Below are positions 1 through 64,000 of a stretch of 64,000 bases of DNA, in pieces. A program made the position numbers and the translations under genes. This stretch comes from an uncultured Treponema sp. (GTDB taxonomy: Bacteria > Spirochaetota > Spirochaetia > Treponematales > Treponemataceae). The notes beneath the pieces are model-generated. The model saw nothing but the letters and a program-made list of their open reading frames with translations. It was not told the DNA's origin and did no database searches. Every line of letters starts with the position of its first letter. Position 1 is the first letter of the stretch. The DNA lies in the NCBI GenBank assembly GCA_946615905.1, contig CAMOIE010000016.1, positions 1 through 64,000 of the forward strand, in the 5' to 3' direction.

Positions 1-20
1 TTCGACTCCCTTCTGCCGCT
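1..20 (+). tRNA. 3' end of a tRNA, probably tRNA-Gly (truncated by window edge)
   Basis: The first bases read as a T-loop (TTCGACT), the 3' half of a T-stem (CCCTT), an acceptor 3' strand (CTGCCGC) and a discriminator T. U73 with a deduced acceptor beginning GCGGCAG fits tRNA-Gly best, although tRNA-Cys also carries U73. The next bases are CTA, so the CCA end is not encoded. A hairpin terminator follows directly. The D-arm and anticodon lie outside the window, so the amino acid is an inference. Bases 3-21 recur exactly at 192-210. Confidence 0.6.
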
Positions 21-22
21 CT

Positions 23-57
23 AAAAAGCCTTTGGTTAACTCCAGAGGCTTTTTTTA
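23..57 (+). terminator. Rho-independent terminator after the tRNA
   Basis: AAGCCTTTGG and CCAGAGGCTT form a stem with one mismatch around a short loop, followed by a run of T. It starts right after the tRNA 3' end, as expected for a tRNA transcript terminator. Confidence 0.75.
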
Positions 58-82
58 TGCTAAAAATTTGATGATGGAAAAG

Positions 83-210
83 GGGAGTCGAAGCAAAGGA
101 GCGCGCCAACAGGCGAAAAGTCGCCATGGAGGGCGGCGACAGCGACTGCGCCGGCCTGTAGAGAGCGAACAGGAAGTTTGCGACTGGAAGGCGACTCCCT
201 TCTGCCGCTC
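83..210 (+). repeat. tRNA-associated repeat, copy A, ending in a duplicate of the tRNA 3' end
   Basis: A GC-rich non-coding block bounded by GGGAGTCG (83-90) and CGACTCCC (192-199), which are inverted copies of each other. Its right boundary runs into CGACTCCCTTCTGCCGCTC (192-210), an exact 19-nt copy of the tRNA 3' end at 3-21. Read in the same direction, the interior aligns with the reverse complement of the repeat next to the tmRNA (10346-10477): shared blocks include GAGCGCG, GCGAAAAG, CGACAGCGA and GCGACTG. The 75-residue reading frame across it (32-259) resembles no protein and is dismissed. Confidence 0.7.
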
Positions 211-214
211 GATG

Positions 215-249
215 AAAGGTTTCAGTTCAGTGCTGAAACCTTTTTTTTG
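215..249 (+). terminator. Hairpin with T run after the duplicated tRNA end
   Basis: AAGGTTTCAG and CTGAAACCTT pair perfectly around a short loop and are followed by eight T. It occupies the same relative place behind the duplicated tRNA 3' end (192-210) as the terminator at 23-57 does behind the real tRNA. Confidence 0.75.
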
Positions 250-275
250 TTTTAAATGAATTTACTGCGCGGAGC

Positions 276-353
276 GGGGAGTCGAAGCCCCCGGAGAGGC
301 AAGCAGGGCGTAGCCTCGATGGGGGAAGGGGGGCTGTCAAAAAAAGGACAGCC
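276..353. repeat. Truncated third repeat start, and a GGCTGTC/GACAGCC inverted pair
   Basis: GGGGAGTCGAAGC at 276-288 repeats the left end of copy A (82-94), again about 66 bp after a tRNA 3'-end copy, but the rest has diverged or is missing. At 332-353 GGCTGTC and GACAGCC face each other across eight bases. The same termini bound the MITE-like element at 50243-50371, so this could be a collapsed copy or just a hairpin behind the chemoreceptor gene. No gene is visible in 1-367 apart from the tRNA end. Confidence 0.4.
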
Positions 354-367
354 ATATGCTATTAGAA

Positions 368-2473
368 TCAGACTTTGAACTGGTCGATTTGCTCTGAAAT
401 CTCAATAATCGATGAATTCATCTTCTGTGTGATTTCGTGGAGCTGGGTTCCGGTCTCGTTGATTTTTTTCGCGCCGATTGACATCTCGTCCATGCTTGAG
501 AGCATCACGCTCGTCGCGTCCTGCAAGTGGCGGACTTCCTCCAGTATCAGCTTGTTGCCTTCCGCCATCTCGCGGCTTGCGGTGCGGACTTCGCTTGTGG
601 AGTCGTTCATTTCGTGCAGGGAGTCGCCGATTTGGCGGGAACCTGCCGTCTGCTCTTCCATGGCCGCCTTGATTTGCCGGACTAACTCGTCAGTCTCGCG
701 GATTTTGTCTGAGACGGACTGGAATGCAGTTGATGACTCCTCGCTTGCGGAGACAACGGAGTCGATGGAGTCCTGGATTGACTTCAACTGCTCTCCGATT
801 GTCTTTGACTGGCTTGTTGAGGTCTCTGAGAGCTTTCGGATTTCGTCCGCGACGACCGAGAATCCCCTTCCGGCTTCTCCTGCGTGCGCGGCCTCGATTG
901 CGGCGTTCATTGCGAGCAAATTGGTCTGCTGGGCGATTGACGCGATTACGGCGTTCGCCTCCTGCAACATCTGTGACTGCTGCTCAATCTGCTCGATTTT
1001 TGCGTTCACATCGGCCTGTTTTGCGGAGCCTGTCTGGGCGTTTTCCTGCAATTCGTTGAATGAGGAGGCCATTTTGTCCATCGAGAGATTCACCGATGCG
1101 ATGTTCCCAATCATCTGCTCGACCGCGCTGGAAGCGTTTGAGACTCCAGCTGACTGCTTTTCAATCATTTTTTCGAGTGAGGAAATATTTGATGCGATTT
1201 CGTTCACCGCGCCCGCCGTCTGCTCGACCGATGAGGACTGGCTTGTGATCTGCTTGTGGACAGACTGAATGTTCGCGATGATTTCCGTGATTGACGATGC
1301 CGTCTCCTGGCTAGATGCTGACATGTTCTCGCCGGCCGTTCCCAGATTGTTGCGGGAATGTTTGATGTGAGAGATGATAGTCTGTAGCTTCTCCGAGAAT
1401 TTGTTGAATCCCTCAACCACGCGGCCGATTTCGTCCTCAGTCGTAACTTCGATTCTTTTGGTCAAGTCTGCGTTTCCGTTCGCGATTTCGCTGATGGAGT
1501 CCTCAACTGTTCTTAACGGCTTTATTGCCCTCGCGATTATCAGTGTTCCGAAAGTGACTGAGATTATCAGAATCACTATTAATACGACAATCATCCAGTT
1601 CACGATTCTGTCGATTACCCCGAAATACTCGCGGTAGGGGGCCATGCAGAAGACTGCCCAGTTGCTGGAGTCCCCGACAGGACGGTATGAGGCTACCATG
1701 ACTTTTTTGCGCCAAGGCTCGAAGAATGAGTGGTAGCTTGTGTTTCCCGCCATTGCGTCCACAATCGCCTCGTTCATCTCGCCTTTTGTCGAGTTCTTGA
1801 GAATCTGGCCTTTTTTGACAAAGCTTGGGTCAGGGTCAGCAACCGTTCGCCCTGTCACCATGTCGATTATGAAGGGATGGCTGTCTTCCCCGATTGTGAT
1901 TGACGCGCACAAGTCCGAGTATTTCTGCCCGTTGACTTCCGCCGCGAGGACACCCGTGATTTTATAGTCAGAATAGACCGGAACGAAATAGTTCATGACA
2001 AGCTCGCTGTTCTCTGCCGCGCCTTCCCTGATCGCCGGGTCTGTGACAACTCTTGTCCCGTTGAGGGCTTTTTGAAAATACTGGTTCGCGGAGAAGTTGA
2101 TTTCATCTCCGTACTCATTATAGGAAAGCCCTTCCTGGGTGATGTAAAGGACTGAGATATAAGAGGGGTCGGATTTGACCGCCCCGGAAATGAATTCTAT
2201 TTTGTCCGCGATTGCATAAGAGTCGTCTGAAAGAACCTCAGTCGAGGCGAGAACCTCCAGCATGTGGAAAACCTTGTCGTTCGTCATTGAGACCTGGGCT
2301 GCGACTTTGCCGGAGATTGTAGTCAGCGTCTCCTGGACTGATTTGCCCAGGGCCGGTTTAAAGCGCGCGTAGGCGATAAAACCCAGGGCGAAATTAGACA
2401 GAATGATGATTCCCAAAATGAAAATGAGCAGGCGTGTCTTTATGCTCTTAAAATCAACGACATGTTTCTTCAT
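368..2473 (-). CDS. Methyl-accepting chemotaxis protein with dCache-type sensor
   Basis: Transmembrane chemoreceptor of 701 residues that would signal to CheA/CheW and bias flagellar rotation. A membrane helix at about residues 13-35 is followed by a periplasmic region of roughly 255 residues with the look of a double Cache sensor, a second helix near 291-315, a HAMP segment (IKPLRTVEDSISEI onward) and a long helical signalling domain. The conserved hairpin tip ([19 protein letters not shown]) lies near 508-530. The start at 2473 is chosen over 2506 because AGGAG sits 9 nt before that ATG. The gene stands alone. Its ligand is not predictable. Confidence 0.93.
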   Translation of the reverse strand: MKKHVVDFKSIKTRLLIFILGIIILSNFALGFIAYARFKPALGKSVQETLTTISGKVAAQVSMTNDKVFHMLEVLASTEVLSDDSYAIADKIEFISGAVKSDPSYISVLYITQEGLSYNEYGDEINFSANQYFQKALNGTRVVTDPAIREGAAENSELVMNYFVPVYSDYKITGVLAAEVNGQKYSDLCASITIGEDSHPFIIDMVTGRTVADPDPSFVKKGQILKNSTKGEMNEAIVDAMAGNTSYHSFFEPWRKKVMVASYRPVGDSSNWAVFCMAPYREYFGVIDRIVNWMIVVLIVILIISVTFGTLIIARAIKPLRTVEDSISEIANGNADLTKRIEVTTEDEIGRVVEGFNKFSEKLQTIISHIKHSRNNLGTAGENMSASSQETASSITEIIANIQSVHKQITSQSSSVEQTAGAVNEIASNISSLEKMIEKQSAGVSNASSAVEQMIGNIASVNLSMDKMASSFNELQENAQTGSAKQADVNAKIEQIEQQSQMLQEANAVIASIAQQTNLLAMNAAIEAAHAGEAGRGFSVVADEIRKLSETSTSQSKTIGEQLKSIQDSIDSVVSASEESSTAFQSVSDKIRETDELVRQIKAAMEEQTAGSRQIGDSLHEMNDSTSEVRTASREMAEGNKLILEEVRHLQDATSVMLSSMDEMSIGAKKINETGTQLHEITQKMNSSIIEISEQIDQFKV

Positions 2474-2609
2474 CCTAAAAACTCCTGACAAATTGTCTTT
2501 TATCATAGCTATGGTAGTTAATAAGTCTGAAGGAAACCTTTAAAATGTTTTTTTTGAATGTATTTTTTTTCTTTTAACAAAGATTTAGCGTCTTTCTTAA
2601 TGTCAGTCC

Positions 2610-2672
2610 GTCCCGCCAGTGGTTGAGCCTGTCCCGCCGGTGGTTGAGCCTGTCCCGCCGGTGGTTGAGCCT
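2610..2672. repeat. Three tandem 21-bp units containing GGTTGAGCCT
   Basis: Three adjacent units of GTCCCGCCGGTGGTTGAGCCT, the first with one change, followed by GTCGAAA. The phrase GGTTGAGCCTGTCGAAA, in either orientation, also appears between fliH and fliI (16737-16754, partly) and at 50274-50288, so this is a local expansion of a dispersed intergenic sequence. It lies between the hydrolase (upstream on the minus strand) and the chemoreceptor. Confidence 0.8.
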
Positions 2673-2706
2673 GTCGAAAACATCGGCGGAACGGGCCGCT
2701 CAATAA

Positions 2707-3894
2707 CTATTTTATTTTCGCGAACTGTGAGTCAAGCCAGTCGTAGGCTGTCTTCTGCTGTTCGATCAGGAATGTGTGCTGGCCTGCCGGGATGATTTCC
2801 GTGTGCAGCCTGTCTTCCGCGCCGTTGGCCTTCCAGATTGAATGCATCTTCGCGTACGCCTCGTTCACCACGTCCACCGGGAAAAGCTTGTCGGCCTCGC
2901 CGTTGTAGAAAAGCATTGGTTTCGGGGCTGCCAGTCCTGCGAAGTCAGGGTAGTCAAGGTATTTTGCGATTGTCGGGTGCAGCATTGAGAATGCGCTCTG
3001 GCCTTTGAGCTGGTTGTTTCCGATTACCATAAGTCCCGGCATCGTTCCCATCCAGCAGTCGGCGATTCCTGCCGTGATGTCATCGCTCAGCGCCGAGACC
3101 TGCCATGCGCGGAAGGCTCCCATTGAGAATCCCACAGCCGCGACCTTCCTTGAGTCGACTTCTTTCTGCTCTGCGAGGAACTTCGCCGCCCTGCAGTCCT
3201 CTTGTGCGATTATCGAGGCGAAAGAGGAGCCAATGTTGAAGAGGTTACATGCGAGTGACTGCTGGCTGCTTGTCGAGAATCCCTTCACAGACCTGTCGCC
3301 CCAGCCGAACGCGTCGATTGAGAGAACCACATAGCCGCGTTTTGCAAGCTCGTCGCCTGGGAATGTCCCCGTGAAGAATTTCTTTGACCAGTTCTGGGCG
3401 GTCACGAGCTTTTTCTTGTCCTCGTCACTGTCTCCGAACGGCTGGACCATCTTCTCCTTTCCGATTGTGAATTCGGAGCCGTGGTCGTGGAGCATCAGTG
3501 CCGCAGGATGCTTTCCCTTTCCTTTGGGAACCAAAAGATATGCAAGCACGCGGGAATCCGCTGAGATATTGAAGACGACTTTTTTCGCCGTGTAGCCGTC
3601 CCTTTTCTCCTCGGCGATTACGACCGGGTCAAAAGGCGTGTCATCGTTAAAAAGAATGACTTCCTCGCGGGCTTTCGCCAGTCCTGTGTCGTGCCAGGCC
3701 TTTGCGTCCGCCCCGTCTTTCCATCCAAGGGAGAATGCCATCCTCGCCTTGATTTTCTCAAAGAATGTCGGCATACAGCGGTCGCTCGCGTTGATTTCCT
3801 GCTTTACGTACTCTTTGCTCGCCTTTGCCGTGAGATTTCCCATGCAGAGCAGGGCGGTGGCCAGAGCCAGCCCCCTTGTCAGTGTTTTTTTCAT
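2707..3894 (-). CDS. Exported alpha/beta hydrolase (Abhydrolase_7 / acetyl-esterase-like)
   Basis: A 395-residue secreted hydrolase. An N-terminal signal peptide (MKKTLTRGLALATALLCMG) precedes an alpha/beta-hydrolase fold. The nucleophile elbow GFSMG lies near residue 256, the acid in GEADKLF near 334 and the histidine in GQHTF near 373. Overall shape and the IAQEDCRAA segment before the elbow fit the PF12715-type or dienelactone-hydrolase-like enzymes, which often deacetylate or de-esterify plant polysaccharides in gut bacteria; that substrate is an inference. GGAGG sits 6 nt before the ATG. No polysaccharide-utilisation genes are adjacent. Confidence 0.85.
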   Translation of the reverse strand: MKKTLTRGLALATALLCMGNLTAKASKEYVKQEINASDRCMPTFFEKIKARMAFSLGWKDGADAKAWHDTGLAKAREEVILFNDDTPFDPVVIAEEKRDGYTAKKVVFNISADSRVLAYLLVPKGKGKHPAALMLHDHGSEFTIGKEKMVQPFGDSDEDKKKLVTAQNWSKKFFTGTFPGDELAKRGYVVLSIDAFGWGDRSVKGFSTSSQQSLACNLFNIGSSFASIIAQEDCRAAKFLAEQKEVDSRKVAAVGFSMGAFRAWQVSALSDDITAGIADCWMGTMPGLMVIGNNQLKGQSAFSMLHPTIAKYLDYPDFAGLAAPKPMLFYNGEADKLFPVDVVNEAYAKMHSIWKANGAEDRLHTEIIPAGQHTFLIEQQKTAYDWLDSQFAKIK

Positions 3895-4050
3895 AAAAAG
3901 CCTCCTTAAAAGCCTCGGCGGCAGCCGCGCACCATGGACGGTGCCTCCTGATTTTGAAATTCAAAAAAAACAAGTGATTTTTATCTTACCATGAAAGAAA
4001 AATTTGTCGAGAACTTTCTTTTTGGCCTGCGATTCAATATAATATTAACT

Positions 4051-5502
4051 ATGAAAGATTTATCGAAAGACTTTTCTGCCGCAGCGCACGGAACAATAAC
4101 AGACAATAATCACGCCGCCCTCTGGCACGGACGTTTTGCGGAAGGCCCTGACGCCGCCGCCGTTGAATTCGAGACCTCAATCCATGTCGATGAGCGCATG
4201 GCCTTGGACGACATCAAAGGCTCTAAAGCCCACGCCGCCATGTTGGCAAGCCAGAAAATCATCTCAAAGGAAGAGAACGAGGCGATTCAGTCAGGCTTGG
4301 ACTCAATCAAGGCTGATTTGGAGTCTGGAAAACTTGCGATTGACTATTCCGCCGAGGACATTCATTCATTCGTGGAGGCCACTCTGACCGATAGAATCGG
4401 GGAGCCTGGAAAAAAACTTCACACCGGCCGCAGCCGCAATGACCAGATTGCCCTGGACGAGCGACTTTACCTTTGCCGCGTGATTCCGGAGCTGCAGAAG
4501 AACATTCTTTCGCTGATAAAAACTCTCGCGGACATCGCCTCCGTGCATACACAGACCCTTATGCCGGGCTTCACCCACATGCAGCACGCCCAACCGGTCT
4601 CCCTTGCCCATCATCTGTGCGCATGGGCATGGAGCCTGACCCGTGACTATGACCGCCTCTCTGATTCAGTCAGGCGGATAAAAAAATCCCCGCTCGGTTC
4701 CGGGGCTTTGGCCGGCTCCGGTCTTCCTTTGAACCGGGAGATGGTGGCCGAAAGCCTTGATTTTGACTGCCCCACGGAAAATTCCCTCGACTCTGTTTCT
4801 GACCGCGACTACTGCATCGAGTTTTCATCTGATTTCGCCCTTTTGCAGAGCCATTTGAGCCGTATGTGCGAGGAAGTCGTCATCTGGTCGACAACGGAAT
4901 TCTCATTCATCGACTTGAGCGAAAAATGGTCTACAGGCTCTTCAATCATGCCGCAGAAGAAAAACCCTGACTTCGCCGAGCTTATCCGCGGACGGACAGG
5001 AAAAGTCTACGGCGACCTGATTTCCCTCCTCGTGATGATGAAGGGACTGCCCCTTTCCTATGACCGCGACATGCAGGAAGACAAGGCCGCCCTTTTTGAC
5101 GCTCTTGACGCTGTTCAGGGCAACGTGATTGTCTTTGAGGCCATGATAAAGGAAGCGAGATGGAACGTGGCGAAGATGGCGGCCGCCTGTGACGGGGGAT
5201 TTTTGAACGCGACAGATGTCGCAGACTACCTCGTCAAAAAGGGAATGCCTTTCCGCACCGCCCACGGAGTCTCCGCCCGCCTTGTCCGCGCCTGCATCGA
5301 CAGGGGACTTTCAAAACTTGAGGAGCTTTCGCTCGCCGACTTCAAAAAAGAATCTCCTCTTTTTGAGGACGACATATTCGGTCAGATCAGCCCGGAAGGC
5401 TGCATGAGGGCGAGGAAGACGACCGGAGGTCCTGCCCCTGAGAGGGTGATGGAGCAGATAAAAGCCCTCAATGATTTTTGCTCTTCTTCCGGGCTGCTTT
5501 GA
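4051..5502 (+). CDS. argH: Argininosuccinate lyase
   Basis: Catalyses the last step of arginine synthesis, cleaving argininosuccinate to arginine and fumarate. The fumarase/aspartase signature GSSIMPQKKNPD is near residue 296, and the N-terminal LWHGRFAEGPD and HTGRSRNDQ motifs are typical of ArgH. Length of 483 residues is slightly above the usual 460, owing to about 20 extra N-terminal residues. An upstream ATG at 3991 would add 20 unrelated residues. The chosen ATG has no Shine-Dalgarno but follows a TATAAT (4038-4043) by seven bases, suggesting a leaderless mRNA. argG is not in the window. Confidence 0.96.
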   Translation: MKDLSKDFSAAAHGTITDNNHAALWHGRFAEGPDAAAVEFETSIHVDERMALDDIKGSKAHAAMLASQKIISKEENEAIQSGLDSIKADLESGKLAIDYSAEDIHSFVEATLTDRIGEPGKKLHTGRSRNDQIALDERLYLCRVIPELQKNILSLIKTLADIASVHTQTLMPGFTHMQHAQPVSLAHHLCAWAWSLTRDYDRLSDSVRRIKKSPLGSGALAGSGLPLNREMVAESLDFDCPTENSLDSVSDRDYCIEFSSDFALLQSHLSRMCEEVVIWSTTEFSFIDLSEKWSTGSSIMPQKKNPDFAELIRGRTGKVYGDLISLLVMMKGLPLSYDRDMQEDKAALFDALDAVQGNVIVFEAMIKEARWNVAKMAAACDGGFLNATDVADYLVKKGMPFRTAHGVSARLVRACIDRGLSKLEELSLADFKKESPLFEDDIFGQISPEGCMRARKTTGGPAPERVMEQIKALNDFCSSSGLL

Positions 5503-5526
5503 CTAGACTTGAGGCGGTAAAGGAAA

Positions 5527-6795
5527 ATGTCGGAGCAAAGCACACAGGAACTGATTTTTCTGGAAAACGAATACGATGTACTCGAGAAAAAGCTTATGGA
5601 GCTGGACAGCGAGAATGCAATCTTCCACAGGCTTTCCACTTTCATTTTTGAGGCTTACAACTGCACATACGTCTTTTACTACAACGATGTCTTCGCAAAG
5701 CAGGGAAATCTCCTGTACTTCATTGAGCAGAAAGAGAACGGGGCGGACGTTGCCGCGCTGGTGGAGGAGAGAAGGGCTGCGAAGGCCTCCAACACATCCA
5801 TCATGCTCCACATGAACGGCGGCTTCTCGGTGCCCTTCAAATTCCCTGACTCATCTGACGGATATATTTTCATCGGCCCGCAGATGAGCGGAATGATGTA
5901 CGATTTTCCCCGCCTCAGGAATATGGTGGCCGTCACACGGACTCTGAGCAAAAATCTTCTTTACCTTGACTCGCTTAAAAGCCGCATTGAGAGGGACAGG
6001 CTCCGCTACGCGTTCTCAAAGTACGTCTCGCCTGATATCGTGTCGTCAATCGTCCAGAATCATGAGCAGGTTGATGTCGGAGGAAAGGACGAGATTCTGT
6101 CTGTCATATTCACTGATTTGCGGGGCTTTACGACTCTCAGCGACAATATTCCGGCGGAAAAACTTGTCTTGATACTGAACAGCTACCTGAACGAGATGAG
6201 CCAGGTGATTCTCTCACTTGGCGGTACAATCGACAAGTACGAGGGGGACGCGATAATGGCCTTTTTCGGTGCTCCGATTCCCATGAAGGATCATGCCATC
6301 CGCTGCTGCCTGTCAGCCCTGAGAATGAAAAAAATGGAGGAGATAATAAACGACCGCCTGATTTCTGAGGGGCTTATAGAGGAGCCTCTTTTCACAAGAA
6401 TCGGAATCAACACCGGCTCCATGATTGTCGGAAACATAGGCTCTGCGAAACGCCTTGACTATACGATTATCGGGTCAAACGTAAACATCGCCTCCAGAAT
6501 CGAGAACGCCAACAAAAGCTACGGGACATCTATCCTTGTCTCAGAGTACACCTACAATGAGATAAAGGACTACTTCGAGTGCCGCTATGTTGACGAGGCC
6601 GCCTTGAAGGGTGTCCACCATAAAATCAAGCTCTATGAGCTTGTCAGTGAGCGGCCTTTCGCGATTCCAAACTACATAAACTACATACAGGACAATTTCG
6701 CCGACGCTGATTCGATTGAGGAGGAGATTGAGGCTGTTGACGAGGCGGATCCTCTTGATGACATTGACCCGGACAGTAAAAGCGGGAATTCTTAA
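5527..6795 (+). CDS. Class III adenylate cyclase with N-terminal sensor-like region
   Basis: A 422-residue protein whose C-terminal half is a class III nucleotide cyclase domain. Metal-binding aspartates are in IFTDLRG (about residue 196) and KYEGDAIMAFFG (about 241). The Lys in the latter and the Asp in LDYTIIG match adenine-selecting positions, and SNVNIASR supplies the transition-state Asn and Arg (about 320-324), so cyclic AMP is the likely product. The first 150 residues have no membrane helix and could be a GAF-like cytoplasmic sensor. The tail is acidic. It follows argH by 24 bp with GGTAAAGGAAA before the ATG and may share its transcript. Confidence 0.9.
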   Translation: MSEQSTQELIFLENEYDVLEKKLMELDSENAIFHRLSTFIFEAYNCTYVFYYNDVFAKQGNLLYFIEQKENGADVAALVEERRAAKASNTSIMLHMNGGFSVPFKFPDSSDGYIFIGPQMSGMMYDFPRLRNMVAVTRTLSKNLLYLDSLKSRIERDRLRYAFSKYVSPDIVSSIVQNHEQVDVGGKDEILSVIFTDLRGFTTLSDNIPAEKLVLILNSYLNEMSQVILSLGGTIDKYEGDAIMAFFGAPIPMKDHAIRCCLSALRMKKMEEIINDRLISEGLIEEPLFTRIGINTGSMIVGNIGSAKRLDYTIIGSNVNIASRIENANKSYGTSILVSEYTYNEIKDYFECRYVDEAALKGVHHKIKLYELVSERPFAIPNYINYIQDNFADADSIEEEIEAVDEADPLDDIDPDSKSGNS

Positions 6796-6864
6796 AATAG
6801 CCCTTTATCAACAAGAGAATTTAATGTATATTTTACCAGTCACATTTTTTAACGAGGTTTTTCT

Positions 6865-7689
6865 ATGAAAAAAATTCTTTTTGTCCTATTAATGACGGTA
6901 ATGACGGCTTCGATCTTTTTCGGAGTCTTTTCGTCTTGTAAAAAAAATAATGCCGCCTCCGGCTCTGACTCATTGAAGGCGATGCTGTCACGCGGAGAGT
7001 TTGTAATCGGTCTTGACGACTCTTTCCCGCCGATGGGATTCCGCAACGAGGACAACGAAATCGTCGGATTTGACATCGACCTGGCTAAGGAAGTCGCCGC
7101 CCGCCTCAACGTGAAATTCCGCGCCCAGCCGATTGACTGGTCAGCGAAGGAGCAGGAGCTTGCCACAGGCAAAATCGACTGCATTTGGAACGGACTTACA
7201 ATCACCGAGGAGCGCAAAAAGGCTCTGACTTTCTCAAAAGCTTATCTTGATAACGAGCAGGTTCTTGTGGTCCGCGCTGACTCTGGAATCACAAGCCTTT
7301 CTGATATGACTGGAAAAACTGTCGGCCTCCAGTCCGGCTCTTCCGCCTCTGACGCATTGGAGGAGTCTGTGAACTTCAAGGGCACTTTGAAATCTGTCGT
7401 GGAATTCAAGGAAAACATCACCGCTTTGAACGATTTGGAGATGGGCGGAGTTGACGCTATTCTGATGGACTCCATAGTCGCGAATTATTCAATCAAGCAG
7501 ACTGGAAAACCTTTTGTCGTTTTGAATGAGGCTCTTGCTACGGAAGAATACGGAATCGCTTTCAGACAGGGAGATGTGGAGCTTGAGGAAAAAGTCCAGG
7601 CGACCCTTGAGGAAATGGCGGAAGACGGAACCGTTGATTCAATTTCCTCAAAATGGTTCGGAAGCAACATCACTGTGATCGGCCGGTAG
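6865..7689 (+). CDS. Amino acid ABC transporter substrate-binding lipoprotein
   Basis: A 274-residue binding protein of the SBP_bac_3 family. The N-terminus is a lipoprotein signal with lipobox FSSC near residue 25. The mature part has the family pattern: GEFVIGLDDSFPPMGF, then IVGFDIDLAKEVAARLN, then ATGKIDCIWNGLTITEERKK, and later the DAILMDS hinge region. It captures a polar amino acid outside the inner membrane and passes it to the permease encoded next. First gene of a three-gene operon (binding protein, permease, ATPase). Exact substrate unknown. Confidence 0.93.
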   Translation: MKKILFVLLMTVMTASIFFGVFSSCKKNNAASGSDSLKAMLSRGEFVIGLDDSFPPMGFRNEDNEIVGFDIDLAKEVAARLNVKFRAQPIDWSAKEQELATGKIDCIWNGLTITEERKKALTFSKAYLDNEQVLVVRADSGITSLSDMTGKTVGLQSGSSASDALEESVNFKGTLKSVVEFKENITALNDLEMGGVDAILMDSIVANYSIKQTGKPFVVLNEALATEEYGIAFRQGDVELEEKVQATLEEMAEDGTVDSISSKWFGSNITVIGR

Positions 7690-7707
7690 AGTTGTAAAAA
7701 TAATAAA

Positions 7708-8343
7708 ATGCTGAAAATGCTTTCAATAATGCTTGAAGGCTCTTTCGTGAGCCTTCAGGTGTTTTTTCTTACGCTGATTTTTTCACTTCCGCTGGGGCTT
7801 CCGATTGCGGCCGCAAGAATGTCCCGTTTTAAGCCCCTCGCTTCTCTTGCCAATGTTTTCCTGCTGATAATACGCGGAACTCCCCTGATGCTCCAGCTTA
7901 TCTTCGTCTATTTTGCCCCCTACCACCTCTTCGGCCTTTCTTATGACCGCTTCGCTGCCGCCATAATCGCCTTGAGCGTGAATTACGCCGCGTATTTTGC
8001 GGAAATCTACCGGGGCGGAATCCTCTCGATTCCGAAAGGCCAGTACGAGGCCGCGAAAATGCTGGGCTATTCAAAAAGCCAGACTTTTTCAAGGATTGTC
8101 TTGCCCCAGGTTGTAAAGAGAATCGTCCCCGCAATGGGCAACGAGGTGATTACTCTGGTCAAGGACACGGCCCTCGTCCAGGTGATTGGAGTCTCGGAGC
8201 TTTTGCGCACGGCACAGAACCAGTCCAGCCGGCTTTTTTCCACCATGCCGATTTTTGTCGCCGGAATCTTCTACTTCGTGATGAACTGGGCGGTTTCCGC
8301 CGCATTCAATTTCACAGAGAAAAAACTGGATTATTACAAATAA
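7708..8343 (+). CDS. Polar amino acid ABC transporter permease
   Basis: A 211-residue inner-membrane protein of the His/Glu/Gln/Arg permease family. It carries the family signature around IRGTPLMLQLIFVYF and the EAA coupling loop (GQYEAAKMLGYSKSQTFSRI), which docks on the ATPase. About five membrane helices are expected. It starts 18 bp after the binding-protein gene, with only a weak ribosome site, consistent with translation from a common mRNA. Confidence 0.93.
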   Translation: MLKMLSIMLEGSFVSLQVFFLTLIFSLPLGLPIAAARMSRFKPLASLANVFLLIIRGTPLMLQLIFVYFAPYHLFGLSYDRFAAAIIALSVNYAAYFAEIYRGGILSIPKGQYEAAKMLGYSKSQTFSRIVLPQVVKRIVPAMGNEVITLVKDTALVQVIGVSELLRTAQNQSSRLFSTMPIFVAGIFYFVMNWAVSAAFNFTEKKLDYYK

Positions 8344-8361
8344 ATTTCTTGCGGAGAAGTC

Positions 8362-9147
8362 ATGTCTGAGAATTTAAGTCAAGTTGGAAATCCTGGCCAA
8401 GCAGTTATTTCTGTGAGAAACGTAAAAAAATCCTTCGGTCAAAATGAAGTCTTAAAGGACATATCGTTTGACGTTCTGAAAGGCGAGGTTTTGGGAATAA
8501 TCGGCCCATCAGGGAGCGGAAAATCGACCTTGCTCCGCTGTATCACCCAGCTTGAGAGCGTGACCGACGGGACTATCTCGATTTGCTCGAAGAATCTTGT
8601 CACAAACGGAGTCTATGCGTCAAAGTCTGACTGCCGTCAAATCGGACTTCATCTGGGGCTTGTCTTCCAGAATTTCAATCTTTTCCCTCATTTTTCTGTT
8701 TTGAAAAATATCACGGATCCTCTGATTCAAGTCTTGAGGCTTTCAAAAGAAGAGGCTTTTTCCTGCGCGATGAGGCTTTTGGCTGACATGGGGCTGACAG
8801 GAAAGGAAAAGTCATATCCCTGCGAGCTTTCTGGAGGCCAGCAGCAGAGGGTCTCTATTGCCCGCGCCCTTGCCCTGAAGCCTGACGTCCTACTTTTTGA
8901 CGAGCCGACTTCCGCCCTTGACCCGGAGCTGACCGGAGAGATTCTGAGCGTAATCAGGGCGCTTGCCGCAGAGAAAATGACCATGGTCGTGGTCACTCAT
9001 GAGATGGCCTTTGCCCGCGACACTTCCGACAAGCTGATTTTCATGGACGGCGGCCTGATTGTTGAACAGGGCGACCCCCGCGAGATTATCGGCAATCCGA
9101 AGGAGGAACGCACCAAGGCATTCCTCTCAAGATTTAACAGCAAATAA
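8362..9147 (+). CDS. Amino acid ABC transporter ATP-binding protein
   Basis: A 261-residue ATPase of the GlnQ type that powers the transporter encoded by the two preceding genes. Walker A is GPSGSGKST near residue 53, the Q-loop is in [15 protein letters not shown], the ABC signature is LSGGQQQR, Walker B is [14 protein letters not shown], and the switch histidine is in [14 protein letters not shown] precedes the ATG by 7 nt. Compared with typical GlnQ the N-terminus has about 14 extra residues. Confidence 0.94.
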
Positions 9148-9182
9148 CGCGTGATTTTTAAAAATATGGAGAATTATAAAAT

Positions 9183-9809
9183 ATGAGAAGACTTTTAACT
9201 TCACTTGCGATTTTTCTTTCATTCCTGCTGATTTTTTCATGCAAGAGTCCGAAGTCAGTTGAGGACAGTCAGCCGCTTGAGAAAAGGACTTTCGTCGAGA
9301 CAGAAATCTCTGAGGACGGCAAGCTCTATTCCACCTGCGTTTTTGAAAAGCTTACAAATGTGACTTTCACAGACTATTCTGACGGAAATGTTTACAGCCT
9401 TCCTTTGGAAAATATAGCCTTCAATAAAAAGACGGGGGAGCTTTCCGCAAAGAATCTTCCTGACTCATTGGCCTCGAAAATTGAGGCGGCTAAAAAGACT
9501 AAGAGCGGGACTTTCCACATTGAGGGGGTTCCTGTCCGCCCTGCGAAATTCGTCCTCTATCTGATGACGAATTCGGAGCCTCTTGTCCTCCTTGGCGGCA
9601 AAAAACTTGATTCTTCTGAATACAAATGGAGCGGGGGCAGCCATACTCTTGAGATGAACTCTTCGTTTGACCATGACGAGGATTCTTACAAGATTGTCTG
9701 GCTTTCCGGTGAAGGCTATAATTCTCTCGGCAACAAGACCGAGGATTTTGAGGGCGAATACAAGCGCTTGACTGATGAGTGGCTTTTTGCCCAAAAGCAA
9801 AAAAAATAG
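9183..9809 (+). CDS. Hypothetical lipoprotein
   Basis: A 208-residue protein with a clear lipoprotein signal: a hydrophobic helix ending in IFSC near residue 20. The mature part is rich in Ser, Lys and acidic residues with short beta-like stretches, and I recognise no family. GGAG lies 11 nt upstream of the ATG. It follows the ABC ATPase by 35 bp and could be the last gene of that operon. No function can be assigned. Confidence 0.75.
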   Translation: MRRLLTSLAIFLSFLLIFSCKSPKSVEDSQPLEKRTFVETEISEDGKLYSTCVFEKLTNVTFTDYSDGNVYSLPLENIAFNKKTGELSAKNLPDSLASKIEAAKKTKSGTFHIEGVPVRPAKFVLYLMTNSEPLVLLGGKKLDSSEYKWSGGSHTLEMNSSFDHDEDSYKIVWLSGEGYNSLGNKTEDFEGEYKRLTDEWLFAQKQKK

Positions 9810-9837
9810 AAAATTTGGAGAAATTTTTAAAAAAATC

Positions 9838-9866
9838 TTTACAAATTTGCAGTTTAATTTTAAAAT
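9838..9866 (+). promoter_or_regulatory. Sigma-70-type promoter for the solitary fliE copy
   Basis: TTTACA (9838-9843) and TAAAAT (9861-9866) are separated by 17 bp and lie 34 bp before the start codon. AAAGGGG stands 9 nt before the ATG as ribosome site. Motif match only. Confidence 0.6.
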
Positions 9867-9899
9867 AATGTTATAAATTGGGATAAAGGGGATAAATTT

Positions 9900-10253
9900 A
9901 TGGAAGTTATGAAGGTTTGGGGGGCACCTCAGATGTTGAGGTCGTCGTCTGCCCATGTCGGAACAGGTTCGCTTGTCAACTTGAGCCGCATGTATAAAAT
10001 GGGAGCCGGACACCAGTCTTCCGTCCAAGAGTCAAAGTCATTCGCAAGCTATCTTGCCGATGCCGCGACTCAGTTGAACGGAAAGCAGCTTGAGGTGAAT
10101 AGAATCCAGCAGCAGCTTGTTACAGATCCGGATTCTGTCGATGTCCACGATGTGACAACTGCTATGGCTAAGGCTCAGCTTTCTCTGAGCCTTGCGCAGA
10201 CTGTGATTGACCGCCTGATTACAAACTGGAACGAAATTTCCACGACAAAATAA
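9900..10253 (+). CDS. Second FliE-type flagellar hook-basal body protein (solitary copy)
   Basis: A 117-residue paralogue of the operon FliE at 12043-12387. The last 55 residues are very similar: both contain QLVTDPDSVD, then HDVTTAMAKAQ, then SLSLA and VIDRL. Both also open with a similar ME-x-M start and an AP-x-MLR motif, while the stretch between differs. FliE links the MS ring to the proximal rod and is the first rod protein exported. This copy has its own promoter and terminator, is outside the operon, and is separated from flgB by the oppositely oriented tmRNA. It may be an alternative or stage-specific rod adaptor. Confidence 0.85.
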   Translation: MEVMKVWGAPQMLRSSSAHVGTGSLVNLSRMYKMGAGHQSSVQESKSFASYLADAATQLNGKQLEVNRIQQQLVTDPDSVDVHDVTTAMAKAQLSLSLAQTVIDRLITNWNEISTTK

Positions 10254-10271
10254 AAAGATTGGAACTCAATG

Positions 10272-10304
10272 ACGCCCGCCGGAATCTTAGGCGGGCGTTT
10301 TTAT
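10272..10304. terminator. Strong hairpin terminator after the solitary fliE
   Basis: ACGCCCGCC and GGCGGGCGT pair perfectly around ten bases and are followed by TTTTTATTTT. On the plus strand this ends the fliE transcript. On the minus strand AAAATAAAAA precedes the hairpin and no T tract follows, so it is less convincing as a terminator for tmRNA read-through. Confidence 0.85.
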
Positions 10305-10345
10305 TTTGCAAAAAATTTGACTGTATCTGTTTTCTGGAAATCTTT

Positions 10346-10477
10346 TGGAGGTGGGGGGAGTCGGCTTACAGTCGCGGGCGTCCTGTCCGCTCCTTCCAGC
10401 CCGCCTACGCTCGCTGTCGGCAACGTCCTGTTGCCTTTTCGGCGCACCTGCGCCGCGCTCACTTCGGTTCGACTCCC
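10346..10477 (-). repeat. tmRNA-associated repeat, copy B, ending in a duplicate of the tmRNA 3' end
   Basis: Bounded by GGGAGTCG (10356-10363) and CGACTCCC (10470-10477). On the minus strand it lies downstream of the tmRNA, and its far end (10346-10363) is an exact 18-nt copy of the tmRNA 3' end at 10547-10564. Its interior aligns, in the same relative orientation, with copy A behind the tRNA at 83-210. The two 3'-end copies are 201 bp apart here and 189 bp apart at the tRNA. No protein is encoded in 10254-10546. Confidence 0.7.
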
Positions 10478-10546
10478 TAAGTTTTATCTGCATAAACGGG
10501 AGATTTTTTTATAATTATTTGATTTTTCGCTTTCAGTGAAAATTAC

Positions 10547-10917
10547 TGGAGGTGGGGGGAGTCGAACCCCCGTCCGGGTACGCAAGTCGGGCACATCTAC
10601 AAGTTTAGTCATGCGAGGTGATTGTCGGGAGAAGGTAGCAGCATGACAAGCGTCTCCTCCGTATTCCGCTAAAAAGTCCCCCTTGTCGACCGGAAGCGGC
10701 AAAGAGCAAGTCCCTGTTGTCGTCAGAAGTTCACCCCGCTAGGAACAGCGCAGGGCGGCTTCCGGCTCAAGCAACTTACGCTGCGAGAGCTAACTGTTCG
10801 TTTGAAGAATCTTCTTCTTCTCTACGTTTGGCAGTTATAAGTTTTGTCAGATTGGGGCTCCTTCACACCCACCTGCCGCGCAGGCCTTCACGTACTCGTC
10901 GAAACCGGTGCACCCCC
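10547..10917 (-). ncRNA. ssrA: tmRNA (one-piece) with 18-residue proteolysis tag
   Basis: Rescues stalled ribosomes. On the minus strand the 5' end GGGGGTG pairs over seven bases, including one G-U, with CACCTCC at the 3' end, and the T-arm reads GGGGGTTCGACTCCCCC. The 3' CCA is not encoded. The 5' half contains GGTTTCGACGAGTACGTG, typical of tmRNA near the acceptor. The tag frame starts at GCC (10832) and stops at TAA (10776-10778), giving AKRREEEDSSNEQLALAA, which ends in the usual LAA degron. Length without CCA is 371 nt. Confidence 0.95.
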
Positions 10918-10953
10918 GATAGCTATCGAAGTTACCCGATTGGATATAGGCAA

Positions 10954-10982
10954 AATATAGTAAAAGTTTGTCTATAAGTCAA
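10954..10982 (-). promoter_or_regulatory. Promoter of the tmRNA gene
   Basis: On the minus strand TTGACT and TATATT are separated by 17 bp. The deduced start site is about 30 nt upstream of the mature 5' end, leaving a short leader for RNase P to remove. A 12-bp palindrome CGATAGCTATCG (10917-10928) touches the mature 5' end and may help define the cleavage site. Confidence 0.75.
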
Positions 10983-11029
10983 GAAAATTTTCCGCTAAAT
11001 TTTTATTTTTTGCTGCCGAAAATCATAGT

Positions 11030-11446
11030 ATGAATACATTTACACGGTCAGTAGAATTGTTGCAGCGCGCCATGGACGTAAATTCATTGCGCTATCAGGT
11101 TTCGGCAAACAATATCGCCAATTCCGAGGTGCCAAACTACAAGAGGCAGGAAGTCAATTTTGAGAGCGAGCTTAAGCGTGCCTTTGAGAGTGAGGCAGAC
11201 ACAGCCCACCGCTTCCAGCTTACACGCACGGACGAGGGGCATATCGCCCTTGACGAGCCTTATGACTGGCGGAAAGTGGAGCCGCGCCGTGTGACAGATT
11301 GGACGACCACGGCGAACGCCAACGGAAACAACGTTGACGCGGAAAGTGAGGCCATGAACATTCTGAAGATTCAGATGAATTACCGACTTCTGGCACAGCT
11401 TGAGTCATTCGAGTTCAGCCAGATGAAGACGGCGATGAGACGCTAA
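11030..11446 (+). CDS. flgB: Flagellar basal-body rod protein FlgB
   Basis: A 138-residue proximal rod subunit of the periplasmic flagellum. The N-terminal rod motif (SANNIANSEVPNYKR, near residues 25-39) and the C-terminal amphipathic helix (EAMNILKIQMNYRLLAQ) form the coiled-coil ends shared by rod, hook and filament proteins. First gene of the operon flgB-flgC-fliE-fliF-x-fliG-fliH-fliI-fliJ. The ribosome site is weak, and the upstream 110 bp are shared with the divergent tmRNA promoter. Confidence 0.96.
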   Translation: MNTFTRSVELLQRAMDVNSLRYQVSANNIANSEVPNYKRQEVNFESELKRAFESEADTAHRFQLTRTDEGHIALDEPYDWRKVEPRRVTDWTTTANANGNNVDAESEAMNILKIQMNYRLLAQLESFEFSQMKTAMRR

Positions 11447-11505
11447 TCAATTAAAAATGAAAAGTTTTTGAGAAATGAAAAATTGAGGAAACGGGGGAAT
11501 TAAAA

Positions 11506-11970
11506 ATGGGAATGTTTACTTCTATAAATATTGCGGCGACAGGAATGAGCGTCGAGCGTCTGCGCACTGACGTTATCTCAAACAATATTGCCAACGCTAC
11601 CACGACAAGAACTCCTGAGGGCGGAGCCTTCAAAAAATCCTCCGTAATCTTGGAGCCGGTCGCTTCGGCTCATCCGACTTGGAGAAGCCCCTTCGTTTCA
11701 GCGGAGCAGGACAACGGACCTGGAAAAGGAGTCCGTGTCCGCGAGATTGTCAAGGACACGACTCAGGGCAAACTGGTCTACGACCCCTCGAACCCTGATG
11801 CGATTCAGTCCGGCCCTAACAAGGGTTATGTCGAGTACCCGAACGTCAATATCGTTAACGAGATGGTCGACTTGATTTCGGCCTCCCGCGCCTACGAGGC
11901 CAACTCCACTGTCGTTCAGGGAGCCAAGGAGATGTTCAACTCGGCCTTGAGCATCAACGGACAGGGCTGA
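11506..11970 (+). CDS. flgC: Flagellar basal-body rod protein FlgC
   Basis: A 154-residue proximal rod subunit. The N-terminal motif TDVISNNIANATTTRTPEGG and the C-terminal VNIVNEMVDLISASRAYEAN are diagnostic of FlgC. It is followed directly by fliE, the usual order in spirochaetes. A purine-rich GGGGG lies about 9 nt before the ATG. Confidence 0.96.
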   Translation: MGMFTSINIAATGMSVERLRTDVISNNIANATTTRTPEGGAFKKSSVILEPVASAHPTWRSPFVSAEQDNGPGKGVRVREIVKDTTQGKLVYDPSNPDAIQSGPNKGYVEYPNVNIVNEMVDLISASRAYEANSTVVQGAKEMFNSALSINGQG

Positions 11971-12042
11971 GATTTTTGACTTTTTGATTGTAAAAACGAT
12001 TTGTAAAAATGTTTGACCGGGTGGGAGAAGGTTAGGCAGTAA

Positions 12043-12387
12043 ATGGAAGCAATGCGGATTATGAGCGCGCCTGAAATGCTCAGGACTGATCCTGCACACG
12101 CGGGAATTTCCCCGCTCACTACAAATTTCGGCGTTAAGCATGACGCTCCTCTTTCTTCTATCAAAGAGAACACTTTTGCGTCATACTTGGTCGGAGCCGT
12201 TGACAAGATGAACGGCCAGCAGCTTGAAGTCGGACGTGTGACGGAACAACTTGTCACCGACCCGGATTCAGTAGATATACATGATGTGACCACGGCAATG
12301 GCAAAAGCCCAGATGTCGCTGTCACTAGCACACACAGTTATTGACCGCCTTGTTTCTGGCTGGAATGAACTGTCAACTTCAAGATAG
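12043..12387 (+). CDS. fliE: Flagellar hook-basal body protein FliE (operon copy)
   Basis: A 114-residue FliE joining the MS ring to the rod, in its standard place between flgC and fliF. The family core PDSVDIHDVTTAMAKAQMS sits at about residues 70-88. The N-terminal half differs from the solitary copy at 9900-10253, while the C-terminal half is closely similar. The start codon given leaves a 72-bp gap from flgC. Confidence 0.93.
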   Translation: MEAMRIMSAPEMLRTDPAHAGISPLTTNFGVKHDAPLSSIKENTFASYLVGAVDKMNGQQLEVGRVTEQLVTDPDSVDIHDVTTAMAKAQMSLSLAHTVIDRLVSGWNELSTSR

Positions 12388-12416
12388 TTGCTTTCTCATA
12401 AATGCTGTGTTATACT
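12388..12416 (+). promoter_or_regulatory. Possible internal promoter before fliF, with leader hairpin
   Basis: TTGCTT and TATACT with a 17-bp spacer lie directly after the fliE stop and 45 bp before fliF. A small hairpin GCGTTT/AAACGC at 12423-12438 would lie in the leader. This could raise fliF expression relative to the rod genes. Motif match only. Confidence 0.5.
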
Positions 12417-12460
12417 AACTTTGCGTTTTTTTAAACGCGCTTCGTTCACGGGAGGGTTAG

Positions 12461-14248
12461 ATGAACGAAAGGCTTAAAAAAGTTTCTTCTAAGTTAAAAG
12501 AGTCTTGGTCCAAGTGGTCCATTGTCCAAAAGGCGATTCTTGCGGGAATCGTCATTGCCGTTATCGTTGCCGTTGTTGTTCTTGTACGCACATCGGCCAC
12601 GCCTTCAGGTACTCGTCTTTTTGCCCGGCCGATAAGCGACCAGGAGCAGCTTGAAAATATTGAGAACCGCCTTGAGCAGGAGAACGTCAAGTATACTCCT
12701 ACAGCCGAAGGTTATATCCTCGTTGATGATGACAGGACGGCCCGCAAGGTAAAGTCAATCCTCTACACGGAGGGGCTTATCCCGACTGGAATGGATGCCT
12801 GGGATGTCTTTGACTCTTCCCAGAACAACTGGACTATGACGGATATCGAGCGCAACACCAACAAGCAGCGCGCAATTACCAATTTGGTTCGTCAGCAGAT
12901 TGAGGCTTTTGATGGTGTTGCAAAAGCCGATGTCGTAATCACATTCCCCGAAAAAGAAATTTTCTCAGAAAACCAGAAGCCCACAACGACCTCTGTCGTT
13001 CTGACTTTTAAACCTGGTTCTACGATGGCTCAGGACCGCAAGAAAATTGAGGGTGTCCAGAAAATCATTTTGGCCGCAGTCTCTGGCCTCAGCGCGGAGA
13101 ACCTCGTCATTTCCGACCGGGATGGCAACGTCCTCAACGATTTTGAGGGAATGGCCAATCTCGATGAGGTCAACGTCACTGAAAAAGAGCAGAAACTCGT
13201 CCGCAAGATGGAGGCTGACTACCGCAACCGTGTCCTTGAGGCATTGCGCGGAAACTTCTCCGAAGACCGAGTCCGCGATGTCGTTGTCCACGTTGACTTT
13301 GACCTCGTTCCTAAATACATCAGCGACAAGACGATTTATTCTCCTTTCGTAATGACTGAGCAGGATCCGACAAAGCCTTACGATACTTCCGTAAAGCAGG
13401 AGTCTGTCACCCTCTCATCCCAGAAAATCGAAAAAACTTGGACTGGCACAGGATACAATCCTGAAGGACCTGCCGGAGTAGAAGGACAGAATCCCCCTGT
13501 ATATTCCGACATGTCAAACGTGATTGGAAAGTCCACAGAAACAGGTGTCACTGAGAATAAGGCCATTAACACTGAGCAGCGTCACACAGAAGTCCGCAAG
13601 ACGACCCCTGACAGAATCACGGCCGCAGTCAACATCGACGGTCACTGGGAGACTGAGACAGACGGCTCCTCAAATCCGATTTTCGTCACGGAAAAGAACA
13701 TAGAGTCTCTTAAAGAAAAATATCCTGACTGGGAGTCAGGCGAGAATATCCGCTTTAAGCTCGGACATATTATCCGTGTTTACACTCCAGTTTCAAAGGA
13801 AAAACTCTCACAGGCTGAGGGCTTTGTGAAGAACGCAATCGGTTTCAGCCAGTCACGCGGGGACTCTGTTTCAGTGACTTCCTGGGCAATTCCCAGGGAA
13901 AACGAGTGGGACGCTGAGGACGCGGCTATAATCCGCCGCCAGCAGATGCGCCGCACAGTGATGCTGGTTCTCGCCGGTATTCTGATTATTTTGATTTCAT
14001 TCATCATCTTCAGGTTCGTAAGCCGGGAGCTTGAGAGACGTAGAAGACTCCGTGAGGAGGAAATCCTGCGCAAGCAGCGTGAGGAACGCGAGAGGGCACT
14101 TTGGGATGCCAAGAACGAGGGCATGGAAGTCACCATGTCTGTCGAAGAGCGCAAGAGGGCGGAGCTTCAGGAAAATGCGATTGCGATGGCCAAGGAACAC
14201 CCGGAGGATGTCGCAATGCTTATCCGCACCTGGTTGATGGAGGAATAG
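12461..14248 (+). CDS. fliF: Flagellar MS-ring protein FliF
   Basis: A 595-residue inner-membrane ring protein that houses the export gate and anchors the switch. One membrane helix at about 22-43, then the RBM1-RBM3 ring-building motifs (ENRLEQENVKYTPT; FPEKEIFSENQKPTTTSVV), a second helix near 504-527, and a charged cytoplasmic tail. The last residues, HPEDVAMLIRTWLMEE, are the FliG-binding motif. GGGAGGGT lies 7 nt before the ATG. It is followed after 3 bp by the unusual small gene at 14252. Confidence 0.97.
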   Translation: MNERLKKVSSKLKESWSKWSIVQKAILAGIVIAVIVAVVVLVRTSATPSGTRLFARPISDQEQLENIENRLEQENVKYTPTAEGYILVDDDRTARKVKSILYTEGLIPTGMDAWDVFDSSQNNWTMTDIERNTNKQRAITNLVRQQIEAFDGVAKADVVITFPEKEIFSENQKPTTTSVVLTFKPGSTMAQDRKKIEGVQKIILAAVSGLSAENLVISDRDGNVLNDFEGMANLDEVNVTEKEQKLVRKMEADYRNRVLEALRGNFSEDRVRDVVVHVDFDLVPKYISDKTIYSPFVMTEQDPTKPYDTSVKQESVTLSSQKIEKTWTGTGYNPEGPAGVEGQNPPVYSDMSNVIGKSTETGVTENKAINTEQRHTEVRKTTPDRITAAVNIDGHWETETDGSSNPIFVTEKNIESLKEKYPDWESGENIRFKLGHIIRVYTPVSKEKLSQAEGFVKNAIGFSQSRGDSVSVTSWAIPRENEWDAEDAAIIRRQQMRRTVMLVLAGILIILISFIIFRFVSRELERRRRLREEEILRKQREERERALWDAKNEGMEVTMSVEERKRAELQENAIAMAKEHPEDVAMLIRTWLMEE

Positions 14249-14251
14249 AAT

Positions 14252-14629
14252 ATGGAAAGTTTTCAGAAAGTCACCGCTCCGGCAATCAAGCTTACTGGAA
14301 GACAAAAGGCCGCCATTTTGAGCAACGCCCTTTCGCCGTCTGCTTTTAAGAATGTAGCGAAATTCCTCAATGACGAGGAGCTTGCCGCATTGAGTAGGGC
14401 CGCCCAGTCAACAGGAATCACATACAGCATAGAAAAAGAAAATTCCGTCCTTGAGCAGACTTGCAATGTCGGCGCAAGACGCGGATTCATAAAACTCACG
14501 ACCCTCCAGCGTATTCAAGATGAGTACGAGCAGGGAAAGGCACAGGCTTCTGCCGGAATCGCAGGAGTCACAGCAAAAGATACAGACAAAATCGCCCAAG
14601 TTTTGAGTATGTGGTTAAAGGAGGACTAG
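14252..14629 (+). CDS. FliG N-domain-like small protein with FliF-type C-terminal tail
   Basis: A 125-residue protein squeezed between fliF (3-bp gap) and fliG (3-bp gap), so it is surely co-translated with them. Residues 14-45 (LTGRQKAAIL, then VAKFLNDEELAALSRA) resemble the start of the FliG N-terminal domain, and the adjacent true FliG has LNGRQKAAIF and MKHLREDEVETLTFE at the matching places. The last 17 residues, KDTDKIAQVLSMWLKED, resemble the FliF C-terminal FliG-binding tail (PEDVAMLIRTWLMEE). FliG-N normally binds that tail, so the protein has both a possible socket and a possible plug. I do not recognise it as a named flagellar protein. Confidence 0.8.
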   Translation: MESFQKVTAPAIKLTGRQKAAILSNALSPSAFKNVAKFLNDEELAALSRAAQSTGITYSIEKENSVLEQTCNVGARRGFIKLTTLQRIQDEYEQGKAQASAGIAGVTAKDTDKIAQVLSMWLKED

Positions 14630-14632
14630 AAA

Positions 14633-15727
14633 ATGCCGGACGCAAAATCAGCTCCCAAGCCCGCGGCAAAACCGGGCAGTCTTAAACCTGTCGGTGGAGG
14701 CGGAAAAAAAGGTGGCGGAAAGGATTTCAAGAACCTCAACGGCCGCCAGAAGGCCGCAATCTTCCTTGTCTCACTTGGCTCTGACATCTCCTCTGAGGTC
14801 ATGAAGCACTTGCGCGAGGACGAGGTTGAAACCTTAACATTTGAAATCGCCCGCCTTGAAACCGTTGACGCTGAGGTAAAAGATCAGGTTCTGGAAGAAT
14901 TCCAGGAACTGATGAATGCCCAGAACTTCATCACGACCGGTGGTATCGACTATGCCCGTGAGTTGCTTGAAAAATCATTGGGCAGCCAGAAGGCAATCGA
15001 CATCATCAACAGGCTCACCTCAAGTTTGCAGGTTCGTCCCTTTGACTTTATCCGCCGCACTGACCCGGCCCACTTGCTCAACTTTATTCAGCAGGAATAT
15101 CCGCAGACAATCGCCTTGATTTTGGCCTATTTGGAGCCTAACAAGGCCGCTGTTATTTTGCAGAACCTTCCGCAGGAAATTCAGCCGGAAGTCTCAAAGC
15201 GTCTTGCCACTATGGACCGTACTTCTCCTGACGTTCTTCGTGAGGTTGAACGCGTTCTTGAGAAAAAACTTTCTACATTGTCCTCCGAAGACTACACTGC
15301 CGCCGGTGGTGTCGAGTCCATCGTTGAAATCCTCAACCTTGTCGACCGCTCTTCTGAGAAAGCGATTATCGAATCCCTCGAAGAGGACGATCCGGACTTG
15401 GCAGAGGAAATCAAAAAGCGCATGTTCGTGTTCGAAGACATCGTTATGCTCGACGACCGCGCCATCCAGAAGGTTTTGCGCGAAGTCGACACGCAGGAAT
15501 TGGCAAAAGCGCTTAAGTCTGTCGATACGGAAGTTCAGGACAAGATTTTCCGCAACATGTCAAAGCGCGCCGCCTCAATGCTCAAAGAAGACATGGAGTT
15601 CATGGGACCTGTCCGCTTGAAGGACGTTGAGGAAGCTCAGCAGAAGATTGTTTCCACTATCCGCCGCCTTGAGGATGCCGGTGAAATCGTCATCGCCCGC
15701 AGCGGTGAGGATGAGCTTGTCGTTTAA
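14633..15727 (+). CDS. fliG: Flagellar motor switch protein FliG
   Basis: A 364-residue rotor protein that couples stator force to rotation. FliG-N (from LNGRQKAAIF near residue 34) should bind FliF, the middle domain carries the EHPQ-like segment (QQEYPQTIALILAYL), and the C-terminal domain has the charged torque helix (FEDIVMLDDRAIQKVLREVD). The first 32 residues are a Pro/Lys/Gly-rich extension that is probably disordered and is unusual for FliG. Some spirochaetes have two FliG proteins; this operon-borne one corresponds to the copy usually called FliG2. Confidence 0.96.
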   Translation: MPDAKSAPKPAAKPGSLKPVGGGGKKGGGKDFKNLNGRQKAAIFLVSLGSDISSEVMKHLREDEVETLTFEIARLETVDAEVKDQVLEEFQELMNAQNFITTGGIDYARELLEKSLGSQKAIDIINRLTSSLQVRPFDFIRRTDPAHLLNFIQQEYPQTIALILAYLEPNKAAVILQNLPQEIQPEVSKRLATMDRTSPDVLREVERVLEKKLSTLSSEDYTAAGGVESIVEILNLVDRSSEKAIIESLEEDDPDLAEEIKKRMFVFEDIVMLDDRAIQKVLREVDTQELAKALKSVDTEVQDKIFRNMSKRAASMLKEDMEFMGPVRLKDVEEAQQKIVSTIRRLEDAGEIVIARSGEDELVV

Positions 15728-15739
15728 GTGGGGTAGTTC

Positions 15740-16660
15740 ATGGCAAAAAACGTATTTGATCCGCGTGAGATAAAAAATAAGGACGGAAAATTTCAGCTTG
15801 GCCTCGTACATGAATATTATGTTCCCGAGGAGAAAGTAGAGGTTGAGGAAGTCCCTCAGTACACCGGCCCCACTGTTGAGGAACTGCAAAAACAGGCCGA
15901 TGACTGGAAGGCTAACTGGGAAGTTCAAAAGCAGGAGATGCTTAAAAAAGCCCAGGACTCCGCCGATGAAATCGTGAAGAAGGCCGAAGACTCCGCCTTT
16001 GCGGAAGTAAAGAGACAGTCTGACCAGGCTCAAATCATCAGAAATGACGCAGAAAAAGCCGCCGCTGAGACAGTAAAGCACGCTCAGGAAGAGGCTCGGA
16101 AAATCATCGAGGAAGCTCAGGCAGAGCACGACAAAATCAAGGACGGTGCATACAAAGAAGGCTTTGAAAAGGGGCACGAGGACGGTTACCAGGACGGAAG
16201 TGCGGAAGTCACCCGTCTGATTGAGCGTACCCACAAGCTCCTTGAGTCTGTTATGAGCCGCCGCGAGGAAATCCTCAACGAGACTGAGCAGCAGATTGTC
16301 GATTTGGTGATTTTGATGACCCGCAAGGTCGTCAAGATTATCTCCGAGAACCAAAAGTCAGTCGTGATGGCCAACATAATCCAGGCTCTCAAGAAGGTGA
16401 AGGGGCGGGGAAACGTCACCTTGCGCGTAAACCTTGCCGATGTCAAACTTACGACTGAGCATATTCAAGACTTTATCAGTCAGGTTGAAAATATCAAGGG
16501 AATCAACGTTCTTGAGGACTCTACGGTCGAGAAGGGCGGATGCGTTGTCGAGACAGACTTTGGCGCAATCGATGCCCGCATTTCAAGCCAGTTGACAGAG
16601 CTTGAGAACAAAATCCTTGAAATTTCCCCGGTAAAGACAAACGTCAAAACCGGCGAGTAA
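15740..16660 (+). CDS. fliH: Flagellar assembly protein FliH
   Basis: A 306-residue regulator and stator-like partner of the FliI ATPase in type III export. After an N-terminal EPVR-like basic segment there is a long Ala/Lys/Glu-rich coiled coil (about 50-135), then GFEKGHEDGYQDG, and a C-terminal FliH/HrpE domain (LVILMTRKVVKIISENQK). It directly follows fliG. Confidence 0.93.
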   Translation: MAKNVFDPREIKNKDGKFQLGLVHEYYVPEEKVEVEEVPQYTGPTVEELQKQADDWKANWEVQKQEMLKKAQDSADEIVKKAEDSAFAEVKRQSDQAQIIRNDAEKAAAETVKHAQEEARKIIEEAQAEHDKIKDGAYKEGFEKGHEDGYQDGSAEVTRLIERTHKLLESVMSRREEILNETEQQIVDLVILMTRKVVKIISENQKSVVMANIIQALKKVKGRGNVTLRVNLADVKLTTEHIQDFISQVENIKGINVLEDSTVEKGGCVVETDFGAIDARISSQLTELENKILEISPVKTNVKTGE

Positions 16661-16814
16661 AGAATAATGAAAAACTGGGCGCAACCCGCTTCGCGGGTCG
16701 GCAGTTCCAGGGCTTGCTGACGCGCGGCCTCCTCGGTTTCGACAGGCTCAACCTGCGGTGGCAGCCTCCGGCTCCCTTCCATTGCCTTGCGCTCTCAGTA
16801 ATTTGGGTGGGACT
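16661..16814. repeat. Dispersed repeat inserted between fliH and fliI
   Basis: This 154-bp gap interrupts an otherwise tight operon. It contains a short hairpin AACCCGC-TTC-GCGGGT and GGTTTCGACAGGCTCAACC (16736-16754), the same dispersed phrase found near 2660 and 50274. A reading frame continuing into fliI from 16758 is rejected because the extra residues are encoded by this repeat. Confidence 0.65.
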
Positions 16815-18242
16815 ATGGAACAATTTTTCAACAAGTATCTTACTGCCGTAAAAGAAACGGACACGATTTTATATACAGGCCATGTCACCGCCATCCGCGG
16901 TCTCATGATTGAGTCAAACGGACCTCGGTCAAAAATCGGAGAGCTTTGCACAATCAAACTTTCTGACGGCCGGAAAATTCTTGCCGAAGCATGCGCCTTT
17001 GACGGTCCGGTCGTAAAGCTCATGGCTTATGAGGAGACCAAGGGAATCGAGGTCGGCTGCGAGGTGACAGCCTCCGGTCACGTCCTCCGCGTTCCGGTCG
17101 GAAATAAGCTTCTCGGCCGCGTAATCGATGCCACCGGAAAGCCCTACGATGACAAAGGCCCCCTTGAGACAACGAAATATTACCCGATTTTATCCGATGC
17201 CCCTAATCCTATGACCCGCGCGCCGATTAACAAGCGCGTTGTCACCGGTGTCCGTGCGATTGACTCCCTTTTGACCGCTGGAAAAGGCCAGCGCCTTGGA
17301 ATTTTCGCAGGTTCCGGAGTCGGAAAATCCACTCTGCTTTCCACAATAGCCCGCAATACGAACGCCGACATAAACGTAATCGGCCTTATCGGTGAGCGTG
17401 GCCGCGAGGTTCTTGACTTTATAAAGGGAAACCTCGGCGAGGAGGGAATGAAGCGGTCTGTAGTCGTTGTCGCAACCGGGGATACGTCCGCAATCTGCCG
17501 CCTTCGGGCCGCCTATGTCGCCACGGCTGTCGCCGAATACTTCCGCGACCAAGGTAAAGACGTAATGCTCATGCTCGACAACTTGACCCGCTTCGCAAAA
17601 GCCCAGCGTGAGATTGGTCTTGCCACAGGCGAGGCTCCAGCACAGAGGGGCTATCCGACTTCCGTTTTTGACATGCTTCCAAAACTCCTTGAGAGAACCG
17701 GAACCAACGACAAGGGGTCAATCACTGCCTTCTACGCAGTCCTTGTTGACGGTGATGACATGGATGAGCCAATCACCGATGCTGTCCGCGGTACTCTGGA
17801 CGGCCACATTGTCCTCTCACGCGCACTTGCCGCCGCCCGCCATTACCCCGCGATTGACATAATGAAGTCTATTTCCCGTCTTTCCCGCCGAGTCACAGGC
17901 AAAGTCACCAAGCAGGCTTCTGACAAAATCGCCCGCCTGATCGCTGTTTACGAGCAGAACGCGGAGATGATTAACGCGGGAGTCTACCAGCAGGGGGCTT
18001 CCGCAGAAATCGATGAGGCAATCTCAAAGCACGAGGCGATTGAGGCCTTCCTCAAGCAGGAGGAAGAGGACCGCTGTTCGATAGAAGACACTCTCGACAA
18101 GCTTTCCGTCCTTGCTGAAATTGAGATTCCCAAGGAAGAGTACGTCGAGGCTCCCGCCTTGGACAGAAAGACTACGGCCGAAATCGTTGATGAGCGCGCC
18201 GCCGCGGAAAATGCAAAAAGCTCTGAAAGCTCTGATTTTTGA
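16815..18242 (+). CDS. fliI: Flagellum-specific ATPase FliI
   Basis: A 475-residue ATPase of the flagellar type III export apparatus, related to F1-beta. Walker A reads GSGVGKSTL, Walker B VMLMLDNLTRFA, and the family segment GYPTSVFDMLPKLLERTG follows. Start at 16815 is preferred because GGGTGGGA precedes it and FliI proteins begin near this point. It is co-transcribed with fliH and fliJ. The C-terminal tail is Ala/Ser-rich and longer than usual. Confidence 0.96.
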   Translation: MEQFFNKYLTAVKETDTILYTGHVTAIRGLMIESNGPRSKIGELCTIKLSDGRKILAEACAFDGPVVKLMAYEETKGIEVGCEVTASGHVLRVPVGNKLLGRVIDATGKPYDDKGPLETTKYYPILSDAPNPMTRAPINKRVVTGVRAIDSLLTAGKGQRLGIFAGSGVGKSTLLSTIARNTNADINVIGLIGERGREVLDFIKGNLGEEGMKRSVVVVATGDTSAICRLRAAYVATAVAEYFRDQGKDVMLMLDNLTRFAKAQREIGLATGEAPAQRGYPTSVFDMLPKLLERTGTNDKGSITAFYAVLVDGDDMDEPITDAVRGTLDGHIVLSRALAAARHYPAIDIMKSISRLSRRVTGKVTKQASDKIARLIAVYEQNAEMINAGVYQQGASAEIDEAISKHEAIEAFLKQEEEDRCSIEDTLDKLSVLAEIEIPKEEYVEAPALDRKTTAEIVDERAAAENAKSSESSDF

Positions 18243-18257
18243 CCAGGGGATTTTTGA

Positions 18258-18692
18258 ATGAAAGCCTTTTCTTTTTCGATGCAGAAAATCCTCGACTTGC
18301 GGGAGTTTGAGAAAAAAAACGCCCAGCTGGAACTAGGAAAGGCTTTGGCGGAAGAGACTAAAATCAAAAATACGCTGGAAATGGTCGCCCGGCAGCGGGC
18401 TGAGACAGTCTCTATCTCAAACGAAACCCACGACATCAACGGTCTTTACACACAGAACCAGTATTTGAAACTTCTGGAAGTCCGCAAGGAAGAGCTTTTG
18501 ACCCAGTTGACTCAGGCTCAGATTGTCAGCGAGGAAAAGCGGAAAATCATGCAGGAAAAAATGCAGAAGTGCAAGGTTCTTGAGGATTTAAAGGAAAAAA
18601 GGCGGCTTGCCTGGAAAAAAGAACGGGAAAAGGAAGAGGATAATTATATAGATGAGGTTGTCACGACCCGCTATGAGGTGTCAGAAGACTGA
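18258..18692 (+). CDS. fliJ: Flagellar export protein FliJ
   Basis: A 144-residue coiled-coil protein, the central-stalk partner of FliI and a chaperone-escort factor. It has the family start (MKAFSFSMQKILDLREFEKK) and is almost entirely helical and charged. Last gene of the operon, 15 bp after fliI with GGGG before the ATG. Confidence 0.9.
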   Translation: MKAFSFSMQKILDLREFEKKNAQLELGKALAEETKIKNTLEMVARQRAETVSISNETHDINGLYTQNQYLKLLEVRKEELLTQLTQAQIVSEEKRKIMQEKMQKCKVLEDLKEKRRLAWKKEREKEEDNYIDEVVTTRYEVSED

Positions 18693-18713
18693 AAATTCTC
18701 TTGTAATTTTTTG

Positions 18714-18741
18714 TTGAATAAATTAAAAATAGGGTTATAAT
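18714..18741 (+). promoter_or_regulatory. Promoter before the second chemoreceptor
   Basis: TTGAAT (18714-18719) and TATAAT (18736-18741) are separated by 16 bp, in an AT-rich stretch after fliJ. GGAGGTG stands 8 nt before the ATG of the next gene. Suggests that the chemoreceptor can be expressed apart from the operon. Confidence 0.5.
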
Positions 18742-18789
18742 TATGTATAATTTATAATTTTTTTTCTGCTACTGCGTGGAGGTGCTTAT

Positions 18790-20550
18790 ATGGCAATGGT
18801 AAAAAAAGAGCTTGACCGGTTTGATACCAAGGCCAAACGTGGCGTACAGATATTGACAAAACTCCTTATTATGATTGGAGCGTCTGTCATCTGTTCAGCT
18901 GCATTTGTCGGCGGAATTTCGCTCTTTGTATTTAATAATGGAATGACTAAGGATGCCATGACTGACATCGTTCATGCCGGCGGGGTTGCCATGGAGATGC
19001 ATTCTACCTGGAAGGGCAGTGATGATGAATTCGTACGGCAGGTTAAAAGGTATCTTAACGTTGAGTGTACCGTTTTTGACGGAGTGAAACGAGCCAACAC
19101 TACATTAGGCTCCAATTTGGTCGGAACAAGTCTCGACAATGACGCTATTGTGAACACTGTGTTGAAAAACGGCGAAGACTATATCGGAAAGAACGTGATA
19201 AACGGCGAGGGGTATTATTCTGTTTATAAGCCCCTTAAAGCTGACGGAAAAATCAAGGGAATGATTTTCGTTGCGAAGAACATAGCTGTCATCGATTCTG
19301 TAAGAAACGATACTCTTAGAGTTGTTATTCCTTTCAGCATCGTGATGGCGATTGTAATCATTCTGCTTTCATACAGGTTCGTCCATTGGCTTATGTGGCG
19401 TATCTACAACGTGACGAACTTCCTTAAAGAACTTGAGAGCGGAGATGCTGACCTTACCAAACGTTGTAAGCTCTTTATCCGCGATGAAATCGGTGACTTG
19501 ATTATTCACTTCGACTTCTTCCTTGACAAGCTCCAGAACATCATGAAGGAAGTCAAGGAGTCTAAGGTCGGCTTGAGCAATTCTGGCTCCCAGATGACGG
19601 AATCCAGCGAGGAGACTGCCGGTGCTATCTCAGAGATGGGCGCATTGATTTCTGGTATCCACGAGCAGATTTCAAAGCAGAGTGTCTCAGTTAACCAGAC
19701 TGCACAGGTTGTCAATGAGATTTCAACAAACATCACTTCTCTCAACGACATGATTGGCGGTCAGGCCCGCTTGACTCAGGACGCTTCTGCGGCCGTCGAG
19801 CAGATGATTGGTAATATTTCATCAGTAAATAATTCAGTCGACAAGATGGCGGCTTCCTTCGGTGATCTTTCTGCCAACGCGGGAACTTCATTCAACATGC
19901 AGCAGAACGTGAACGACCAGATTCAGCAGATTGAGGAGCAGTCCCAGATGCTGCAGGAAGCTAACTTGGCGATTTCCTCAATCGCTGAGCAGACAAACTT
20001 GCTGGCCATGAACGCGGCTATCGAGGCTGCCCATGCCGGTGACGCTGGAAAAGGCTTCTCTGTCGTTGCTGACGAAATCCGCAAGCTTTCAGAGACTTCA
20101 TCATCTCAGTCAAAGACAATCGGTGACCAGCTTAGCAAAATCAAGGACTCAATCAGCCTCGTTGTTACTTCTTCAGATGAGTCCGGAAAGGCTCTGTCTC
20201 TCGTTTCCAATAAAATCAAGGAAACAGACCAGCTTGTCTTGCAGATTAAGGCCGCGATGGAAGAGCAGAACGCAGGTTCTAAGCAGATTTCCGAGGCCCT
20301 TAAGTCAATGAACGACTCTTCGATTTCAGTTCAGGCTTCATCAAAGTCTATGGCAAAATCAAATGAGAAGATTATCCACGAAATGAACAGCCTCCAGTCT
20401 GCGACTTCCAGCATGAAGGTCAGCATGGAAGAAATGGCTGTGGGAGCTGACAAGATTACAAAGACAGGATCTGCCCTTGCAGGAATTTCCCGCGAGGTTC
20501 AGCTTTCAATCGACAAAATCGGAGAGCAGATTGACCGCTTTAAGGTCTGA
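18790..20550 (+). CDS. Methyl-accepting chemotaxis protein with single Cache-type sensor
   Basis: A 586-residue chemoreceptor. Membrane helices at about 22-45 and 177-200 flank a periplasmic region of about 130 residues that resembles the single-Cache sensors ([13 protein letters not shown] and [21 protein letters not shown]). A HAMP segment follows and then a signalling domain whose tip ([19 protein letters not shown]) is near 404-422. Its cytoplasmic domain closely resembles that of the receptor at 368-2473. It ends with a terminator shared with nrdG. Confidence 0.95.
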
Positions 20551-20573
20551 TGTTTTCTGACTATTTTTAGGCG

Positions 20574-20610
20574 AAAGCCTCGCACTAGCTTCTAGTCGGG
20601 GCTTCTTTTT
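20574..20610. terminator. Hairpin terminator between the chemoreceptor and nrdG
   Basis: AAGCCTCG-C-ACTAG and CTAGT-C-GGGGCTT form a stem with one internal mismatch and a G-U pair, followed by CTTTTT on the plus strand. The convergent gene nrdG ends inside it at 20609. Confidence 0.8.
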
Positions 20611-21346
20611 AACGCAAAGCCGCTCCGCTGATTCTCGCTTTTGCAAGGGAGACTAGGCGGGCGGCTTCTTTGTCTGTATATGGCAGGATTTTATTGTAGT
20701 CAGGATTCAGGCAGTTTTCGTTTCTGAACTGGGCGAACTGCCATGATGCGTCATCCGGCAGCATTGAGGCGATTTTCTCTATGTCGTCCTCGTCCACAAG
20801 CGGAGGCACCAAGACTGTCCTCCATTCCCTTTGATTGGCAGGCAGGCTTGCGATGAGATTTATTGACCTTCTCAGAAAATCTTCTGTTTCATTGGCCTCA
20901 ATGGAGCCGACTTCAAACTCTTTTTTTCCGAGTAAAAGCGGGTACTTGTGAGGGGAAGTCTTTATGTCCATGGCTATGAAATCCGGCCTGACTTTTTCGT
21001 CTGAGATGATTTTCTCAAGCCTGTCCGGTAATGTGCCGTTTGTGTCGACTTTTATTTTGTAGCCGAGATTTCTTGCGAACGTGATGATTTCTGGCAGTTT
21101 TGGATTCAACAGTGCCTCTCCGCCTGAAATCACAAGGCCTGTAAGAACATTACGACGCTTTTCCAAGTGGCTTTTTATCTGCTCCCACGGTGTCAGTTCC
21201 TCATCTTGATTAAAGACGAGGGCGGAGTTGTAGCAGTAGGGGCAGCGGAGGTTGCATCCTGGAAGAAAAATTGAGGATGCGACTCTTCCAGGATAATCTA
21301 CTAGACTTGTTTTTATTAGAACTGCGGACGGAAAACTGTAATTCAT
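20609..21346 (-). CDS. nrdG: Anaerobic ribonucleotide reductase activating enzyme, radical SAM
   Basis: A 245-residue radical SAM protein that would generate the glycyl radical on the class III ribonucleotide reductase. The 4Fe-4S site is CNLRCPYC near residues 31-38, and ISGGEALL and DTNGT follow as in the NrdG2-type (TIGR02495-like) activases. It is longer than E. coli NrdG (about 154 residues). Downstream of nrdD and the radical-domain gene on the minus strand, separated from the latter by a 173-bp gap with a large hairpin. Confidence 0.92.
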   Translation of the reverse strand: MNYSFPSAVLIKTSLVDYPGRVASSIFLPGCNLRCPYCYNSALVFNQDEELTPWEQIKSHLEKRRNVLTGLVISGGEALLNPKLPEIITFARNLGYKIKVDTNGTLPDRLEKIISDEKVRPDFIAMDIKTSPHKYPLLLGKKEFEVGSIEANETEDFLRRSINLIASLPANQREWRTVLVPPLVDEDDIEKIASMLPDDASWQFAQFRNENCLNPDYNKILPYTDKEAARLVSLAKARISGAALR

Positions 21347-21406
21347 AAGATTTTTTTAAGGCGAATTGAAAAGCAAAGAAAGTGTTAGCGCTGGGAAGGG
21401 CGACAG

Positions 21407-21446
21407 TTCGCACAAGAAAGCTGCATGTGCGGCGTTCTTGTGCGAA
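21407..21446. repeat. Perfect 12-bp inverted repeat inside a dispersed repeat
   Basis: TTCGCACAAGAA (21407-21418) and TTCTTGTGCGAA (21435-21446) are exact reverse complements with a 16-bp loop, in the 173-bp gap between nrdG and the preceding operon gene. Flanking sequence, read on the minus strand, contains CGCTATGTCC followed 5 nt later by TCGCTCACGCTCATT, which recurs inside the ABC ATPase gene at 53094-53960. No T run follows, so it is not a standard terminator. Confidence 0.75.
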
Positions 21447-21519
21447 TGAGCGTGAGCGAACCCTGGACATAGCGACCCGGCAAAGGCGGGAAACACCATA
21501 TACAATTGAAAAACGAAAG

Positions 21520-22080
21520 TTACACGGCGACTGCCACGGGATTCAAAACTGCGTCCAGCTCCTCGACGTTGTGGGCGCGTCCGCTCTCGTTTCCATCGGC
21601 ATCATAGAAAATCACGGTCGGAACGGCGAAAACACCCCGGCTTGCGGCCTTTTTGATTCCAGAGTCCGTGTCGATGTCGATTTTCTCGCCGTCAAGGGAG
21701 ACATTCTCCATGTATTTTTTGACTGGCGGGCAGTTGGGGCAGGTCTGGCGCATGAAGAACTCGTAGCGGAAAGTCTCTCCGTTTGAGAGTGATTTTTCCT
21801 CGTCAAAAAGCGAAGTCTGGCTGCTGGCGACTTTTGCCGCTGCTTGTGCCACGACCTTTACGGCAGGCTCCGGCTCTTTTTCTGAAAGACTGGAGTCTTT
21901 TACCTCGAAAGTCTTTCTGATGTTGAACTCATCGCGCTTTCCCTTGTTCCAGTTGCGGACGGCTCGGTAGTAGCCCACGATGCGGGCGTAGACCTCGGTC
22001 TCCGTTCCGTGGACGTTCTCAAGCTCTGCCTTTACAGACGCGATGTCTGCATCGATTTCTGCAAGTGTCCTTTTTGCCAT
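21520..22080 (-). CDS. Detached NrdD glycyl-radical segment fused to a thioredoxin-like domain
   Basis: A 186-residue two-part protein. Residues 27-58 (ETEVYARIVGYYRAV, then NWNKGKRDEF) match the C-terminal glycyl-radical segment of class III ribonucleotide reductases, with Gly36 at the radical position. A Lys/Ala/Glu linker leads to a thioredoxin/glutaredoxin-like domain with TCPNCPP (Cys114, Cys117) and a cis-proline region FAVPTVIFYD. The neighbouring NrdD lacks the radical segment, so this protein probably supplies both radical and reductant. GGGAGGATA stands 7 nt before the ATG; a longer reading frame from 22191 overlaps nrdD and is rejected. Confidence 0.85.
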   Translation of the reverse strand: MAKRTLAEIDADIASVKAELENVHGTETEVYARIVGYYRAVRNWNKGKRDEFNIRKTFEVKDSSLSEKEPEPAVKVVAQAAAKVASSQTSLFDEEKSLSNGETFRYEFFMRQTCPNCPPVKKYMENVSLDGEKIDIDTDSGIKKAASRGVFAVPTVIFYDADGNESGRAHNVEELDAVLNPVAVAV

Positions 22081-22099
22081 TTTTTTTATCCTCCCGTTC

Positions 22100-24205
22100 T
22101 CAGGCGATAGCCTGTTTTCTTTCTTCTTCAAGGGCAGCGAGTTTTTCACGCAACGCCTTTTCTTTTTCCGCCTTGCATTTTGGGCATTCAAAGAGCTGGC
22201 CAGACAGATATCCGTGAACCGGACATACTGAGTAGGTCGGGCTGATTGTCAGGTACGGAATCCTGTAGTTTGTGAAAATCGCCTTCACCAAGTCGCGTGT
22301 CGCCTTCCAGTCTTTGATTTGCTCTCCGACGTAAGTGTGGAAGACTGTTCCGCCTGTGTAGCGTGTCTGCAAGGCTTCCTGATGGTCAAGGGCCTCGAAA
22401 ACATCGGCAGTGTAGTCGACCGGAAGCTGGCTTGAGTTTGTGTAGAAGGGGTCGCTTTCGCCCGATGTGATGATGTCCGGGAAGTTCTGCTTGTCGTGGC
22501 GGGCAAGACGGTAGGATGTTGACTCAGCCGGAGTCGCCTCAAGGTTGAAAAGCTCTCCTGTCGCCTCCTGATAGTCCTGCATACGGTTCCGCATGTGGTC
22601 AAGGATTTCGCAGGCGAAGTTCTTTCCGTTTTCAGTCGCAATGCTTTCGCCAAGGAAGTTAAGACAGCACTCGTTCATGCCGCAAAGGCCGATTGTGTTG
22701 AAGTGGTTGTTCAGTGTCTTGAGGTAGCGCTTCGTGTAGGGGAAAAGTCCGCCGTCAAGGAGCTTTTGGATAACCTTTCGCTTGATGCAGAGCGATTCCT
22801 TTGCCAAGTCCATCAGATAGTCGAGGCGGGCATAGAATTCTTCCTTTGTGTTTGCCAGATATGCAATCTGCGGAAGGTTGATAGTCACGACTCCAAGGGA
22901 GCCTGTGAATTCGTCAGAGCCGAAAAGGCCTCCGCCGCGCTTTCTGAGTTCCCTCTTGTCGAGCCGGAGCCGGCAGCACATTGAGCGCACGTCAGATGGA
23001 TTGAGGTCTGAGTTGATAAAATTCTGGAAGTAGGGCGTTCCGTACTGGCTTGTCATCTCAAAGAGAAGTTTTGCATTCTCTGAGTCCCAGTTGAAGTCCT
23101 TTGTGATGTTGTAGGTCGGAATGGGGTAGCCGAATCCGCGTCCGTTAGCGTCCCCCTCAAGCATAAGCTCGATGAAGCACTTGTTTATCAGGTCCATCTC
23201 TTTCTGGCAGTCGCCGTATGTGAAGTCCTGCTCTTTTCCGCCGACTATGGCCTTTTTGCCCTTGAGATCGTCCGGGCATGTCCAGTCAAGCGTGATGTTC
23301 GTGAAGGGAGCCTGTGAGCCCCAGCGGGATGGCGTGTTGACACCGTAGACGTATGATTGGATGCACTGGCGGACTTGCAGGTAGTCAAGGTTGTCAGCCT
23401 TTACGAAGGGGGCGAGGTATGTGTCAAAAGACGAGAATGCCTGCGCTCCAGCCCACTCGTTTTGCATAACGCCCAAGAAATTTACGATTTGGTTTACGAG
23501 CGTGGAGAGGTGGCTTGCGGGCTTTGACGTGATTTTGTCGGGTACACCGCCCAGTCCCTCCTGAATCAGCTGGCGAAGCGACCAGCCTGCGCAGTAGCCT
23601 GAGAACATCGAGAGGTCGTGGATATGGAAGGCCGCAGTCTTGTGGGCGTCGGCGATTTCCGGCGTGTAGATGTTCTTGAGCCAGTAGTTAGCGGTGATAG
23701 TCCCGGAGTTGTGGAGGATAAGGCCTCCGAGAGAGAAGTTTACGTTCGCGTTTTCATGTACGCGCCAGTCGGACTGACCGAGGTAGCCGTCCATAGTCTC
23801 GTTGATGTCAAGCATGAGTTTTTTCGCATCGCGGACAGCCTCGTGCTTTGCCCTGTAGATGATGTAGGCCTTTGCCACCTCGACTTCGTTTGACTCAATC
23901 AATGCAGACTCAACGACATCCTGAATTTCCTCAATCGCAGGAATTGAGTGGGCGCGGCGGCCTGCCAATAGGGCGCGGAGGTTTTCCTCAACTTTATCTG
24001 TGATTGCCTGGGCCTTGTCGGGATTCGCCCTGCCTTCAACGGCTTCAATCGCCTTTGATATGGCCGAGCGGATTTTCTCAGGATTGTATTTCTCAAGCTT
24101 GCCGTTGCGCTTTACAACCTGACGGATAAAGCCCTGGGTCTCTGAATCTGAATTGCTTCCCAAAAATGCCCGCCATTCCGGGAACACCGACTGTTCATCT
24201 GACAT
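22100..24205 (-). CDS. nrdD: Anaerobic ribonucleoside-triphosphate reductase, catalytic part
   Basis: Class III reductase making deoxynucleotides without oxygen; 701 residues. An N-terminal ATP cone (RQVVKRNGKLEKYNPEKI, about 28-120) senses dATP/ATP. The catalytic barrel includes RSMCCRLRLD with the thiyl cysteine. The C-terminus has the metal-site cysteines CPVHGYL and ECPKC, then a helix and the stop. The usual final segment with the radical glycine is missing here and appears on the next gene, 19 bp downstream in another frame. Operon order is nrdR, nrdD, radical/thioredoxin gene, nrdG. Confidence 0.94.
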   Translation of the reverse strand: MSDEQSVFPEWRAFLGSNSDSETQGFIRQVVKRNGKLEKYNPEKIRSAISKAIEAVEGRANPDKAQAITDKVEENLRALLAGRRAHSIPAIEEIQDVVESALIESNEVEVAKAYIIYRAKHEAVRDAKKLMLDINETMDGYLGQSDWRVHENANVNFSLGGLILHNSGTITANYWLKNIYTPEIADAHKTAAFHIHDLSMFSGYCAGWSLRQLIQEGLGGVPDKITSKPASHLSTLVNQIVNFLGVMQNEWAGAQAFSSFDTYLAPFVKADNLDYLQVRQCIQSYVYGVNTPSRWGSQAPFTNITLDWTCPDDLKGKKAIVGGKEQDFTYGDCQKEMDLINKCFIELMLEGDANGRGFGYPIPTYNITKDFNWDSENAKLLFEMTSQYGTPYFQNFINSDLNPSDVRSMCCRLRLDKRELRKRGGGLFGSDEFTGSLGVVTINLPQIAYLANTKEEFYARLDYLMDLAKESLCIKRKVIQKLLDGGLFPYTKRYLKTLNNHFNTIGLCGMNECCLNFLGESIATENGKNFACEILDHMRNRMQDYQEATGELFNLEATPAESTSYRLARHDKQNFPDIITSGESDPFYTNSSQLPVDYTADVFEALDHQEALQTRYTGGTVFHTYVGEQIKDWKATRDLVKAIFTNYRIPYLTISPTYSVCPVHGYLSGQLFECPKCKAEKEKALREKLAALEEERKQAIA

Positions 24206-24227
24206 TTTTTACTTCTCTCCTTATGAC

Positions 24228-24689
24228 TTATTTTTCTTCACCTAATTTATTGACTTCGTTTATAAATTCCTGAAGGTTCTCAAAATGCTTGTAGACGGAG
24301 GCGAAGCGGATGTAGGCAACCTTGTCCACACCGTGCAGCCGCTCAAGGACAAGCTCTCCAAGCTGGGCGGTTGAAATCTCACGGCTGCCTTTCACCGACA
24401 TGACAGCCTTGTCCTCGATTTCGTTGACGATGTTCTCGACCATGGCCGTTGCGACCGGTCGTTTTTCCAAGGCCCGCTCGATTCCTTTTGCAAGTTTTTC
24501 GCGGTCAAAAGGCTGTCTTCTGCCGTCTCTTTTAATCACCATGAAGGGTTTTTCTTCGATTCTCTCATAAGAAGTGAAGCGGTAGCCGCAGGAAATGCAC
24601 TCACGGCGGCGGCGGATTGACTCGCCGTTTGCCATGGTTCTTGATTCTATGACTTTGTCGTCCAGGCTTCCGCAATAGGGGCAGCGCAT
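24228..24689 (-). CDS. nrdR: Transcriptional regulator NrdR
   Basis: A 153-residue repressor of ribonucleotide reductase genes. The N-terminal zinc ribbon has MRCPYCGS and CISCGYRF, and an ATP cone follows (FMVIKRDGRRQPFDREKL). It precedes nrdD by 22 bp, so it very probably regulates its own operon. GGGAGAA stands 9 nt before the ATG. Upstream on the minus strand TTGTGT-17-TTATAA (24766 down to 24738) could be the operon promoter. I found no convincing NrdR box. Confidence 0.95.
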   Translation of the reverse strand: MRCPYCGSLDDKVIESRTMANGESIRRRRECISCGYRFTSYERIEEKPFMVIKRDGRRQPFDREKLAKGIERALEKRPVATAMVENIVNEIEDKAVMSVKGSREISTAQLGELVLERLHGVDKVAYIRFASVYKHFENLQEFINEVNKLGEEK

Positions 24690-24913
24690 GTCTTTTATTC
24701 TCCCACCGTTTTTAATTCTTTGTATTGCAAAGACTTTTTATAAATTTGTTATAAAAAACTACACAATTACTAGCGTGTTTTTTGCAATTAATTTATCATA
24801 CACCACTAAATATGAGAGGGCAAGGGGAATTTTGCAGAAATTAGCAATAAATTCGAATTTTTGTTCAGGCGAAAGTTTTTAGTATTGTGGGCAAGTCCGT
24901 GTCTAGCCATACT
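24690..24913. other. Non-coding gap between the nrd and biotin transporter operons
   Basis: An AT-rich 224-bp stretch. It contains the candidate nrd promoter and an imperfect dyad ACACAATTACTAGCGTGT (24761-24778) overlapping its -35. The part near 24880-24913 shows no clear terminator for the biotin genes. No open frame in it looks like a protein. Confidence 0.5.
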
Positions 24914-25579
24914 CTAGCTCCTTGCGGCTATTGCCTTTGATTTTTCCCAGGCGTGGCGCATACTGAGTCTCAGCAAAATTGGAATCAGGCTGGAGATTTT
25001 CTTCAAGTTGTTTTTGCCCCCCCTGGAAATCCATGCCCTTGTGATTTGACTCCAAAGGCTTGCGATTTTCGGGATAAAGAGCATAGTAAGCGAAAGGCTC
25101 TCTGACAGGGGGAGCTTTTTGTTTCTTGTGATAAAATACTCTATGTCAGAAAATCCTTCTTTGAACTGCCGCTTGCTTGTCGTCCTGTAGAAAATCGAAG
25201 TGACTTCAAGGGAAAGTGTGAGTTTTGCAAGAAAGTCTATGTATGACTTTTGAAAGGCCAGAATTTGCGGAACAGCCCCGATTGAAAAGGCTTCTCCTGA
25301 CTGGAAAAAACTGACCGTGTTCAAAATTATTGAGGCGATGTAAAGCATTATAGCATAAGCAAATGCGGGCTTGTTGTCGGAGACTGCCGCCTGAAGCGGA
25401 AAGCGCAGAATCACGATTGACAGCAATAGGCAGGCTCCCCAGAGAATGAAGGCTAAAAGAGCAGGAGCATAGAATGAGGCTGCCGCGAGTATGAAAATCA
25501 TCAGGATTTTTACTGCGGGCGGAAGCCTGTGCATGAATGTGGAGCCGCTTTTGTATTGAAAGAATGAATTTCCGCTCAT
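24914..25579 (-). CDS. bioN: Biotin ECF transporter, transmembrane (T) component
   Basis: A 221-residue EcfT/CbiQ-family membrane protein that couples ATP hydrolysis to the substrate subunit. About five hydrophobic helices are visible. The family coupling motif appears as AWISRGG near residue 190, the Ala-Arg-Gly type signature that contacts the ATPase. It lies 2 bp after the ATPase gene, and the trio BioY-ATPase-T component makes biotin the natural substrate. Confidence 0.88.
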   Translation of the reverse strand: MSGNSFFQYKSGSTFMHRLPPAVKILMIFILAAASFYAPALLAFILWGACLLLSIVILRFPLQAAVSDNKPAFAYAIMLYIASIILNTVSFFQSGEAFSIGAVPQILAFQKSYIDFLAKLTLSLEVTSIFYRTTSKRQFKEGFSDIEYFITRNKKLPLSESLSLTMLFIPKIASLWSQITRAWISRGGKNNLKKISSLIPILLRLSMRHAWEKSKAIAARS

Positions 25580-25581
25580 TT

Positions 25582-26337
25582 TTACGCCCAGAGTAAATCG
25601 CTTATTGACTCATATTTTGCGAGGGGATTTCTGATTCCCCAGCTTTCAAGCGGAAGTTTTAATGCTTCCTCCGCTTTTCCGTCAAAAACGATTTTTCCCT
25701 TTCTCAGGATTATAAAGTGGTCGGCTAGTGCCAGGCACTTCTCCAGTTCATGGGTCAAAATTATTACCGTTTTACCGTCATTGTGGAGGTCGCAGATCAG
25801 CTTGTTTACGTCCTTTACGCTCGGATAGTCCAAGTTTGCGTACGGCTCGTCAAAAATCAGTATGTCCCTTTCCATCGAGAGAATTGAAGCTACAGCCAGC
25901 CGCCTTTTTTCTCCGCCAGAAAGGAATTCCGCAGGGTATAAAATCTTTTCCTCCAAGGAGACTTTTTTTAAGGCTTCCTCTGCCTTTTGCTCGCTTTCTT
26001 TTTTTGAGAATCCCTGGTTTCTCGGACCTACAGCCGCATCCTCAAGCGGAGTGTCGCCCAAAATCTGGGTCGACGCGTCTTGAAAAATCAGGCCTGGTTT
26101 TGATGCTACCTGAACCTGGCCGTCAGTCGCTTTTTCCAAGCCTGATATTATCCCCATGAGGACAGATTTTCCGCTCCCGTTCGGCCCTGCGACAATCGTG
26201 ACTGAGCCTTTCTCAATTGAAAGTGAGATGTCGTTGAGGGCGGCCTTGTAATTCTTTCCGTCAGTGGCGAACAGTTTTATCACATGGGAGAGGAAAATCA
26301 CCGTGTTTTTTGTCTGATTTGAATTGTTTTCGCTCAT
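25582..26337 (-). CDS. bioM: Biotin ECF transporter ATPase
   Basis: A 251-residue energy-coupling ATPase. Walker A is AGPNGSGKS near residue 51, the Q-loop is LIFQDASTQILGDTPLEDAAVGPRN in shortened form as typical of ECF ATPases, the signature is LSGGEKRR, and Walker B is ILIFDEPYANLD. A single ATPase implies a homodimer, as in BioMNY. Its start overlaps the end of bioY. Confidence 0.9.
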   Translation of the reverse strand: MSENNSNQTKNTVIFLSHVIKLFATDGKNYKAALNDISLSIEKGSVTIVAGPNGSGKSVLMGIISGLEKATDGQVQVASKPGLIFQDASTQILGDTPLEDAAVGPRNQGFSKKESEQKAEEALKKVSLEEKILYPAEFLSGGEKRRLAVASILSMERDILIFDEPYANLDYPSVKDVNKLICDLHNDGKTVIILTHELEKCLALADHFIILRKGKIVFDGKAEEALKLPLESWGIRNPLAKYESISDLLWA

Positions 26338-26969
26338 TATTGATTCTGCTGATTCTTTAATGCCTCAAGGGCTTCTTTTTCAGCGTTTGAATTATCGCCG
26401 AAAAGATAGCGACCTGCAACTGGGCGGAGTGCAAGGGTCAGAATTACAGTGAGAACGTATTTTATCAAGTCTCCCGGAATAAAGGGGATGAATGTGAGTT
26501 TCAACGCCGTGACAAAAGTCTGAGGCTTTCCCTTTCCTGCCATGACGTGCATGAACCATGGAATTCCCGGCAGATAGACGATGACGTAGGCGATGAAGAT
26601 TATAATGGCAGTTTTTATGACTACGGCGGGATTTTTTGCCTGCCTTATGTCCGCCTTGCCCAAAAGAAGACCTGCGAAAAATGTTCCGAGCGCGTATCCC
26701 CAGATGTAGCCGCCTGTCGGGCCTAGCAAAACCGCAAGACCTCCGTGGGCGTTTGCGAAAACCGGAATTCCTGCCGCCCCTAGAAGAATCCAGAGAAGGA
26801 CGGAAAATCCGCCGTACCAGGAGCCTAAAAGACAGCCTGACAGAATGCAGAAGAAATTTTGTGAGGAAATCGGCACTCCGCCCGGAAGCGGAATGGCGAT
26901 TACACAGCCTGCGCAAATCAAGGCCGCGAAAAGTGCAATGAAAACTGAACGAAGCAACTTGTTATTCAT
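26337..26969 (-). CDS. bioY: Biotin transporter substrate-binding subunit BioY
   Basis: A 210-residue S component of the biotin ECF transporter, with about six membrane helices. The family signature is clear: IPLPGGVPISSQNFFCILSG, then FANAHGGLAVLLGPTGGYIWGY in two pieces. First gene of bioY-bioM-bioN; a BirA-like operator precedes it. No biotin synthesis genes are in the window, so the cell may depend on uptake. Confidence 0.93.
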   Translation of the reverse strand: MNNKLLRSVFIALFAALICAGCVIAIPLPGGVPISSQNFFCILSGCLLGSWYGGFSVLLWILLGAAGIPVFANAHGGLAVLLGPTGGYIWGYALGTFFAGLLLGKADIRQAKNPAVVIKTAIIIFIAYVIVYLPGIPWFMHVMAGKGKPQTFVTALKLTFIPFIPGDLIKYVLTVILTLALRPVAGRYLFGDNSNAEKEALEALKNQQNQ

Positions 26970-26971
26970 AA

Positions 26972-27025
26972 TTGTAAACCTCTTTTTAATGCGTGTAAGG
27001 TAACAATTATGAATAAATTAGTCAA
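26972..27025 (-). promoter_or_regulatory. Putative BirA operator and promoter of bioY
   Basis: TTGTAAACC (26972-26980) and GGTAACAA (26999-27006) form an interrupted dyad with 18 bp between arms, close to the known BirA operator (TTGTAAACC and GGTTTACAA arms separated by about 15 bp). On the minus strand TTGACT (27025-27020), overlapping the lnt stop, with a weak TACCTT 17 bp on would place the operator over the -10. The operator ends 3 bp from the bioY start. Confidence 0.6.
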
Positions 27026-28721
27026 CTGATGAGGATTTCCGCAAAAATAATCCCAAGTGCAAAAAGGCAAGCGCGATTAAAAGACCCGGCAGCCAGTCAC
27101 CGAATCTCGCGTAGACCGTCATCACCCTGCGGTAGACGGGAATTTCCGCCGCAAGTGCGTTTTCCTCAAAGAGTGGGGTCTTTTGCTGGATTTTCCCGTT
27201 GGGGCCTACGACTACAGTGCAGCCTGCGTTTGTCGCCCTTGCCAGAGTCGTCCTGTATTCAATTGCCCTGTAGGTCGCGACCGCCAGATGCTGGATTTCA
27301 GCCGACCGGGTCAGAGACCAAGAGTCGTTCGTCAGGTTTATGAAAACTTCGCTTCCCGCCAAAAATAGTCCCCGGCAGACTTCTCCGAACGCGTCGTCAA
27401 AGCAAATCGGGGTCGAGATTTTCACGCTGGCCTGACTTTGCGGAAGCTCTCTCAGACTGATGATTTCTGTCTGTCTTCTGTCAATGAATTCCGGCGTTGA
27501 GATTGGAATGTCAAAGAGGACGTAGCGCTCTCCAGGCTCCCATGTAGAAAATCCAAGGGTGTTGCGGAAAAAGTTGTAGACAAATGGAATGTTCCTTCCG
27601 GGGAAGACCTCTGCGAATGGTACCAGGTGAATCTTTGAGTATGCTCCGCGGAAAATCCCGTCCTTGTCGATTAAGACCGCCGCATTTGAGTATTTTCTGG
27701 AAAAGGAATCTACGGTCAGAGGTGCACCGATTACAAATGGCGTTTTACTCTTGGCGATAAAATCCATCAGTGGTTCCTCTTTTGGAAACCTTTTGTATTT
27801 GTTTACCGCGGCTCCAGGGAATCTTCCGGTCAAAACGGCTTCGCTCCAAACTACCAAGTCTGCTTTTTCTCCTTTTTTATTAAAGTCTTGTAGCTTTTCT
27901 CTGGTAAGTCTTTTTGAGATATTTATTGTCTCAAGGTCTGTTCCCCGCCATGGATCCAAATTCTGCTGGACTAAGACGGCGTTCAGTTGTTTTACCGGTT
28001 TTCTAGGCATATTGTACTGGATGATTCCGTATAAGACTGTTGAAAGACTCAGAATTGCTGCTGTATTTACGCAGGATTTCCATGCGGCAAAAATTTTTTT
28101 CCCTCCTTCTTCTGACGAAAGGTCAGGAAGAATTAAAATTCCCTCCGCGACTGTCGCTGAAATCAGGGCGAACAAAAATGTCACCCCGTAAGGTCCTGTT
28201 ATGTCAGCGATTTGTGTGACTAGCGGCCATGTTACGGCTGTCATGGAAAGTGTTCCCCATGGGTATGCCAAAAATCCTGTCGACTTGCACCATTCCCAGA
28301 TTGTGTAGACTCCGGCGAACCAGAAAATCCTTAAGGGGAGGGCGAATGGCTTTATTCCGCCCCTTTCCTCTAGGCGATTTTTTTTCGTGCGGTAAAAAGG
28401 CGCGAAAGCAAAATAAAGGGGCATGGACATCAGGGCGAAAAATCCGCCAGTCCCAAGGTCTGATGCTCCAAGTGTGAAAACCGCGAAGTCCTGAAAATAG
28501 CCCAGCCAGAAACTTGAGAGGAGGTGGACTACAGCGGCCTGCAAAAATGAGAGCCAAAAGACTGCCTTCACGGATTTTGCCCTTGATAGGCAGACGTAAA
28601 ATGGAACTAATGCGAAAAGACCGATTAGAGGAGAGCCTTGCGCTAAGAACTCATTAGGAATGGCAAGCGAAAGCATTGCGGCGGAAAGCAGAGAACAAAA
28701 AACTTGTAAAAAACAAAACAT
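27018..28721 (-). CDS. lnt: Apolipoprotein N-acyltransferase
   Basis: A 567-residue inner-membrane enzyme adding the third acyl chain to lipoproteins. Six or more N-terminal membrane helices (to about residue 230) are followed by a nitrilase-fold periplasmic domain with the expected Glu (VWSEAVL), Lys (YSKIHLVPF) and Cys (TPICFDDAF) triad, and a final membrane helix. A TATAAG lies about 11 nt before the ATG on the minus strand and no Shine-Dalgarno is seen, so the message may be nearly leaderless. Confidence 0.92.
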   Translation of the reverse strand: MFCFLQVFCSLLSAAMLSLAIPNEFLAQGSPLIGLFALVPFYVCLSRAKSVKAVFWLSFLQAAVVHLLSSFWLGYFQDFAVFTLGASDLGTGGFFALMSMPLYFAFAPFYRTKKNRLEERGGIKPFALPLRIFWFAGVYTIWEWCKSTGFLAYPWGTLSMTAVTWPLVTQIADITGPYGVTFLFALISATVAEGILILPDLSSEEGGKKIFAAWKSCVNTAAILSLSTVLYGIIQYNMPRKPVKQLNAVLVQQNLDPWRGTDLETINISKRLTREKLQDFNKKGEKADLVVWSEAVLTGRFPGAAVNKYKRFPKEEPLMDFIAKSKTPFVIGAPLTVDSFSRKYSNAAVLIDKDGIFRGAYSKIHLVPFAEVFPGRNIPFVYNFFRNTLGFSTWEPGERYVLFDIPISTPEFIDRRQTEIISLRELPQSQASVKISTPICFDDAFGEVCRGLFLAGSEVFINLTNDSWSLTRSAEIQHLAVATYRAIEYRTTLARATNAGCTVVVGPNGKIQQKTPLFEENALAAEIPVYRRVMTVYARFGDWLPGLLIALAFLHLGLFLRKSSSVD

Positions 28722-28784
28722 TATAGTATCATCTTATAAAGAAAAACTTAAAAAATCAATCTTGCAGGGGACGGTGGGAGAACA

Positions 28785-29960
28785 ATGGATCAGGTAAGAG
28801 AAGCTCATAAAAGTGAATACGGAAAAGATCCGGAAGTCGTTTCTTCAACACCCGGCCGCTTTCACCTGATAGGTGAGCACTCATGGTTTTTCAAGGACAA
28901 GACCCTCTCGATGGCGGTGGACCTTCCTGTCTATGTGGCCTTGTCAAAAAGAGAAGACTCCTCGTTAAAATTTTATTTTTCACAGCTTGATGACAGGCGA
29001 AAGACAAGCCTTGCCTCATTGAAATTCCGCAAGGAAGACCGGTGGGCGAACGTCGTCAAGGCGATGATTTACGGCTTTACCTCCGGCGGCTACGAGGTCG
29101 GAGGACTTGACGTGACGGTTTATTCCGACAACCTTCCTTCCGCCGGATTCGGAATCACCACGGCGATTAAAATCGGCTCGGCAATCGCCATCCGGGAATT
29201 GTATAAATTCGCATGTGATGACAACCAGCTTTTGCAGGCGGTCGAGCGCGGAAACAGGCTCTTTTTGGGCGTGGAAAACTACAATGCCGACAATTTCTCT
29301 GCCCTTTACTCAAAAGCCGGAAGCTTGATTTTGACTGACAATACCAGGGCTTCCTATGAGAATATTCCATTTCATTTTGACGGAAAGACTGTTCTTTTGG
29401 TCGACGCGAGGGTTCCCCGCCTTTCAGTCTGGAATGAGGAAGTCTTCCACCAGCCGGAGAACGTCCTTTTAATCGGAGAGCTTAAGGAGCGCAAGGATTC
29501 AGCTTACGGTGGCTGGCAGTATGAGGAGAATGTCACCGAGGTGAACGAGGTCCTCTCAATCGTGAACGAGGAGACCCGCCGCCGTCTTTTATGCGTCATG
29601 CGGGAACACGGCTGTGTGCTGGAGGCCAGGGAAGCCCTTGTGAAAGGCTCTTTCGGTCAGTTCGCCCGCGCCGTTAATAAAAGCCACGAGAGCATGAGGG
29701 ACTTGTACGACTGCTCCTGCCCTGAAATCGACTGGCTTTTAAAGAGACTCGGCCAGATTTCTCCGAATATCGATGACCCGAGAAATCCCACCAACTGCGG
29801 AAGAATCACCGGCAAGGGATTCGGCCGCTGCCTTTACGCGATTTTGAACACAGGTGATGTCGCCGAATTCAAAAAGAAAATCACTGAGTACGAGCGGATT
29901 TTCGGCTTCAAGCCTGTCTGCCACGAAGTTTTACCTGCCGCAGGAGCTAGAATTGTCTGA
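28785..29960 (+). CDS. Divergent galactokinase-like GHMP kinase
   Basis: A 391-residue GHMP-family protein closest to galactokinase. The substrate motif reads TPGRFHLIGEHSWFF where galactokinase has GRVNLIGEHTDY, losing the sugar-binding Asp. The phosphate loop reads LPSAGFGITTA instead of the usual Ser-rich form. The catalytic-Asp region ENYNADNFSAL keeps an Asp, and the third motif is ITGKGFGRCL. It may phosphorylate another sugar or have lost activity. GGGAG stands 5 nt before the ATG. Its stop overlaps the surE start. Confidence 0.8.
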   Translation: MDQVREAHKSEYGKDPEVVSSTPGRFHLIGEHSWFFKDKTLSMAVDLPVYVALSKREDSSLKFYFSQLDDRRKTSLASLKFRKEDRWANVVKAMIYGFTSGGYEVGGLDVTVYSDNLPSAGFGITTAIKIGSAIAIRELYKFACDDNQLLQAVERGNRLFLGVENYNADNFSALYSKAGSLILTDNTRASYENIPFHFDGKTVLLVDARVPRLSVWNEEVFHQPENVLLIGELKERKDSAYGGWQYEENVTEVNEVLSIVNEETRRRLLCVMREHGCVLEAREALVKGSFGQFARAVNKSHESMRDLYDCSCPEIDWLLKRLGQISPNIDDPRNPTNCGRITGKGFGRCLYAILNTGDVAEFKKKITEYERIFGFKPVCHEVLPAAGARIV

Positions 29961-30729
29961 GAGACTTACTGTTTTAATTACAAATGACGATGGAATCAAC
30001 GGAATCGGATTGAAAATTTTAGCGCAGGAGCTTTCAGAAGTCGCGGATGTCTATGTCCTTGCTCCTGACTCAAACAGGTCTGCTGTCTCAAATCATTTTT
30101 CATTGAGCGGGCCAGTCACGATTAAAAAGGTCGAGAGCGAAATCAATGGTACTTTCTATTCTTGCTCAGGCTATCCTGTTGACTGCGTAATTACGGCGTT
30201 AAGCTCTGATTTGTTTGGCGGAGTGAAATTTGACGCAGTTTTTTCAGGAATAAACAACGGGGCCAATCTTGGAACTGATGACATTTATTCAGGAACTGTC
30301 TCTGCCGCCCGTCAGGCTGTCTTGTACAATGTCCCCGGAATCGCTATGAGTTTGGAGCGGCTTCCCGGACGCGATTTTGATGAAGATTTTATTCCGCTCG
30401 CGCGTTTTGCGGCCGAAAATATAAGGGAGCTGATTGCTCTCTCAAAGGACGGACTTTTGGTCAGCTTGAACGCTCTTGCCCTTGAGAATTCCGACCATTA
30501 TTCAGGGGTGGAGGGGGCTTCCCTCTGCATCCGGGATTACTGCGACAGGGTTCATGTGATTGACGCTCCTGACGGAAACAAGTACGGTTTTATAAACGGC
30601 GGAGACGTCAAGACTTACGGGGAAGGCCGGACTGACTATGCCGTCACTAGGGAAAATAAAATCGCCCTTTCCTTGCTTCCTGCCGAGCTTCAGACTGTCG
30701 AATTCAAAGGGGCGGAATTTAAGCTCTAG
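29953..30729 (+). CDS. surE: 5'-nucleotidase SurE
   Basis: A 258-residue metal-dependent nucleoside 5'-monophosphate phosphatase. The N-terminal VLITNDDGINGIG supplies the metal-binding Asp pair, with SGINNGANLGTDDIYSGTVSAA further on in two pieces as the other signature. The start is taken as TTG at 29953, with AGGAG 7 nt upstream and the protein beginning at the usual place. A longer frame from 29854 overlaps the preceding gene by more than 100 bp and is rejected. Confidence 0.92.
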   Translation: MSERLTVLITNDDGINGIGLKILAQELSEVADVYVLAPDSNRSAVSNHFSLSGPVTIKKVESEINGTFYSCSGYPVDCVITALSSDLFGGVKFDAVFSGINNGANLGTDDIYSGTVSAARQAVLYNVPGIAMSLERLPGRDFDEDFIPLARFAAENIRELIALSKDGLLVSLNALALENSDHYSGVEGASLCIRDYCDRVHVIDAPDGNKYGFINGGDVKTYGEGRTDYAVTRENKIALSLLPAELQTVEFKGAEFKL

Positions 30730-30785
30730 CAACTTTATCTTGGGGCTTCTTTTTTATATTATATTGACTACAGACGGGAGGCTGT

Positions 30786-31460
30786 ATGGCTGGAAAAAGT
30801 ATTCTCGCGGACGGGATAAATTTGTACAAAAAAGGCGACTATGCCGGTTCCCTGGCTTTTTTCCTCGCCTTGCCGGAAGATTCTCCCGTTGACAATATAG
30901 AGCTTGCCTATTACATCGGCCTTTGTTATGTGAAACTCCAGCGCAACGATGACGCCCTCCTTTATCTTGAGCAGGTCGTTACCGCTGGGACTGACATGAA
31001 CCGGGTCTTGCAGTGCCGCTATCTTCTTGCCGTGATGTACGCTTTGAGCGGCCGTAAAAAACTTGCCAAATACGAGCTTGAAAAACTCCTTGAGACAGGC
31101 TACAAGCCTTCTTCTGTTTACTCCTCATTGGCCTATGTAGCATGGCAGCAGGATTCAGTCGAGGAGTCAATAAATCTATATAAGAAGTCTCTGGAGCTTG
31201 ATTCTGAAAATCCTACTGCCTTGAACGGACTTGGCTATGTGCTTGCCTACGAGGAGAGGGATTTGACACAGGCCCTTTCATACTGCCGCAAGGCTTTGAA
31301 TCTAGCCCCCCAGTCAGCCGCATGTATGGATTCAATTGGCTTTGTGTATATAAAGTTGGGCTTAAAAAAGGACGCAATAAAATATTTGACCCAGGCTCAC
31401 GAAATGCTTCCTGAAAATAAAGAAATTATCGAGCACCTTGAAATTGCTCAGGCGGAATAA
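30786..31460 (+). CDS. TPR repeat protein
   Basis: A 224-residue protein of about five tetratricopeptide repeats, for example AYYIGLCYVKLQRNDDALLYL and NGLGYVLAYEERDLTQALSY. No signal peptide, so probably cytoplasmic or peripheral. It ends 2 bp before the exported NHL/VWA protein and is likely co-translated with it. TPR arrays scaffold protein complexes; the partner is unknown. GGGAGG stands 7 nt before the ATG. Confidence 0.85.
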   Translation: MAGKSILADGINLYKKGDYAGSLAFFLALPEDSPVDNIELAYYIGLCYVKLQRNDDALLYLEQVVTAGTDMNRVLQCRYLLAVMYALSGRKKLAKYELEKLLETGYKPSSVYSSLAYVAWQQDSVEESINLYKKSLELDSENPTALNGLGYVLAYEERDLTQALSYCRKALNLAPQSAACMDSIGFVYIKLGLKKDAIKYLTQAHEMLPENKEIIEHLEIAQAE

Positions 31461-31462
31461 AT

Positions 31463-33586
31463 ATGAAGAATCTTAAAAAAATCGCTTTTTGTACGCTTTC
31501 AATTGCCGCATTTTTAAGTCCGGCATTTTCACAGACAACTTCGCAAAATGCACAGACAAAGGCCAAAACCTCAGCGAACAATCTCTTTACCAGTGAGGAT
31601 GCCGTAAAAACTAATGCGGTCGGGGCACGCTCTTCTAATTCAGGTTTTGCCGAGCAGGCTTTCAGAAACGGAGTCCAATCTTACTACCGAGGCTCCTTTA
31701 ACGATTCTGTCGTCCAGTTTGAAAAGGCTCTTTCTTATCTTCCTTCCGAGTATTCAATTGTCGAGTGGCTTGGAAAGGCCTATTACCGCTCTGGAATCGA
31801 GGGTACTGCCTTGCAGGAGTGGTCTGTCGCCTCCGCGAACGGGCAGGGCGGACTTTTGCTCAAAAACAAGATTGAGGTCATAGGCGAGAGGCGTATAAAC
31901 GACAATTTTTACGACACGAACATCCGCTACACTGAGTCAGGCTCTTATCCCGGAAAAAACGGGGAGAACCTGATTTACAGCCAGCCGATTTCAGTCCTCC
32001 CGAACTCTGACGGCTCTTCATGGGTTTTGGCTTACGGCTCCAACGAAATGATTCAAATTGACGCTAACGGTCTTGTCACCCAGAGGTCAAACGGCCCATT
32101 GAACGGTTTTGACCGGCCGATGGACATAATCCGCCTGCAGAACGGGGATTTGCTGGTCTCTGAGTTCGCCGGAGACAGGCTTTCAAGATTTTCAAAGGAC
32201 GGCTTTTATCTTGCGACAATCGGCTCAAAGGGAGTCTCAGTTGGCAACATGGTAGGCCCCCAGTACCTTGCCGAGGACGAGAACGGAAACATCTATGTCT
32301 CTGACTTCGGAAACGCCCGAATCGATGTGTTCGACAAGGATGGAAATCCGCTTTTTTACTTCGGCGGAAAGTCCGGTGAATTCGACGGTCTTGCCGCTCC
32401 GACTGGAATCGCCTATGCGAACGGTTCTATTTACATCGCTGATGCCGTCAGCGGGGCTGTCTATCATTTTGACGTGGCTGGAAACTATCTGGGGCTTTTG
32501 TGCAACGAGAAGACTTTCAAGCGGCCTGAGGCTATGAAAAAGTGGGGAAACTATTTTATCCTCTGCGACAAGAACAAGGTCTATTCAATCGATATCGAAA
32601 GCGGGGCCGTGACCGAGAATATCTCCACAGGAAACGCCCCGTCAAGAGTCACATGCGCTGTTCCTGACATCAACGGAAACGTACTTGCTTGTGACTTCAA
32701 GTCAAATGAAGTCTACATAATGTCAAAGATGTCAGAGCTTGTGGGCGGAATGCTGGTTCAGATTGACCGCGTGTATTCCGACAAATTCCCACAGGTCACT
32801 GTTGACGTAAAGGTTGAGAACAGAAGAAGGCAGGCTGTAGTCGGCCTCAAGGAAATGAACTTCCTTTTGACAGAGAACAAGGTTCCCGTCCAGAACTACA
32901 AATTTGAAGGCTCCGCCGATGGAAACGATACCGCTGACATCACTCTGATTATCGACCGGTCTATGAACGCAAAAGGCTATGCCGAGGCTATTGAGACCGC
33001 CGTAAAGGAAGTTGCCGCATCTATGGGCGGAAAGGGAACTTTGAGGGTCATTTCCGCAGGAGCCCTTCCAGTTCTTGAGTATTCCGGGGTTCCTGACGGA
33101 GTTTCACAGTTCACTGTCGGCGCTTTGAAAAATCCATATTCAAACGGTTGCCAGATGGACATGGCCTTGCGCCTTGCTGCAAACGGACTTATAAACGCCT
33201 CGCTCAAGAGGGCAATCGTCCTTATCGGGGCGGGGCAGGTCGGGGCTGAGGCCTTTACCCGCTACGGGCTTTCTGACCTTGCCGCATATCTTAACAACAA
33301 CTCAATCGCCCTTGCCTCAATCACTGTGAACCAGGAGAATCCCTGCGAGGAAATCCAGTACCTTTGCAACAATACTGACGGCGATGAATACTACGTCTAC
33401 CGCAGTCAGGGGCTTGGCTCTGTCGCAAGCGACTTGATTTCGATTCCGAACGGCCTTTACCGCTTCTCTTTCACGTCAAGCCAGACGACAGAATTCGGCC
33501 AAAAATACCTTCCGGTTGAGGTCGAGGCCTACCTGATGAACAGGAGCGGCCGCGATGAGTCCGGCTACTTTGCCCCGCTAGAATAG
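31463..33586 (+). CDS. Exported TPR, NHL-propeller and VWA-like protein
   Basis: A 707-residue secreted protein. A signal peptide (to about residue 24, FSQ) is followed by a TPR-like helical segment (GVQSYYRGSFNDSVVQFEKA), an NHL-type beta-propeller from about 170 to 420 (GNIYVSDFGNARIDVFDKDG and similar blades), and a VWA-like domain from about 490 (DITLIIDRSMNAKGY with a partial metal-site motif, then AIVLIGAGQV). Such a mix suggests envelope complex assembly or ligand recognition. Treponemes carry similar NHL proteins, but I do not know a proven role. Its end overlaps the convergent rluA-type gene by 9 bp. Confidence 0.8.
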   Translation: MKNLKKIAFCTLSIAAFLSPAFSQTTSQNAQTKAKTSANNLFTSEDAVKTNAVGARSSNSGFAEQAFRNGVQSYYRGSFNDSVVQFEKALSYLPSEYSIVEWLGKAYYRSGIEGTALQEWSVASANGQGGLLLKNKIEVIGERRINDNFYDTNIRYTESGSYPGKNGENLIYSQPISVLPNSDGSSWVLAYGSNEMIQIDANGLVTQRSNGPLNGFDRPMDIIRLQNGDLLVSEFAGDRLSRFSKDGFYLATIGSKGVSVGNMVGPQYLAEDENGNIYVSDFGNARIDVFDKDGNPLFYFGGKSGEFDGLAAPTGIAYANGSIYIADAVSGAVYHFDVAGNYLGLLCNEKTFKRPEAMKKWGNYFILCDKNKVYSIDIESGAVTENISTGNAPSRVTCAVPDINGNVLACDFKSNEVYIMSKMSELVGGMLVQIDRVYSDKFPQVTVDVKVENRRRQAVVGLKEMNFLLTENKVPVQNYKFEGSADGNDTADITLIIDRSMNAKGYAEAIETAVKEVAASMGGKGTLRVISAGALPVLEYSGVPDGVSQFTVGALKNPYSNGCQMDMALRLAANGLINASLKRAIVLIGAGQVGAEAFTRYGLSDLAAYLNNNSIALASITVNQENPCEEIQYLCNNTDGDEYYVYRSQGLGSVASDLISIPNGLYRFSFTSSQTTEFGQKYLPVEVEAYLMNRSGRDESGYFAPLE

Positions 33587-34276
33587 TTCCGCTGTCCTGT
33601 CCATGTGGTCGGGCAGGGGAATCTCAAAAGTCTCTTTCTTTCCATCGATTGGCAGAGTGATTTTCACTGAGGCCAGCATCAGCTTCCTGACTCTAAGTTT
33701 GCGGGCCTTTTTGTTCAATTTGAAGTCCCCGTGCTTGTCATCGCCTGCAATCGGGCAGCCTGTCGATGCGAGGTGGATTCTAATCTGGTGCATTCTTCCA
33801 GTTCCCAAAGTCAGACGAATCAGAGAGAATTCGATTGATTCAATAGATTCTGCTGTTTCATCGGCATTTTCCTTGGGAAGAGGGACTTTTGAAAATCTTT
33901 CGACTGTAAAATGGGTTTCCGCCGCCTGCTCACGGCTTCCCTTTTGGACGGGACTTGTAATCATCCCGGATTTCTGCCTCTTTCCCTTTATGACAGGAAG
34001 TCCGAAGCAAATCGCCGCGTATTCCTTTTTTACCTGGCCGGAGCCGATCAATTTTATCCATTTGGAGGCCGCCTGAGGATTTTTGGCCACGACCATCAGC
34101 CCGGAAGTCTCCTTGTCCAGCCGGTGAACCAGATAGACTTTTGCAAGCCCCAGCTGTTTTGGAAGCTCCGTGTCGAGCGAATGGGAAATTCCCTGTCCCC
34201 CTTGTACCGGAAGTCCTGCGAATTTGTTTATAATTATGATTTCATCGTTTTGAAAAACTACGGGAATTTCTTTCAT
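33578..34276 (-). CDS. RluA-family pseudouridine synthase
   Basis: A 232-residue RNA pseudouridine synthase without an S4 domain. The catalytic motif HRLDKETSGLMV holds the nucleophilic Asp, and RMHQIRIHLASTGCPI is the family C-terminal motif. Substrate (rRNA or tRNA) cannot be told. The start is set at 34276; the longer frame to 34522 reads through the neighbouring gene. No Shine-Dalgarno is present and TATTAT lies about 9 nt before the ATG, suggesting a leaderless message. Confidence 0.9.
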   Translation of the reverse strand: MKEIPVVFQNDEIIIINKFAGLPVQGGQGISHSLDTELPKQLGLAKVYLVHRLDKETSGLMVVAKNPQAASKWIKLIGSGQVKKEYAAICFGLPVIKGKRQKSGMITSPVQKGSREQAAETHFTVERFSKVPLPKENADETAESIESIEFSLIRLTLGTGRMHQIRIHLASTGCPIAGDDKHGDFKLNKKARKLRVRKLMLASVKITLPIDGKKETFEIPLPDHMDRTAELF

Positions 34277-34307
34277 ATGTCGAATATAATATAGGAGAGT
34301 GACTTTT

Positions 34308-35474
34308 ATGAAAAGATTTATCGCCATCGCATTTTTGATTTTACTTGCAGTTTTCACTGCCTCCGCCGAGCTGGTCGCAAATGACAAATTCGGCTGGATT
34401 ATTGATTTTCCAGAGGGCTTTAAATATGAGGACGGCTCTGCCGATGAGTCCAGCCTGCTTTTTAAGCACACGATGCTGGATATCGAGGCTTTTGTGAAAA
34501 TATGGCCGGAGGAGTCATACAAGTCCGCGCTTGAGGCGATTGACGGGACTTATGCAAAACTTTCCGCCTCCGGGGAAGTCGAGAATGTAAAATGGCGGGG
34601 GCGTGACTGCGCTGTCGGAAACCTTGAGATGAATCTTGACGGGGCAAAGTCCGGCTCTTCTGTCTGCATACCCCTGCCTGAAAAAAAAGGCTGGTTCACC
34701 ATGGCAGCTTATTCATCTAGTGAACATGCATTTGACTTGCAGCAGGTGATTTTTTCCCTCCTGGACTCCATCATGATTGACCGTGGAAGCCAGAGAGAGC
34801 CTGGGATTATCACGACATTCGCATTTCCGCGGGAGAAAGCAAAGAAAGTTACGCTTGAAATCAAGGGGAAAAAAATCCAGACCCAGATTGACGAAATCGA
34901 TAACGAGGCCAGCCAGTTTGTGGTCGACCGGGAATTCGCCGTCTTTAAATTCTTTTCTACAGGTCCGCTATGGAAAGAAGCCTGGCTGCGCTTTTACAGG
35001 ATGATTGCCAAGGACGGATTTTTGCGGGTCAAGCAGGCCTCCTTTGACATCTATGCCGCCCTCGACCCCCTGGCAAGGAAAGAGGATCCTGAAAATCCTC
35101 AGGCTGCCATCGCCCAGTTCCTTTTGACTTGGACGCAGAACTTCCCGTATCAGCAAAAATCCTCAAGCCCCGACAAGGCTGATTTTACAAATGTCGCTCT
35201 GACTCTGACAGGAGACGGCTCTGACTGCGACAGCCGCTCAATGCTCATTATGCTTTTGCTCAAAGATATGAACATCGATTCCTGTATGTTCATAAGCGTT
35301 GACTACAGCCATGCGATTGCCGGTGTGAATCTTTCTGGAAAGGAAGGGCAGACAATCACAGTTGACGGCGTTGACTACCTTGTAGGAGAGACGACTGACA
35401 AGGGTGTCACCTGGGGAATGCTTCTTGCCACGATGCAGGACAGAAGCAAGTGGTTCCCGGTGGAAACGCTCTAG
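34308..35474 (+). CDS. Exported transglutaminase-like protein
   Basis: A 388-residue protein with a signal peptide (MKRFIAIAFLILLAVFTASA). The C-terminal third carries a Cys-His pattern of the transglutaminase-like fold: SDCDSRSMLIMLLL with the Cys near residue 305, DYSHAIAGV with the His near 335, and YLVGETT as possible third residue. Such proteins are often cysteine peptidases or protein cross-linking enzymes in the envelope. The remainder is unfamiliar. AGGAG lies 9-10 nt before the ATG at 34308; a GTG at 34299 is the alternative. Confidence 0.7.
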   Translation: MKRFIAIAFLILLAVFTASAELVANDKFGWIIDFPEGFKYEDGSADESSLLFKHTMLDIEAFVKIWPEESYKSALEAIDGTYAKLSASGEVENVKWRGRDCAVGNLEMNLDGAKSGSSVCIPLPEKKGWFTMAAYSSSEHAFDLQQVIFSLLDSIMIDRGSQREPGIITTFAFPREKAKKVTLEIKGKKIQTQIDEIDNEASQFVVDREFAVFKFFSTGPLWKEAWLRFYRMIAKDGFLRVKQASFDIYAALDPLARKEDPENPQAAIAQFLLTWTQNFPYQQKSSSPDKADFTNVALTLTGDGSDCDSRSMLIMLLLKDMNIDSCMFISVDYSHAIAGVNLSGKEGQTITVDGVDYLVGETTDKGVTWGMLLATMQDRSKWFPVETL

Positions 35475-35497
35475 ATTAGATAGAAGAGGGTAGATTT

Positions 35498-36682
35498 ATG
35501 GATTTGTGTAAAATGACTTTTCGTTTTTTCAGGTCTTTGCTTTTCGCATTCGTCATGGCGGCTTCCATCAGTCTTTTGTCTTGTAGCAGTCTGCGTGAAA
35601 AAAATACTGACAATTTTCCGGATGTTACCGCCGAAGAATTGCTTTCCACGCTTTTTTTGGAAGAAAAGGTCGGCCAGCTTTTTGTTGTCTGCCCGGAGAC
35701 TATGGAGCCGGACTTTTATGATTCCATCGCAAGGGGTGAGAAGTTTTTATGCACGAAAGTCTCAAAAAGCATGAAAGAAAGCTATGCCTCATGTCCTGTC
35801 GGCGGATTTCTCTTTTTTGGCCCGAACATCGTGGACTCCAAGCAGCTCAAGTCTTTTACGTCAGACTTGAGGGCATTGAGCCGGATTCGCCCGATTATCT
35901 CAGTCGATGAGGAGGGCGGCCGGATCGCAAGGCTTGCAAAAAGTGAGAGCCTTAAAATCCGCAATGTGGGACCTATGGAAGCGGTGGGTGCGGGCGGAAA
36001 AGTCGGAAGGGCGAGGAAGGCAGGATCTTTTATCGGCTCTTATCTTTCTGAATACGGCTTTACGATGGATTTTGCCCCTGTCGCTGACGTGAACACGAAT
36101 CCTGAGAACATCGTGATTGGGGACCGTGCCTTTGGCAGCAGTCCGGCTCTTGTCTCAAAAATGGACGCGGCTTTTCTTGAAGGACTTCACAGCCGGGGGA
36201 TAAAGGGCTGTCTGAAACATTTTCCCGGCCACGGGGACACAAAGAGTGACACCCATTTAGAATACGTTGCGGTCTCGAAGGACTGGAAGGAGCTTGCAGA
36301 TTGTGAGCTTATTCCATTTATAGAAAATTTTGCGGCAGCGGACGCGATAATGATTGCCCATGTCACCCTTTCCGCCGCAGACTCAAGCGGCTATCCGGCC
36401 TCTCTTTCCCATGAGGTCGTGACTGAAAAACTCCGAAATGAACTTGGCTATTCTGGCGTGATTTTGACCGATGCCCTCAACATGGACGCAATCCGCAAAA
36501 ATTACGGTGGCGCCCAGGCCGCTCTTCTTGCCTTCAAGGCCGGAAACGACATCCTCTTGATGCCTGAAAATCCATTTGAAGCCTACGACGCGGTTCTCAA
36601 TGCCGTCCGCACAGGCGAGATAAGCGAAAGTCGGCTGGATGAAAGCCTGCTGCGCATTCTGCGCTTGAAGGGGTACAGGTGA
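35498..36682 (+). CDS. Glycoside hydrolase family 3, NagZ-like lipoprotein
   Basis: A 394-residue family 3 glycosidase. A lipobox (LLSC near residue 28) suggests membrane anchoring, unlike cytoplasmic NagZ. The family signatures SVDEEGGRIARL, DFAPVADVNTNP and KHFPGHGDTKSDTH are present; the His in the last is the NagZ-type acid/base. Likely removes N-acetylglucosamine from peptidoglycan fragments or other chains. The stop overlaps the GTG of a 34-codon frame at 36679. Confidence 0.88.
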   Translation: MDLCKMTFRFFRSLLFAFVMAASISLLSCSSLREKNTDNFPDVTAEELLSTLFLEEKVGQLFVVCPETMEPDFYDSIARGEKFLCTKVSKSMKESYASCPVGGFLFFGPNIVDSKQLKSFTSDLRALSRIRPIISVDEEGGRIARLAKSESLKIRNVGPMEAVGAGGKVGRARKAGSFIGSYLSEYGFTMDFAPVADVNTNPENIVIGDRAFGSSPALVSKMDAAFLEGLHSRGIKGCLKHFPGHGDTKSDTHLEYVAVSKDWKELADCELIPFIENFAAADAIMIAHVTLSAADSSGYPASLSHEVVTEKLRNELGYSGVILTDALNMDAIRKNYGGAQAALLAFKAGNDILLMPENPFEAYDAVLNAVRTGEISESRLDESLLRILRLKGYR

Positions 36683-36783
36683 GTGACATCACAATGGATG
36701 ACATCAAGCAGAAGATTAATACTTACATTCATATTGCCATTGCCCGTGAACGAATGCTACGTAATAAAAGACTTGATGTATAA
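36679..36783 (+). CDS. Possible 34-residue small protein coupled to the glycosidase
   Basis: GTG at 36679 overlaps the preceding TGA stop (GTGA), with AAGGGG 5 nt upstream, and opens a 34-codon frame. The product (MSDITMDDIKQKINTYIHIA, then RERMLRNKRLDV after a short gap) would be a charged amphipathic helix. Stop-start overlap and ribosome site argue for translation; the short length argues for caution. Confidence 0.4.
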   Translation: MSDITMDDIKQKINTYIHIAIARERMLRNKRLDV

Positions 36784-36864
36784 AGAGAAAAATGCCCCGG
36801 ACGTAGCGACCCGCAGGGGGCCGACATGGCGTGGCTTTTCTCTCTCGTCGGGGGCGTCCGAAAA
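36784..36864. repeat. Dispersed repeat between the small frame and trpA
   Basis: Contains GGACGTAGCGACCCGC, matching GGACATAGCGACCCGGC at 21465-21481 with one change and one insertion, bounded by loose inverted matches (GGACG with CGTCC; GAGAAAA with TTTTCTC). Probably the same repeat family as at 21407-21490. It might end transcription from both sides. Confidence 0.5.
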
Positions 36865-37617
36865 CTATATCTTTGTCAATTCTTGTGCCTTTTTGTAGAC
36901 ATCTTTAGAAATATTCTCTTTATTTTCCTGATTTTTTGCGATGATTCTGACAAAAACGGAGCCTGCCACAACCGCGTCAACGTAGGGAGCCAAATCCTTC
37001 GCCTGCTCGCCGCTTTCGATTCCAAAGCCGCCGTAGACCTTGCTTCCGCCTGACGAGACTTTTTTTATGAAGTCAATTGTCTTCCCATCGATTTTTGTCG
37101 CCGCCCCTGTGATTCCTGCTCTGAGAGCCGCATAGATGTATGGAAAGCCTGCCTTTGACAATTTATCAAGCCTTTCTTCCGTCATGGTGGGGGCAGCGAC
37201 AGGTATGTTCTCCATTCCGTTCTTGCGGCAGTATTTTGTAAGCCCCTCGTCGCAGTCAAATGGCAGGTCCGGGATAATCATCCCCGTAACACCGACTTCC
37301 GCCGCCTTTTTGCAGAAGGCCTCGACTCCCGGCGTGTAGACAAGGCTTCCGTAGCTCATAAGGTAGATGGTTATCTTTGGAAATTCATTGTGCAGCTTTG
37401 ATATAAAGGCAAGTCCGTCGGCTGTCTTGTAGCCCCGCTCAAGGACTCTTGTGCAAGCCCCCTGAATCGCCGGCCCGTCCGCAGACGGATCTGAAAATGG
37501 AAGCTGAATCTCAAGAATCTCAGCTCCGCCCCTGACCATAGCTCTGGCGGCCTCAAGGGCAAGCTCGTCAGTCGGAAAGCCTGCGACCAAATGTGACATA
37601 AGTTTTATTTTTTGCAT
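36865..37617 (-). CDS. trpA: Tryptophan synthase alpha chain
   Basis: A 250-residue alpha subunit that splits indole-3-glycerol phosphate to indole. The catalytic Glu and Asp lie in EILEIQLPFSDPSADGPAIQ, and GVTGMIIPDLPFDC and FGIESGEQ mark the barrel. Start set at 37617, where GGAG lies 7 nt upstream; a longer frame to 37665 overlaps trpB and is less likely. Indole passes to TrpB through the tunnel of the complex. Confidence 0.94.
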   Translation of the reverse strand: MQKIKLMSHLVAGFPTDELALEAARAMVRGGAEILEIQLPFSDPSADGPAIQGACTRVLERGYKTADGLAFISKLHNEFPKITIYLMSYGSLVYTPGVEAFCKKAAEVGVTGMIIPDLPFDCDEGLTKYCRKNGMENIPVAAPTMTEERLDKLSKAGFPYIYAALRAGITGAATKIDGKTIDFIKKVSSGGSKVYGGFGIESGEQAKDLAPYVDAVVAGSVFVRIIAKNQENKENISKDVYKKAQELTKI

Positions 37618-37657
37618 AATCAACTCCGGTAAAATCTCTCTTTTTTTCTTTTCAGAC

Positions 37658-38938
37658 TCAGGCATTCATTAACTTTGCGTCGTGAATGTCTTTCTCGCTT
37701 TCAAGGCGGTCAATCTCGGCGTGAAGGAATTGCAGCCACTCTTCCTTTCGGAAAACAGGGCTTGTGATGAAAACGTCCTTGTCGCCCCTGCCTGACATGT
37801 TGATGATGAGAGCCTCGTCCTTGCTCATTGTCGGAGCGAGTTTTATCGCGGCTGCCCCGGCGTGGGCTGACTCAAGCGCGAAAAGGATTCCCTCGTTCTT
37901 TGCGAAAAAGGAGAGAGCTTCAAGAGCCTCGGAGTCCTTTGCCGAGGTGAACTCCACCCGGCCTGTCTTTCCGAGGGCTGCCAGCTGGGGTCCGATTCCG
38001 CAGTAATCCAGTCCGGCAGAAATCGACCTTGTCGGCAGGGCCTGACCGTCCTCGTCAAGGAGGAAGCGGGACTTGTAGCCGTGCATAATTCCCTCCCTTG
38101 AGGCGTTTCCTGTCATGCGGGCCGCGTTTTCTCCGATTCCGTCTCCGACTCCTCCTGCCTCCACGCCAATCAGACGCGGGGATTTCTCGTTGATGAAGGG
38201 GGCGAAAAATCCTATTGAGTTGGAGCCGCCACCTACGCAGGCTACCATAGCCCCGATTTTGATTCCTCTTTCCATCGCCTGTTTTTTGATTTCCTTTCCG
38301 ATTACAGACTGGAACTCTCGAACCATGTCAGGGAATGGGTAGGGGCCTAGGGCGGAGCCTAAGACATAGTGGGTGTCGTCAGGGTGGCTGGCCCAGTCGC
38401 GCATGGCCTCGTTAACTGCGTCTTTCAAGGTCCTGCTGCCGGAAGTCACCGCGCGGACTTTAGCCCCGTACATCTCCATTGCGGCCACGTTGGGCTGCTG
38501 GCGGCGGACATCGACTTCTCCCATGTAGACTGTGCAGTCAAGGCCGAGTTTTGCGCAGGCGGCCGCGGTCGCAAGCCCGTGCTGTCCGGCTCCTGTCTCG
38601 GCGATAATGCGCTTTTTTCCCATTTTTTTTGCCAAAAGGCATTGGCCGATCGCGTTGTTGATTTTGTGGGCGCCCGTGTTGGCAAGCCCCTCAAGCTTTA
38701 TGTAAATCTGTGCCCCGCCAAGAATTTTTGTGGCGGTCGGGGCGAAGTAAAGTGGGGTCTCGCGGCCAATGTAGTCACGGCGGATTGTGTCAAGCTCTTC
38801 GTTGAAGGCTTTGTCCTTCATGTAGTAGTCAAAAGCCTTTGAAAGCTCCTCAAGCGGCCGGCTCAAAACTTCCGCGACGTAGCGGCCCCCGTAGATGTCA
38901 AAGAATCCGTCTGTTGATTTAGATATTGATTGGCTCAT
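37658..38938 (-). CDS. trpB: Tryptophan synthase beta chain
   Basis: A 426-residue pyridoxal phosphate enzyme joining indole and serine. The cofactor lysine is in GAHKINNAIGQ, and ETGAGQHGLA and CVGGGSNSIG are present as in TrpB1-type enzymes. Length exceeds the usual 400 by a C-terminal extension (LQFLHAEIDRLESEKD). It has its own promoter/operator immediately upstream and is followed by trpA after 40 bp. Confidence 0.95.
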   Translation of the reverse strand: MSQSISKSTDGFFDIYGGRYVAEVLSRPLEELSKAFDYYMKDKAFNEELDTIRRDYIGRETPLYFAPTATKILGGAQIYIKLEGLANTGAHKINNAIGQCLLAKKMGKKRIIAETGAGQHGLATAAACAKLGLDCTVYMGEVDVRRQQPNVAAMEMYGAKVRAVTSGSRTLKDAVNEAMRDWASHPDDTHYVLGSALGPYPFPDMVREFQSVIGKEIKKQAMERGIKIGAMVACVGGGSNSIGFFAPFINEKSPRLIGVEAGGVGDGIGENAARMTGNASREGIMHGYKSRFLLDEDGQALPTRSISAGLDYCGIGPQLAALGKTGRVEFTSAKDSEALEALSFFAKNEGILFALESAHAGAAAIKLAPTMSKDEALIINMSGRGDKDVFITSPVFRKEEWLQFLHAEIDRLESEKDIHDAKLMNA

Positions 38939-38950
38939 AAAAACCTCTTG

Positions 38951-39005
38951 TTCTTATTTATAGAAACATAATAGTGCTTTAGGTTGTTTCTGTCAATAGA
39001 AACAA
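38951..39005 (-). promoter_or_regulatory. trpBA promoter with palindromic operator over the -35
   Basis: On the minus strand TGTTTCTATTGACAGAAACA (39005-38986) is a 7+6+7 palindrome whose centre holds the -35 TTGACA. The -10 TATTAT lies at 38974-38969 after a 17-bp spacer. A second, imperfect copy of the dyad (38951-38968) lies between the -10 and the start codon. The same palindrome with the same spacing precedes trpCF. Confidence 0.75.
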
Positions 39006-39027
39006 ACCGAAAATCATCTTCTCTGTG

Positions 39028-40551
39028 TCAGCCCTTGATCTTCTTAAAAAATTCTTCCATCGCCTTAAAGTCTTTTTTTCCCTCCCTTTCTTCCAGGAGG
39101 GAGGAGGCGTCTATAAGTTCCGGGGTACAATCATCGACAATCTGCCTTACGTTCTCCGGGCCGATTCCTCCGGCCAGCCAAAGCCTTCCGCATTTCGCAG
39201 CCTCATTCACAAGATTTGCCGCTATTGTCTTTCCGGTTCCGCCGACTAAATCCCCGGACTTCGCGTCCACCAAGACTCTGGGCTGGCCGAGCGAAAGCTC
39301 TTTTTTGAGGATTTCGATGTCGCCGCCGCCAGAAAGATTCAATGCCGTGTAGCCGGGGACATCTGGGGCTGAGAGACGGGAAAATCCGTGGAACTGGATT
39401 GCGTCCAAAAATCCTTCTTTTACAAGTTTAACGGCCTCTTTTCCCTCCGTGGAGCCTATTTCCGTAATCACGCCGATGAAAAGTGGCGGGGATTTTTTCA
39501 GTCCTCCGGCATACGCCCTGACTTTCTCAACCGTATCCCGGACTTTTTGAAGGTCCGCCTTGCGGGGGGATTTTTTGCAGAATATGAAGCCTAGAAAATC
39601 AGCCCCCAGCTCAAAGGCTTTGATTCCGTCCTCCTCATTTGTGATTCCGCAGATTTTTACGAGCGGAAGCCGTCCGCATTTTTTTGCCATGTATATTCTG
39701 TTCGCGACTTTTCTCCAAAAATCACCCGTTGGGTCAGGACTGCTTGAGTCAATCGCCTTGGCAAAGTCGGCGGCCATTTTAGGATTCCTCGCGGCGGCCT
39801 CTCCGAGCAAGATTCCGTGGAAGCCCATTTTTCCCGCCATTTGAACAGACTCCACGGAACTAAGACCGCTTTCATAAATCGTGGGCAGGACTTTTCCGCA
39901 TTCGACTTTCATTTCCTCAAGAATCTCAGCGGGTTTCAGCGGGTCGATTGTAAAATCCGCAAGATCCCGGCTGTTCACCCCGGCGAGAACGGTTCCTGGA
40001 AAAGCCATGTCGGCCTCGATAACTTTATCTATGTCGGCTTGGAGCCTGACTTCCACAAAAGCCCTGATTTTAAGCTCCGCGCACTTTGCGACCATCTTCA
40101 TCAGCAGGTCTTTTTCCAAAATCCTGGCTATCAGCAAAACCGCGTCGGCTCCGCACCTGTATGCGATCTCGATTTCCTCTGGATAGAGCAGAAAGTCCTT
40201 CCGTAAAATCGCGGGGGGATTTTTTTTCTTTTTCGCCGCCCATTCGTCAACGGCAGAGCAGGCGGCAAGTAAATCTACGAGATTTCCCTTGAACCAGTGG
40301 CTTTCCGTTAAAACTGAGATTCCCTTTGCGCCGGCCTCTGCATAAATCTCCGCCTGCTTTGAGGCATCCAAGTCCGGGGCGATGTCACCCTTGGACGGGG
40401 AAGCCCGCTTCACTTCCAGAATGGCGCCTTTCTCAGTCAAAAACGGGGTGACCGGCCTGCTTCTTTTTGACGGGATGTCAAATCCCAGGCTGAAGCCAAA
40501 ATCAGCTATGTCTTTTTTTCTCTGCTCAACAATTTTATCCAGAATATTCAT
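39028..40551 (-). CDS. trpCF: Fused indole-3-glycerol-phosphate synthase / phosphoribosylanthranilate isomerase
   Basis: A 507-residue bifunctional enzyme. Residues 1-265 are TrpC (ILEVKRASPSKGDI, AILRKDFLLYPEEI, VNSRDL, TIYESGLSS), and residues from about 297 are TrpF (LVKICGITNEEDG, FVFF-type strand here FIFCKKSPRK, LAGGIGPENV). Fusion in this order is known in enterobacteria and others. It precedes trpB and trpA. trpE, trpG and trpD are not in the window. Confidence 0.95.
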   Translation of the reverse strand: MNILDKIVEQRKKDIADFGFSLGFDIPSKRSRPVTPFLTEKGAILEVKRASPSKGDIAPDLDASKQAEIYAEAGAKGISVLTESHWFKGNLVDLLAACSAVDEWAAKKKKNPPAILRKDFLLYPEEIEIAYRCGADAVLLIARILEKDLLMKMVAKCAELKIRAFVEVRLQADIDKVIEADMAFPGTVLAGVNSRDLADFTIDPLKPAEILEEMKVECGKVLPTIYESGLSSVESVQMAGKMGFHGILLGEAAARNPKMAADFAKAIDSSSPDPTGDFWRKVANRIYMAKKCGRLPLVKICGITNEEDGIKAFELGADFLGFIFCKKSPRKADLQKVRDTVEKVRAYAGGLKKSPPLFIGVITEIGSTEGKEAVKLVKEGFLDAIQFHGFSRLSAPDVPGYTALNLSGGGDIEILKKELSLGQPRVLVDAKSGDLVGGTGKTIAANLVNEAAKCGRLWLAGGIGPENVRQIVDDCTPELIDASSLLEEREGKKDFKAMEEFFKKIKG

Positions 40552-40568
40552 AAAAACCGCCTTAAAAA

Positions 40569-40606
40569 ATGATAAGAAAAAATTATGTTTCTGTCAATAG
40601 AAACAT
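40569..40606 (-). promoter_or_regulatory. trpCF promoter with palindromic operator over the -35
   Basis: On the minus strand TGTTTCTATTGACAGAAACA (40605-40586) contains the -35 TTGACA. The -10 TATCAT (40574-40569) follows at 17 bp. The dyad extends one further base on each side here. Placement relative to the -10 is identical to the trpBA promoter, which makes a shared repressor likely. Confidence 0.78.
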
Positions 40607-40685
40607 GAAAAGGCTGACTTCACTATAAAAAATTGGCGAGAGAAAAGTCGACCTTACTACGATTAAAAAAGGCTGCGAAATGCTT

Positions 40686-40713
40686 TTGCAAATGGGAAGG
40701 AATGTGGTAAAAT
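40686..40713 (+). promoter_or_regulatory. Possible promoter for the 74-residue gene
   Basis: TTGCAA and TAAAAT with a 16-bp spacer. The deduced start site is only about 4 nt before the ATG at 40724, and no Shine-Dalgarno precedes that ATG. Confidence 0.45.
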
Positions 40714-40723
40714 CAAATCCAGT

Positions 40724-40948
40724 ATGAAAGTCTCAAAAGATGTCTACAGGCAGATGAACAAGGGCTACAATCAGATTTTTGACGGGCTTCAGGAAATCGA
40801 GGATATCGACGTTGAAGTCAGCAGGGCGGTGAACTACGCCCTGAACATTCTAGACTCAGCCCTTGACGAAATCAAAGCTTCGGTCGTGGAGGACGAGGCT
40901 TCCGGAGAGGGAAGAAAGCCCGAAATCAACGGATTCCATTTGGTTTAA
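40724..40948 (+). CDS. Small conserved-looking acidic protein
   Basis: A 74-residue protein, helical and acidic (MKVSKDVYRQMNKGYNQIFD, then EIEDIDVEVSRAVNYALNIL), with a less structured tail. No membrane segment and no recognised family. It lies between the divergent trp promoter and the zinc regulator. Codon use resembles that of its neighbours, supporting a real gene. Function unknown. Confidence 0.6.
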   Translation: MKVSKDVYRQMNKGYNQIFDGLQEIEDIDVEVSRAVNYALNILDSALDEIKASVVEDEASGEGRKPEINGFHLV

Positions 40949-40977
40949 AAAAAAATCGCTGAAAAAAAATATTTTCC

Positions 40978-41007
40978 TTGACAAAACGTATAAGTAAATG
41001 CTTAAAT
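40978..41007 (+). promoter_or_regulatory. Promoter of the ArsR-type regulator, possibly giving a leaderless mRNA
   Basis: TTGACA (40978-40983) and TTAAAT (41002-41007) with an 18-bp spacer; the predicted start site falls on or next to the ATG at 41014. The spacer holds TAAG-TAAATG-CTTA, a short dyad of the kind ArsR/SmtB sensors bind. Motif-based. Confidence 0.5.
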
Positions 41008-41013
41008 GATTAT

Positions 41014-41310
41014 ATGATTAATTTAGCGGATGAAAAAGACCTCTGCGATCTTGCGGAGCTTTTTAAGATTTTCGGTGACTCAACCCGCGTGAAAATCCTC
41101 TTTGTGCTTTTGCAAAGCGAGATGAACGTCACCGAAATCTCTGAAAAACTGGACATGACCCAGCCTGCAATCAGCCAGCAGCTGCGTCTTTTAAAGGCGA
41201 GCGGACTTGTAACGTCTAGAAGGGAAGGAAAGTCAAATTTTTATTCCCTTGCGGACGATCACGTAAGCTCTATCCTGAATATCGGTCTTGAGCATATAAA
41301 CGAAGAATAG
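41014..41310 (+). CDS. ArsR/SmtB-family metal-responsive regulator
   Basis: A 98-residue winged-helix repressor. The helix-turn-helix is clear (NVTEISEKLDMTQPAISQQLRLLKASGLV, given here in halves: NVTEISEKLDMTQ and PAISQQLRLLKASGLV). It directly precedes a P1B-type zinc exporter, as CzrA/SmtB sensors do. C-terminal residues DDHVSSILNIGLEHINEE supply Asp/His ligands of the alpha-5 zinc site. The TTG at 40978 belongs to the promoter -35, so the ATG at 41014 is chosen. Confidence 0.88.
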   Translation: MINLADEKDLCDLAELFKIFGDSTRVKILFVLLQSEMNVTEISEKLDMTQPAISQQLRLLKASGLVTSRREGKSNFYSLADDHVSSILNIGLEHINEE

Positions 41311-41365
41311 GCGATTCGCGACACCATGTCGCGCCGCTAACACGGAACTTTATAGGAGGAAAATC

Positions 41366-43435
41366 ATGAAGAAAAGTGAAGAGATAAAAGAATCAGAATG
41401 TGAGGATTGCCACTGCCACGAGCATCATCATGAGCATGAACATGCTCATCATCACGGCCACCATCACTGCTCCTGCTGCCATGATGACGGAGACGATGAT
41501 GAAGAAGAGGAAGTTTCCATAAAAAAAATAATTTTTGCGGCTATTCTATTTGCCCTCGGAATGATTCTTGAGAAAGTTCCGTATTTTGCTTCCGAAGGAT
41601 TTCTGGGCATTTTCGGTCAGAATGGAAAGACTTTTGTCCGGGGGGGATTTTTGCTTTTGTACTGCGCCTCATACCTGCTTGCGGGTCTTCCGCTTTTGCG
41701 CGAGGCCGTGGGGAATCTTTTCAAGGGCAAAGTCTTCGGCGAGGACTTTTTGATGGCCGTTGCGACAGTCGGTGCGATTGCCATCGGTGAATATTCTGAG
41801 GCCTGCGCTGTAATGATTTTGTTCCAGCTCGGAGAATTTTTTGAGGACAAGGCTGTCGGCTCCTCTCGCAGGTCAATCTCAAAACTTCTTGACATCAGGC
41901 CTGACACTGCCAATTTAAAGACCGGGGATAAAATCAGCGAGGTTCCCGCAGAACAGGTAAAAGTAGGGGAGACAATCGTAATAAAAGCCGGGGAGCGGGT
42001 GCCCCTTGACGGAGTAATTTCAACTGGTTCCACTACTGTAGACACTTCCGCCCTGACTGGCGAGAGTCTTCCGAGGGAGCTTTTTGCCGGAGACCCGATA
42101 CTTTCAGGCTTTGTGAATATTTCTGGTACAATCGAAGTCAAAGTCACCAAGGAATTCGGGGAAAGCACTGCCTCCCGCGTCCTTGAGATGGTGGAAAAAG
42201 CCCGCGAGAAAAAATCAAGGCCGGAGAAATTCATCACGAGATTTGCGAAAGTCTACACGCCCATCGTATGCCTTGCAGCCCTCCTGCTTTTCATTCTTCC
42301 GCCCCTGGTCACTTTCGGATTTAACGCCCCGGCCGCCGTATGGAAGACTTGGCTTTACCGCGCACTGGAGCTTCTTGTAGTCTCCTGTCCATGCGCCTTT
42401 GTCATCTCTGTTCCGCTGAGTTTTTTCGCTGGAATGGGGGCCGCATCCTCAAATGGAATCCTAGTGAAAGGTTCGGCCTTCATCGACATGCTTTCAAAGA
42501 CACGGACAGTCGTATTCGACAAAACCGGAACTTTGACAAAGGGCGTTTTCCAGGTGTCGGCGATTCATCCTTCAAATCCGTCTCTTATGGGGCCGGAGGA
42601 GCTTCTTGCCCTCGCAACCCACGCGGAGTATTTTTCAGAGCATCCGATTTCTCTTTCCCTGAAAAAAGCCCACTCATGCCCGGCCTGCGGAAAGGTTCTT
42701 GTTGAGAATGCACAGGAAATCGCAGGTCACGGAATAAAATGCCTGGTCGACGGCAAAAAAATCCTTGCCGGGAACATGACCTTTATGCAAGAGGAAGGCG
42801 TGTCCAATCTCACTGAATGCAATGAGGACGACTCAGGGACTGTGATTCACGTGGCCCTTGACGGTGAATATAAGGGACATATCGTGATTTCAGACCTTGT
42901 AAAAGAAGATGCAAAGTCGGCCGTAGGACTTTTGAGGGGAGTCGGCGTAAAAAAAGTCATCATGCTTACGGGTGACAATCAGGAATGCGCTAAGAAAGTC
43001 GCTGACGAACTAGGGCTTGACGGATATGAGGCTGACTTGCTGCCTCAAGACAAGCTTTCTACAATGGAGAAAATCCTTGCCTCTTCAAAAGACGGGGAGA
43101 AAGTCGCCTTTGTCGGAGACGGAATAAACGACTCTCCGGTTTTGTCCCGCGCGGACGTTGGAATTGCCATGGGTGCGATGGGAAGCGACGCAGCTGTGGA
43201 AGCCGCCGATGTCGTGATTATGGACGACATGCCTTCTAAGACCGCCACAGCCGTAAAAATCGCCCGCCGGACAATGGCAAACGTAAGGCAGAACGTGGCC
43301 TTTGCCCTGAGCGTGAAAACCCTGATTATGGTCTTGTGCGCCCTCGGTATTGCAAATATGTGGGTCGCCGTCTTCGGAGACGTTGGCGTGACCATGCTTG
43401 CCGTCCTGAACTCCATGCGGCTTTTGAAAAAGTGA
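41366..43435 (+). CDS. Zinc/cadmium-exporting P1B-type ATPase
   Basis: A 689-residue metal efflux pump. In place of a CxxC heavy-metal domain it opens with a Cys/His-rich sensor stretch (residues about 11-40, with repeated HEHH and HHHGHHH). It has the CPC metal site in VSCPCAFVISVP, the phosphorylation motif DKTGTLTKG, the hinge GDGINDSPV and a final membrane helix with GDVGVTMLAVLN, whose Asp is typical of Zn/Cd/Pb pumps. Expected to be released from repression by the preceding ArsR-type sensor when zinc is high. GGAGG stands before the ATG. Confidence 0.93.
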   Translation: MKKSEEIKESECEDCHCHEHHHEHEHAHHHGHHHCSCCHDDGDDDEEEEVSIKKIIFAAILFALGMILEKVPYFASEGFLGIFGQNGKTFVRGGFLLLYCASYLLAGLPLLREAVGNLFKGKVFGEDFLMAVATVGAIAIGEYSEACAVMILFQLGEFFEDKAVGSSRRSISKLLDIRPDTANLKTGDKISEVPAEQVKVGETIVIKAGERVPLDGVISTGSTTVDTSALTGESLPRELFAGDPILSGFVNISGTIEVKVTKEFGESTASRVLEMVEKAREKKSRPEKFITRFAKVYTPIVCLAALLLFILPPLVTFGFNAPAAVWKTWLYRALELLVVSCPCAFVISVPLSFFAGMGAASSNGILVKGSAFIDMLSKTRTVVFDKTGTLTKGVFQVSAIHPSNPSLMGPEELLALATHAEYFSEHPISLSLKKAHSCPACGKVLVENAQEIAGHGIKCLVDGKKILAGNMTFMQEEGVSNLTECNEDDSGTVIHVALDGEYKGHIVISDLVKEDAKSAVGLLRGVGVKKVIMLTGDNQECAKKVADELGLDGYEADLLPQDKLSTMEKILASSKDGEKVAFVGDGINDSPVLSRADVGIAMGAMGSDAAVEAADVVIMDDMPSKTATAVKIARRTMANVRQNVAFALSVKTLIMVLCALGIANMWVAVFGDVGVTMLAVLNSMRLLKK

Positions 43436-43437
43436 AT

Positions 43438-43516
43438 TTGCAATTAATTTGCAGATTCTATTGACCTGACCTTTCATTTCGGTGTAATATGCCTGCGATT
43501 TGCAATTGACTTGCAA
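43438..43516 (+). promoter_or_regulatory. Promoter flanked by two Zur-like boxes
   Basis: TTGCAA-TTAAT-TTGCAG (43438-43454) and TTGCAA-TTGAC-TTGCAA (43500-43516) share the arrangement TTGCAA-N5-TTGCA. Between them TTGACC (43461-43466) and TAATAT (43485-43490) form a promoter with an 18-bp spacer. The second box lies about 16 bp before the Fur-family gene, suggesting autoregulation of the zinc uptake operon. Confidence 0.65.
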
Positions 43517-43532
43517 TTTGTGGGCATTTTTT

Positions 43533-43961
43533 ATGGAAAAAAAGGAATACGTCACAAAAACTCGGACTCTTTTGATTGAATTCTTAAAGTCTCACAAAAG
43601 CCAGCGGCTTTCCGCTCAGGAGATTTGCCAGGGGCTTACCAGCGATGACTCCTGCATAAACATCACGACCGTTTACAGGACCCTTGAGAAACTTTGGGAG
43701 GAAAAAAAGCTTTTAAAATCAAAGGGACCCAACGAAAAATCCTTTGTCTACCAGTTCATCGACCCTGCTGACGCTTCTTCCTGCCACTCTCATTTGCACT
43801 TGCAGTGTACCAGATGCGGAAAGGTATTCCACTTGAATCACGAGGCCATGGATGCCTTGGAGAATCGGCTGCTTGCTGACTATGGTTTTTCCGTTGACTG
43901 CGATGACTCTGTTATGCAGGGGCTTTGCAAGGAATGCAAATCAATTGAAAGTGAAAAATGA
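43533..43961 (+). CDS. Fur-family regulator, probably Zur
   Basis: A 142-residue metalloregulator. The winged helix contains LSAQEICQGLTS and INITTVYRTLEKL, and the metal region has HSHLHLQCTRCGKVFHL with a second CKEC pair near the C-terminus, forming the structural zinc site. The neighbouring ZnuA, ZnuC and ZnuB point to zinc as co-repressor, hence Zur rather than Fur or PerR. Start at 43533 rather than the TTG at 43500, which lies in the operator. Confidence 0.87.
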   Translation: MEKKEYVTKTRTLLIEFLKSHKSQRLSAQEICQGLTSDDSCINITTVYRTLEKLWEEKKLLKSKGPNEKSFVYQFIDPADASSCHSHLHLQCTRCGKVFHLNHEAMDALENRLLADYGFSVDCDDSVMQGLCKECKSIESEK

Positions 43962-44263
43962 AAAATTTTGATGATTTCAGACGGGGAAGGGCGGCATTTT
44001 TAGCCAGCATCCTTGTCTTTACAATTATTTTTTCCTCATTGAAAATTGCTGTCCATGCCCATCATGACTGTACTGGAGAACCTTGCCCGCTTTGCAAGGT
44101 AGTTTTCGCTTCCTTTGCGGCTCTGGCTTCCTTTGGCAGACTGATTGCAATTGGAAGGAAAAATGATCGAAAGTTGATTTTTGCGCGGAAGAAATCCAAG
44201 ATTTGCGTGAGAAAAATGATTCTCTTCCGCTCTGAGATAAGGGACGAAAGGCTGAGACTTTGA
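43958..44263 (+). CDS. Small membrane protein with HAHHDC...CPLC motif
   Basis: A 101-residue protein overlapping the regulator stop by 4 bp (ATGA), so co-translated. One hydrophobic helix at about 12-30 is followed by AVHAHHDCTGEPCPLCKVV, a dense set of His and Cys facing the outside if the N-terminus is inside. A second hydrophobic patch and a basic tail follow. The motif and position suggest a zinc-handling accessory. I recall similar short H-D-C-x-G-x-x-CP-x-C proteins near zinc genes, but no established function. Confidence 0.7.
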   Translation: MKNFDDFRRGRAAFLASILVFTIIFSSLKIAVHAHHDCTGEPCPLCKVVFASFAALASFGRLIAIGRKNDRKLIFARKKSKICVRKMILFRSEIRDERLRL

Positions 44264-44413
44264 GAAAAATCTTACGCCGTGCGTGTAGGAGCGAAGTTGG
44301 CGGCTTGCCGCCAATGAGGGCTACCGAACTCCGAAAGGCCGGTTGGGGGAGATTTTCTCCGTCCAAGAAAAGAGAAAAATAAATTTTACTTTATTAAAGG
44401 AAAGAAAAATTCT
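44264..44413. repeat. Hairpin-rich dispersed repeat before znuA
   Basis: The 150-bp gap contains a perfect hairpin TTGGCGGC-TT-GCCGCCAA (about 44294-44311) and loose matches between its flanks (AAATCTTAC and GGAGATTTTC). It resembles other GC-rich intergenic blocks in this window in texture. AAAGGAAAG precedes the znuA ATG. No gene seen. Confidence 0.5.
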
Positions 44414-45358
44414 ATGAGAAACATAAAGACTAATGCGACTTTAGCAGCTTTTTTTGCCGGACTCTTGTTTTTGACTTCCGGCTGCCAGAAAAGCAACAAT
44501 GAAAAAGGGGAAAAACTTTCAATTGTGACGACCCTTTTCCCGGAGTATGACTTTGCCCGTGCGGTCGCCGCAGACAAGGCTGACATAAAAATGCTTTTGA
44601 AGCCCGGTGCCGACGCGCATTCATTTGAGCCGACTCCAAGGGAAATCAAGGAAATCTCAAAGGCTGACCTTTTTATCTACACTGGTAGCGAGAACGATGT
44701 CTGGGTTGAGAAAGTTTTTGACTCCATTGAAAATCCGCCCAGAGCCGTAAAGCTGCTCGACTTGGTTCAGACCCTTGAGGAAGAAATTGTCGAGGGAATG
44801 GAGACTGAGGAAGAAGATGAAGAAGAGGCTGAAATCGACGAGCATGTCTGGACCAGCCCGAAAAACGCCGCCACAATCGTGGAGAAAATCTGCGGAGTCC
44901 TGTCTGAGATTGATTCTTCCAATGCGGATTTCTACAAGAAGAATGCCGACTCTTATATTGAGAAAATAAACGCCGTTGACGAAGAGCTATTGTCCGTCGT
45001 CAATAATGCCAAAAGAAAGACTCTTGTTTTTGGCGACCGCTTTCCTTTCCGCTATTTTGCCGATGAGTTCGGGCTTGAATATTACGCCGCCTTCCCCGGC
45101 TGCGCCTCCGACGTGGAGCCTTCCGCGAAGACCGTGCGTTTTCTGATAGACAAGGTTAAAGGGGAGAAAATCCCTGTTGTCTTTACGATTGAATTTTCAA
45201 ACGGAAAAATCGCCGACTCAATCTGCGAGGCTACCGGGGCGAAAAAAGTGGAGCTTCATTCCGCCCATACAGTGTCCGCTGACGAGTTTGAAAGCGGCGT
45301 GACATACGTTGACATTATGAAACGCAATGTCGCATCGCTCAAGACGGCGATAGAATAA
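44414..45358 (+). CDS. znuA: Zinc ABC transporter substrate-binding lipoprotein ZnuA
   Basis: A 314-residue cluster A-I metal-binding protein. Lipobox LTSGC near residue 24. The metal ligands expected for the family are in GADAHSFEPTP, DEHVWTSPKN and the C-terminal HSAHTVS. Instead of the usual His-rich loop it has a strongly acidic one (METEEEDEEEAE, about 134-145). It delivers zinc to ZnuB/ZnuC. Confidence 0.92.
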   Translation: MRNIKTNATLAAFFAGLLFLTSGCQKSNNEKGEKLSIVTTLFPEYDFARAVAADKADIKMLLKPGADAHSFEPTPREIKEISKADLFIYTGSENDVWVEKVFDSIENPPRAVKLLDLVQTLEEEIVEGMETEEEDEEEAEIDEHVWTSPKNAATIVEKICGVLSEIDSSNADFYKKNADSYIEKINAVDEELLSVVNNAKRKTLVFGDRFPFRYFADEFGLEYYAAFPGCASDVEPSAKTVRFLIDKVKGEKIPVVFTIEFSNGKIADSICEATGAKKVELHSAHTVSADEFESGVTYVDIMKRNVASLKTAIE

Positions 45359-45432
45359 GCTCTCCCGTTTGAGGACATGATTTTCTCATCTGTGTAATTT
45401 CTGTGTAATTTTGCGGGCGAAAGAGGTTTTTG

Positions 45433-46143
45433 ATGAACTTACTGACTTGTACAGACTTGGCTTTCTCTTATGACGGGCATGCGGTCAGCCACGGAATCAA
45501 CTTTTCAGTTGAGGAGGGTGACTACCTTTGCATTCTCGGGGAGAACGGGGCGGGAAAGTCCACTCTGATGAAGGGGCTTTTAGGGCTTAAAAAGCCGGCC
45601 TCCGGGAAAATCGAGCGGGGGGCGGACTTGCGCGTGAACGAAATCGGCTACCTTCCACAGCAGACTTTGGTCCAGAGGGATTTTCCCGCGTCAGTCTATG
45701 AAGTCGTACAGTCAGGAGCCTTGAATTCCCTGCGTTTTGCCCCTTTTTATTCTGCCAGGCAAAAGCGGATGGCGGTGGCCAACATGGAGAGGCTTGGGAT
45801 AACGCATCTTGCCCGCAGGTCTTACCGGGAGCTTTCTGGCGGCCAGCAGCAGCGAGTCCTTCTTGCCCGTGCCTTGTGCGCCACAAAACGCCTGCTTTTG
45901 CTTGACGAGCCGGCAGCAGGCCTTGACCCGGTTATGACAAGCGAACTGTACGAGTTGATTGAGAGAATCAACCGGGAGATGAATATCACCGTGATGATGG
46001 TGAGCCATGACGTGAATTCCGCCGTGAAATACGCCCGCCACATCCTGCATTTGAATCACGGCCAGCTGTTTTTTGGAAAGACCGAGGACTATATAAAAAG
46101 CGACGTGGGCAGGGCCTTTATGAGCGCGGGAGTGAGCGAATGA
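45433..46143 (+). CDS. znuC: Zinc ABC transporter ATP-binding protein ZnuC
   Basis: A 236-residue ATPase. Walker A is GENGAGKST, the Q-loop is IGYLPQQTL, the signature is [15 protein letters not shown], Walker B is LLLLDEPAAGLDP, and the switch His is in MMVSHDV. GAGG stands 6 nt before the ATG. Its end overlaps znuB by 4 bp. Confidence 0.92.
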   Translation: MNLLTCTDLAFSYDGHAVSHGINFSVEEGDYLCILGENGAGKSTLMKGLLGLKKPASGKIERGADLRVNEIGYLPQQTLVQRDFPASVYEVVQSGALNSLRFAPFYSARQKRMAVANMERLGITHLARRSYRELSGGQQQRVLLARALCATKRLLLLDEPAAGLDPVMTSELYELIERINREMNITVMMVSHDVNSAVKYARHILHLNHGQLFFGKTEDYIKSDVGRAFMSAGVSE

Positions 46144-46964
46144 TTTCTTATATTGCCGAGATGTTTTCATATCCATTTATGGTGAGGGCTTTCACAGTCG
46201 GAACTTTGGTCGCCCTCTGCTCGTCCCTGTTGGGGGTGGTGCTTGTCCTCAAGCGTTACTCGATGATCGGGGACGGACTGGGGCACGTGGGCTTCGGCGC
46301 TCTGGCTCTTGCGAAAGTACTGAATGTCGCCCCCCTTGCCCTCTGCATTCCCGTTGTCTCCGCGTCAAGCTTCCTTTTGCTGCGCCTGAACTCAAGCAGC
46401 AAAATCCGGGGTGACGCGGCGATTGCCCTTGTCTCAACAGCCGCCCTCGGAGCCGGAGTGATAATCCTCTCTATGACGACAGGAATGAACACCGATGTAT
46501 GCAACTATCTTTTCGGCTCCATTCTCTCGATGTCAAAATCCGATGTCTATCTTTCAATCGTGATAACGCTTGCGGTCTTTGTTTTGTTCATCTTGTTCTA
46601 CAACAGGATTTTTGCAGTCACTTTTGACGAGAATTTCGCCCGTGCCACAGGAACTAAGGCCGGTGTCTACAACATGGTGATCGCTCTCCTGACTTCTCTG
46701 ATTATCGTCGTCGGAATGAGAATGATGGGCTCCCTTTTGATTTCAAGCTTGATTGTAATTCCAGCACTGGCCTCGATGAGGCTTTTCAAGACATTCAAGG
46801 CCGTGATATTCTCGTCAGCCGTAATTTCTGTCGTCTGCCTTTGGACAGGGCTTTTTATCTCATACCAGTTTGCGACCCCGACCGGTGCCTCAATCGTAGC
46901 CTGTGACCTTCTTGTTTTCATCGGATTTTTTGCCGCTGAGAAAATCCTTCACAGGCGGAGATAG
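46140..46964 (+). CDS. znuB: Zinc ABC transporter permease ZnuB
   Basis: A 274-residue ABC-3 family membrane protein with about eight helices. Family features include LVLKRYSMIGDGLGHVGFGA near residue 38-57 and the C-terminal TPTGASIVACDLLVF. Translational coupling with znuC through ATGA. Forms the channel of the zinc importer. Confidence 0.92.
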   Translation: MISYIAEMFSYPFMVRAFTVGTLVALCSSLLGVVLVLKRYSMIGDGLGHVGFGALALAKVLNVAPLALCIPVVSASSFLLLRLNSSSKIRGDAAIALVSTAALGAGVIILSMTTGMNTDVCNYLFGSILSMSKSDVYLSIVITLAVFVLFILFYNRIFAVTFDENFARATGTKAGVYNMVIALLTSLIIVVGMRMMGSLLISSLIVIPALASMRLFKTFKAVIFSSAVISVVCLWTGLFISYQFATPTGASIVACDLLVFIGFFAAEKILHRRR

Positions 46965-47018
46965 GCTTCCTCTAATGAAGCTTGCCTCGACATTTGCGGA
47001 AAAAAATTGGAGAAAAAA

Positions 47019-47723
47019 ATGAGAGTGAAAAATACCTTCCTTTTGATGCTGTCAATATTTTCAATCGCCATGCTAGCCTCCTGCGACTCTGGAAAAAAGG
47101 GCTTTTCCGCCCGACCGGTTGACATGGGGCAGACAAGTCTGGGCGACGGAAGCTCTCAGGGAACCCAGCCCGGAATGGTCAATCCGGCGGTTCCGGGACA
47201 TTCGTCAGCCCTGTCCGATTACACTGACGAGGATTTTCTCCGCGACGTGATGCTTGCCGAGGAGGAGCTGAAAAACGGTGTTCCAGACTCGGAGTCAGCC
47301 TTTCAGCCCCCGATTGAAGACACGACAGTCTACGAGGCTCCGAAAATCGAGATTCCAGAAGGTGACACTCTTGAAATCAAAGAGAAAATGTTCCTTGCGC
47401 AGATCAACGACATTTACTTTAACTTTGACTCTTACAAAGACAAAACTATAAGCCTTGAGGGCATGTTCACGGAGCTTGTCTCATGGGACGGAAAAGAGTC
47501 GTATCCGGCTGTATACCGGCGGGGACCTGGCTGCTGCGGAAACGACGGCTGGGGAGGCTTTATGCTCCATTACTCAGGAGCATTCCCGGCTGTAGACGAG
47601 TGGATTCGCGTCTCAGGAAAGCCTGTCCTTGAAAAGACCGAGGACGGCTATGAGAATCTATGGCTGGACGTGATTTCCCTTGAGAAAAAATCCCCGCGCG
47701 GGGCTGAATTCGTGAGCCAGTAA
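47019..47723 (+). CDS. Lipoprotein with C-terminal Cys-Cys motif, zinc operon
   Basis: A 234-residue lipoprotein (lipobox MLASC near residue 22). A low-complexity Gly/Ser/Gln linker leads to an acidic region and a C-terminal domain of about 100 residues beginning FLAQINDIYFNFDSYKDKT, with RRGPGCCGNDGWGGFM. That segment resembles the OB-like C-terminal domain of DUF1980/YcgQ-type proteins, which carry a CC motif. Placed 55 bp after znuB, it may be an outer or periplasmic zinc accessory. Start at 47019 chosen over the TTG at 47007. Confidence 0.72.
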   Translation: MRVKNTFLLMLSIFSIAMLASCDSGKKGFSARPVDMGQTSLGDGSSQGTQPGMVNPAVPGHSSALSDYTDEDFLRDVMLAEEELKNGVPDSESAFQPPIEDTTVYEAPKIEIPEGDTLEIKEKMFLAQINDIYFNFDSYKDKTISLEGMFTELVSWDGKESYPAVYRRGPGCCGNDGWGGFMLHYSGAFPAVDEWIRVSGKPVLEKTEDGYENLWLDVISLEKKSPRGAEFVSQ

Positions 47724-47809
47724 ATATTTGAAAATGCCCATAGTCTTATTCAGAGCCGCCATGGATTGAGGTATAAGGCAAAGACAGAAATCGCAAATCG
47801 ATTTGTGTC

Positions 47810-47841
47810 GGTTGGGCTGAAACATGGGGAACCGCCCAACC
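47810..47841 (+). other. Hairpin in the gap before metG
   Basis: GGTTGGGC and GCCCAACC pair perfectly around 16 bases. Upstream, CAAATCGATTTG (47794-47805) is a 12-bp palindrome. There is no T run after the hairpin and it lies upstream of the predicted metG promoter, so it is not in the metG leader. It may be processed 3'-end structure of the zinc operon or another small repeat. Confidence 0.5.
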
Positions 47842-47862
47842 TGTATTCAATGTTGGTTATTA

Positions 47863-47891
47863 TTGAAACATCTTCTTAAAAATTTTATAAT
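47863..47891 (+). promoter_or_regulatory. metG promoter, directly before the start codon
   Basis: TTGAAA (47863-47868) and TATAAT (47886-47891) with a 17-bp spacer. The ATG of metG is at 47901, nine bases after the -10, so transcription should start at or within two bases of the ATG. Confidence 0.72.
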
Positions 47892-47900
47892 CAGTCTATT

Positions 47901-50222
47901 ATGAACAAAAGACTGATTACATCCGCTTTACCTTACGTAAACAATATTCCCCACCTCGGAAACTTGATTCAAATGCTTTCCGCTGACGTATTCGCCCGTT
48001 TCTGCCGGTCAAAGGGCTATGAGACCATGTACATCTGCGGAACCGATGAGTACGGAACCGCCACTGAGACAAAGGCCTTGGAAGAGAAAAAGACTCCGAG
48101 AGAGCTTTGCGACTACTACTACGGAATCCACAAGGAAATCTACAAGTGGTTCGACATCAACTTTGACAAATTCGGCCGCACCTCAAACGAGGAAATCAAA
48201 GAGGTCACGCAGGAAATCTTCAACGAGCTTGACAAAAACGGCTACATAAAAGAACACACCTCAAAGCAGCTTTTCTGCCCCCACTGCAATATGTTCTTGG
48301 CCGACCGCTTTGTGAACGGAACCTGTCCAAAATGCGGAAGCGATGACGCGCGCGGCGACCAGTGCGACAAGTGCGGAAGCCTGCTTGACCCGACACAGCT
48401 TTTAAAGCCCAGATGCCACACATGCGGCTCCACACCTGAAATCCGCGAGACAAAGCACCTCTACATCGACCTCCCGTCAATCGCCCCAAAGCTTGAGGAA
48501 TGGATGAAAAATGCATCAGTCGAGGGAAAGTGGTCCGACAACGCGATTCAGATGACAAAGGCATGGATTCGCGACGGCCTCAATGAGCGCGCGATTACTC
48601 GTGACCTCAAATGGGGAATTCCCGTCCCGAAGCCCGGATACGAGAACAAGGTTTTCTACGTCTGGTTTGACGCACCAATCGGCTATATCTCAATCACAAA
48701 GCAGCTTGAGAATGAGCTTAAGGCCGCCGGAAAGCCGTCTTTTGACTACAGGACTTGGTGGCTCCCTGAGGAGTCAAGCGAAAAGGACAAGACTGCTGAT
48801 AAAGTCGACCTCTTCCAGTTCATCGGAAAGGACAACATTCCCTTCCATACTGTGATTTTCCCGTCATCATTGCTAGGCTCCGGCAAAAACTGGACAAAAC
48901 TCCACCACATGTCATCAACAGAATTCCTCAACTACGAGGACGGAAAGTTCTCAAAGTCAAAGGGAGTAGGCGTGTTCGGAAGCGACGCCAAAGAGTCCGG
49001 GATTCCGGCCGACGCGTGGAGATTCTACATTTTCTACAACCGCCCGGAAAAGCAGGATTACCAGTTCACATGGAAGGACTTTCAGGAAAAATACAACAAG
49101 GAGTTGATCGGAAACCTTGGAAACCTTGTTAACCGCACACTTCTTTTCATCAACAACAATTTCGCAGGAAAAGTCCCAGACGGTCAGCGGGACGAGGCTC
49201 TTTGGGCAGAGGTTGAGGCAAAAGAAAAGGAAATCACCGAGAACCTTGAGTGGGCGAATCTAAAAGACGCCTTCCACGGAATTTTCGAAGTCTCCGATAT
49301 CTGCAACAAGGCCTTTCAGGCGGCTGAGCCTTGGAAAACAGTCAAGACTGACCCGGCCTCAGCTGGAAATCTTCTCTATAACCTTGTCTACGTAATCAAG
49401 GATTTGATGATTATGATTCAGCCTTATCTGCCCCAGTACTCACAGTTGGTGGCAGGCTATCTCGGAAAGTCCGTAATCGACTACAGGACAGGAGTTGCCC
49501 CGAAAGAGGGTGCGCTTACATGGAATGACTTGGGAAAGACAGACGGCTCAATCACAGAGATTGGCCAGACCGCCGTTTACTTCACCAAGCTGGACAACAA
49601 GGCCGTTGACGCCTACCGCGCCCGCTATGCCGGAAACCAGAAAGATCGAAAGAACGAGGAAAAAGGCAAAAAGCAGGAGAAAAAAGCCAAGCCCGCCCCG
49701 AAAGAGCCGGAGCTTGCGGCCGACCAGGAGGGCTTTTTCAACGCCAACATCGAACTGACTGTGGCTAAAATCGTCAAAATCGAGAACAACCCTGAGGGAG
49801 AGAAGCTTTATGTCGAGCATTTGGACGACGGTTCTGGGACAGACCGTGTGATTCAGTCGGGTCTGCGCCCCTATTTGCAGCCTGAGGAGCTTCTTGGAAA
49901 GAACATTGTCCTTGTGGCGAACCTTGCCCCCCGCAAGATGAGGGGAATCGAGTCCCGCGGAATGCTCCTTGCCGGTGACTACAAGGAAGACGGAAAAGAG
50001 AAGGTCGAGGTCCTTGATGTATCATGGGCAAAGCCTGGAACAAAAATCGTCCTTGAGGGAGCGGATGTGAACGCTGCCAAAAAGAGTGAGATTTCAGGCG
50101 ATGAGTTCTTCTCCGTCAAAATCGAGGCTGTGAACGGTGTCGTACAAGTAGCAGGAAAGAAACTTCTTGCCGACGGCCGCGAAATCAAGACTGAAAAGGC
50201 CCTTAACAGCGAGATTGGTTAA
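47901..50222 (+). CDS. metG: Methionyl-tRNA synthetase with C-terminal tRNA-binding domain
   Basis: Charges tRNA-Met with methionine; 773 residues. The class I motifs appear as HLGN (in YVNNIPHLGNL) and FSKSKG. The zinc knob has four CxxC-type pairs (CPHC, CPKC, CDKC, CHTC). A Lys-rich linker near 590-605 joins an EMAP-II/OB-fold tRNA-binding domain from about 615 (FNANIELTVAKIVKIE), which supports dimer formation. No Shine-Dalgarno; likely leaderless. Confidence 0.97.
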   Translation: MNKRLITSALPYVNNIPHLGNLIQMLSADVFARFCRSKGYETMYICGTDEYGTATETKALEEKKTPRELCDYYYGIHKEIYKWFDINFDKFGRTSNEEIKEVTQEIFNELDKNGYIKEHTSKQLFCPHCNMFLADRFVNGTCPKCGSDDARGDQCDKCGSLLDPTQLLKPRCHTCGSTPEIRETKHLYIDLPSIAPKLEEWMKNASVEGKWSDNAIQMTKAWIRDGLNERAITRDLKWGIPVPKPGYENKVFYVWFDAPIGYISITKQLENELKAAGKPSFDYRTWWLPEESSEKDKTADKVDLFQFIGKDNIPFHTVIFPSSLLGSGKNWTKLHHMSSTEFLNYEDGKFSKSKGVGVFGSDAKESGIPADAWRFYIFYNRPEKQDYQFTWKDFQEKYNKELIGNLGNLVNRTLLFINNNFAGKVPDGQRDEALWAEVEAKEKEITENLEWANLKDAFHGIFEVSDICNKAFQAAEPWKTVKTDPASAGNLLYNLVYVIKDLMIMIQPYLPQYSQLVAGYLGKSVIDYRTGVAPKEGALTWNDLGKTDGSITEIGQTAVYFTKLDNKAVDAYRARYAGNQKDRKNEEKGKKQEKKAKPAPKEPELAADQEGFFNANIELTVAKIVKIENNPEGEKLYVEHLDDGSGTDRVIQSGLRPYLQPEELLGKNIVLVANLAPRKMRGIESRGMLLAGDYKEDGKEKVEVLDVSWAKPGTKIVLEGADVNAAKKSEISGDEFFSVKIEAVNGVVQVAGKKLLADGREIKTEKALNSEIG

Positions 50223-50242
50223 TCCTCTCTGAAATGGGAACG

Positions 50243-50371
50243 AGGCTGTCTAATAAGTTCGCAGAATGCGGTCATTGAGCCTGTCGAAATGACATTTGCC
50301 ACTATAGATGGTGGTTGCGGGCGTTGCCCCGACAAGCTCAACCACCATTTTGCTACTTTTGGGACAGCCCC
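50243..50371. mobile_element. MITE-like non-coding element with imperfect terminal inverted repeats
   Basis: Left end AGGCTGTCTAATAAGTTCGC and right end, reverse complemented, GGGCTGTCCCAAAAGTAGC align over about 26 bp (GGCTGTC, AAGT, GCA, AATG kept). The interior holds CATTGAGCCTGTCGAAATG and CCCCGACAAGCTCAACCACC, an inverted pair of the dispersed GAGCCTGTCGAAA phrase. No reading frame inside. Ends of this GGCTGTCCCAAAAGT kind are typical of some insertion sequences, so a parent transposase elsewhere is likely. No clear target duplication. Confidence 0.6.
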
Positions 50372-50524
50372 ATATTTTTTTGTCCTATAACAAAATCTTT
50401 ATTACACACATTTGCAAAATCTGCTAGAATCTGCAAATAATTTACAGCGTATTCAAGGTATTCAATTGGAAACTAGGGGCCTGTGCCCTGGAACAACACT
50501 TTTGCTGTTTACAGGAGTTTTTTT
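50372..50524 (+). other. AT-rich leader region before the DUF2798 gene
   Basis: Contains TTGCAAAATCTGC and CTGCAAATAATTTACAG, loosely repeated, then a GGGCC-TGT-GCCC mini hairpin (50477-50488), and CAGGAG 8 nt before the ATG at 50525. A promoter is likely here, but no pair of boxes stands out. No gene seen. Confidence 0.4.
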
Positions 50525-51022
50525 ATGCCCAAGTCACTTTTTGAGGACATAGTGTTCACTTTGATGATGGTTTTCGTGATGGTCTACGCAATGATTTGCT
50601 ACAATATCAGCCTTGCGACTGGCGGAATGAGCAATCAGGTTTTTCTTATGGCCTTCCACGAGCTTGTGATAATGGGACCGATTGCATTTGTCATTGAGTT
50701 TTTGTTCGCCGGACGTGCCGCAAAAGGCCTTGCCTTCCGCTTTGTAAATCCCCAGACAGACCGCCCGATTGTCCTTATCCTTGCAATCAGTTCTATGACA
50801 GTCTGCGTCATGTGCCCCCTCATGAGCCTTGCCGCAACGCTTTTGTTCAAACACGCGGGAAAAGAAATCATCGCCGTCTGGATTCAGACGACTGTCAAAA
50901 ATTTCCCGATGGCTTTCTTCTGGCAGATTTTCTTCGCAGGGCCCCTTGTCCGCAAGATTTTCGGCCTGATTTTCAACTCAAAAAAATCAGCTGAGTCAGC
51001 AAAGGAAAAGGCCGTAGCTTAA
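50525..51022 (+). CDS. DUF2798-type inner-membrane protein
   Basis: A 165-residue membrane protein with four hydrophobic helices arranged as two similar halves: VFTLMMVFVMVYAMICYNIS and VLILAISSMTVCVMCPLMS start the halves. This matches the DUF2798 family, of unknown function. It ends with a short charged tail. Start at 50525 has CAGGAG upstream; the frame from 50483 is rejected. Confidence 0.8.
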   Translation: MPKSLFEDIVFTLMMVFVMVYAMICYNISLATGGMSNQVFLMAFHELVIMGPIAFVIEFLFAGRAAKGLAFRFVNPQTDRPIVLILAISSMTVCVMCPLMSLAATLLFKHAGKEIIAVWIQTTVKNFPMAFFWQIFFAGPLVRKIFGLIFNSKKSAESAKEKAVA

Positions 51023-51093
51023 AGTTTTCTGCTTATGGTCAAAAGCTGGCATTTATGCTATAACTAAACATCAAATAGGATGTTTTATTATTG

Positions 51094-52161
51094 ATGTCAC
51101 TTACACATTTCCAGCAATCAGATTTTTGGACGGATTTTAAATGCGGTCACGGGTGGAATAAAGTCTCCTGTGACGGCATAAATGTCCTTGTCCGCTCATT
51201 TAAAAAAGCGTTTTTTAAATTTTCACTCGCTTATGTTCCGATGGCTCCAGCTTTTCTTGTCGATGAGGAAGCGGGCTTTGCCGAAAAAGCCGAGGCCGAC
51301 ATAAACTACGTAAAAGCCCTTGGAGAATTGTCCTCAAAAGTTAAAGGCCTTCTCCCAAAGGACACAGCCTTTATCCGCTTTGACATTCCTCTTGATTTTG
51401 CCGACACAATCACCCGTGACGGCTGGATTTCAAACCTCGCTCAGGTCTCCGCCTATGCGAAAGTGCCGCTCGTAAAGTCTGACGTTGACGTTCAGCCTCC
51501 GGACTCCGTTCTGCTTGATTTGTCACTGTCCGAGGACGAACAGCTTGAGCAGATGAAGTCAAAGTGGAGATACAACATCCGCTATGCCGCCAAGCACGGT
51601 GTCACTGTCCGAGCAGTCCATGCATCAAGCCCGGATTTTGAGGACGACTTGGATTCCTTCTATAAAATCTACCAGACCACTGCAAAGCGTGACGGAATCG
51701 GTCTGCACCCGAAAGAATACTACAAGGACTTGCTTGAGCGTGGTGACAAAGGCAAGTGCGATACAGAAATCACCCTTTACATCGCAAGCCACGAGGGCGA
51801 GGATTTGGCCTGTATAATCACGCTTTTCAATAAGGATGAGGCGGTCTACCTTTACGGCTGCTCATCTAACTCAAAGCGGAATCTTATGCCGGCCTATCTT
51901 GTCCAATGGACTGCGATCTGTGACGCGAAGAAATACGGATGTAAGGTCTACGATTTTTACGGAATCCCGCCGACAGGAGAGGAAGGACACCCCATGCACG
52001 GCCTCTATCTTTTTAAGACCGGCTTTGGCGGACGGGAAATCCACAGACCGGGCTGTTTTGACATTCCGCTGAAAACTCTTGTCTATAAGCTCTATATTCA
52101 GGCGGAGAGAGTCAGGGCCTTTTTGCGAAAGAAAATAATCAAAAAACTGCTTGGAAGGTAA
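51094..52161 (+). CDS. FemAB/FemX-like peptidoglycan branching aminoacyltransferase
   Basis: A 355-residue GNAT-fold transferase. It has LTHFQQSDFWTDFK at the N-terminus, KWRYNIRYAAKHGV in the middle and VYDFYGIPPTGEEGHPMHGL near the end, the typical FemX pattern for adding an amino acid from aminoacyl-tRNA to the peptidoglycan precursor. Treponemes have glycine on ornithine in their peptidoglycan, a plausible product. Start 51094; followed after 3 bp by RNase Z. Confidence 0.87.
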   Translation: MSLTHFQQSDFWTDFKCGHGWNKVSCDGINVLVRSFKKAFFKFSLAYVPMAPAFLVDEEAGFAEKAEADINYVKALGELSSKVKGLLPKDTAFIRFDIPLDFADTITRDGWISNLAQVSAYAKVPLVKSDVDVQPPDSVLLDLSLSEDEQLEQMKSKWRYNIRYAAKHGVTVRAVHASSPDFEDDLDSFYKIYQTTAKRDGIGLHPKEYYKDLLERGDKGKCDTEITLYIASHEGEDLACIITLFNKDEAVYLYGCSSNSKRNLMPAYLVQWTAICDAKKYGCKVYDFYGIPPTGEEGHPMHGLYLFKTGFGGREIHRPGCFDIPLKTLVYKLYIQAERVRAFLRKKIIKKLLGR

Positions 52162-52164
52162 TAT

Positions 52165-53091
52165 ATGAACATGGAAGCGTTTTGTTTGGGCTGCGGGGGC
52201 ATGATGCCTCTTCCCTACCGCCACTTGACTTCGATGCTCCTCCGCCGTGACGGAGATCTTTTTCTCTTTGACGGTGGCGAGGGCACCCAGGTTTCTTTGC
52301 GCCGCCTCAACCTCAAATGGAAGAAAATCAACGCCATATTCGTCTCCCATACCCACGCCGACCATATCACGGGGCTTCCCGGAATCATGATGCTTTCCGC
52401 CCAGGTTGACCGTACGGAGCCTCTTTACATTTTCGGGCCTCCAAAAATCGCCGAATACATCGAGACAAGCCGGCGGGTCCTTGACATGTACATAAACTAT
52501 CCCGTGGTCGTAAAAGAAATCACAGCCCCATGCGTCTGCTACGAGGGTGACGGCTTTTACATCAGGGCCTTTCCCTTGCAGCACACAAAGACCTGCGTGG
52601 GCTACACGCTTGAGGAACTTGACCGCCCAGGAGAATTCAACCCGGAAAAGGCCGAGGAGCTTGGAGTTCCAAAAGGCCCCCTGTGGGGAAAGCTGCAGAA
52701 GGGTGAGGACGTCCAGGCTGCTGACGGAAAAATTATCCATCCGTCAGATGTCATGGGGGCTAAAAGGTCGGGCCGGAAATTCTCGTTTGTCACAGACACA
52801 CAGTACATTCCTTCAATCGCAAGGGAAGTGCAGGGGAGCGACCTTTTGATTTGCGAGGGAATGTTCGCCGATGACTGCGCCGACCAGGCAAAAGAAAAAA
52901 AGCACATGACAGCCCGGCAGGCCGCGACAATCGCCCGTGACGCAAAGGTTTCCCGCATGGCAATGATTCATTACAGCCCCCGCTACACGGACCGCGACCT
53001 TGACGTTCTTCTCAAACAGGCGCAGGAAGTCTACCCGGGTGCAGAACTTTGCCGCGACCGTATGCACTTTGAGATTCCATACGTGGACTGA
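52165..53091 (+). CDS. rnz: Ribonuclease Z
   Basis: A 308-residue metallo-beta-lactamase-fold endonuclease that trims tRNA 3' ends. The metal motif is SHTHADHITGLPG near residues 60-73, with further ligands in LQHTKTCVGY, VTDTQYIP and IHYSPRYTD. The last two also fit the elaC-type enzymes. Relevant to this genome since the tRNA and tmRNA in the window lack an encoded CCA. Confidence 0.93.
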   Translation: MNMEAFCLGCGGMMPLPYRHLTSMLLRRDGDLFLFDGGEGTQVSLRRLNLKWKKINAIFVSHTHADHITGLPGIMMLSAQVDRTEPLYIFGPPKIAEYIETSRRVLDMYINYPVVVKEITAPCVCYEGDGFYIRAFPLQHTKTCVGYTLEELDRPGEFNPEKAEELGVPKGPLWGKLQKGEDVQAADGKIIHPSDVMGAKRSGRKFSFVTDTQYIPSIAREVQGSDLLICEGMFADDCADQAKEKKHMTARQAATIARDAKVSRMAMIHYSPRYTDRDLDVLLKQAQEVYPGAELCRDRMHFEIPYVD

Positions 53092-53093
53092 TT

Positions 53094-53960
53094 ATGAGCC
53101 TTGATTCTGGAGATGAAATTCTGGGCGCTACGGCTAAAGCCGCCGCTATGTCCGCCCTTCGCTCACGCTCATTGACCGCTTCCGCGGCCAACTCCGGGGC
53201 TACCAGCGCTAGCGCATCCGGCATAAAAATCGACCATTTCACAAAAATATACGGCAGGTCCGGACAGACTGCCGTGTCTGATTTTTCTCTGGAATGTCAG
53301 GCAGGGCAAATCACCGGAATAATGGGACCCAACGGGTCCGGAAAGACCACGATTTTAAAGGCCGTCACTGCCAGGCATTTTCCTTCCTCCGGCTCTTTGT
53401 CAGTCAACGGAATCAATCCTTGTGAGAATCCTGAGAGAGTCAGGCAGATTACAGGCTTCGTAGAAGAGCAGGCCTCTTTCCCGTCATTTTACACAGTGAA
53501 GGAATTCCTTTTTGCAAAGGCAGAGCTTTTCGGAGTCAAAAAAAATACTCTTTCTGCGGCCGTAAAAAAAGCCTGCGAAGTCTGCTCATTGGATTCTGAC
53601 GGCATTTTGTCAAAAAAAATCCCGGCCCTCTCAAAAGGCTACAAGACCCGGCTTGCTTTCGCCTCCGCCCTTGTCTACAATCCTCCGGTTTTGGTCTTGG
53701 ACGAGTCTGCCAACGGCCTAGACCCTGAGCAGATTGCAAAAATGAGGTCGCTGATTCTCTCTCTCAAAAAAAATCACACGATTTTGCTTTCAACCCACTT
53801 GATGCAGGAGGCTCATTCTCTCTGCGACAAAATCTGCTTCATCTCACACGGGCAAAAAAAAGCATTCGGAACGGAAGAAGATCTTAAAAAAATCGCCGGA
53901 ACTGACAGTCTTGAGGATGCTTTTTTTAAATTGACCGGCCTAAGGACAGACGAAAAGTGA
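53094..53960 (+). CDS. ABC-2 transporter ATPase (GldA-like) with repeat-derived N-terminus
   Basis: A 288-residue ATPase. Walker A is GPNGSGKTT near residue 80, signature LSKGYKTRLAFASAL, Walker B VLVLDESANGLDP, switch His LLSTHLMQ. The real domain begins at about residue 44 (IKIDHFTKIYG). Residues about 9-42 are Ala/Ser-rich and encoded by DNA matching the intergenic repeat near 21425-21475, so they are an in-frame insertion. No good ribosome site precedes 53094; an inner ATG at 53148 is an alternative. Works with the next two genes. Confidence 0.85.
   Translation: MSLDSGDEILGATAKAAAMSALRSRSLTASAANSGATSASASGIKIDHFTKIYGRSGQTAVSDFSLECQAGQITGIMGPNGSGKTTILKAVTARHFPSSGSLSVNGINPCENPERVRQITGFVEEQASFPSFYTVKEFLFAKAELFGVKKNTLSAAVKKACEVCSLDSDGILSKKIPALSKGYKTRLAFASALVYNPPVLVLDESANGLDPEQIAKMRSLILSLKKNHTILLSTHLMQEAHSLCDKICFISHGQKKAFGTEEDLKKIAGTDSLEDAFFKLTGLRTDEK
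53130..53222. repeat. Dispersed repeat inside the ABC ATPase gene
   Basis: Contains CGCTATGTCC, five bases, TCGCTCACGCTCATT (53144-53173), identical in both blocks to the reverse complement of 21442-21474 between nrdG and its neighbour. Limits are approximate; the block is GC-rich and ends before the codons for IKIDHF. It is in frame and adds about 31-34 residues. Confidence 0.65.
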
Positions 53961-56206
53961 ATATGCTTAATTCAAATAAAATCATAAAATTCTCATTTTT
54001 CTCCCTTTTGTGTAGCCCTTTTTTTTATGTTTTAACCTGCTCGACTTTTATTTTTTGCGCCTTTAATTTCTTTTTTACAGGGCATTTTTTCTTGTCTGGA
54101 GTCGGCTCTACTAACATGCGTAGCCTGTTTTCTTTGGTTTCAAAGTCTGTTTTTCTTTTCATTCCCTTGATTGCTTTTAAAACCAAAAATTTTTTATATG
54201 ATGATTCTATTCCTGTAAGAGCCGCCTGTCGCATCGTATCTATTTCCATTGTTCAAACCGCAGCTTTTTTTCTTTACATGGCTTTTTTGATTTCAATTCC
54301 CATTTGTGCCTCCTTTTTTGGTGATATCGATTGGCATTCATTTATTCTAGCTTTTTTTGCCATGATTTTATATGCCTTTACAGCGTCCGCGTTCACTAAT
54401 TTTATTTTTTCGATTTTCCCATTTTCAACAGGGATTTTTCCACTGATTCTTTCTTCCGTCATTCTGGCCTTATCCATGTATTCTCACGTCCTGCCATTGT
54501 ATATAAAACTTGGATTTCTGCCTTCTTTTTTTGCCCGCTTTATCTCCTTCGCCTGGCATTTTGACTCCTTCTCAAAGGGAATCTTTGACAGCCGGGACTT
54601 TTTTTATTTTCTAATCGCGGCTCTCCTCTTTTTATTTTTTGCGGTAAAAAGCGAGTACAGGAGGACCGGACGGCCTTACAGCAGAAAGTCTTTCAATCTG
54701 ACTCTTTTATGTTTCTTTCTCGTGTCAGTAAGCTGCTCAAGGCTTTATTTTCGGGCGGACTTTTCAAAGACAAAGGCTTTTTCCCTTTCTGACTATAGCA
54801 AGAATTTAATCTCAAAAGTCAGGGAGCCAGTGAGAATCACATACTACAGGTCAAAAGAACTCAAGGATTTTTACCCGCAGACAGGTGACGCTGAGGATTT
54901 TCTCTTGGAATATGCAAGTCAAAATCCGAATTTCTCCTTAAAAATTGCGAAGGCTGATGAAAAAATCCTCGCTTCCTACGGCATTTCAGGAAGGCAAATC
55001 CGCTCTGACACAGGAACGAAGACTGAATTCTCAAAAGTCTATTCGGCAGTCGTGATTCAGTATTTGGACCAGGTTTCTGTGATTCCCTTTGTCCTGTCAA
55101 ACCAAAATCTGGAATTTGACTTGACCCGCAGGCTTGAGGAATTAATCGATGAAAAGAGCCGCAATATTTTTGTCATCGCCGGGGAAAATTTTGACCTTGA
55201 CGAGGATTTCTCGTATCTAAAGGCCTTTTTGACTTCTGACGGCTTCAACGTCTATGAGATCGAAAAATCAAATATTTTACAGGCCCTGGATTCGATGGAA
55301 AAAATCAGGGACGGCTCCATTTTGATTTTAGGCTCCTCGGCTCTCACAATGGAAGAGGCGGCTTCAATAGAGTTAGCAGTAAAAAATGGGGTTCCCGCCG
55401 TAATTATGGCTTCCCCGTATTCTGTTGACATAAAACGCGAATGGAATCTCTCAAAAAATCCTCATGACTTTCTTTTGCCGGCCCTTAATTCCTGGGGCTT
55501 CTCATTCTCAAAATCCCTGGCGGCAGACATTTCTTCTTTTCCTCTCACAATGCAGTCCGGGGAAGGTGAAGCTGCTGAATACGTCAGCATAAATTACCCG
55601 CTTTTCGTATCTCTTTTGCCGCAGGAAAACGCTCCTTTAGGCGGAACTTTATTCTGGGCTAGCCCCCTTGACTTGTACGGAAACGCCAGGCCTCTTTTTT
55701 ATTCAAGCCCCTATGCGTGGAAAGAAAAGGAGCTTAATTCCGAGCCGATTTTTTTGACAAATCCTTTTACGATGCCTAAATCTTCAAATGAAGCCGGGGC
55801 GGAGTCGGGACAGCTGGTTTTAGCCGGTAAAATCGAGGGAAAAATCCGAGGTTACTATGAGGGCGGTGAGGGCAGTTATGAGTCGAAGGTCGCCTTGATT
55901 CCAAGCCTTTATTTTTGCCAGAACACGACGACCAATCTGATTTCATCTCAAAACGGCGGGGATTTCAGGAATTTTGAGATTGTCTCAAATCTTTTTTATG
56001 ACTTCAACAATCAAAAAGAGCTTGCTTCTCTTAAAAATAAGGGCTTTACGGATTCTTCCCTGTATAAAATCACAGCGCCGGAAGAATTTGAGGCCGTGCG
56101 AAAAAAAGTCATTTTCGTGGTTTTCGCAGTTATTCCACTTTTGATTTTGCTGTGCGGATTTTTAGCCTTCATCGTCCGAAAGGCCTTTAACAGGAGGGCG
56201 ATTTGA
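53957..56206 (+). CDS. GldF/GldG-type ABC-2 permease fused to auxiliary domain
   Basis: A 749-residue membrane protein. Six hydrophobic helices in residues 1-235 resemble an ABC-2 permease (GldF-like), followed by one more helix near 250 and a long extracytoplasmic domain of the ABC_transp_aux kind (GldG-like; TKAFSLSDYSKNLISKV, NIFVIAGENFDLDE), then a last helix at 720-742. GTG at 53957 overlaps the preceding stop and has AAGGA upstream; ATG at 53963 is the alternative. Phe content in the first part is very high. Confidence 0.82.
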   Translation: MNMLNSNKIIKFSFFSLLCSPFFYVLTCSTFIFCAFNFFFTGHFFLSGVGSTNMRSLFSLVSKSVFLFIPLIAFKTKNFLYDDSIPVRAACRIVSISIVQTAAFFLYMAFLISIPICASFFGDIDWHSFILAFFAMILYAFTASAFTNFIFSIFPFSTGIFPLILSSVILALSMYSHVLPLYIKLGFLPSFFARFISFAWHFDSFSKGIFDSRDFFYFLIAALLFLFFAVKSEYRRTGRPYSRKSFNLTLLCFFLVSVSCSRLYFRADFSKTKAFSLSDYSKNLISKVREPVRITYYRSKELKDFYPQTGDAEDFLLEYASQNPNFSLKIAKADEKILASYGISGRQIRSDTGTKTEFSKVYSAVVIQYLDQVSVIPFVLSNQNLEFDLTRRLEELIDEKSRNIFVIAGENFDLDEDFSYLKAFLTSDGFNVYEIEKSNILQALDSMEKIRDGSILILGSSALTMEEAASIELAVKNGVPAVIMASPYSVDIKREWNLSKNPHDFLLPALNSWGFSFSKSLAADISSFPLTMQSGEGEAAEYVSINYPLFVSLLPQENAPLGGTLFWASPLDLYGNARPLFYSSPYAWKEKELNSEPIFLTNPFTMPKSSNEAGAESGQLVLAGKIEGKIRGYYEGGEGSYESKVALIPSLYFCQNTTTNLISSQNGGDFRNFEIVSNLFYDFNNQKELASLKNKGFTDSSLYKITAPEEFEAVRKKVIFVVFAVIPLLILLCGFLAFIVRKAFNRRAI

Positions 56207-57171
56207 GGGGCTTTAATAAAACCAATCGTTTGTATGTCATCACATTATTTCTCGCTGCCGTCTGCCTATTTTCGCTTTTTTTTCCGACCATAAAAAAGAG
56301 CCGTGAAAAAACTGTAAAATCTTCTTTTGCGCCGCCTGAATTTCTAAAAGGGAATCTGTTAATGTCTTTTGAAATCTCTGGAAATGGTGAGACTTTGACA
56401 ATTGAAAATTGCGGAAAATCCTATTTTATCACAGGGGTAAAAAGTCTGAATGGAGACTACAGCGGCTTTTATCTTCCTGCTAACGGGGATATGATTTTTG
56501 AATTCTTAAGTGGTGTTAAAAAAAGTCGACTTTTTTATACATATTCAGAAAATATATCAAGTAAACTGTTACAAAATTTTATACATATTAATATAAATTC
56601 TAGTAAAAACAAGTCGCCGGATTTGTATTTTTCAAAAAGCCCCTCGAATCCTCAGAATTTGGTTTTCGCTTTTTCAGGCGGAACGGCTTTTTCAAAAGTG
56701 AAAGAAAATTTTTTATATGAGTGCGCTGATGATTTTTCTCAATTTTTGTCGCCTGACCCGAATTTGTGGGCTGACGGAAGCCTTTTTCCCCTGCTGGAAA
56801 ATCCTGTTGAAATCACTTTTGAAAGCGAAAAGACAAAAGTCACTCTGAATGACTCATCTATAAATTTTTCTTCTTTTGTGTCAGCCCTGCTGAAATTGCG
56901 CCACGGAAAGATTTTTGCCCCTCCATTAAAATTGCCGCCGGAGCCTGATTTTTCAATCCGAATTCAGGCCGGTGACGGAAGGTGGGGAATCTTCAATTTT
57001 TACAAATTTTCTCTCTCTGGCGGGGACGAATCTTATGCCGTGCTTCCAAAATACTTCCCATCTGAATTTGATGACGGGCAGAGCCGGGAGGCCCTTCAAA
57101 AAGTCAGCGGCCAGTACGAGCTTTCCGTCTGGTCGGCTCAAAAAATAATCTCTCTTTTTGAAACGCGTTGA
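56203..57171 (+). CDS. DUF4340-like envelope protein, partner of the Gld-type transporter
   Basis: A 322-residue protein with one N-terminal membrane helix (LYVITLFLAAVCLFSLFFP) and an external domain. Position after the GldG-like gene and the pattern of short repeated segments match the DUF4340 proteins that usually accompany GldFG-like systems. Starts at TTG 56203, overlapping the previous stop, with AGGAGGG 6 nt upstream. The DNA is more AT-rich at 56500-56640 than around it. Confidence 0.72.
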   Translation: MRGFNKTNRLYVITLFLAAVCLFSLFFPTIKKSREKTVKSSFAPPEFLKGNLLMSFEISGNGETLTIENCGKSYFITGVKSLNGDYSGFYLPANGDMIFEFLSGVKKSRLFYTYSENISSKLLQNFIHININSSKNKSPDLYFSKSPSNPQNLVFAFSGGTAFSKVKENFLYECADDFSQFLSPDPNLWADGSLFPLLENPVEITFESEKTKVTLNDSSINFSSFVSALLKLRHGKIFAPPLKLPPEPDFSIRIQAGDGRWGIFNFYKFSLSGGDESYAVLPKYFPSEFDDGQSREALQKVSGQYELSVWSAQKIISLFETR

Positions 57172-57172
57172 G

Positions 57173-57820
57173 CTAAATAGCCGTCAGGATTATCACTGTG
57201 GTCAAATTGTATAGGCCGTGGCTTATGAATCCAGGTAGAATCGAATTTGTTTTTAATGCGCATAGTCTTAAAATCGCGGAGGCCAGAATGGCGTTTATAA
57301 AGGCCGGAAGCCCTAAGTAGAGGTGGGCGAGCGAAAAAAGGAGGCTTGCGATTATTTCTGAGGCAATCCTGTGTTTTTTGAAAAAGAGAAAATTTAAAAC
57401 TCTCGGCAGGTAGAACCTGTACACGGACTCCTCATAAAAGGCTGAAAAAGCTATCGCGGTAAAAGTCAAAATCCAGGCCAAAAGTGAGTCCGGCTTTGAA
57501 AATCCCTGTGAAGAGTCTAATTTAAAGACGCAGGCTAAAATCTGCATGAGGCTTGAAGTCAAGAACAAAAGTCCGAGTGTGACTGTTCCCCATGAGAGTT
57601 TTGAGAATGAGGGGGCTGCCTTAAAGTCTCCGTAGACTTCCTTTTCTTTTTGAAGCTGAAAATAAAGTCCCGCCGAAAACAAAAACATGAAAATCAGGGG
57701 CAGGGTCAAAGTCAATTTTATCAGAGTCTTTTCATCAGGGGATTTTTGAAAAATAATCGCGGGCAAAATCAATATAACAAGAATAAGTGAAAATTCTATG
57801 GCACAAGAGGACTTTTTCAT
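57173..57820 (-). CDS. CPBP-family intramembrane metalloprotease
   Basis: A 215-residue membrane protein with six to eight hydrophobic helices. The catalytic motif EESVYRFYLPRVL gives the EExxxR signature near residue 123-128, with later motifs SLAHLYLGL and GFISHGLYN supplying the histidines. These Abi/CAAX-like proteases often process or protect against small peptides. Convergent with the Gld-type operon. TATTAT lies 7 nt before the ATG with no Shine-Dalgarno. Confidence 0.87.
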   Translation of the reverse strand: MKKSSCAIEFSLILVILILPAIIFQKSPDEKTLIKLTLTLPLIFMFLFSAGLYFQLQKEKEVYGDFKAAPSFSKLSWGTVTLGLLFLTSSLMQILACVFKLDSSQGFSKPDSLLAWILTFTAIAFSAFYEESVYRFYLPRVLNFLFFKKHRIASEIIASLLFSLAHLYLGLPAFINAILASAILRLCALKTNSILPGFISHGLYNLTTVIILTAI

Positions 57821-57883
57821 ATAAAATATAATAGCGTTTTATTTATTTTTAGTATATGAAATTAAAAACGCGAGGGAAAAAGT

Positions 57884-59119
57884 ATGCTTCCAGTTATAGT
57901 GGCGACAGCCGTAATTCTTATAATTTTCATCCGTATAATGCTCATATTCAGTGACAAAATCTCATTTTTTTCCACAGGATTTGACAACGGATTTAAATTC
58001 AGCGAGATGCTTACCCTTTGGAAACTTGCGAAAGTCTGTGAGATTGAAGACCCTGAATCCCTTTATATCTCTGTTCCTGTTTTGAACGGGGCTATTGCCC
58101 GCCTTATTTCTGACTCAAAATCCAAGGGAACAGAAAGCTCCGTGGCAGTGCAGAATTTTCTTTCAAAACTTTATGACTTTCGGACGAAGATTTCGATGGA
58201 GCATGAGAACAAAAAGAAACTTGACTCCACAAAATACCTTGATAAGGGCCAGCGTTTCAGGATTATTTTAAAAGGCCACGGAGTTTTTTCTGCAAAGCTT
58301 GAAAACAACGGCTATGAGATGACAATCTCCTTTCCAAGTCAGAAGGACAAGCCTCGACTCAGCGAGGATGACTGGGTCGGCAAGAATATCTCGGTTTTTT
58401 TCTGGAGAAATGGGGATGCCCACTATTCCTTTGAGACGAAAGTCGTGAGGGCTGGTGTCTATCAGGCGAGGGATGTCCTTTATCTTGCCCAATGTTCTGA
58501 CTTGCTGAGGACTCAAAAGAGGCAGTCAGTCCGCTCTGAATGTAACATTCCGGCTCAAATGTACTTTATTAAGACGGATGATGATTCAAGCCTCTTTGAC
58601 GAAATTGACACCGAGCCTGGCTACAAGTGCCTGCTCGAAGATATTTCGGAGGACGGGGCCATGGTTCGGGTCGGAGGAAAGGGACGGCCTGAAATCAAGA
58701 TAAAATTGCAGTTTTATATCGGCTCTGTGCAGGTCGTCATGTTCGGAGTTGTTCGTGCGGTTGAATTCAATGCGACCATAAACCAGTCCCGCTTGCATTT
58801 TGAGTGCCTTCACATCGATACGGAGATGAAGAATGCCGTTCTGAGCTATGTCTACGATATTTTGCCGCCGAATGAAAAAGAGATTCTTGAGGCAATGGCC
58901 GGTGCGGAAGAAGACTCTGAGGCTGATGAGAATCTCGAAAAAGTAGTGAAGGACGAAAGGGCGGATGATATCCATGATGAAAGTCAGCCTGCTTCCGAAA
59001 ACGGGGACTTGAATTTCCCGAAAGAGAATTTCCTTGTCGATTCTGATTCCGACAAAAGCGGTGAGTCAGAGATCAAGGATTTAGAGTCTGGTGAAAATAT
59101 CCAGGAGGTTTCAAAATGA
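57884..59119 (+). CDS. Membrane-anchored PilZ-domain protein
   Basis: A 411-residue c-di-GMP effector candidate. One N-terminal helix (VIVATAVILIIFIRIMLIF) is followed by a helical segment, a YcgR-N-like beta domain (about 125-210) and a PilZ domain with RTQKRQSVRSEC (RxxxR) and LEDISEDGAMVRVGG (DxSxxG), near 209-275. A long acidic tail follows. In spirochaetes PilZ proteins link c-di-GMP to motility. The stop overlaps the next gene by 4 bp. Confidence 0.9.
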   Translation: MLPVIVATAVILIIFIRIMLIFSDKISFFSTGFDNGFKFSEMLTLWKLAKVCEIEDPESLYISVPVLNGAIARLISDSKSKGTESSVAVQNFLSKLYDFRTKISMEHENKKKLDSTKYLDKGQRFRIILKGHGVFSAKLENNGYEMTISFPSQKDKPRLSEDDWVGKNISVFFWRNGDAHYSFETKVVRAGVYQARDVLYLAQCSDLLRTQKRQSVRSECNIPAQMYFIKTDDDSSLFDEIDTEPGYKCLLEDISEDGAMVRVGGKGRPEIKIKLQFYIGSVQVVMFGVVRAVEFNATINQSRLHFECLHIDTEMKNAVLSYVYDILPPNEKEILEAMAGAEEDSEADENLEKVVKDERADDIHDESQPASENGDLNFPKENFLVDSDSDKSGESEIKDLESGENIQEVSK

Positions 59120-60288
59120 AAAAAATCTCAAAAATATTGATTCTCTCAAGCCTTGTTTTGACTTTTTCCTTTGATTCTTTTTGTCAGACCTCTTCTTCTG
59201 ATAGCGGGATTGTGAAATTTCTGGCTGGAAACCTTTCGGATAAGACTTCCGCCGTCAAAGAAGGTCAGGGGGAAGAAGGACAAAAACTTGCTCTGATGGG
59301 AATAGATTTTTCCATAGAGAATTTCGACCTGTTAAAAAATAAGCGGGAGCTTTCAGCTTTGGCAGTAGCCTCATTGTACGCCTTGCCAAAAAAAGAAATA
59401 AAAAGCGATGAACTTTCTAAAAAAATCATTTTGATTTTCTCAAAATTTTCTGATGACACGGTGAAAATTGCCTCATTGGAGAAACTTGCCCTGGGCGAGG
59501 GAAAAGATTCCCAAAAAGAGATTGTAAGCCTCCTGAATGAATATCTTTCTTCGTCTGAGAACACAGATTCTCCGGTTACGGCTTCTGTTTTGAATGCCGC
59601 CGGAAAAACTGGCGATGAGGATACTTTCGGCTATGTTTATTCCGGCTGGAAGAATAACAAGTGGCCTTCTTTTAAGGTCGAGACTGAGAACGCCCTTGCA
59701 TCTCTTGCTAAAAGCCAGTTTAAAAAAGCTGCCGCCTCAATTTTTACGGCTTCCTACATTGAGAACCTGAATTTCCTGACGTTGATTCAAAAAAAATATG
59801 AAAATAATCAGGAATTTGTGTCAGAAGTTGCCGAAAACTCACTTTCAGCGGCAATAAATTCTACGGAAGATGTTACTGATTCAACTTCTCCTTCGATTTC
59901 TTTGCAGCTGAAAGCCCTTTCGATAATCACAGCATCAAAATGGACCCGCGCCCTGCCTTTGGTGAAAAAGTATTTTTCGCTTGCGAAAGAGGAATTCTCA
60001 AAGGGTATAATGACTGCCGAGCAGTTTGCCAGTGTAATTTCTGATTCGGCAACTTTTTCGTCAAAAGAAATTGCAGGAACTTTGTCAGAATATCTGGCCG
60101 AGATAAATTCTGCTGTTGAAAAGACTGCTTTTATCCCGGACGGACAGGTTCTGTCTGCCATCATCAATGGTTTGGGGGAACTGGGCGACAAGTCCGCGTT
60201 TGACAACCTTTTGTACGTTACTTACTTGAATTACCCGGAGGAAATAAAATCTTCCGCAAGGGCGGCCCTTTCAAAGCTTAAATGGTAA
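59116..60288 (+). CDS. Exported HEAT-repeat-like protein
   Basis: A 390-residue protein with a signal peptide (ending FDSFCQ near residue 24). The body is helical with HEAT-like repeats: SKKIILIFSKFSDDTVKIAS, SVLNAAGKTGDEDTFGYVYS, ALSIITASKWTRALPLVKKY. Likely a periplasmic scaffold. Translationally coupled to the PilZ gene (ATGA) and overlapping the ComEC gene by 7 bp, so the three act in one transcript. Confidence 0.8.
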   Translation: MKKISKILILSSLVLTFSFDSFCQTSSSDSGIVKFLAGNLSDKTSAVKEGQGEEGQKLALMGIDFSIENFDLLKNKRELSALAVASLYALPKKEIKSDELSKKIILIFSKFSDDTVKIASLEKLALGEGKDSQKEIVSLLNEYLSSSENTDSPVTASVLNAAGKTGDEDTFGYVYSGWKNNKWPSFKVETENALASLAKSQFKKAAASIFTASYIENLNFLTLIQKKYENNQEFVSEVAENSLSAAINSTEDVTDSTSPSISLQLKALSIITASKWTRALPLVKKYFSLAKEEFSKGIMTAEQFASVISDSATFSSKEIAGTLSEYLAEINSAVEKTAFIPDGQVLSAIINGLGELGDKSAFDNLLYVTYLNYPEEIKSSARAALSKLKW

Positions 60289-61541
60289 AAATACCGTCAG
60301 CCTGTAAAAATCCTCTTTTATGGGCAGCGTTGTCAGCTGCAATATTGTTCTATTGCGGCTTGATTCAGCTTCCTGAAAGACACTCTTTTTGCGCTCCTTT
60401 TTTCCAGGATGACATTTCATCTGTCAGCGGCGAGGCCTTTTCATCTCCAGTAAAATTCGGAAAAGACTACTATATTCTCTCTTTCAATGCGGACTTTGTT
60501 GAAAATCATCAGGGGGCAAGGGCTTCTGCATGCGGACGGCTAAAAGTCTGTCTGCCAAGAGAAATCGTTGAGGCCTTGTATCCGGGAAAACTTTACTGCC
60601 AAAAAGGCGGCGAAAATCCATTAATCGAAAAAGGCTTGAATTTTACGGCTCACGGGGATTTAAAAAAAGGAATTTTTTTTGCAAAAAGCATATCAAACTG
60701 CCGCTGGGAAGAAAAATCGATTTCTGGAAGGCTGAAAAAAATCCGGGCCTTGTGCCGTCTGCAATTCAAGCGGCTTATGTTTTCATGGGGGGCTGCAGGA
60801 GGCCTTCTGCTTGCCCTGCTTTCCGGTTCCCGAGAATATACGGATCCGTCTCTGGCGCAGAATTTTAAGCTTGCGGGACTCGCCCACATTTTGGCCCTTT
60901 CAGGAATGCACTTGTCATTGTTTTCCGCCCTCGCTTTGATTTTAGGGAAAAAAATAGCCACAAGAAATCTCGCTGACGGCATTCAGGTGATGGCGGTCTT
61001 CTTTTTTGTGGCTTTTGCAGGACTTTCTCCGTCGCTTTTGAGGGCATTGCTTTGTTCGATGATTATGTTCGCCTCGTCATTTTTGCGCCTAAAGAGGCCT
61101 AAAGAGCTTTCTGTTTTGTGCGCCGCATTTTTGATTCAGATGATGATTGCCCCTGACCAGCTTGTTGAGGCCTCCTTTTTGCTTTCCTATGGAGCTTTGG
61201 CCGGACTTTTGATTTTAGGCCCTGAGTTCAGGAAAATCTGGAGCGCAAGGCTTTTCCCGAAAATCTCAGATTCTCTTGCGGCTTCCGCCGGCGCCCAGCT
61301 TTTTACGGCTCCGATTTGCATCGGACTTTTTGGCCAAGTCATGCCGGTCGGAATTATATCCTCGCTTTTTGTCTCTCCTTTAGTCACGCTCTTTTTGACG
61401 CTAGGCCTTGCGGCGATTTTTCTTTCTCTTATAATGCCTTTTTTCGCCGGATTCTTCGGGGGCATTATACAAATTCTTTACAAAGTGATACAATTTTTCG
61501 TAGATATTTTCGCTCTTTTTCCGCCGCTGACTTTCAGCTGA
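60282..61541 (+). CDS. ComEC/Rec2-type competence membrane protein, short form
   Basis: A 419-residue membrane protein. The N-terminal OB-like external region (residues 25-150) is followed by the ComEC core helices with the signature GLAHILALSGMHLSLFSALA. The usual C-terminal metallo-beta-lactamase domain is absent; the protein stops after the membrane part. DNA uptake is the family role; whether this short form works is unknown. Confidence 0.87.
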   Translation: MVKIPSACKNPLLWAALSAAILFYCGLIQLPERHSFCAPFFQDDISSVSGEAFSSPVKFGKDYYILSFNADFVENHQGARASACGRLKVCLPREIVEALYPGKLYCQKGGENPLIEKGLNFTAHGDLKKGIFFAKSISNCRWEEKSISGRLKKIRALCRLQFKRLMFSWGAAGGLLLALLSGSREYTDPSLAQNFKLAGLAHILALSGMHLSLFSALALILGKKIATRNLADGIQVMAVFFFVAFAGLSPSLLRALLCSMIMFASSFLRLKRPKELSVLCAAFLIQMMIAPDQLVEASFLLSYGALAGLLILGPEFRKIWSARLFPKISDSLAASAGAQLFTAPICIGLFGQVMPVGIISSLFVSPLVTLFLTLGLAAIFLSLIMPFFAGFFGGIIQILYKVIQFFVDIFALFPPLTFS

Positions 61542-61571
61542 AAAAGCATTTTTAATTTGAGGAAAGAACAA

Positions 61572-62444
61572 ATGAATACTCCTGACTACAATTCACCTGT
61601 CGCATTGAAAAATTATATGGACGGACTAGGTTTTTCCATGCAGAAGAAATTCGGACAGAATTTTTTGGTGAACGGGGACGCCAGAAAAAAACTGATTGAT
61701 TTGCTCGATGTGGACGAAAAATCCTCTGTCTGGGAAGTCGGGCCTGGTTTAGGCTCCATGACCAGCGAGATTTTAAAACGCGGCTCTGCGCTTACGGCCT
61801 TTGAGATTGACCACGGTTTTGCCCGCACTTTGAAAGAAATTTTTGCTGACGAGATTTCAAGCGGAAAATTCAATCTTGTCGAGGGCGATGTCCTGAAAAC
61901 CTGGAAAAGTGAATATGAGAAATTCCCCCAGAGCCAGAGATTTTTTGGAAATCTCCCTTATAATATCGCGGCCACGATTGTCGCGGACACTATTTCCGAA
62001 GGAGTCCGCTTTGAAAAGGCCCTGGTCACGGTTCAAAAGGAAGTCGCCGAAAGAATGTGCGCCAAGGAAAATTCAGAGAATTATTCTTCTTTCTCTGTTT
62101 TATGCTCCTGGGCCTATGATTTGAAGCCTGTCTTGGATTTGGCCGGAGGAAATTTCTGGCCGGTTCCGAATGTAGCTTCCCGCGCGGTTTTGATGACTAA
62201 AAAATCTGATTTTCCTCGCTGCAAAAATCCAAAATTCTTTATGAAAATGCTCCGTTCACTTTTTGCCTCAAGACGGAAGACAATCCGCAATAATCTTCTC
62301 ACCTTTGCCAGCGGTGAAGTCATAGACTCCGCCATTTCGGCGGCAGGATTGGACGGAAAAAACAGGGCGGAGCAGCTTTCTGTTGAGAAGCTCCTTTTGT
62401 TGAGCGACTGCCTTGATTCTGCTATAATCTCAGAATCGAAGTAA
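61572..62444 (+). CDS. rsmA: 16S rRNA dimethyladenosine transferase
   Basis: A 290-residue enzyme (KsgA) that dimethylates two adenines near the 3' end of 16S rRNA. Motifs: KKFGQNFLVNGDARKKL, the SAM loop EVGPGLGSMTSEIL, and the catalytic GNLPYNIAATIV. Start at 61572 with GAGGAAAG upstream; the TTG at 61557 is rejected. Ends 6 bp before yggS-type gene. Confidence 0.94.
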   Translation: MNTPDYNSPVALKNYMDGLGFSMQKKFGQNFLVNGDARKKLIDLLDVDEKSSVWEVGPGLGSMTSEILKRGSALTAFEIDHGFARTLKEIFADEISSGKFNLVEGDVLKTWKSEYEKFPQSQRFFGNLPYNIAATIVADTISEGVRFEKALVTVQKEVAERMCAKENSENYSSFSVLCSWAYDLKPVLDLAGGNFWPVPNVASRAVLMTKKSDFPRCKNPKFFMKMLRSLFASRRKTIRNNLLTFASGEVIDSAISAAGLDGKNRAEQLSVEKLLLLSDCLDSAIISESK

Positions 62445-62450
62445 AACGAA

Positions 62451-63161
62451 ATGAATAAAATCGCAGAAAATCTTTCAAAAGTCAAAGAGTCGATTTTGCA
62501 GGCTGAAAAGGAAGCCGGAAGAAAAGAAGGCTCCGTAAAACTTTTGGCCGTCAGCAAATTTCATCCTGCGCAGAGCGTGATTGATGCCATCGAGGGCGGC
62601 CAGAATTTTTTCGGTGAGAACCGGGTTCAGGAGGCCGAGGCGAAATTCACAGAGCTGAATGAAAAAGGCTTTAGCCCGGAGCTTCATATAATCGGCTCCC
62701 TGCAAAGAAACAAGGTTAAAAAGGCTGTCTCAATCGCTTCCTGCATTGAGTCGGTCGACAGAATGGAGCTGCTGGACGAAATTGAAAAGCAGTGCGCCAA
62801 AATCGAAAAGTCTGTTTCCGTTTTTTTTGAGATTCACACGGGAGAGGAGTCGAAGTCCGGTTTTACAAGCGAGGATGACTTGACTCAAGTTCTTTCTGCT
62901 TTTTGTGAGGGAAAATATCCCCATATTACGGCGGACGGTTTTATGACTATGGCTCCCAACACAAAAGACGAGACCTTGGTCAGAAAGTCATTTTCCACTT
63001 TGCGAGAGCTTTCTCTAAAGATGAAAAGTCAATTTCTAGCTCTTCCTCTGCGGGAGCTTTCGATGGGAATGTCCGGCGACTATAAGATTGCGATAAGCGA
63101 AGGCTCTACAATCGTCAGAATAGGGACTGCCATCTTCGGGGAACGGAATTATTCTGCATGA
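62451..63161 (+). CDS. YggS/PROSC-family pyridoxal phosphate homeostasis protein
   Basis: A 236-residue PLP-binding barrel. VKLLAVSKFHPAQSV carries the cofactor lysine; FGENRVQEAEAKF and LSMGMSGDYKIAISEGSTIV are family signatures in adjoining pieces. It buffers PLP and amino acid balance. Stop overlaps the next ATG. Confidence 0.93.
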   Translation: MNKIAENLSKVKESILQAEKEAGRKEGSVKLLAVSKFHPAQSVIDAIEGGQNFFGENRVQEAEAKFTELNEKGFSPELHIIGSLQRNKVKKAVSIASCIESVDRMELLDEIEKQCAKIEKSVSVFFEIHTGEESKSGFTSEDDLTQVLSAFCEGKYPHITADGFMTMAPNTKDETLVRKSFSTLRELSLKMKSQFLALPLRELSMGMSGDYKIAISEGSTIVRIGTAIFGERNYSA

Positions 63162-63706
63162 GACAAAAAATCTGCTTTCTTTTGCTTTTGATTTTTCTCC
63201 TTCCGCGCTCTGTTTTTTCCGCTGACTCCGCGTCACAGTCGACTTCCGCTGAAAGTTCCTATGACGACATAAAATTTCCCCAGTGGGCGAAAGATTTGCG
63301 GCGGACAGAAATCATCACCTTCGGTTCCCTGCCTTTTGTCACAATGTGGACTACCATGTGCTATTCCATGTATGAGTACAACGAATTTCGCAACCCCCTG
63401 AATAAAAGCTCTGATGGATTTACGACTGATGACCAAAAAAAAGTCATGGCATTGTCTGCGGCCGCATGTGTCGGTTTGGGACTGACAGATTTGGCCATAA
63501 CGTTGATTTCCCGTTCAGCAAAGAGATATAAGGCAAGACGGGCAAAAAAGCATGAGATAATCACAATCGTGTCAAGGGAAGACGAAGAAAGAAAAATGTT
63601 AGAAGACCATAATAAATTTGATGAAAAGAACAAGAAACTTGAAAAAAATCCTCCAGACTTTCCAAGGGAATATTTTCAAGGAGGGGTAGAAAGTGCCCTT
63701 TTTTAG
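63158..63706 (+). CDS. Hypothetical exported membrane protein
   Basis: A 182-residue protein with a signal peptide (MRQKICFLLLLIFLLPRSVFS) and two hydrophobic segments (ITFGSLPFVTMWTTMCYSMY; ALSAAACVGLGLTDLAITLI), then a Lys/Glu-rich tail. ATGA overlap with the YggS gene and 14-bp overlap with the following synthase gene place it in the operon. No family recognised. Confidence 0.7.
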   Translation: MRQKICFLLLLIFLLPRSVFSADSASQSTSAESSYDDIKFPQWAKDLRRTEIITFGSLPFVTMWTTMCYSMYEYNEFRNPLNKSSDGFTTDDQKKVMALSAAACVGLGLTDLAITLISRSAKRYKARRAKKHEIITIVSREDEERKMLEDHNKFDEKNKKLEKNPPDFPREYFQGGVESALF

Positions 63707-64000
63707 AGCGAGTGTTCCAGATGACTTTGAGGGAAAAATCCGCCTTGACTCTTTTGTAGCTTCCTGCCCGGAGAAACTCTGCGGAACAAAAATGAACCGG
63801 TCAAAGCTAAAGGCGGGTGTAAACCAGATTTCCTTAAATGGAAAACTGGCCAAACTTTCTACAAAAGTCTCTGCCGGTGACAAAATCGAAATCGAATGGG
63901 AAGACAATATTCCTGACGACATAGAACCTGAAGACCTTCCGCTTGATATAATTTACGAAGATGAGAATGTCACCCTTGTGAATAAAGCCCAGGGAATGGT
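63693..64000 (+). CDS. S4-domain RluA/RluD-type pseudouridine synthase (truncated by window edge)
   Basis: A frame opening with GTG at 63693, GGAGG 9 nt upstream, overlaps the end of the previous gene and runs off the window. The first 102 residues show an S4 RNA-binding domain (MNRSKLKAGVNQISLNGKLA) and the start of the catalytic domain (LDIIYEDENVTLVNKAQGMV), where RluA/RluD enzymes read ED-x-xx-VVNKP-x-GM. It is a second RluA-family enzyme in this window, unlike the S4-less one at 33578-34276. Confidence 0.88.
   Translation, partial: MPFFRASVPDDFEGKIRLDSFVASCPEKLCGTKMNRSKLKAGVNQISLNGKLAKLSTKVSAGDKIEIEWEDNIPDDIEPEDLPLDIIYEDENVTLVNKAQGM

Follow-up and report, generated by a model that had tools for sequence, protein, structure and literature searches.

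A small extra gene, which we call X, lies between fliF and fliG in the flagellar operon of this treponeme. The head of its product is homologous to FliG domain D1, and its last ~18 residues are, judged from the sequences of the family as a whole, a tail of the FliF type. A tandem duplication spanning the fliF/fliG junction is the most likely origin of X. Our preferred explanation of the whole, held tentatively, is that this FliG D1/FliF-tail chimera modulates the joint between the MS-ring and the C-ring as an accessory, substoichiometric factor.

An extra gene between fliF and fliG

In the window (the whole stretch of 64,000 nucleotides that was analyzed), ORF translations give the gene order flgB, flgC, fliE, fliF, X and fliG, then fliH-, fliI- and fliJ-like genes. 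X is an ORF of 125 amino acids with an ATG start, separated by 3 bp from the fliF stop codon (14246-14248) and by 3 bp from the fliG start (14633), and the initial annotation had these coordinates exactly right. The relevant features, with their basis where one applies, are as follows.

12461..14248, + strand: fliF, tail KEHPEDVAMLIRTWLMEE, presumed donor type for the X tail
14239..14243, + strand: GGAGG Shine-Dalgarno of X, within the final fliF codons (sequence)
14252..14629, + strand: extra gene X, FliG-D1/FliF-tail chimera, 125 aa (ORF, Pfam, family alignment)
14288..14488, + strand: X head, D1 part of FliG_N (profile 1-66 of 104), residues 13-79 (Pfam, PDB profile, structure)
14489..14572, + strand: X variable linker, replacing FliG D2, residues 80-107 (family alignment, low pLDDT)
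14573..14626, + strand: putative FliF-type C-terminal tail helix of X, residues 108-125 (profiles; modelled helix 108-124)
14620..14624, + strand: GGAGG Shine-Dalgarno of fliG, within the final X codons (sequence)
14633..15727, + strand: fliG (N, M and C domains; FliG_N at ~14732-15043), presumed donor type for the X head

Upstream of flgB lies a second fliE-like gene (9900-10253, + strand, 117 aa), whose product is 56% identical to that of fliE at 12043-12387; among 59 genomes sampled from the genus, this is the only one with two fliE matches. A possible tmRNA gene, judged from the sequence by eye, lies between the extra fliE and flgB (~10550-10960, - strand).

The head of X is FliG domain D1

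The window copy of X scores 27.4 bits against Pfam FliG_N (PF14842; cut-off 25), with residues 13-79 covering positions 1-66 of the 104 in the profile, and it also exceeds the FliG_N cut-off in a whole-genome search. Relatives of X, aligned in 26 rows and encoding proteins of ~120-165 aa, share the motif LSGKEKAAILxGELG, an invariant E43, L67 and the tail tryptophan W121; 25 of the 26 match FliG_N (E<=0.01), in the initial two thirds of that model. When the family profile was compared with the PDB, it matched 5tdy_B, which is FliG complexed with FliF (E=8.5e-10), and hhalign of X with FliG gave 98.0% (P=2.9e-13).

AlphaFold models of two family members, both predicted with intermediate confidence (mean pLDDT 62 and 64, pTM 0.55 and 0.54), have as their top structural neighbors FliG chains from both solved FliF:FliG complexes. 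The model of relative L106 superimposes on residues 4-69 of FliG in 5tdy_B at 1.1 Å over 65 residues (Z 8.4); for the window copy the nearest structures are 5wuj_B (Z 7.9) and 5tdy_D (Z 7.2), and the next entry is at Z 2.7. The structure-search tool warns that Z values of this size can be common among helical proteins, and the fold match carries weight mainly because the sequence match agrees. Thus, the initial annotation, which had read the start of X as a FliG N-domain look-alike and named structural similarity to FliG_N as a check, is borne out by Pfam, the structure models and profile-profile comparison alike: the X head is a homologue of FliG D1 and has its fold.

The likeness goes no further than D1. 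Only profile positions 1-66 of 104 are covered, which leaves out the D2 helices, and the full-length FliG model TIGR00207 gives 15.9 bits against a cut-off of 226.7, over residues 13-86 only. In the Salmonella C-ring, D1 comprises FliG residues 1-67 and is wrapped by the FliF tail, and D2 (residues 73-99) completes D1 in the adjoining subunit (PMC11087270); FliG helices 5 and 6 pack onto the neighbor's helices 2 and 3 (PMC11528121). The structural match of X ends where FliG D1 ends. Because X matches D1 alone, and D2 is what links FliG subunits, X has the socket and lacks the ring-linking helices. Unlike FliG, it also lacks the M and C domains, and hence the FliM-binding, torque and stator-facing parts; in their place it has a variable linker and the FliF-type tail.

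The tail of the family resembles that of FliF

The linker varies across the family, in which 32-49 residues separate the conserved G74 from A115. In the model of the window copy, two helices follow the head (residues 82-93 and 108-124), with pLDDT <50 at residues 94-107. Profile comparison by hhalign gave 96.6% for the X tail against FliF (P=5.4e-10) and 94.8% for the whole of X against FliF (P=4.9e-8), with 0.1% for FliF against FliG as the negative control. The tail of the X profile matches the extreme C-termini of Bacillota FliFs. When a model of the FliF tail only was run over 5,980 distinct ORF C-termini from the window and the loci studied, X proteins ranked directly after true FliFs, with a best score of 33.7 bits; L121, listed among these matches, appears to be a partial FliF frame.

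In the family, 34 of 42 tails score above 99% of shuffles, and the motif PExVAxxIRxWL is found at the C-terminus. For the window copy alone, the tail score against the FliF-tail model is not significant (1.4 bits, reached by 15 of 200 shuffles), so the claim of a tail rests on the family. The end of X had been described as FliF-like from this copy; that description stands for the family and not for the window copy by itself. The broader bipartite reading, a FliG-N-like head plus a FliF-type tail, is supported by the relatives, the structure models and the profile comparison.

Like FliF-C, which forms a co-folded split domain with FliG (PDB 5tdy, 5wuj), the putative X tail is C-terminal and follows the pattern xPExVAxxIxxWLxE, ending 4-11 residues past the tryptophan. 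Unlike FliF, X is small and has neither of the YscJ/FliF ring-building Pfam domains, both of which are present in the adjacent FliF. Engineered or mutant FliF-FliG fusions (e.g. PMC6079021, PMC11481574) likewise unite the two partners of the joint in a single chain, but in X the order is reversed, with the FliG part first, and only the two interface pieces are present, beside intact FliF and FliG. Spirochaete FliG1, a second FliG, is similarly an extra FliG-like gene in the same genome, but it is a long FliG-type protein encoded elsewhere, whereas X is a ~125-aa chimera. In the genome studied here, a longer second FliG lies at C3:91399-92028 (L002, L004), in a 460-aa open frame; we take it to be the FliG1 expected of a spirochaete.

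X is confined to four genera and is patchy within them

Within the window's genus, about half of the genomes sampled carry full-length X (60, by our own count), as do 11 genomes from three other genera of the same family. Among the genomes sampled it is thus restricted to four genera of one treponeme family, which agrees with the initial annotation that such a gene is missing from the flgB operons of other spirochaetes. Elsewhere in the order and phylum, as sampled, the matches listed are FliG itself. The named carriers are MAGs with the labels Treponema, Treponemataceae, Spirochaetia or Spirochaetales, some of them from goat reticulum and horse faeces. A scan of genome contigs with a single protein gave no match, and with a narrower X profile the distant matches outside treponemes are FliG proteins of ~335 aa or longer. 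The viral contigs searched hold no relative of X, and so give no sign of phage carriage. We found no description of a FliG-N-only or FliG-FliF chimeric protein in the open literature searched, and Pfam and NCBIfam hold no model specific to X; X seems to be undescribed so far, absence from these sources not being proof.

The family is under purifying selection: pairwise dN/dS was 0.03-0.17 in ten pairs, a rough estimate, as dS is high in several. One copy (G052), suspected of being broken by an in-match stop, is intact, the stop lying upstream of the likely start.

A search of other treponeme operons, suggested as a check, found X between fliF and fliG in many carriers. In others it occupies varied sites that lack flagellar neighbors, and at the junctions examined in those genomes fliF directly adjoins fliG. 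No common neighbor of the moved copies was seen, and thus none points to a role. On the FliG tree, the three states of X (operonic, moved and absent) need at least 10 changes, and on the X tree the moves need about four; on these trees, loss and transfer look alike. Median changes per column on tip branches are 0.27 for X versus 0.023 for FliG, on differing sets; in the two pairs common to both trees, X is, as read, ~4 and ~6 fold faster. The window copy is itself a long branch on the X tree. X is therefore a patchy gene, often lost or moved, that evolves several times faster than FliG. Among close relatives, the FliF tail and FliG-N of carriers and non-carriers are almost identical, and both are too invariant to reveal co-variation with X.

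Matching junction sites and the probable origin of X

The fliF end, TGG-xxx-ATG-GAG-GAA-stop, contains the GGAGG of the following gene, and the X end, TGG-xxx-AAG-GAG-GAx-stop, contains the same site for fliG, such that the final codons of both genes serve at once as coding sequence and as ribosome-binding site. GGAGG is present at the X end in 15 of 23 operonic copies and in none of 20 moved copies. The tail motif xxVAxxIxxWL is kept in nearly all moved copies (the tryptophan is missing in L080). Thus, since moved copies have lost GGAGG and kept the motif, the tail is selected as protein and not as a ribosome-binding site.

This arrangement would be accounted for if a segment that starts within the 3' end of fliF and stops within the 5' part of fliG had been duplicated in tandem. 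Where the two copies meet, the sequence would read FliG-N and then FliF tail, giving fliF - [fliG head + fliF tail] - fliG with the junction copied on each side, so that X would have an equally short gap and a like stop/Shine-Dalgarno overlap at either end.

The same sites raise two other explanations. One is that the tail is convergent, a short acidic amphipathic end imposed by GGAGG on a shortened copy of FliG. The tail is indeed short, its final acidic residues coincide with GGAGG, and the window copy alone is not significant; we nevertheless consider this very unlikely, given the profile-profile match with its negative control, the persistence of xxVAxxIxxWL in moved copies free of GGAGG, and the fact that some moved copies are more FliF-like than operonic ones. 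The other is that X is a dispensable remnant of the duplication with no specific role, retained as a source of the Shine-Dalgarno for fliG. The GGAGG in the final codons of operonic copies and the repeated loss of X would fit, but the low dN/dS does not, moved copies with no fliG downstream still keep head and tail, and where X is absent the fliF end supplies the same GGAGG site. We give this explanation hardly any credence.

A possible role at the joint between the rings

From its sequence, X would be expected to bind both FliF and FliG: the head would be a socket able to take the FliF tail, the tail a plug able to take FliG D1, and, having no D2 helices, X would have nothing to donate to a neighboring subunit. 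A protein with socket and plug and no D2 could sequester free FliG, cap excess FliF tails or the end of a FliG chain, or loosen the FliF-FliG joint, which makes competitor, cap and assembly factor its candidate modes of action. At rest, the tail may close on its own head by way of the flexible linker.

X might instead be a closed unit, its tail folding back on its head like the co-folded FliF:FliG split domain, with a free face that may accept the D2 of a FliG neighbor, so ending or seaming the FliG chain, or bind something else. The linker is long enough, the window model shows two helices after the head, and head and tail stay together even in moved copies; model confidence in the linker is, however, low, and we give this arrangement a minor chance. 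It is also rather unlikely that X is a true added component of the rotor between FliF and FliG and thereby alters the coupling of both rings, be it as a layer, complete or partial, or as a seam subunit taking up the mismatch in FliF and FliG number. Distinctly less credible is an adaptor or spacer in which X heads take every FliF tail and FliGs take every X tail, forming an extra layer between MS-ring and C-ring. X does contain the two halves of the joint, in the right polarity, and would be translated between fliF and fliG, with a strong Shine-Dalgarno on each side. Against this, X is patchy, and the FliF tail and FliG-N are almost unchanged in close relatives that lack it; X evolves far faster than FliG, its variable linker would be odd in a torque-bearing layer, and the D2 helices by which FliG-N units are held together are missing from it (PMC11087270, PMC11528121). 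The proposal in the initial annotation of an adaptor or spacer layer with an effect on C-ring size is accordingly disfavored. Since relatives manage without X and their FliF tail and FliG-N hardly differ, we prefer an accessory modulator to a full spacer ring.

Some gut and rumen treponemes thus have an extra gene that pairs a copy of the socket of the FliG ring with a copy of the plug of the FliF ring, and its product could bind to the joint coupling motor and propeller, block it or regulate it. As X consists of just the two halves of this joint and has been gained, moved and lost among close relatives, it offers a natural experiment, and it may be a tool for blocking or tuning the FliF-FliG joint. 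It also suggests a simple route to an interface mimic, namely tandem duplication across a gene boundary.

Follow-up and report, generated by a model that had tools for sequence, protein, structure and literature searches.

The window analysed here is a stretch of 64,000 nt, positions 1-64000 of contig 16 (77 kb), in a draft genome of 2.96 Mb and 47 contigs. It encodes an ABC-transporter ATPase of 288 aa, whose Pfam ABC_tran domain lies at residues 62-206 (E 8.9e-23) and is preceded by an N-terminal tail. The gene directly upstream, which we take from its conserved sequence to be RNase-Z-like (rnz-like), encodes a metallo-hydrolase and ends 2 nt before the ATG of the ATPase gene. Within the tail lies one of several copies of a repeated element found in the window (Table 1).

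Table 1. Genes, element copies and element parts in the window
Feature	Position	Strand	Basis
Upstream RNase-Z-like metallo-hydrolase gene	52165-53091	+	ORF, orthologue loci
ABC-transporter ATPase gene; N-terminal tail, residues 1-43	53094-53960	+	ORF; Pfam ABC_tran
Probable inserted stretch, 129 nt (43 codons), between ATG 53094 and ATA 53226; ends inferred	53097-53225	+	Orthologue starts
Full-length copy in the ATPase gene, in frame	53124-53217	+	R1 82.1 bits, E 4e-19, positions 1-104 of 104
Helix P1, 5' arm GCGCTA; partner 53210-53215, TAGCGC	53125-53130	+	R1 alignment, sequence
Hairpin P2, CGGCT-AA-AGCCG	53131-53142	+	R1 alignment, sequence
Conserved core A, CGCTATGTCC; in-frame ATG 53148 (residue 19), alternative start	53144-53153	+	Sequence
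Helix P3, 5' arm GCCCT; partner 53196-53200, GGGGC	53154-53158	+	R1 alignment
Conserved core B, TTCGCTCACGCTCATT	53158-53173	+	Genome-wide pattern search
Hairpin P4, sequence specific to this copy	53174-53189	+	R1 alignment
Second full-length copy, non-coding gap	21380-21497	-	R1 94.7 bits, E 1.9e-22
Third, more divergent copy	16678-16794	+	R1 36.9 bits, E 2.9e-7
Partial copy, model positions 30-91	44284-44336	-	R1 28.0 bits, E 6.3e-5
Related core GGGTCGCTACGTCC with adjacent hairpin only; probable truncated copy	36799-36812	-	Pattern search

An earlier note on this DNA had described a repeat shared by the ATPase gene and a non-coding gap, placed in frame at the N-terminus, with the ATPase domain starting only afterwards. 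Its description agrees with our results. The exact pattern CGCTATGTCC-N5-TCGCTCACGCTCATT occurs at two sites in the window, 53144-53173 (+) and 21445-21474 (-), with 0 matches expected from 100 dinucleotide shuffles, and three times genome-wide. The element covers residues 11-42 of the ORF, and alignments with the best PDB relatives begin at about residue 41. The extent of the repeat had to be revised, as the 30-bp match is exact but the real unit is longer at both sites. A related core on the minus strand, also claimed before, is present two bases away from the interval first given (36797-36811); it was not picked up by the full covariance model R1. Genome-wide, the right half-site TTCGCTCACGCTCATT was found 13 times exactly and 49 times at ≤2 mismatches (reversed control, 0), and the left half GGGTCGCTAYGTCC 24 times at ≤1 mismatch (reversed control, 1).

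A dispersed element with covarying helices

The shared 30 bp form the core of a dispersed element with five conserved helices, whose full-length matches are mostly ~87-150 bp long. In the alignment of copies, the unit begins with GGGCGNN, a hairpin, CGCTAYGTCC, GCCC or GGGG, and TTCGCTNNCGCTCATT, and continues with a variable hairpin, AACTNC, GGGGC or CCCC, CCAGCGCT and NNCGC. Model R1 (104 positions) was built on 32 aligned copies, among them 21380-21497, and the ATPase copy was left out. P3, P4 and two outer P0 pairs came from RNAalifold, which recovered the inner helices unaided from the 32 copies, while P1 was added and P2 placed by hand.

Among the 32 copies, 86.4% of the cells were paired, compared with 63.3% in shuffles, the outer helices in this count being hand-added. 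The covariation score was 0.506 against 0.162 in shuffles, and in 21 of the 26 pairs both partners had changed. Covariation is best in P3: three of its pairs are C-G in about half of the copies and G-C in about half, and none is broken in the 32. For 85 matches from seven other genomes the score was 0.523 against 0.122 in shuffles, in an alignment fitted to R1 and so leaning to it. P1, seen as a terminal inverted repeat, was paired in 83.7% of cells in the 32 copies and in 88.3% in the 85 matches, values that are biased because copy ends were partly picked by complementarity. Ten loci compared with Rfam (E≤1) gave a single hit, which lay away from the element, and a known RNA family was rejected on this basis. 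In five copies (L005, L007, L008, L020 and L025), the P4 hairpin carries a GTTTCGACAAGCTCAACC-like sequence, an imperfect inverted repeat in its own right, which may represent one repeat nested within another.

In the ATPase copy, the arms of P1, P2 and P4 still pair although their sequences are specific to this copy, and the R1 alignment marks one mispair. That chance or composition made this GC-rich coding DNA resemble an intergenic stretch has a negligible probability, being ruled out by the shuffles and by R1, which was untrained on this copy and matched it at all 104 positions.

The four window copies were retrieved by an R1 search with filters off. The divergent copy at 16678-16794 overlaps the 5' end of an ORF beginning at 16758 and is a possible further altered gene start. 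In this genome R1 retrieved 127 matches (E≤0.1), among which the ATPase copy ranks 13th. Matches were found in 32 out of 59 relatives' genomes (E≤0.001), all of the same genus: 32 of 36 genomes of the genus, the window's own counted, and 0 of 23 from other genera. In a wider draw, at least 83 of 241 genomes of the order (E≤1e-4) and at least 18 of 81 genera had matches, both counts being lower bounds because large draws use stricter filters.

The tail compared with homologues

ATPase homologues were detected in 152 of 200 genomes in a search of the genus (E≤1e-40). The best matches mostly align from residue 41-45. Some begin earlier, the earliest at residue 14; most of these have stop codons within the match, and those available as loci were inspected. 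Aligning orthologous ATPases had been proposed as a check on the uniqueness of the tail, and the tail proved to be missing from all 45 same-genus homologues, which start 1-7 codons before the domain (MIELxxFSKSY-like); nine loci from other genera had been dropped (L073, L076, L077, L080, L081, L083, L084, L086 and L087). No R1 match was found in any of the 30 ATPase loci searched. In 35 of the 45 loci an RNase-Z-like gene precedes the ATPase gene on the same strand, with a gap of 2-3 nt in several, as here.

The orthologues begin with M-I/V-E/K-I/L right after the rnz-like stop. One of them (L189) starts with MIKIENFTKKY; therefore, the ancestral start was probably ATG-ATA-AAA-ATC, and 129 nt now part the ATG from the ATA. 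Since none of the 45 homologues has the tail, we interpret it as an in-frame insertion of ~129 nt after the start codon, reconstructed from protein comparison because the nearest ATPase homologues are only ~55% identical. The inserted stretch consists of a 5' flank, the element and a 3' flank, and the 27 nt from the ATG to the element are unexplained by the element model. In an AlphaFold2 model based on a thin alignment of 4 sequences, the blocks of residues 1-40 have pLDDT values of 36-50, the first strand appears at residue 44 and the domain blocks reach 73-96, except for the last block (63). The tail is predicted to be disordered and the ATPase domain to be complete from residue 44.

Translation could alternatively begin within the element, at the ATG of core A or at TTG 53172 (residue 27), in which case the element would have donated a new start and be translated in part. 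We consider this rather unlikely: although both codons are in frame, ATG 53094 follows the upstream stop at the spacing seen in several orthologues, and by eye no Shine-Dalgarno-like stretch precedes the internal ATG. There is no canonical start between residues 27 and 61 of the ORF; a product with the whole domain, if begun at a canonical start, therefore contains residues of the element. It is very unlikely that assembly or binning pasted the repeat into the gene. The genome is indeed a draft in 47 contigs, but the site is not close to an end of its 77 kb contig, the reading frame is intact before and after the insert and the same kind of insertion occurs in independent genomes.

Element copies inside other genes

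The search for the repeat in coding frames across the genome, also proposed earlier as a check, retrieved further cases. In this genome, 102 of the 103 best copies had sequence for the gene check, and 24 weaker matches fell outside the count. Four of the 102 lie inside ORFs that are gene-like by codon score. These encode the ATPase, an OppC-OppD fusion and an MptE-like protein, all three with Pfam domains, and a 465-aa protein without a Pfam match. In the OppC-OppD fusion (G000:C38:136-2262), the element is located in the linker (residues 358-394) with Pfam domains on both sides. This fusion is common in the genus, with matches in 62 of 79 genomes (E≤1e-60), many as one ORF; the linker carries the element in four of 29 other loci (G002, G187, G099 and G221), five species in total. 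Linker length is very variable across the genus (loci L216-L244). In the MptE-like gene the element is antisense (42.2 bits) and coincides with a loop that varies in relatives as well, which makes it a weaker case. The 465-aa protein contains a partial element in frame (G000:C30:6906-6962, locus L016; residues 433-452) with coding-like codon use. Seven other long element-spanning ORFs in this genome, and those of L290, L294, L295 and L296 in other genomes, have no Pfam family and were judged spurious; the rest looked unlikely to be proteins on inspection by eye and were dropped.

From seven other genomes we considered 84 copies in 80 loci, chosen as high-scoring, one of 85 R1 matches having been left out as it ran off a locus end. 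Six of the 84 lie in Pfam-supported genes, encoding CarA, a WYL regulator, CoaE (twice), an RluA-like pseudouridine synthase and a LigT-Vsr protein. In CarA the element sits between two domains, with 87 residues between the aligned parts compared with ~51 in the E. coli chain. In the WYL regulator it lies where the WYL match ends, and in the RluA-like protein it precedes the domain. The LigT-Vsr ORF of G115 (L297:1431-2600, minus strand) has 2'-5' RNA ligase-like and Vsr mismatch endonuclease domains, with the element between them. Of 30 CoaE loci, four (G120, G004, G024 and G143), representing four species, have the element at the N-terminus, and these copies sit just behind a nearly abutting upstream gene, presumably polA-like, judging by its C-terminus. 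Four other CoaE loci (L356, L357, L361 and L362, from G113, G072, G119 and G204, four further species) have a different N-terminal tail, rich in Ala, Ser and Pro. It is coded by another repeat-like sequence, GGGGGAAGTCTCCCCC-like and, in three of them, also CTCTGCGGG-like; a second repeat family may thus have entered CoaE at the same end.

The element is read in frames s0 (the ATPase tail), s1, a1 and a2, on both strands, which points to several separate events and to no single favoured peptide. Each copy has 2.52 open frames, compared with 2.49 in dinucleotide shuffles. This equality rules out a coding-optimised element; the element is readable because its GC-rich composition alone yields open frames. 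The earlier note had called the repeat "exapted in frame". The in-frame insertion stands, given the tail missing from 45 of 45 homologues and the recurrence in other genes, while a gain of function, which "exapted" implies, is unsupported. A true exaptation, with the Ala/Ser-rich tail functional in the ATPase, is in our view improbable. An open frame and an intact domain agree with it, but the tail is predicted to be disordered, no homologue examined has it, open frames are as frequent in shuffles and the frames differ between genes.

Possible constraint, probable mobility and known repeat families

The CoaE elements of G004 and G024 are orthologous, as they share common flanks. They differ at 4 of 95 sites (93 of 97 are identical in a slightly wider cut), and all four differences belong to two compensatory pairs, with N-to-Y and N-to-K changes in the peptide. 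The flanks are only 87% (polA-like) and 83% (coaE) identical. Summed over four orthologous pairs, 11 of 422 sites differ in the elements and 111 of 783 in the 100-nt flanks, a fifth candidate pair (L386/L391, 67% alike) having been dropped before the sum. These figures suggest selection on the orthologous elements, which we regard as a lead. Both results would fit a reading in which the element sits at an operon junction as structured RNA or folded DNA, with selection acting on the structure rather than on the peptide and the tail being tolerated. This reading is possible but doubtful: the excess is uneven among the four pairs (in one, the element is about as conserved as its flanks, and the sum is dominated by another whose flanks align poorly), the genes around the element show no preferred orientation, and template-switch mutation between the palindrome arms could yield compensatory changes without selection. 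Still more tentatively, the folded structure may be kept by selection even within genes, a single sequence then acting as structured RNA or DNA while also coding for protein. A non-coding orthologous copy (L384/L349, from G024 and G004) is 97% identical; about 45 nt just downstream are also nearly identical, and the wider flanks are 65-70% alike.

The genes around the 102 copies, with arrowheads giving their directions, were arranged as <E< in 28 cases, >E> in 24, <E> in 20 and >E< in 15; 11 copies had one neighbour and four were inside genes. This lack of bias speaks against a riboswitch-like or cis-regulatory leader. With similarities of typically ~66% between the copies of this genome, recent movement can be shown for few of them. 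The two most similar copies (95%) have unrelated flanks, evidence of movement or duplication. On the 5' side, GGGCG tends to be preceded by WTTY. No target-site duplication was visible in flank profiles or near-identical pairs, and the nine ORFs between close element pairs, all ordinary genes or without a family, included no transposase by Pfam. Y1_Tnp (PF01797) had 0 matches in this genome, the control being found in 5 of 14, and a RAYT-mobilised REP was rejected on this basis. In two narrow tests, the exact core pattern had 0 occurrences in viral_contigs and the copy at 21380-21497 had no match in plasmids, which speaks against a phage or plasmid origin.

Considering the homologues, the covarying structure and the dispersed copies, the tail very probably stems from the in-frame insertion of a complete ~94-bp copy of a structured repeat (palindromic or MITE-like) that is mobile but non-autonomous. 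The element would mostly copy into intergenic DNA. Here it would have inserted just behind the start codon of the ATPase gene, 2 nt 3' of the RNase-Z-like gene. The original start would now read through the insert, because this is a multiple of three with no stop in that frame, and ~43 disordered residues would precede the intact ATPase domain. Copies within genes would survive if in frame and located at an N-terminus (at tight gene junctions), in a linker or in a loop.

It is well supported that a dispersed, foldable repeat has inserted in frame, in a manner comparable to the Rickettsia palindromic elements (RPEs). RPEs are dispersed, stem-loop-forming repeats of ~100-150 bp, found also in frame within conserved protein genes; one tested gene product remains active, and nearly half of the first RPEs lay in genes, according to a review (PMC2229807, PMC10969869). 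The present element resembles them in its length, in its stable palindromic fold and in its in-frame position in conserved genes (ATPase, OppC-OppD, CoaE, CarA, WYL, RluA-like, LigT-Vsr and MptE-like). It differs in belonging to another phylum, provided that Treponema, the genus named in the earlier note, holds, in its five helices, side hairpin and conserved unpaired cores, in the use of four reading frames on both strands, and in the proportion of examined copies in genes, ~4-7% compared with the nearly half reported for the first RPEs.

Other families are similar in part. The enterobacterial repeats RU-1 (ERIC), RU-2 and RU-3 (103-168 bp) are described as fused in frame to other ORFs (PMC2759123), and so likewise combine a small repeat with reading frames; several of these fusions concern short hypothetical ORFs, whereas here mostly conserved Pfam-supported genes are affected. 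REPs share dispersed imperfect hairpins and high copy number, but at 20-40 bp (PMC3733652) they are several times shorter than this element, and the Y1_Tnp of REP/RAYT systems was not found in this genome. Cod-2, from a survey of stem-loop families in 40 genomes, also lies in several coding sequences in different frames; it is described as very small, and the text of that paper does not name Treponema (PMC2267715). The terminal inverted repeats (P1) recall MITEs, with the ends partly picked by complementarity. In the open-access literature searched, we found no paper on this element or on in-frame repeats in Treponema. By our analysis, this appears to be a new family, absent from Rfam, that behaves like RPEs; it is set beside them by description, and no membership is claimed.

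Foldable repeats that invade conserved genes in frame have hitherto been known chiefly from Rickettsia and from scattered enterobacterial cases. The present element adds a second lineage, with several independent events, insert-free homologues and a covarying structure. It allows one to ask how proteins tolerate inserts of 30-40 residues and whether such inserts get used, and what moves and preserves elements of this kind. If the folded structure is indeed kept by selection even in genes, these elements would steadily supply new linkers and tails to bacterial proteins outside Rickettsia.
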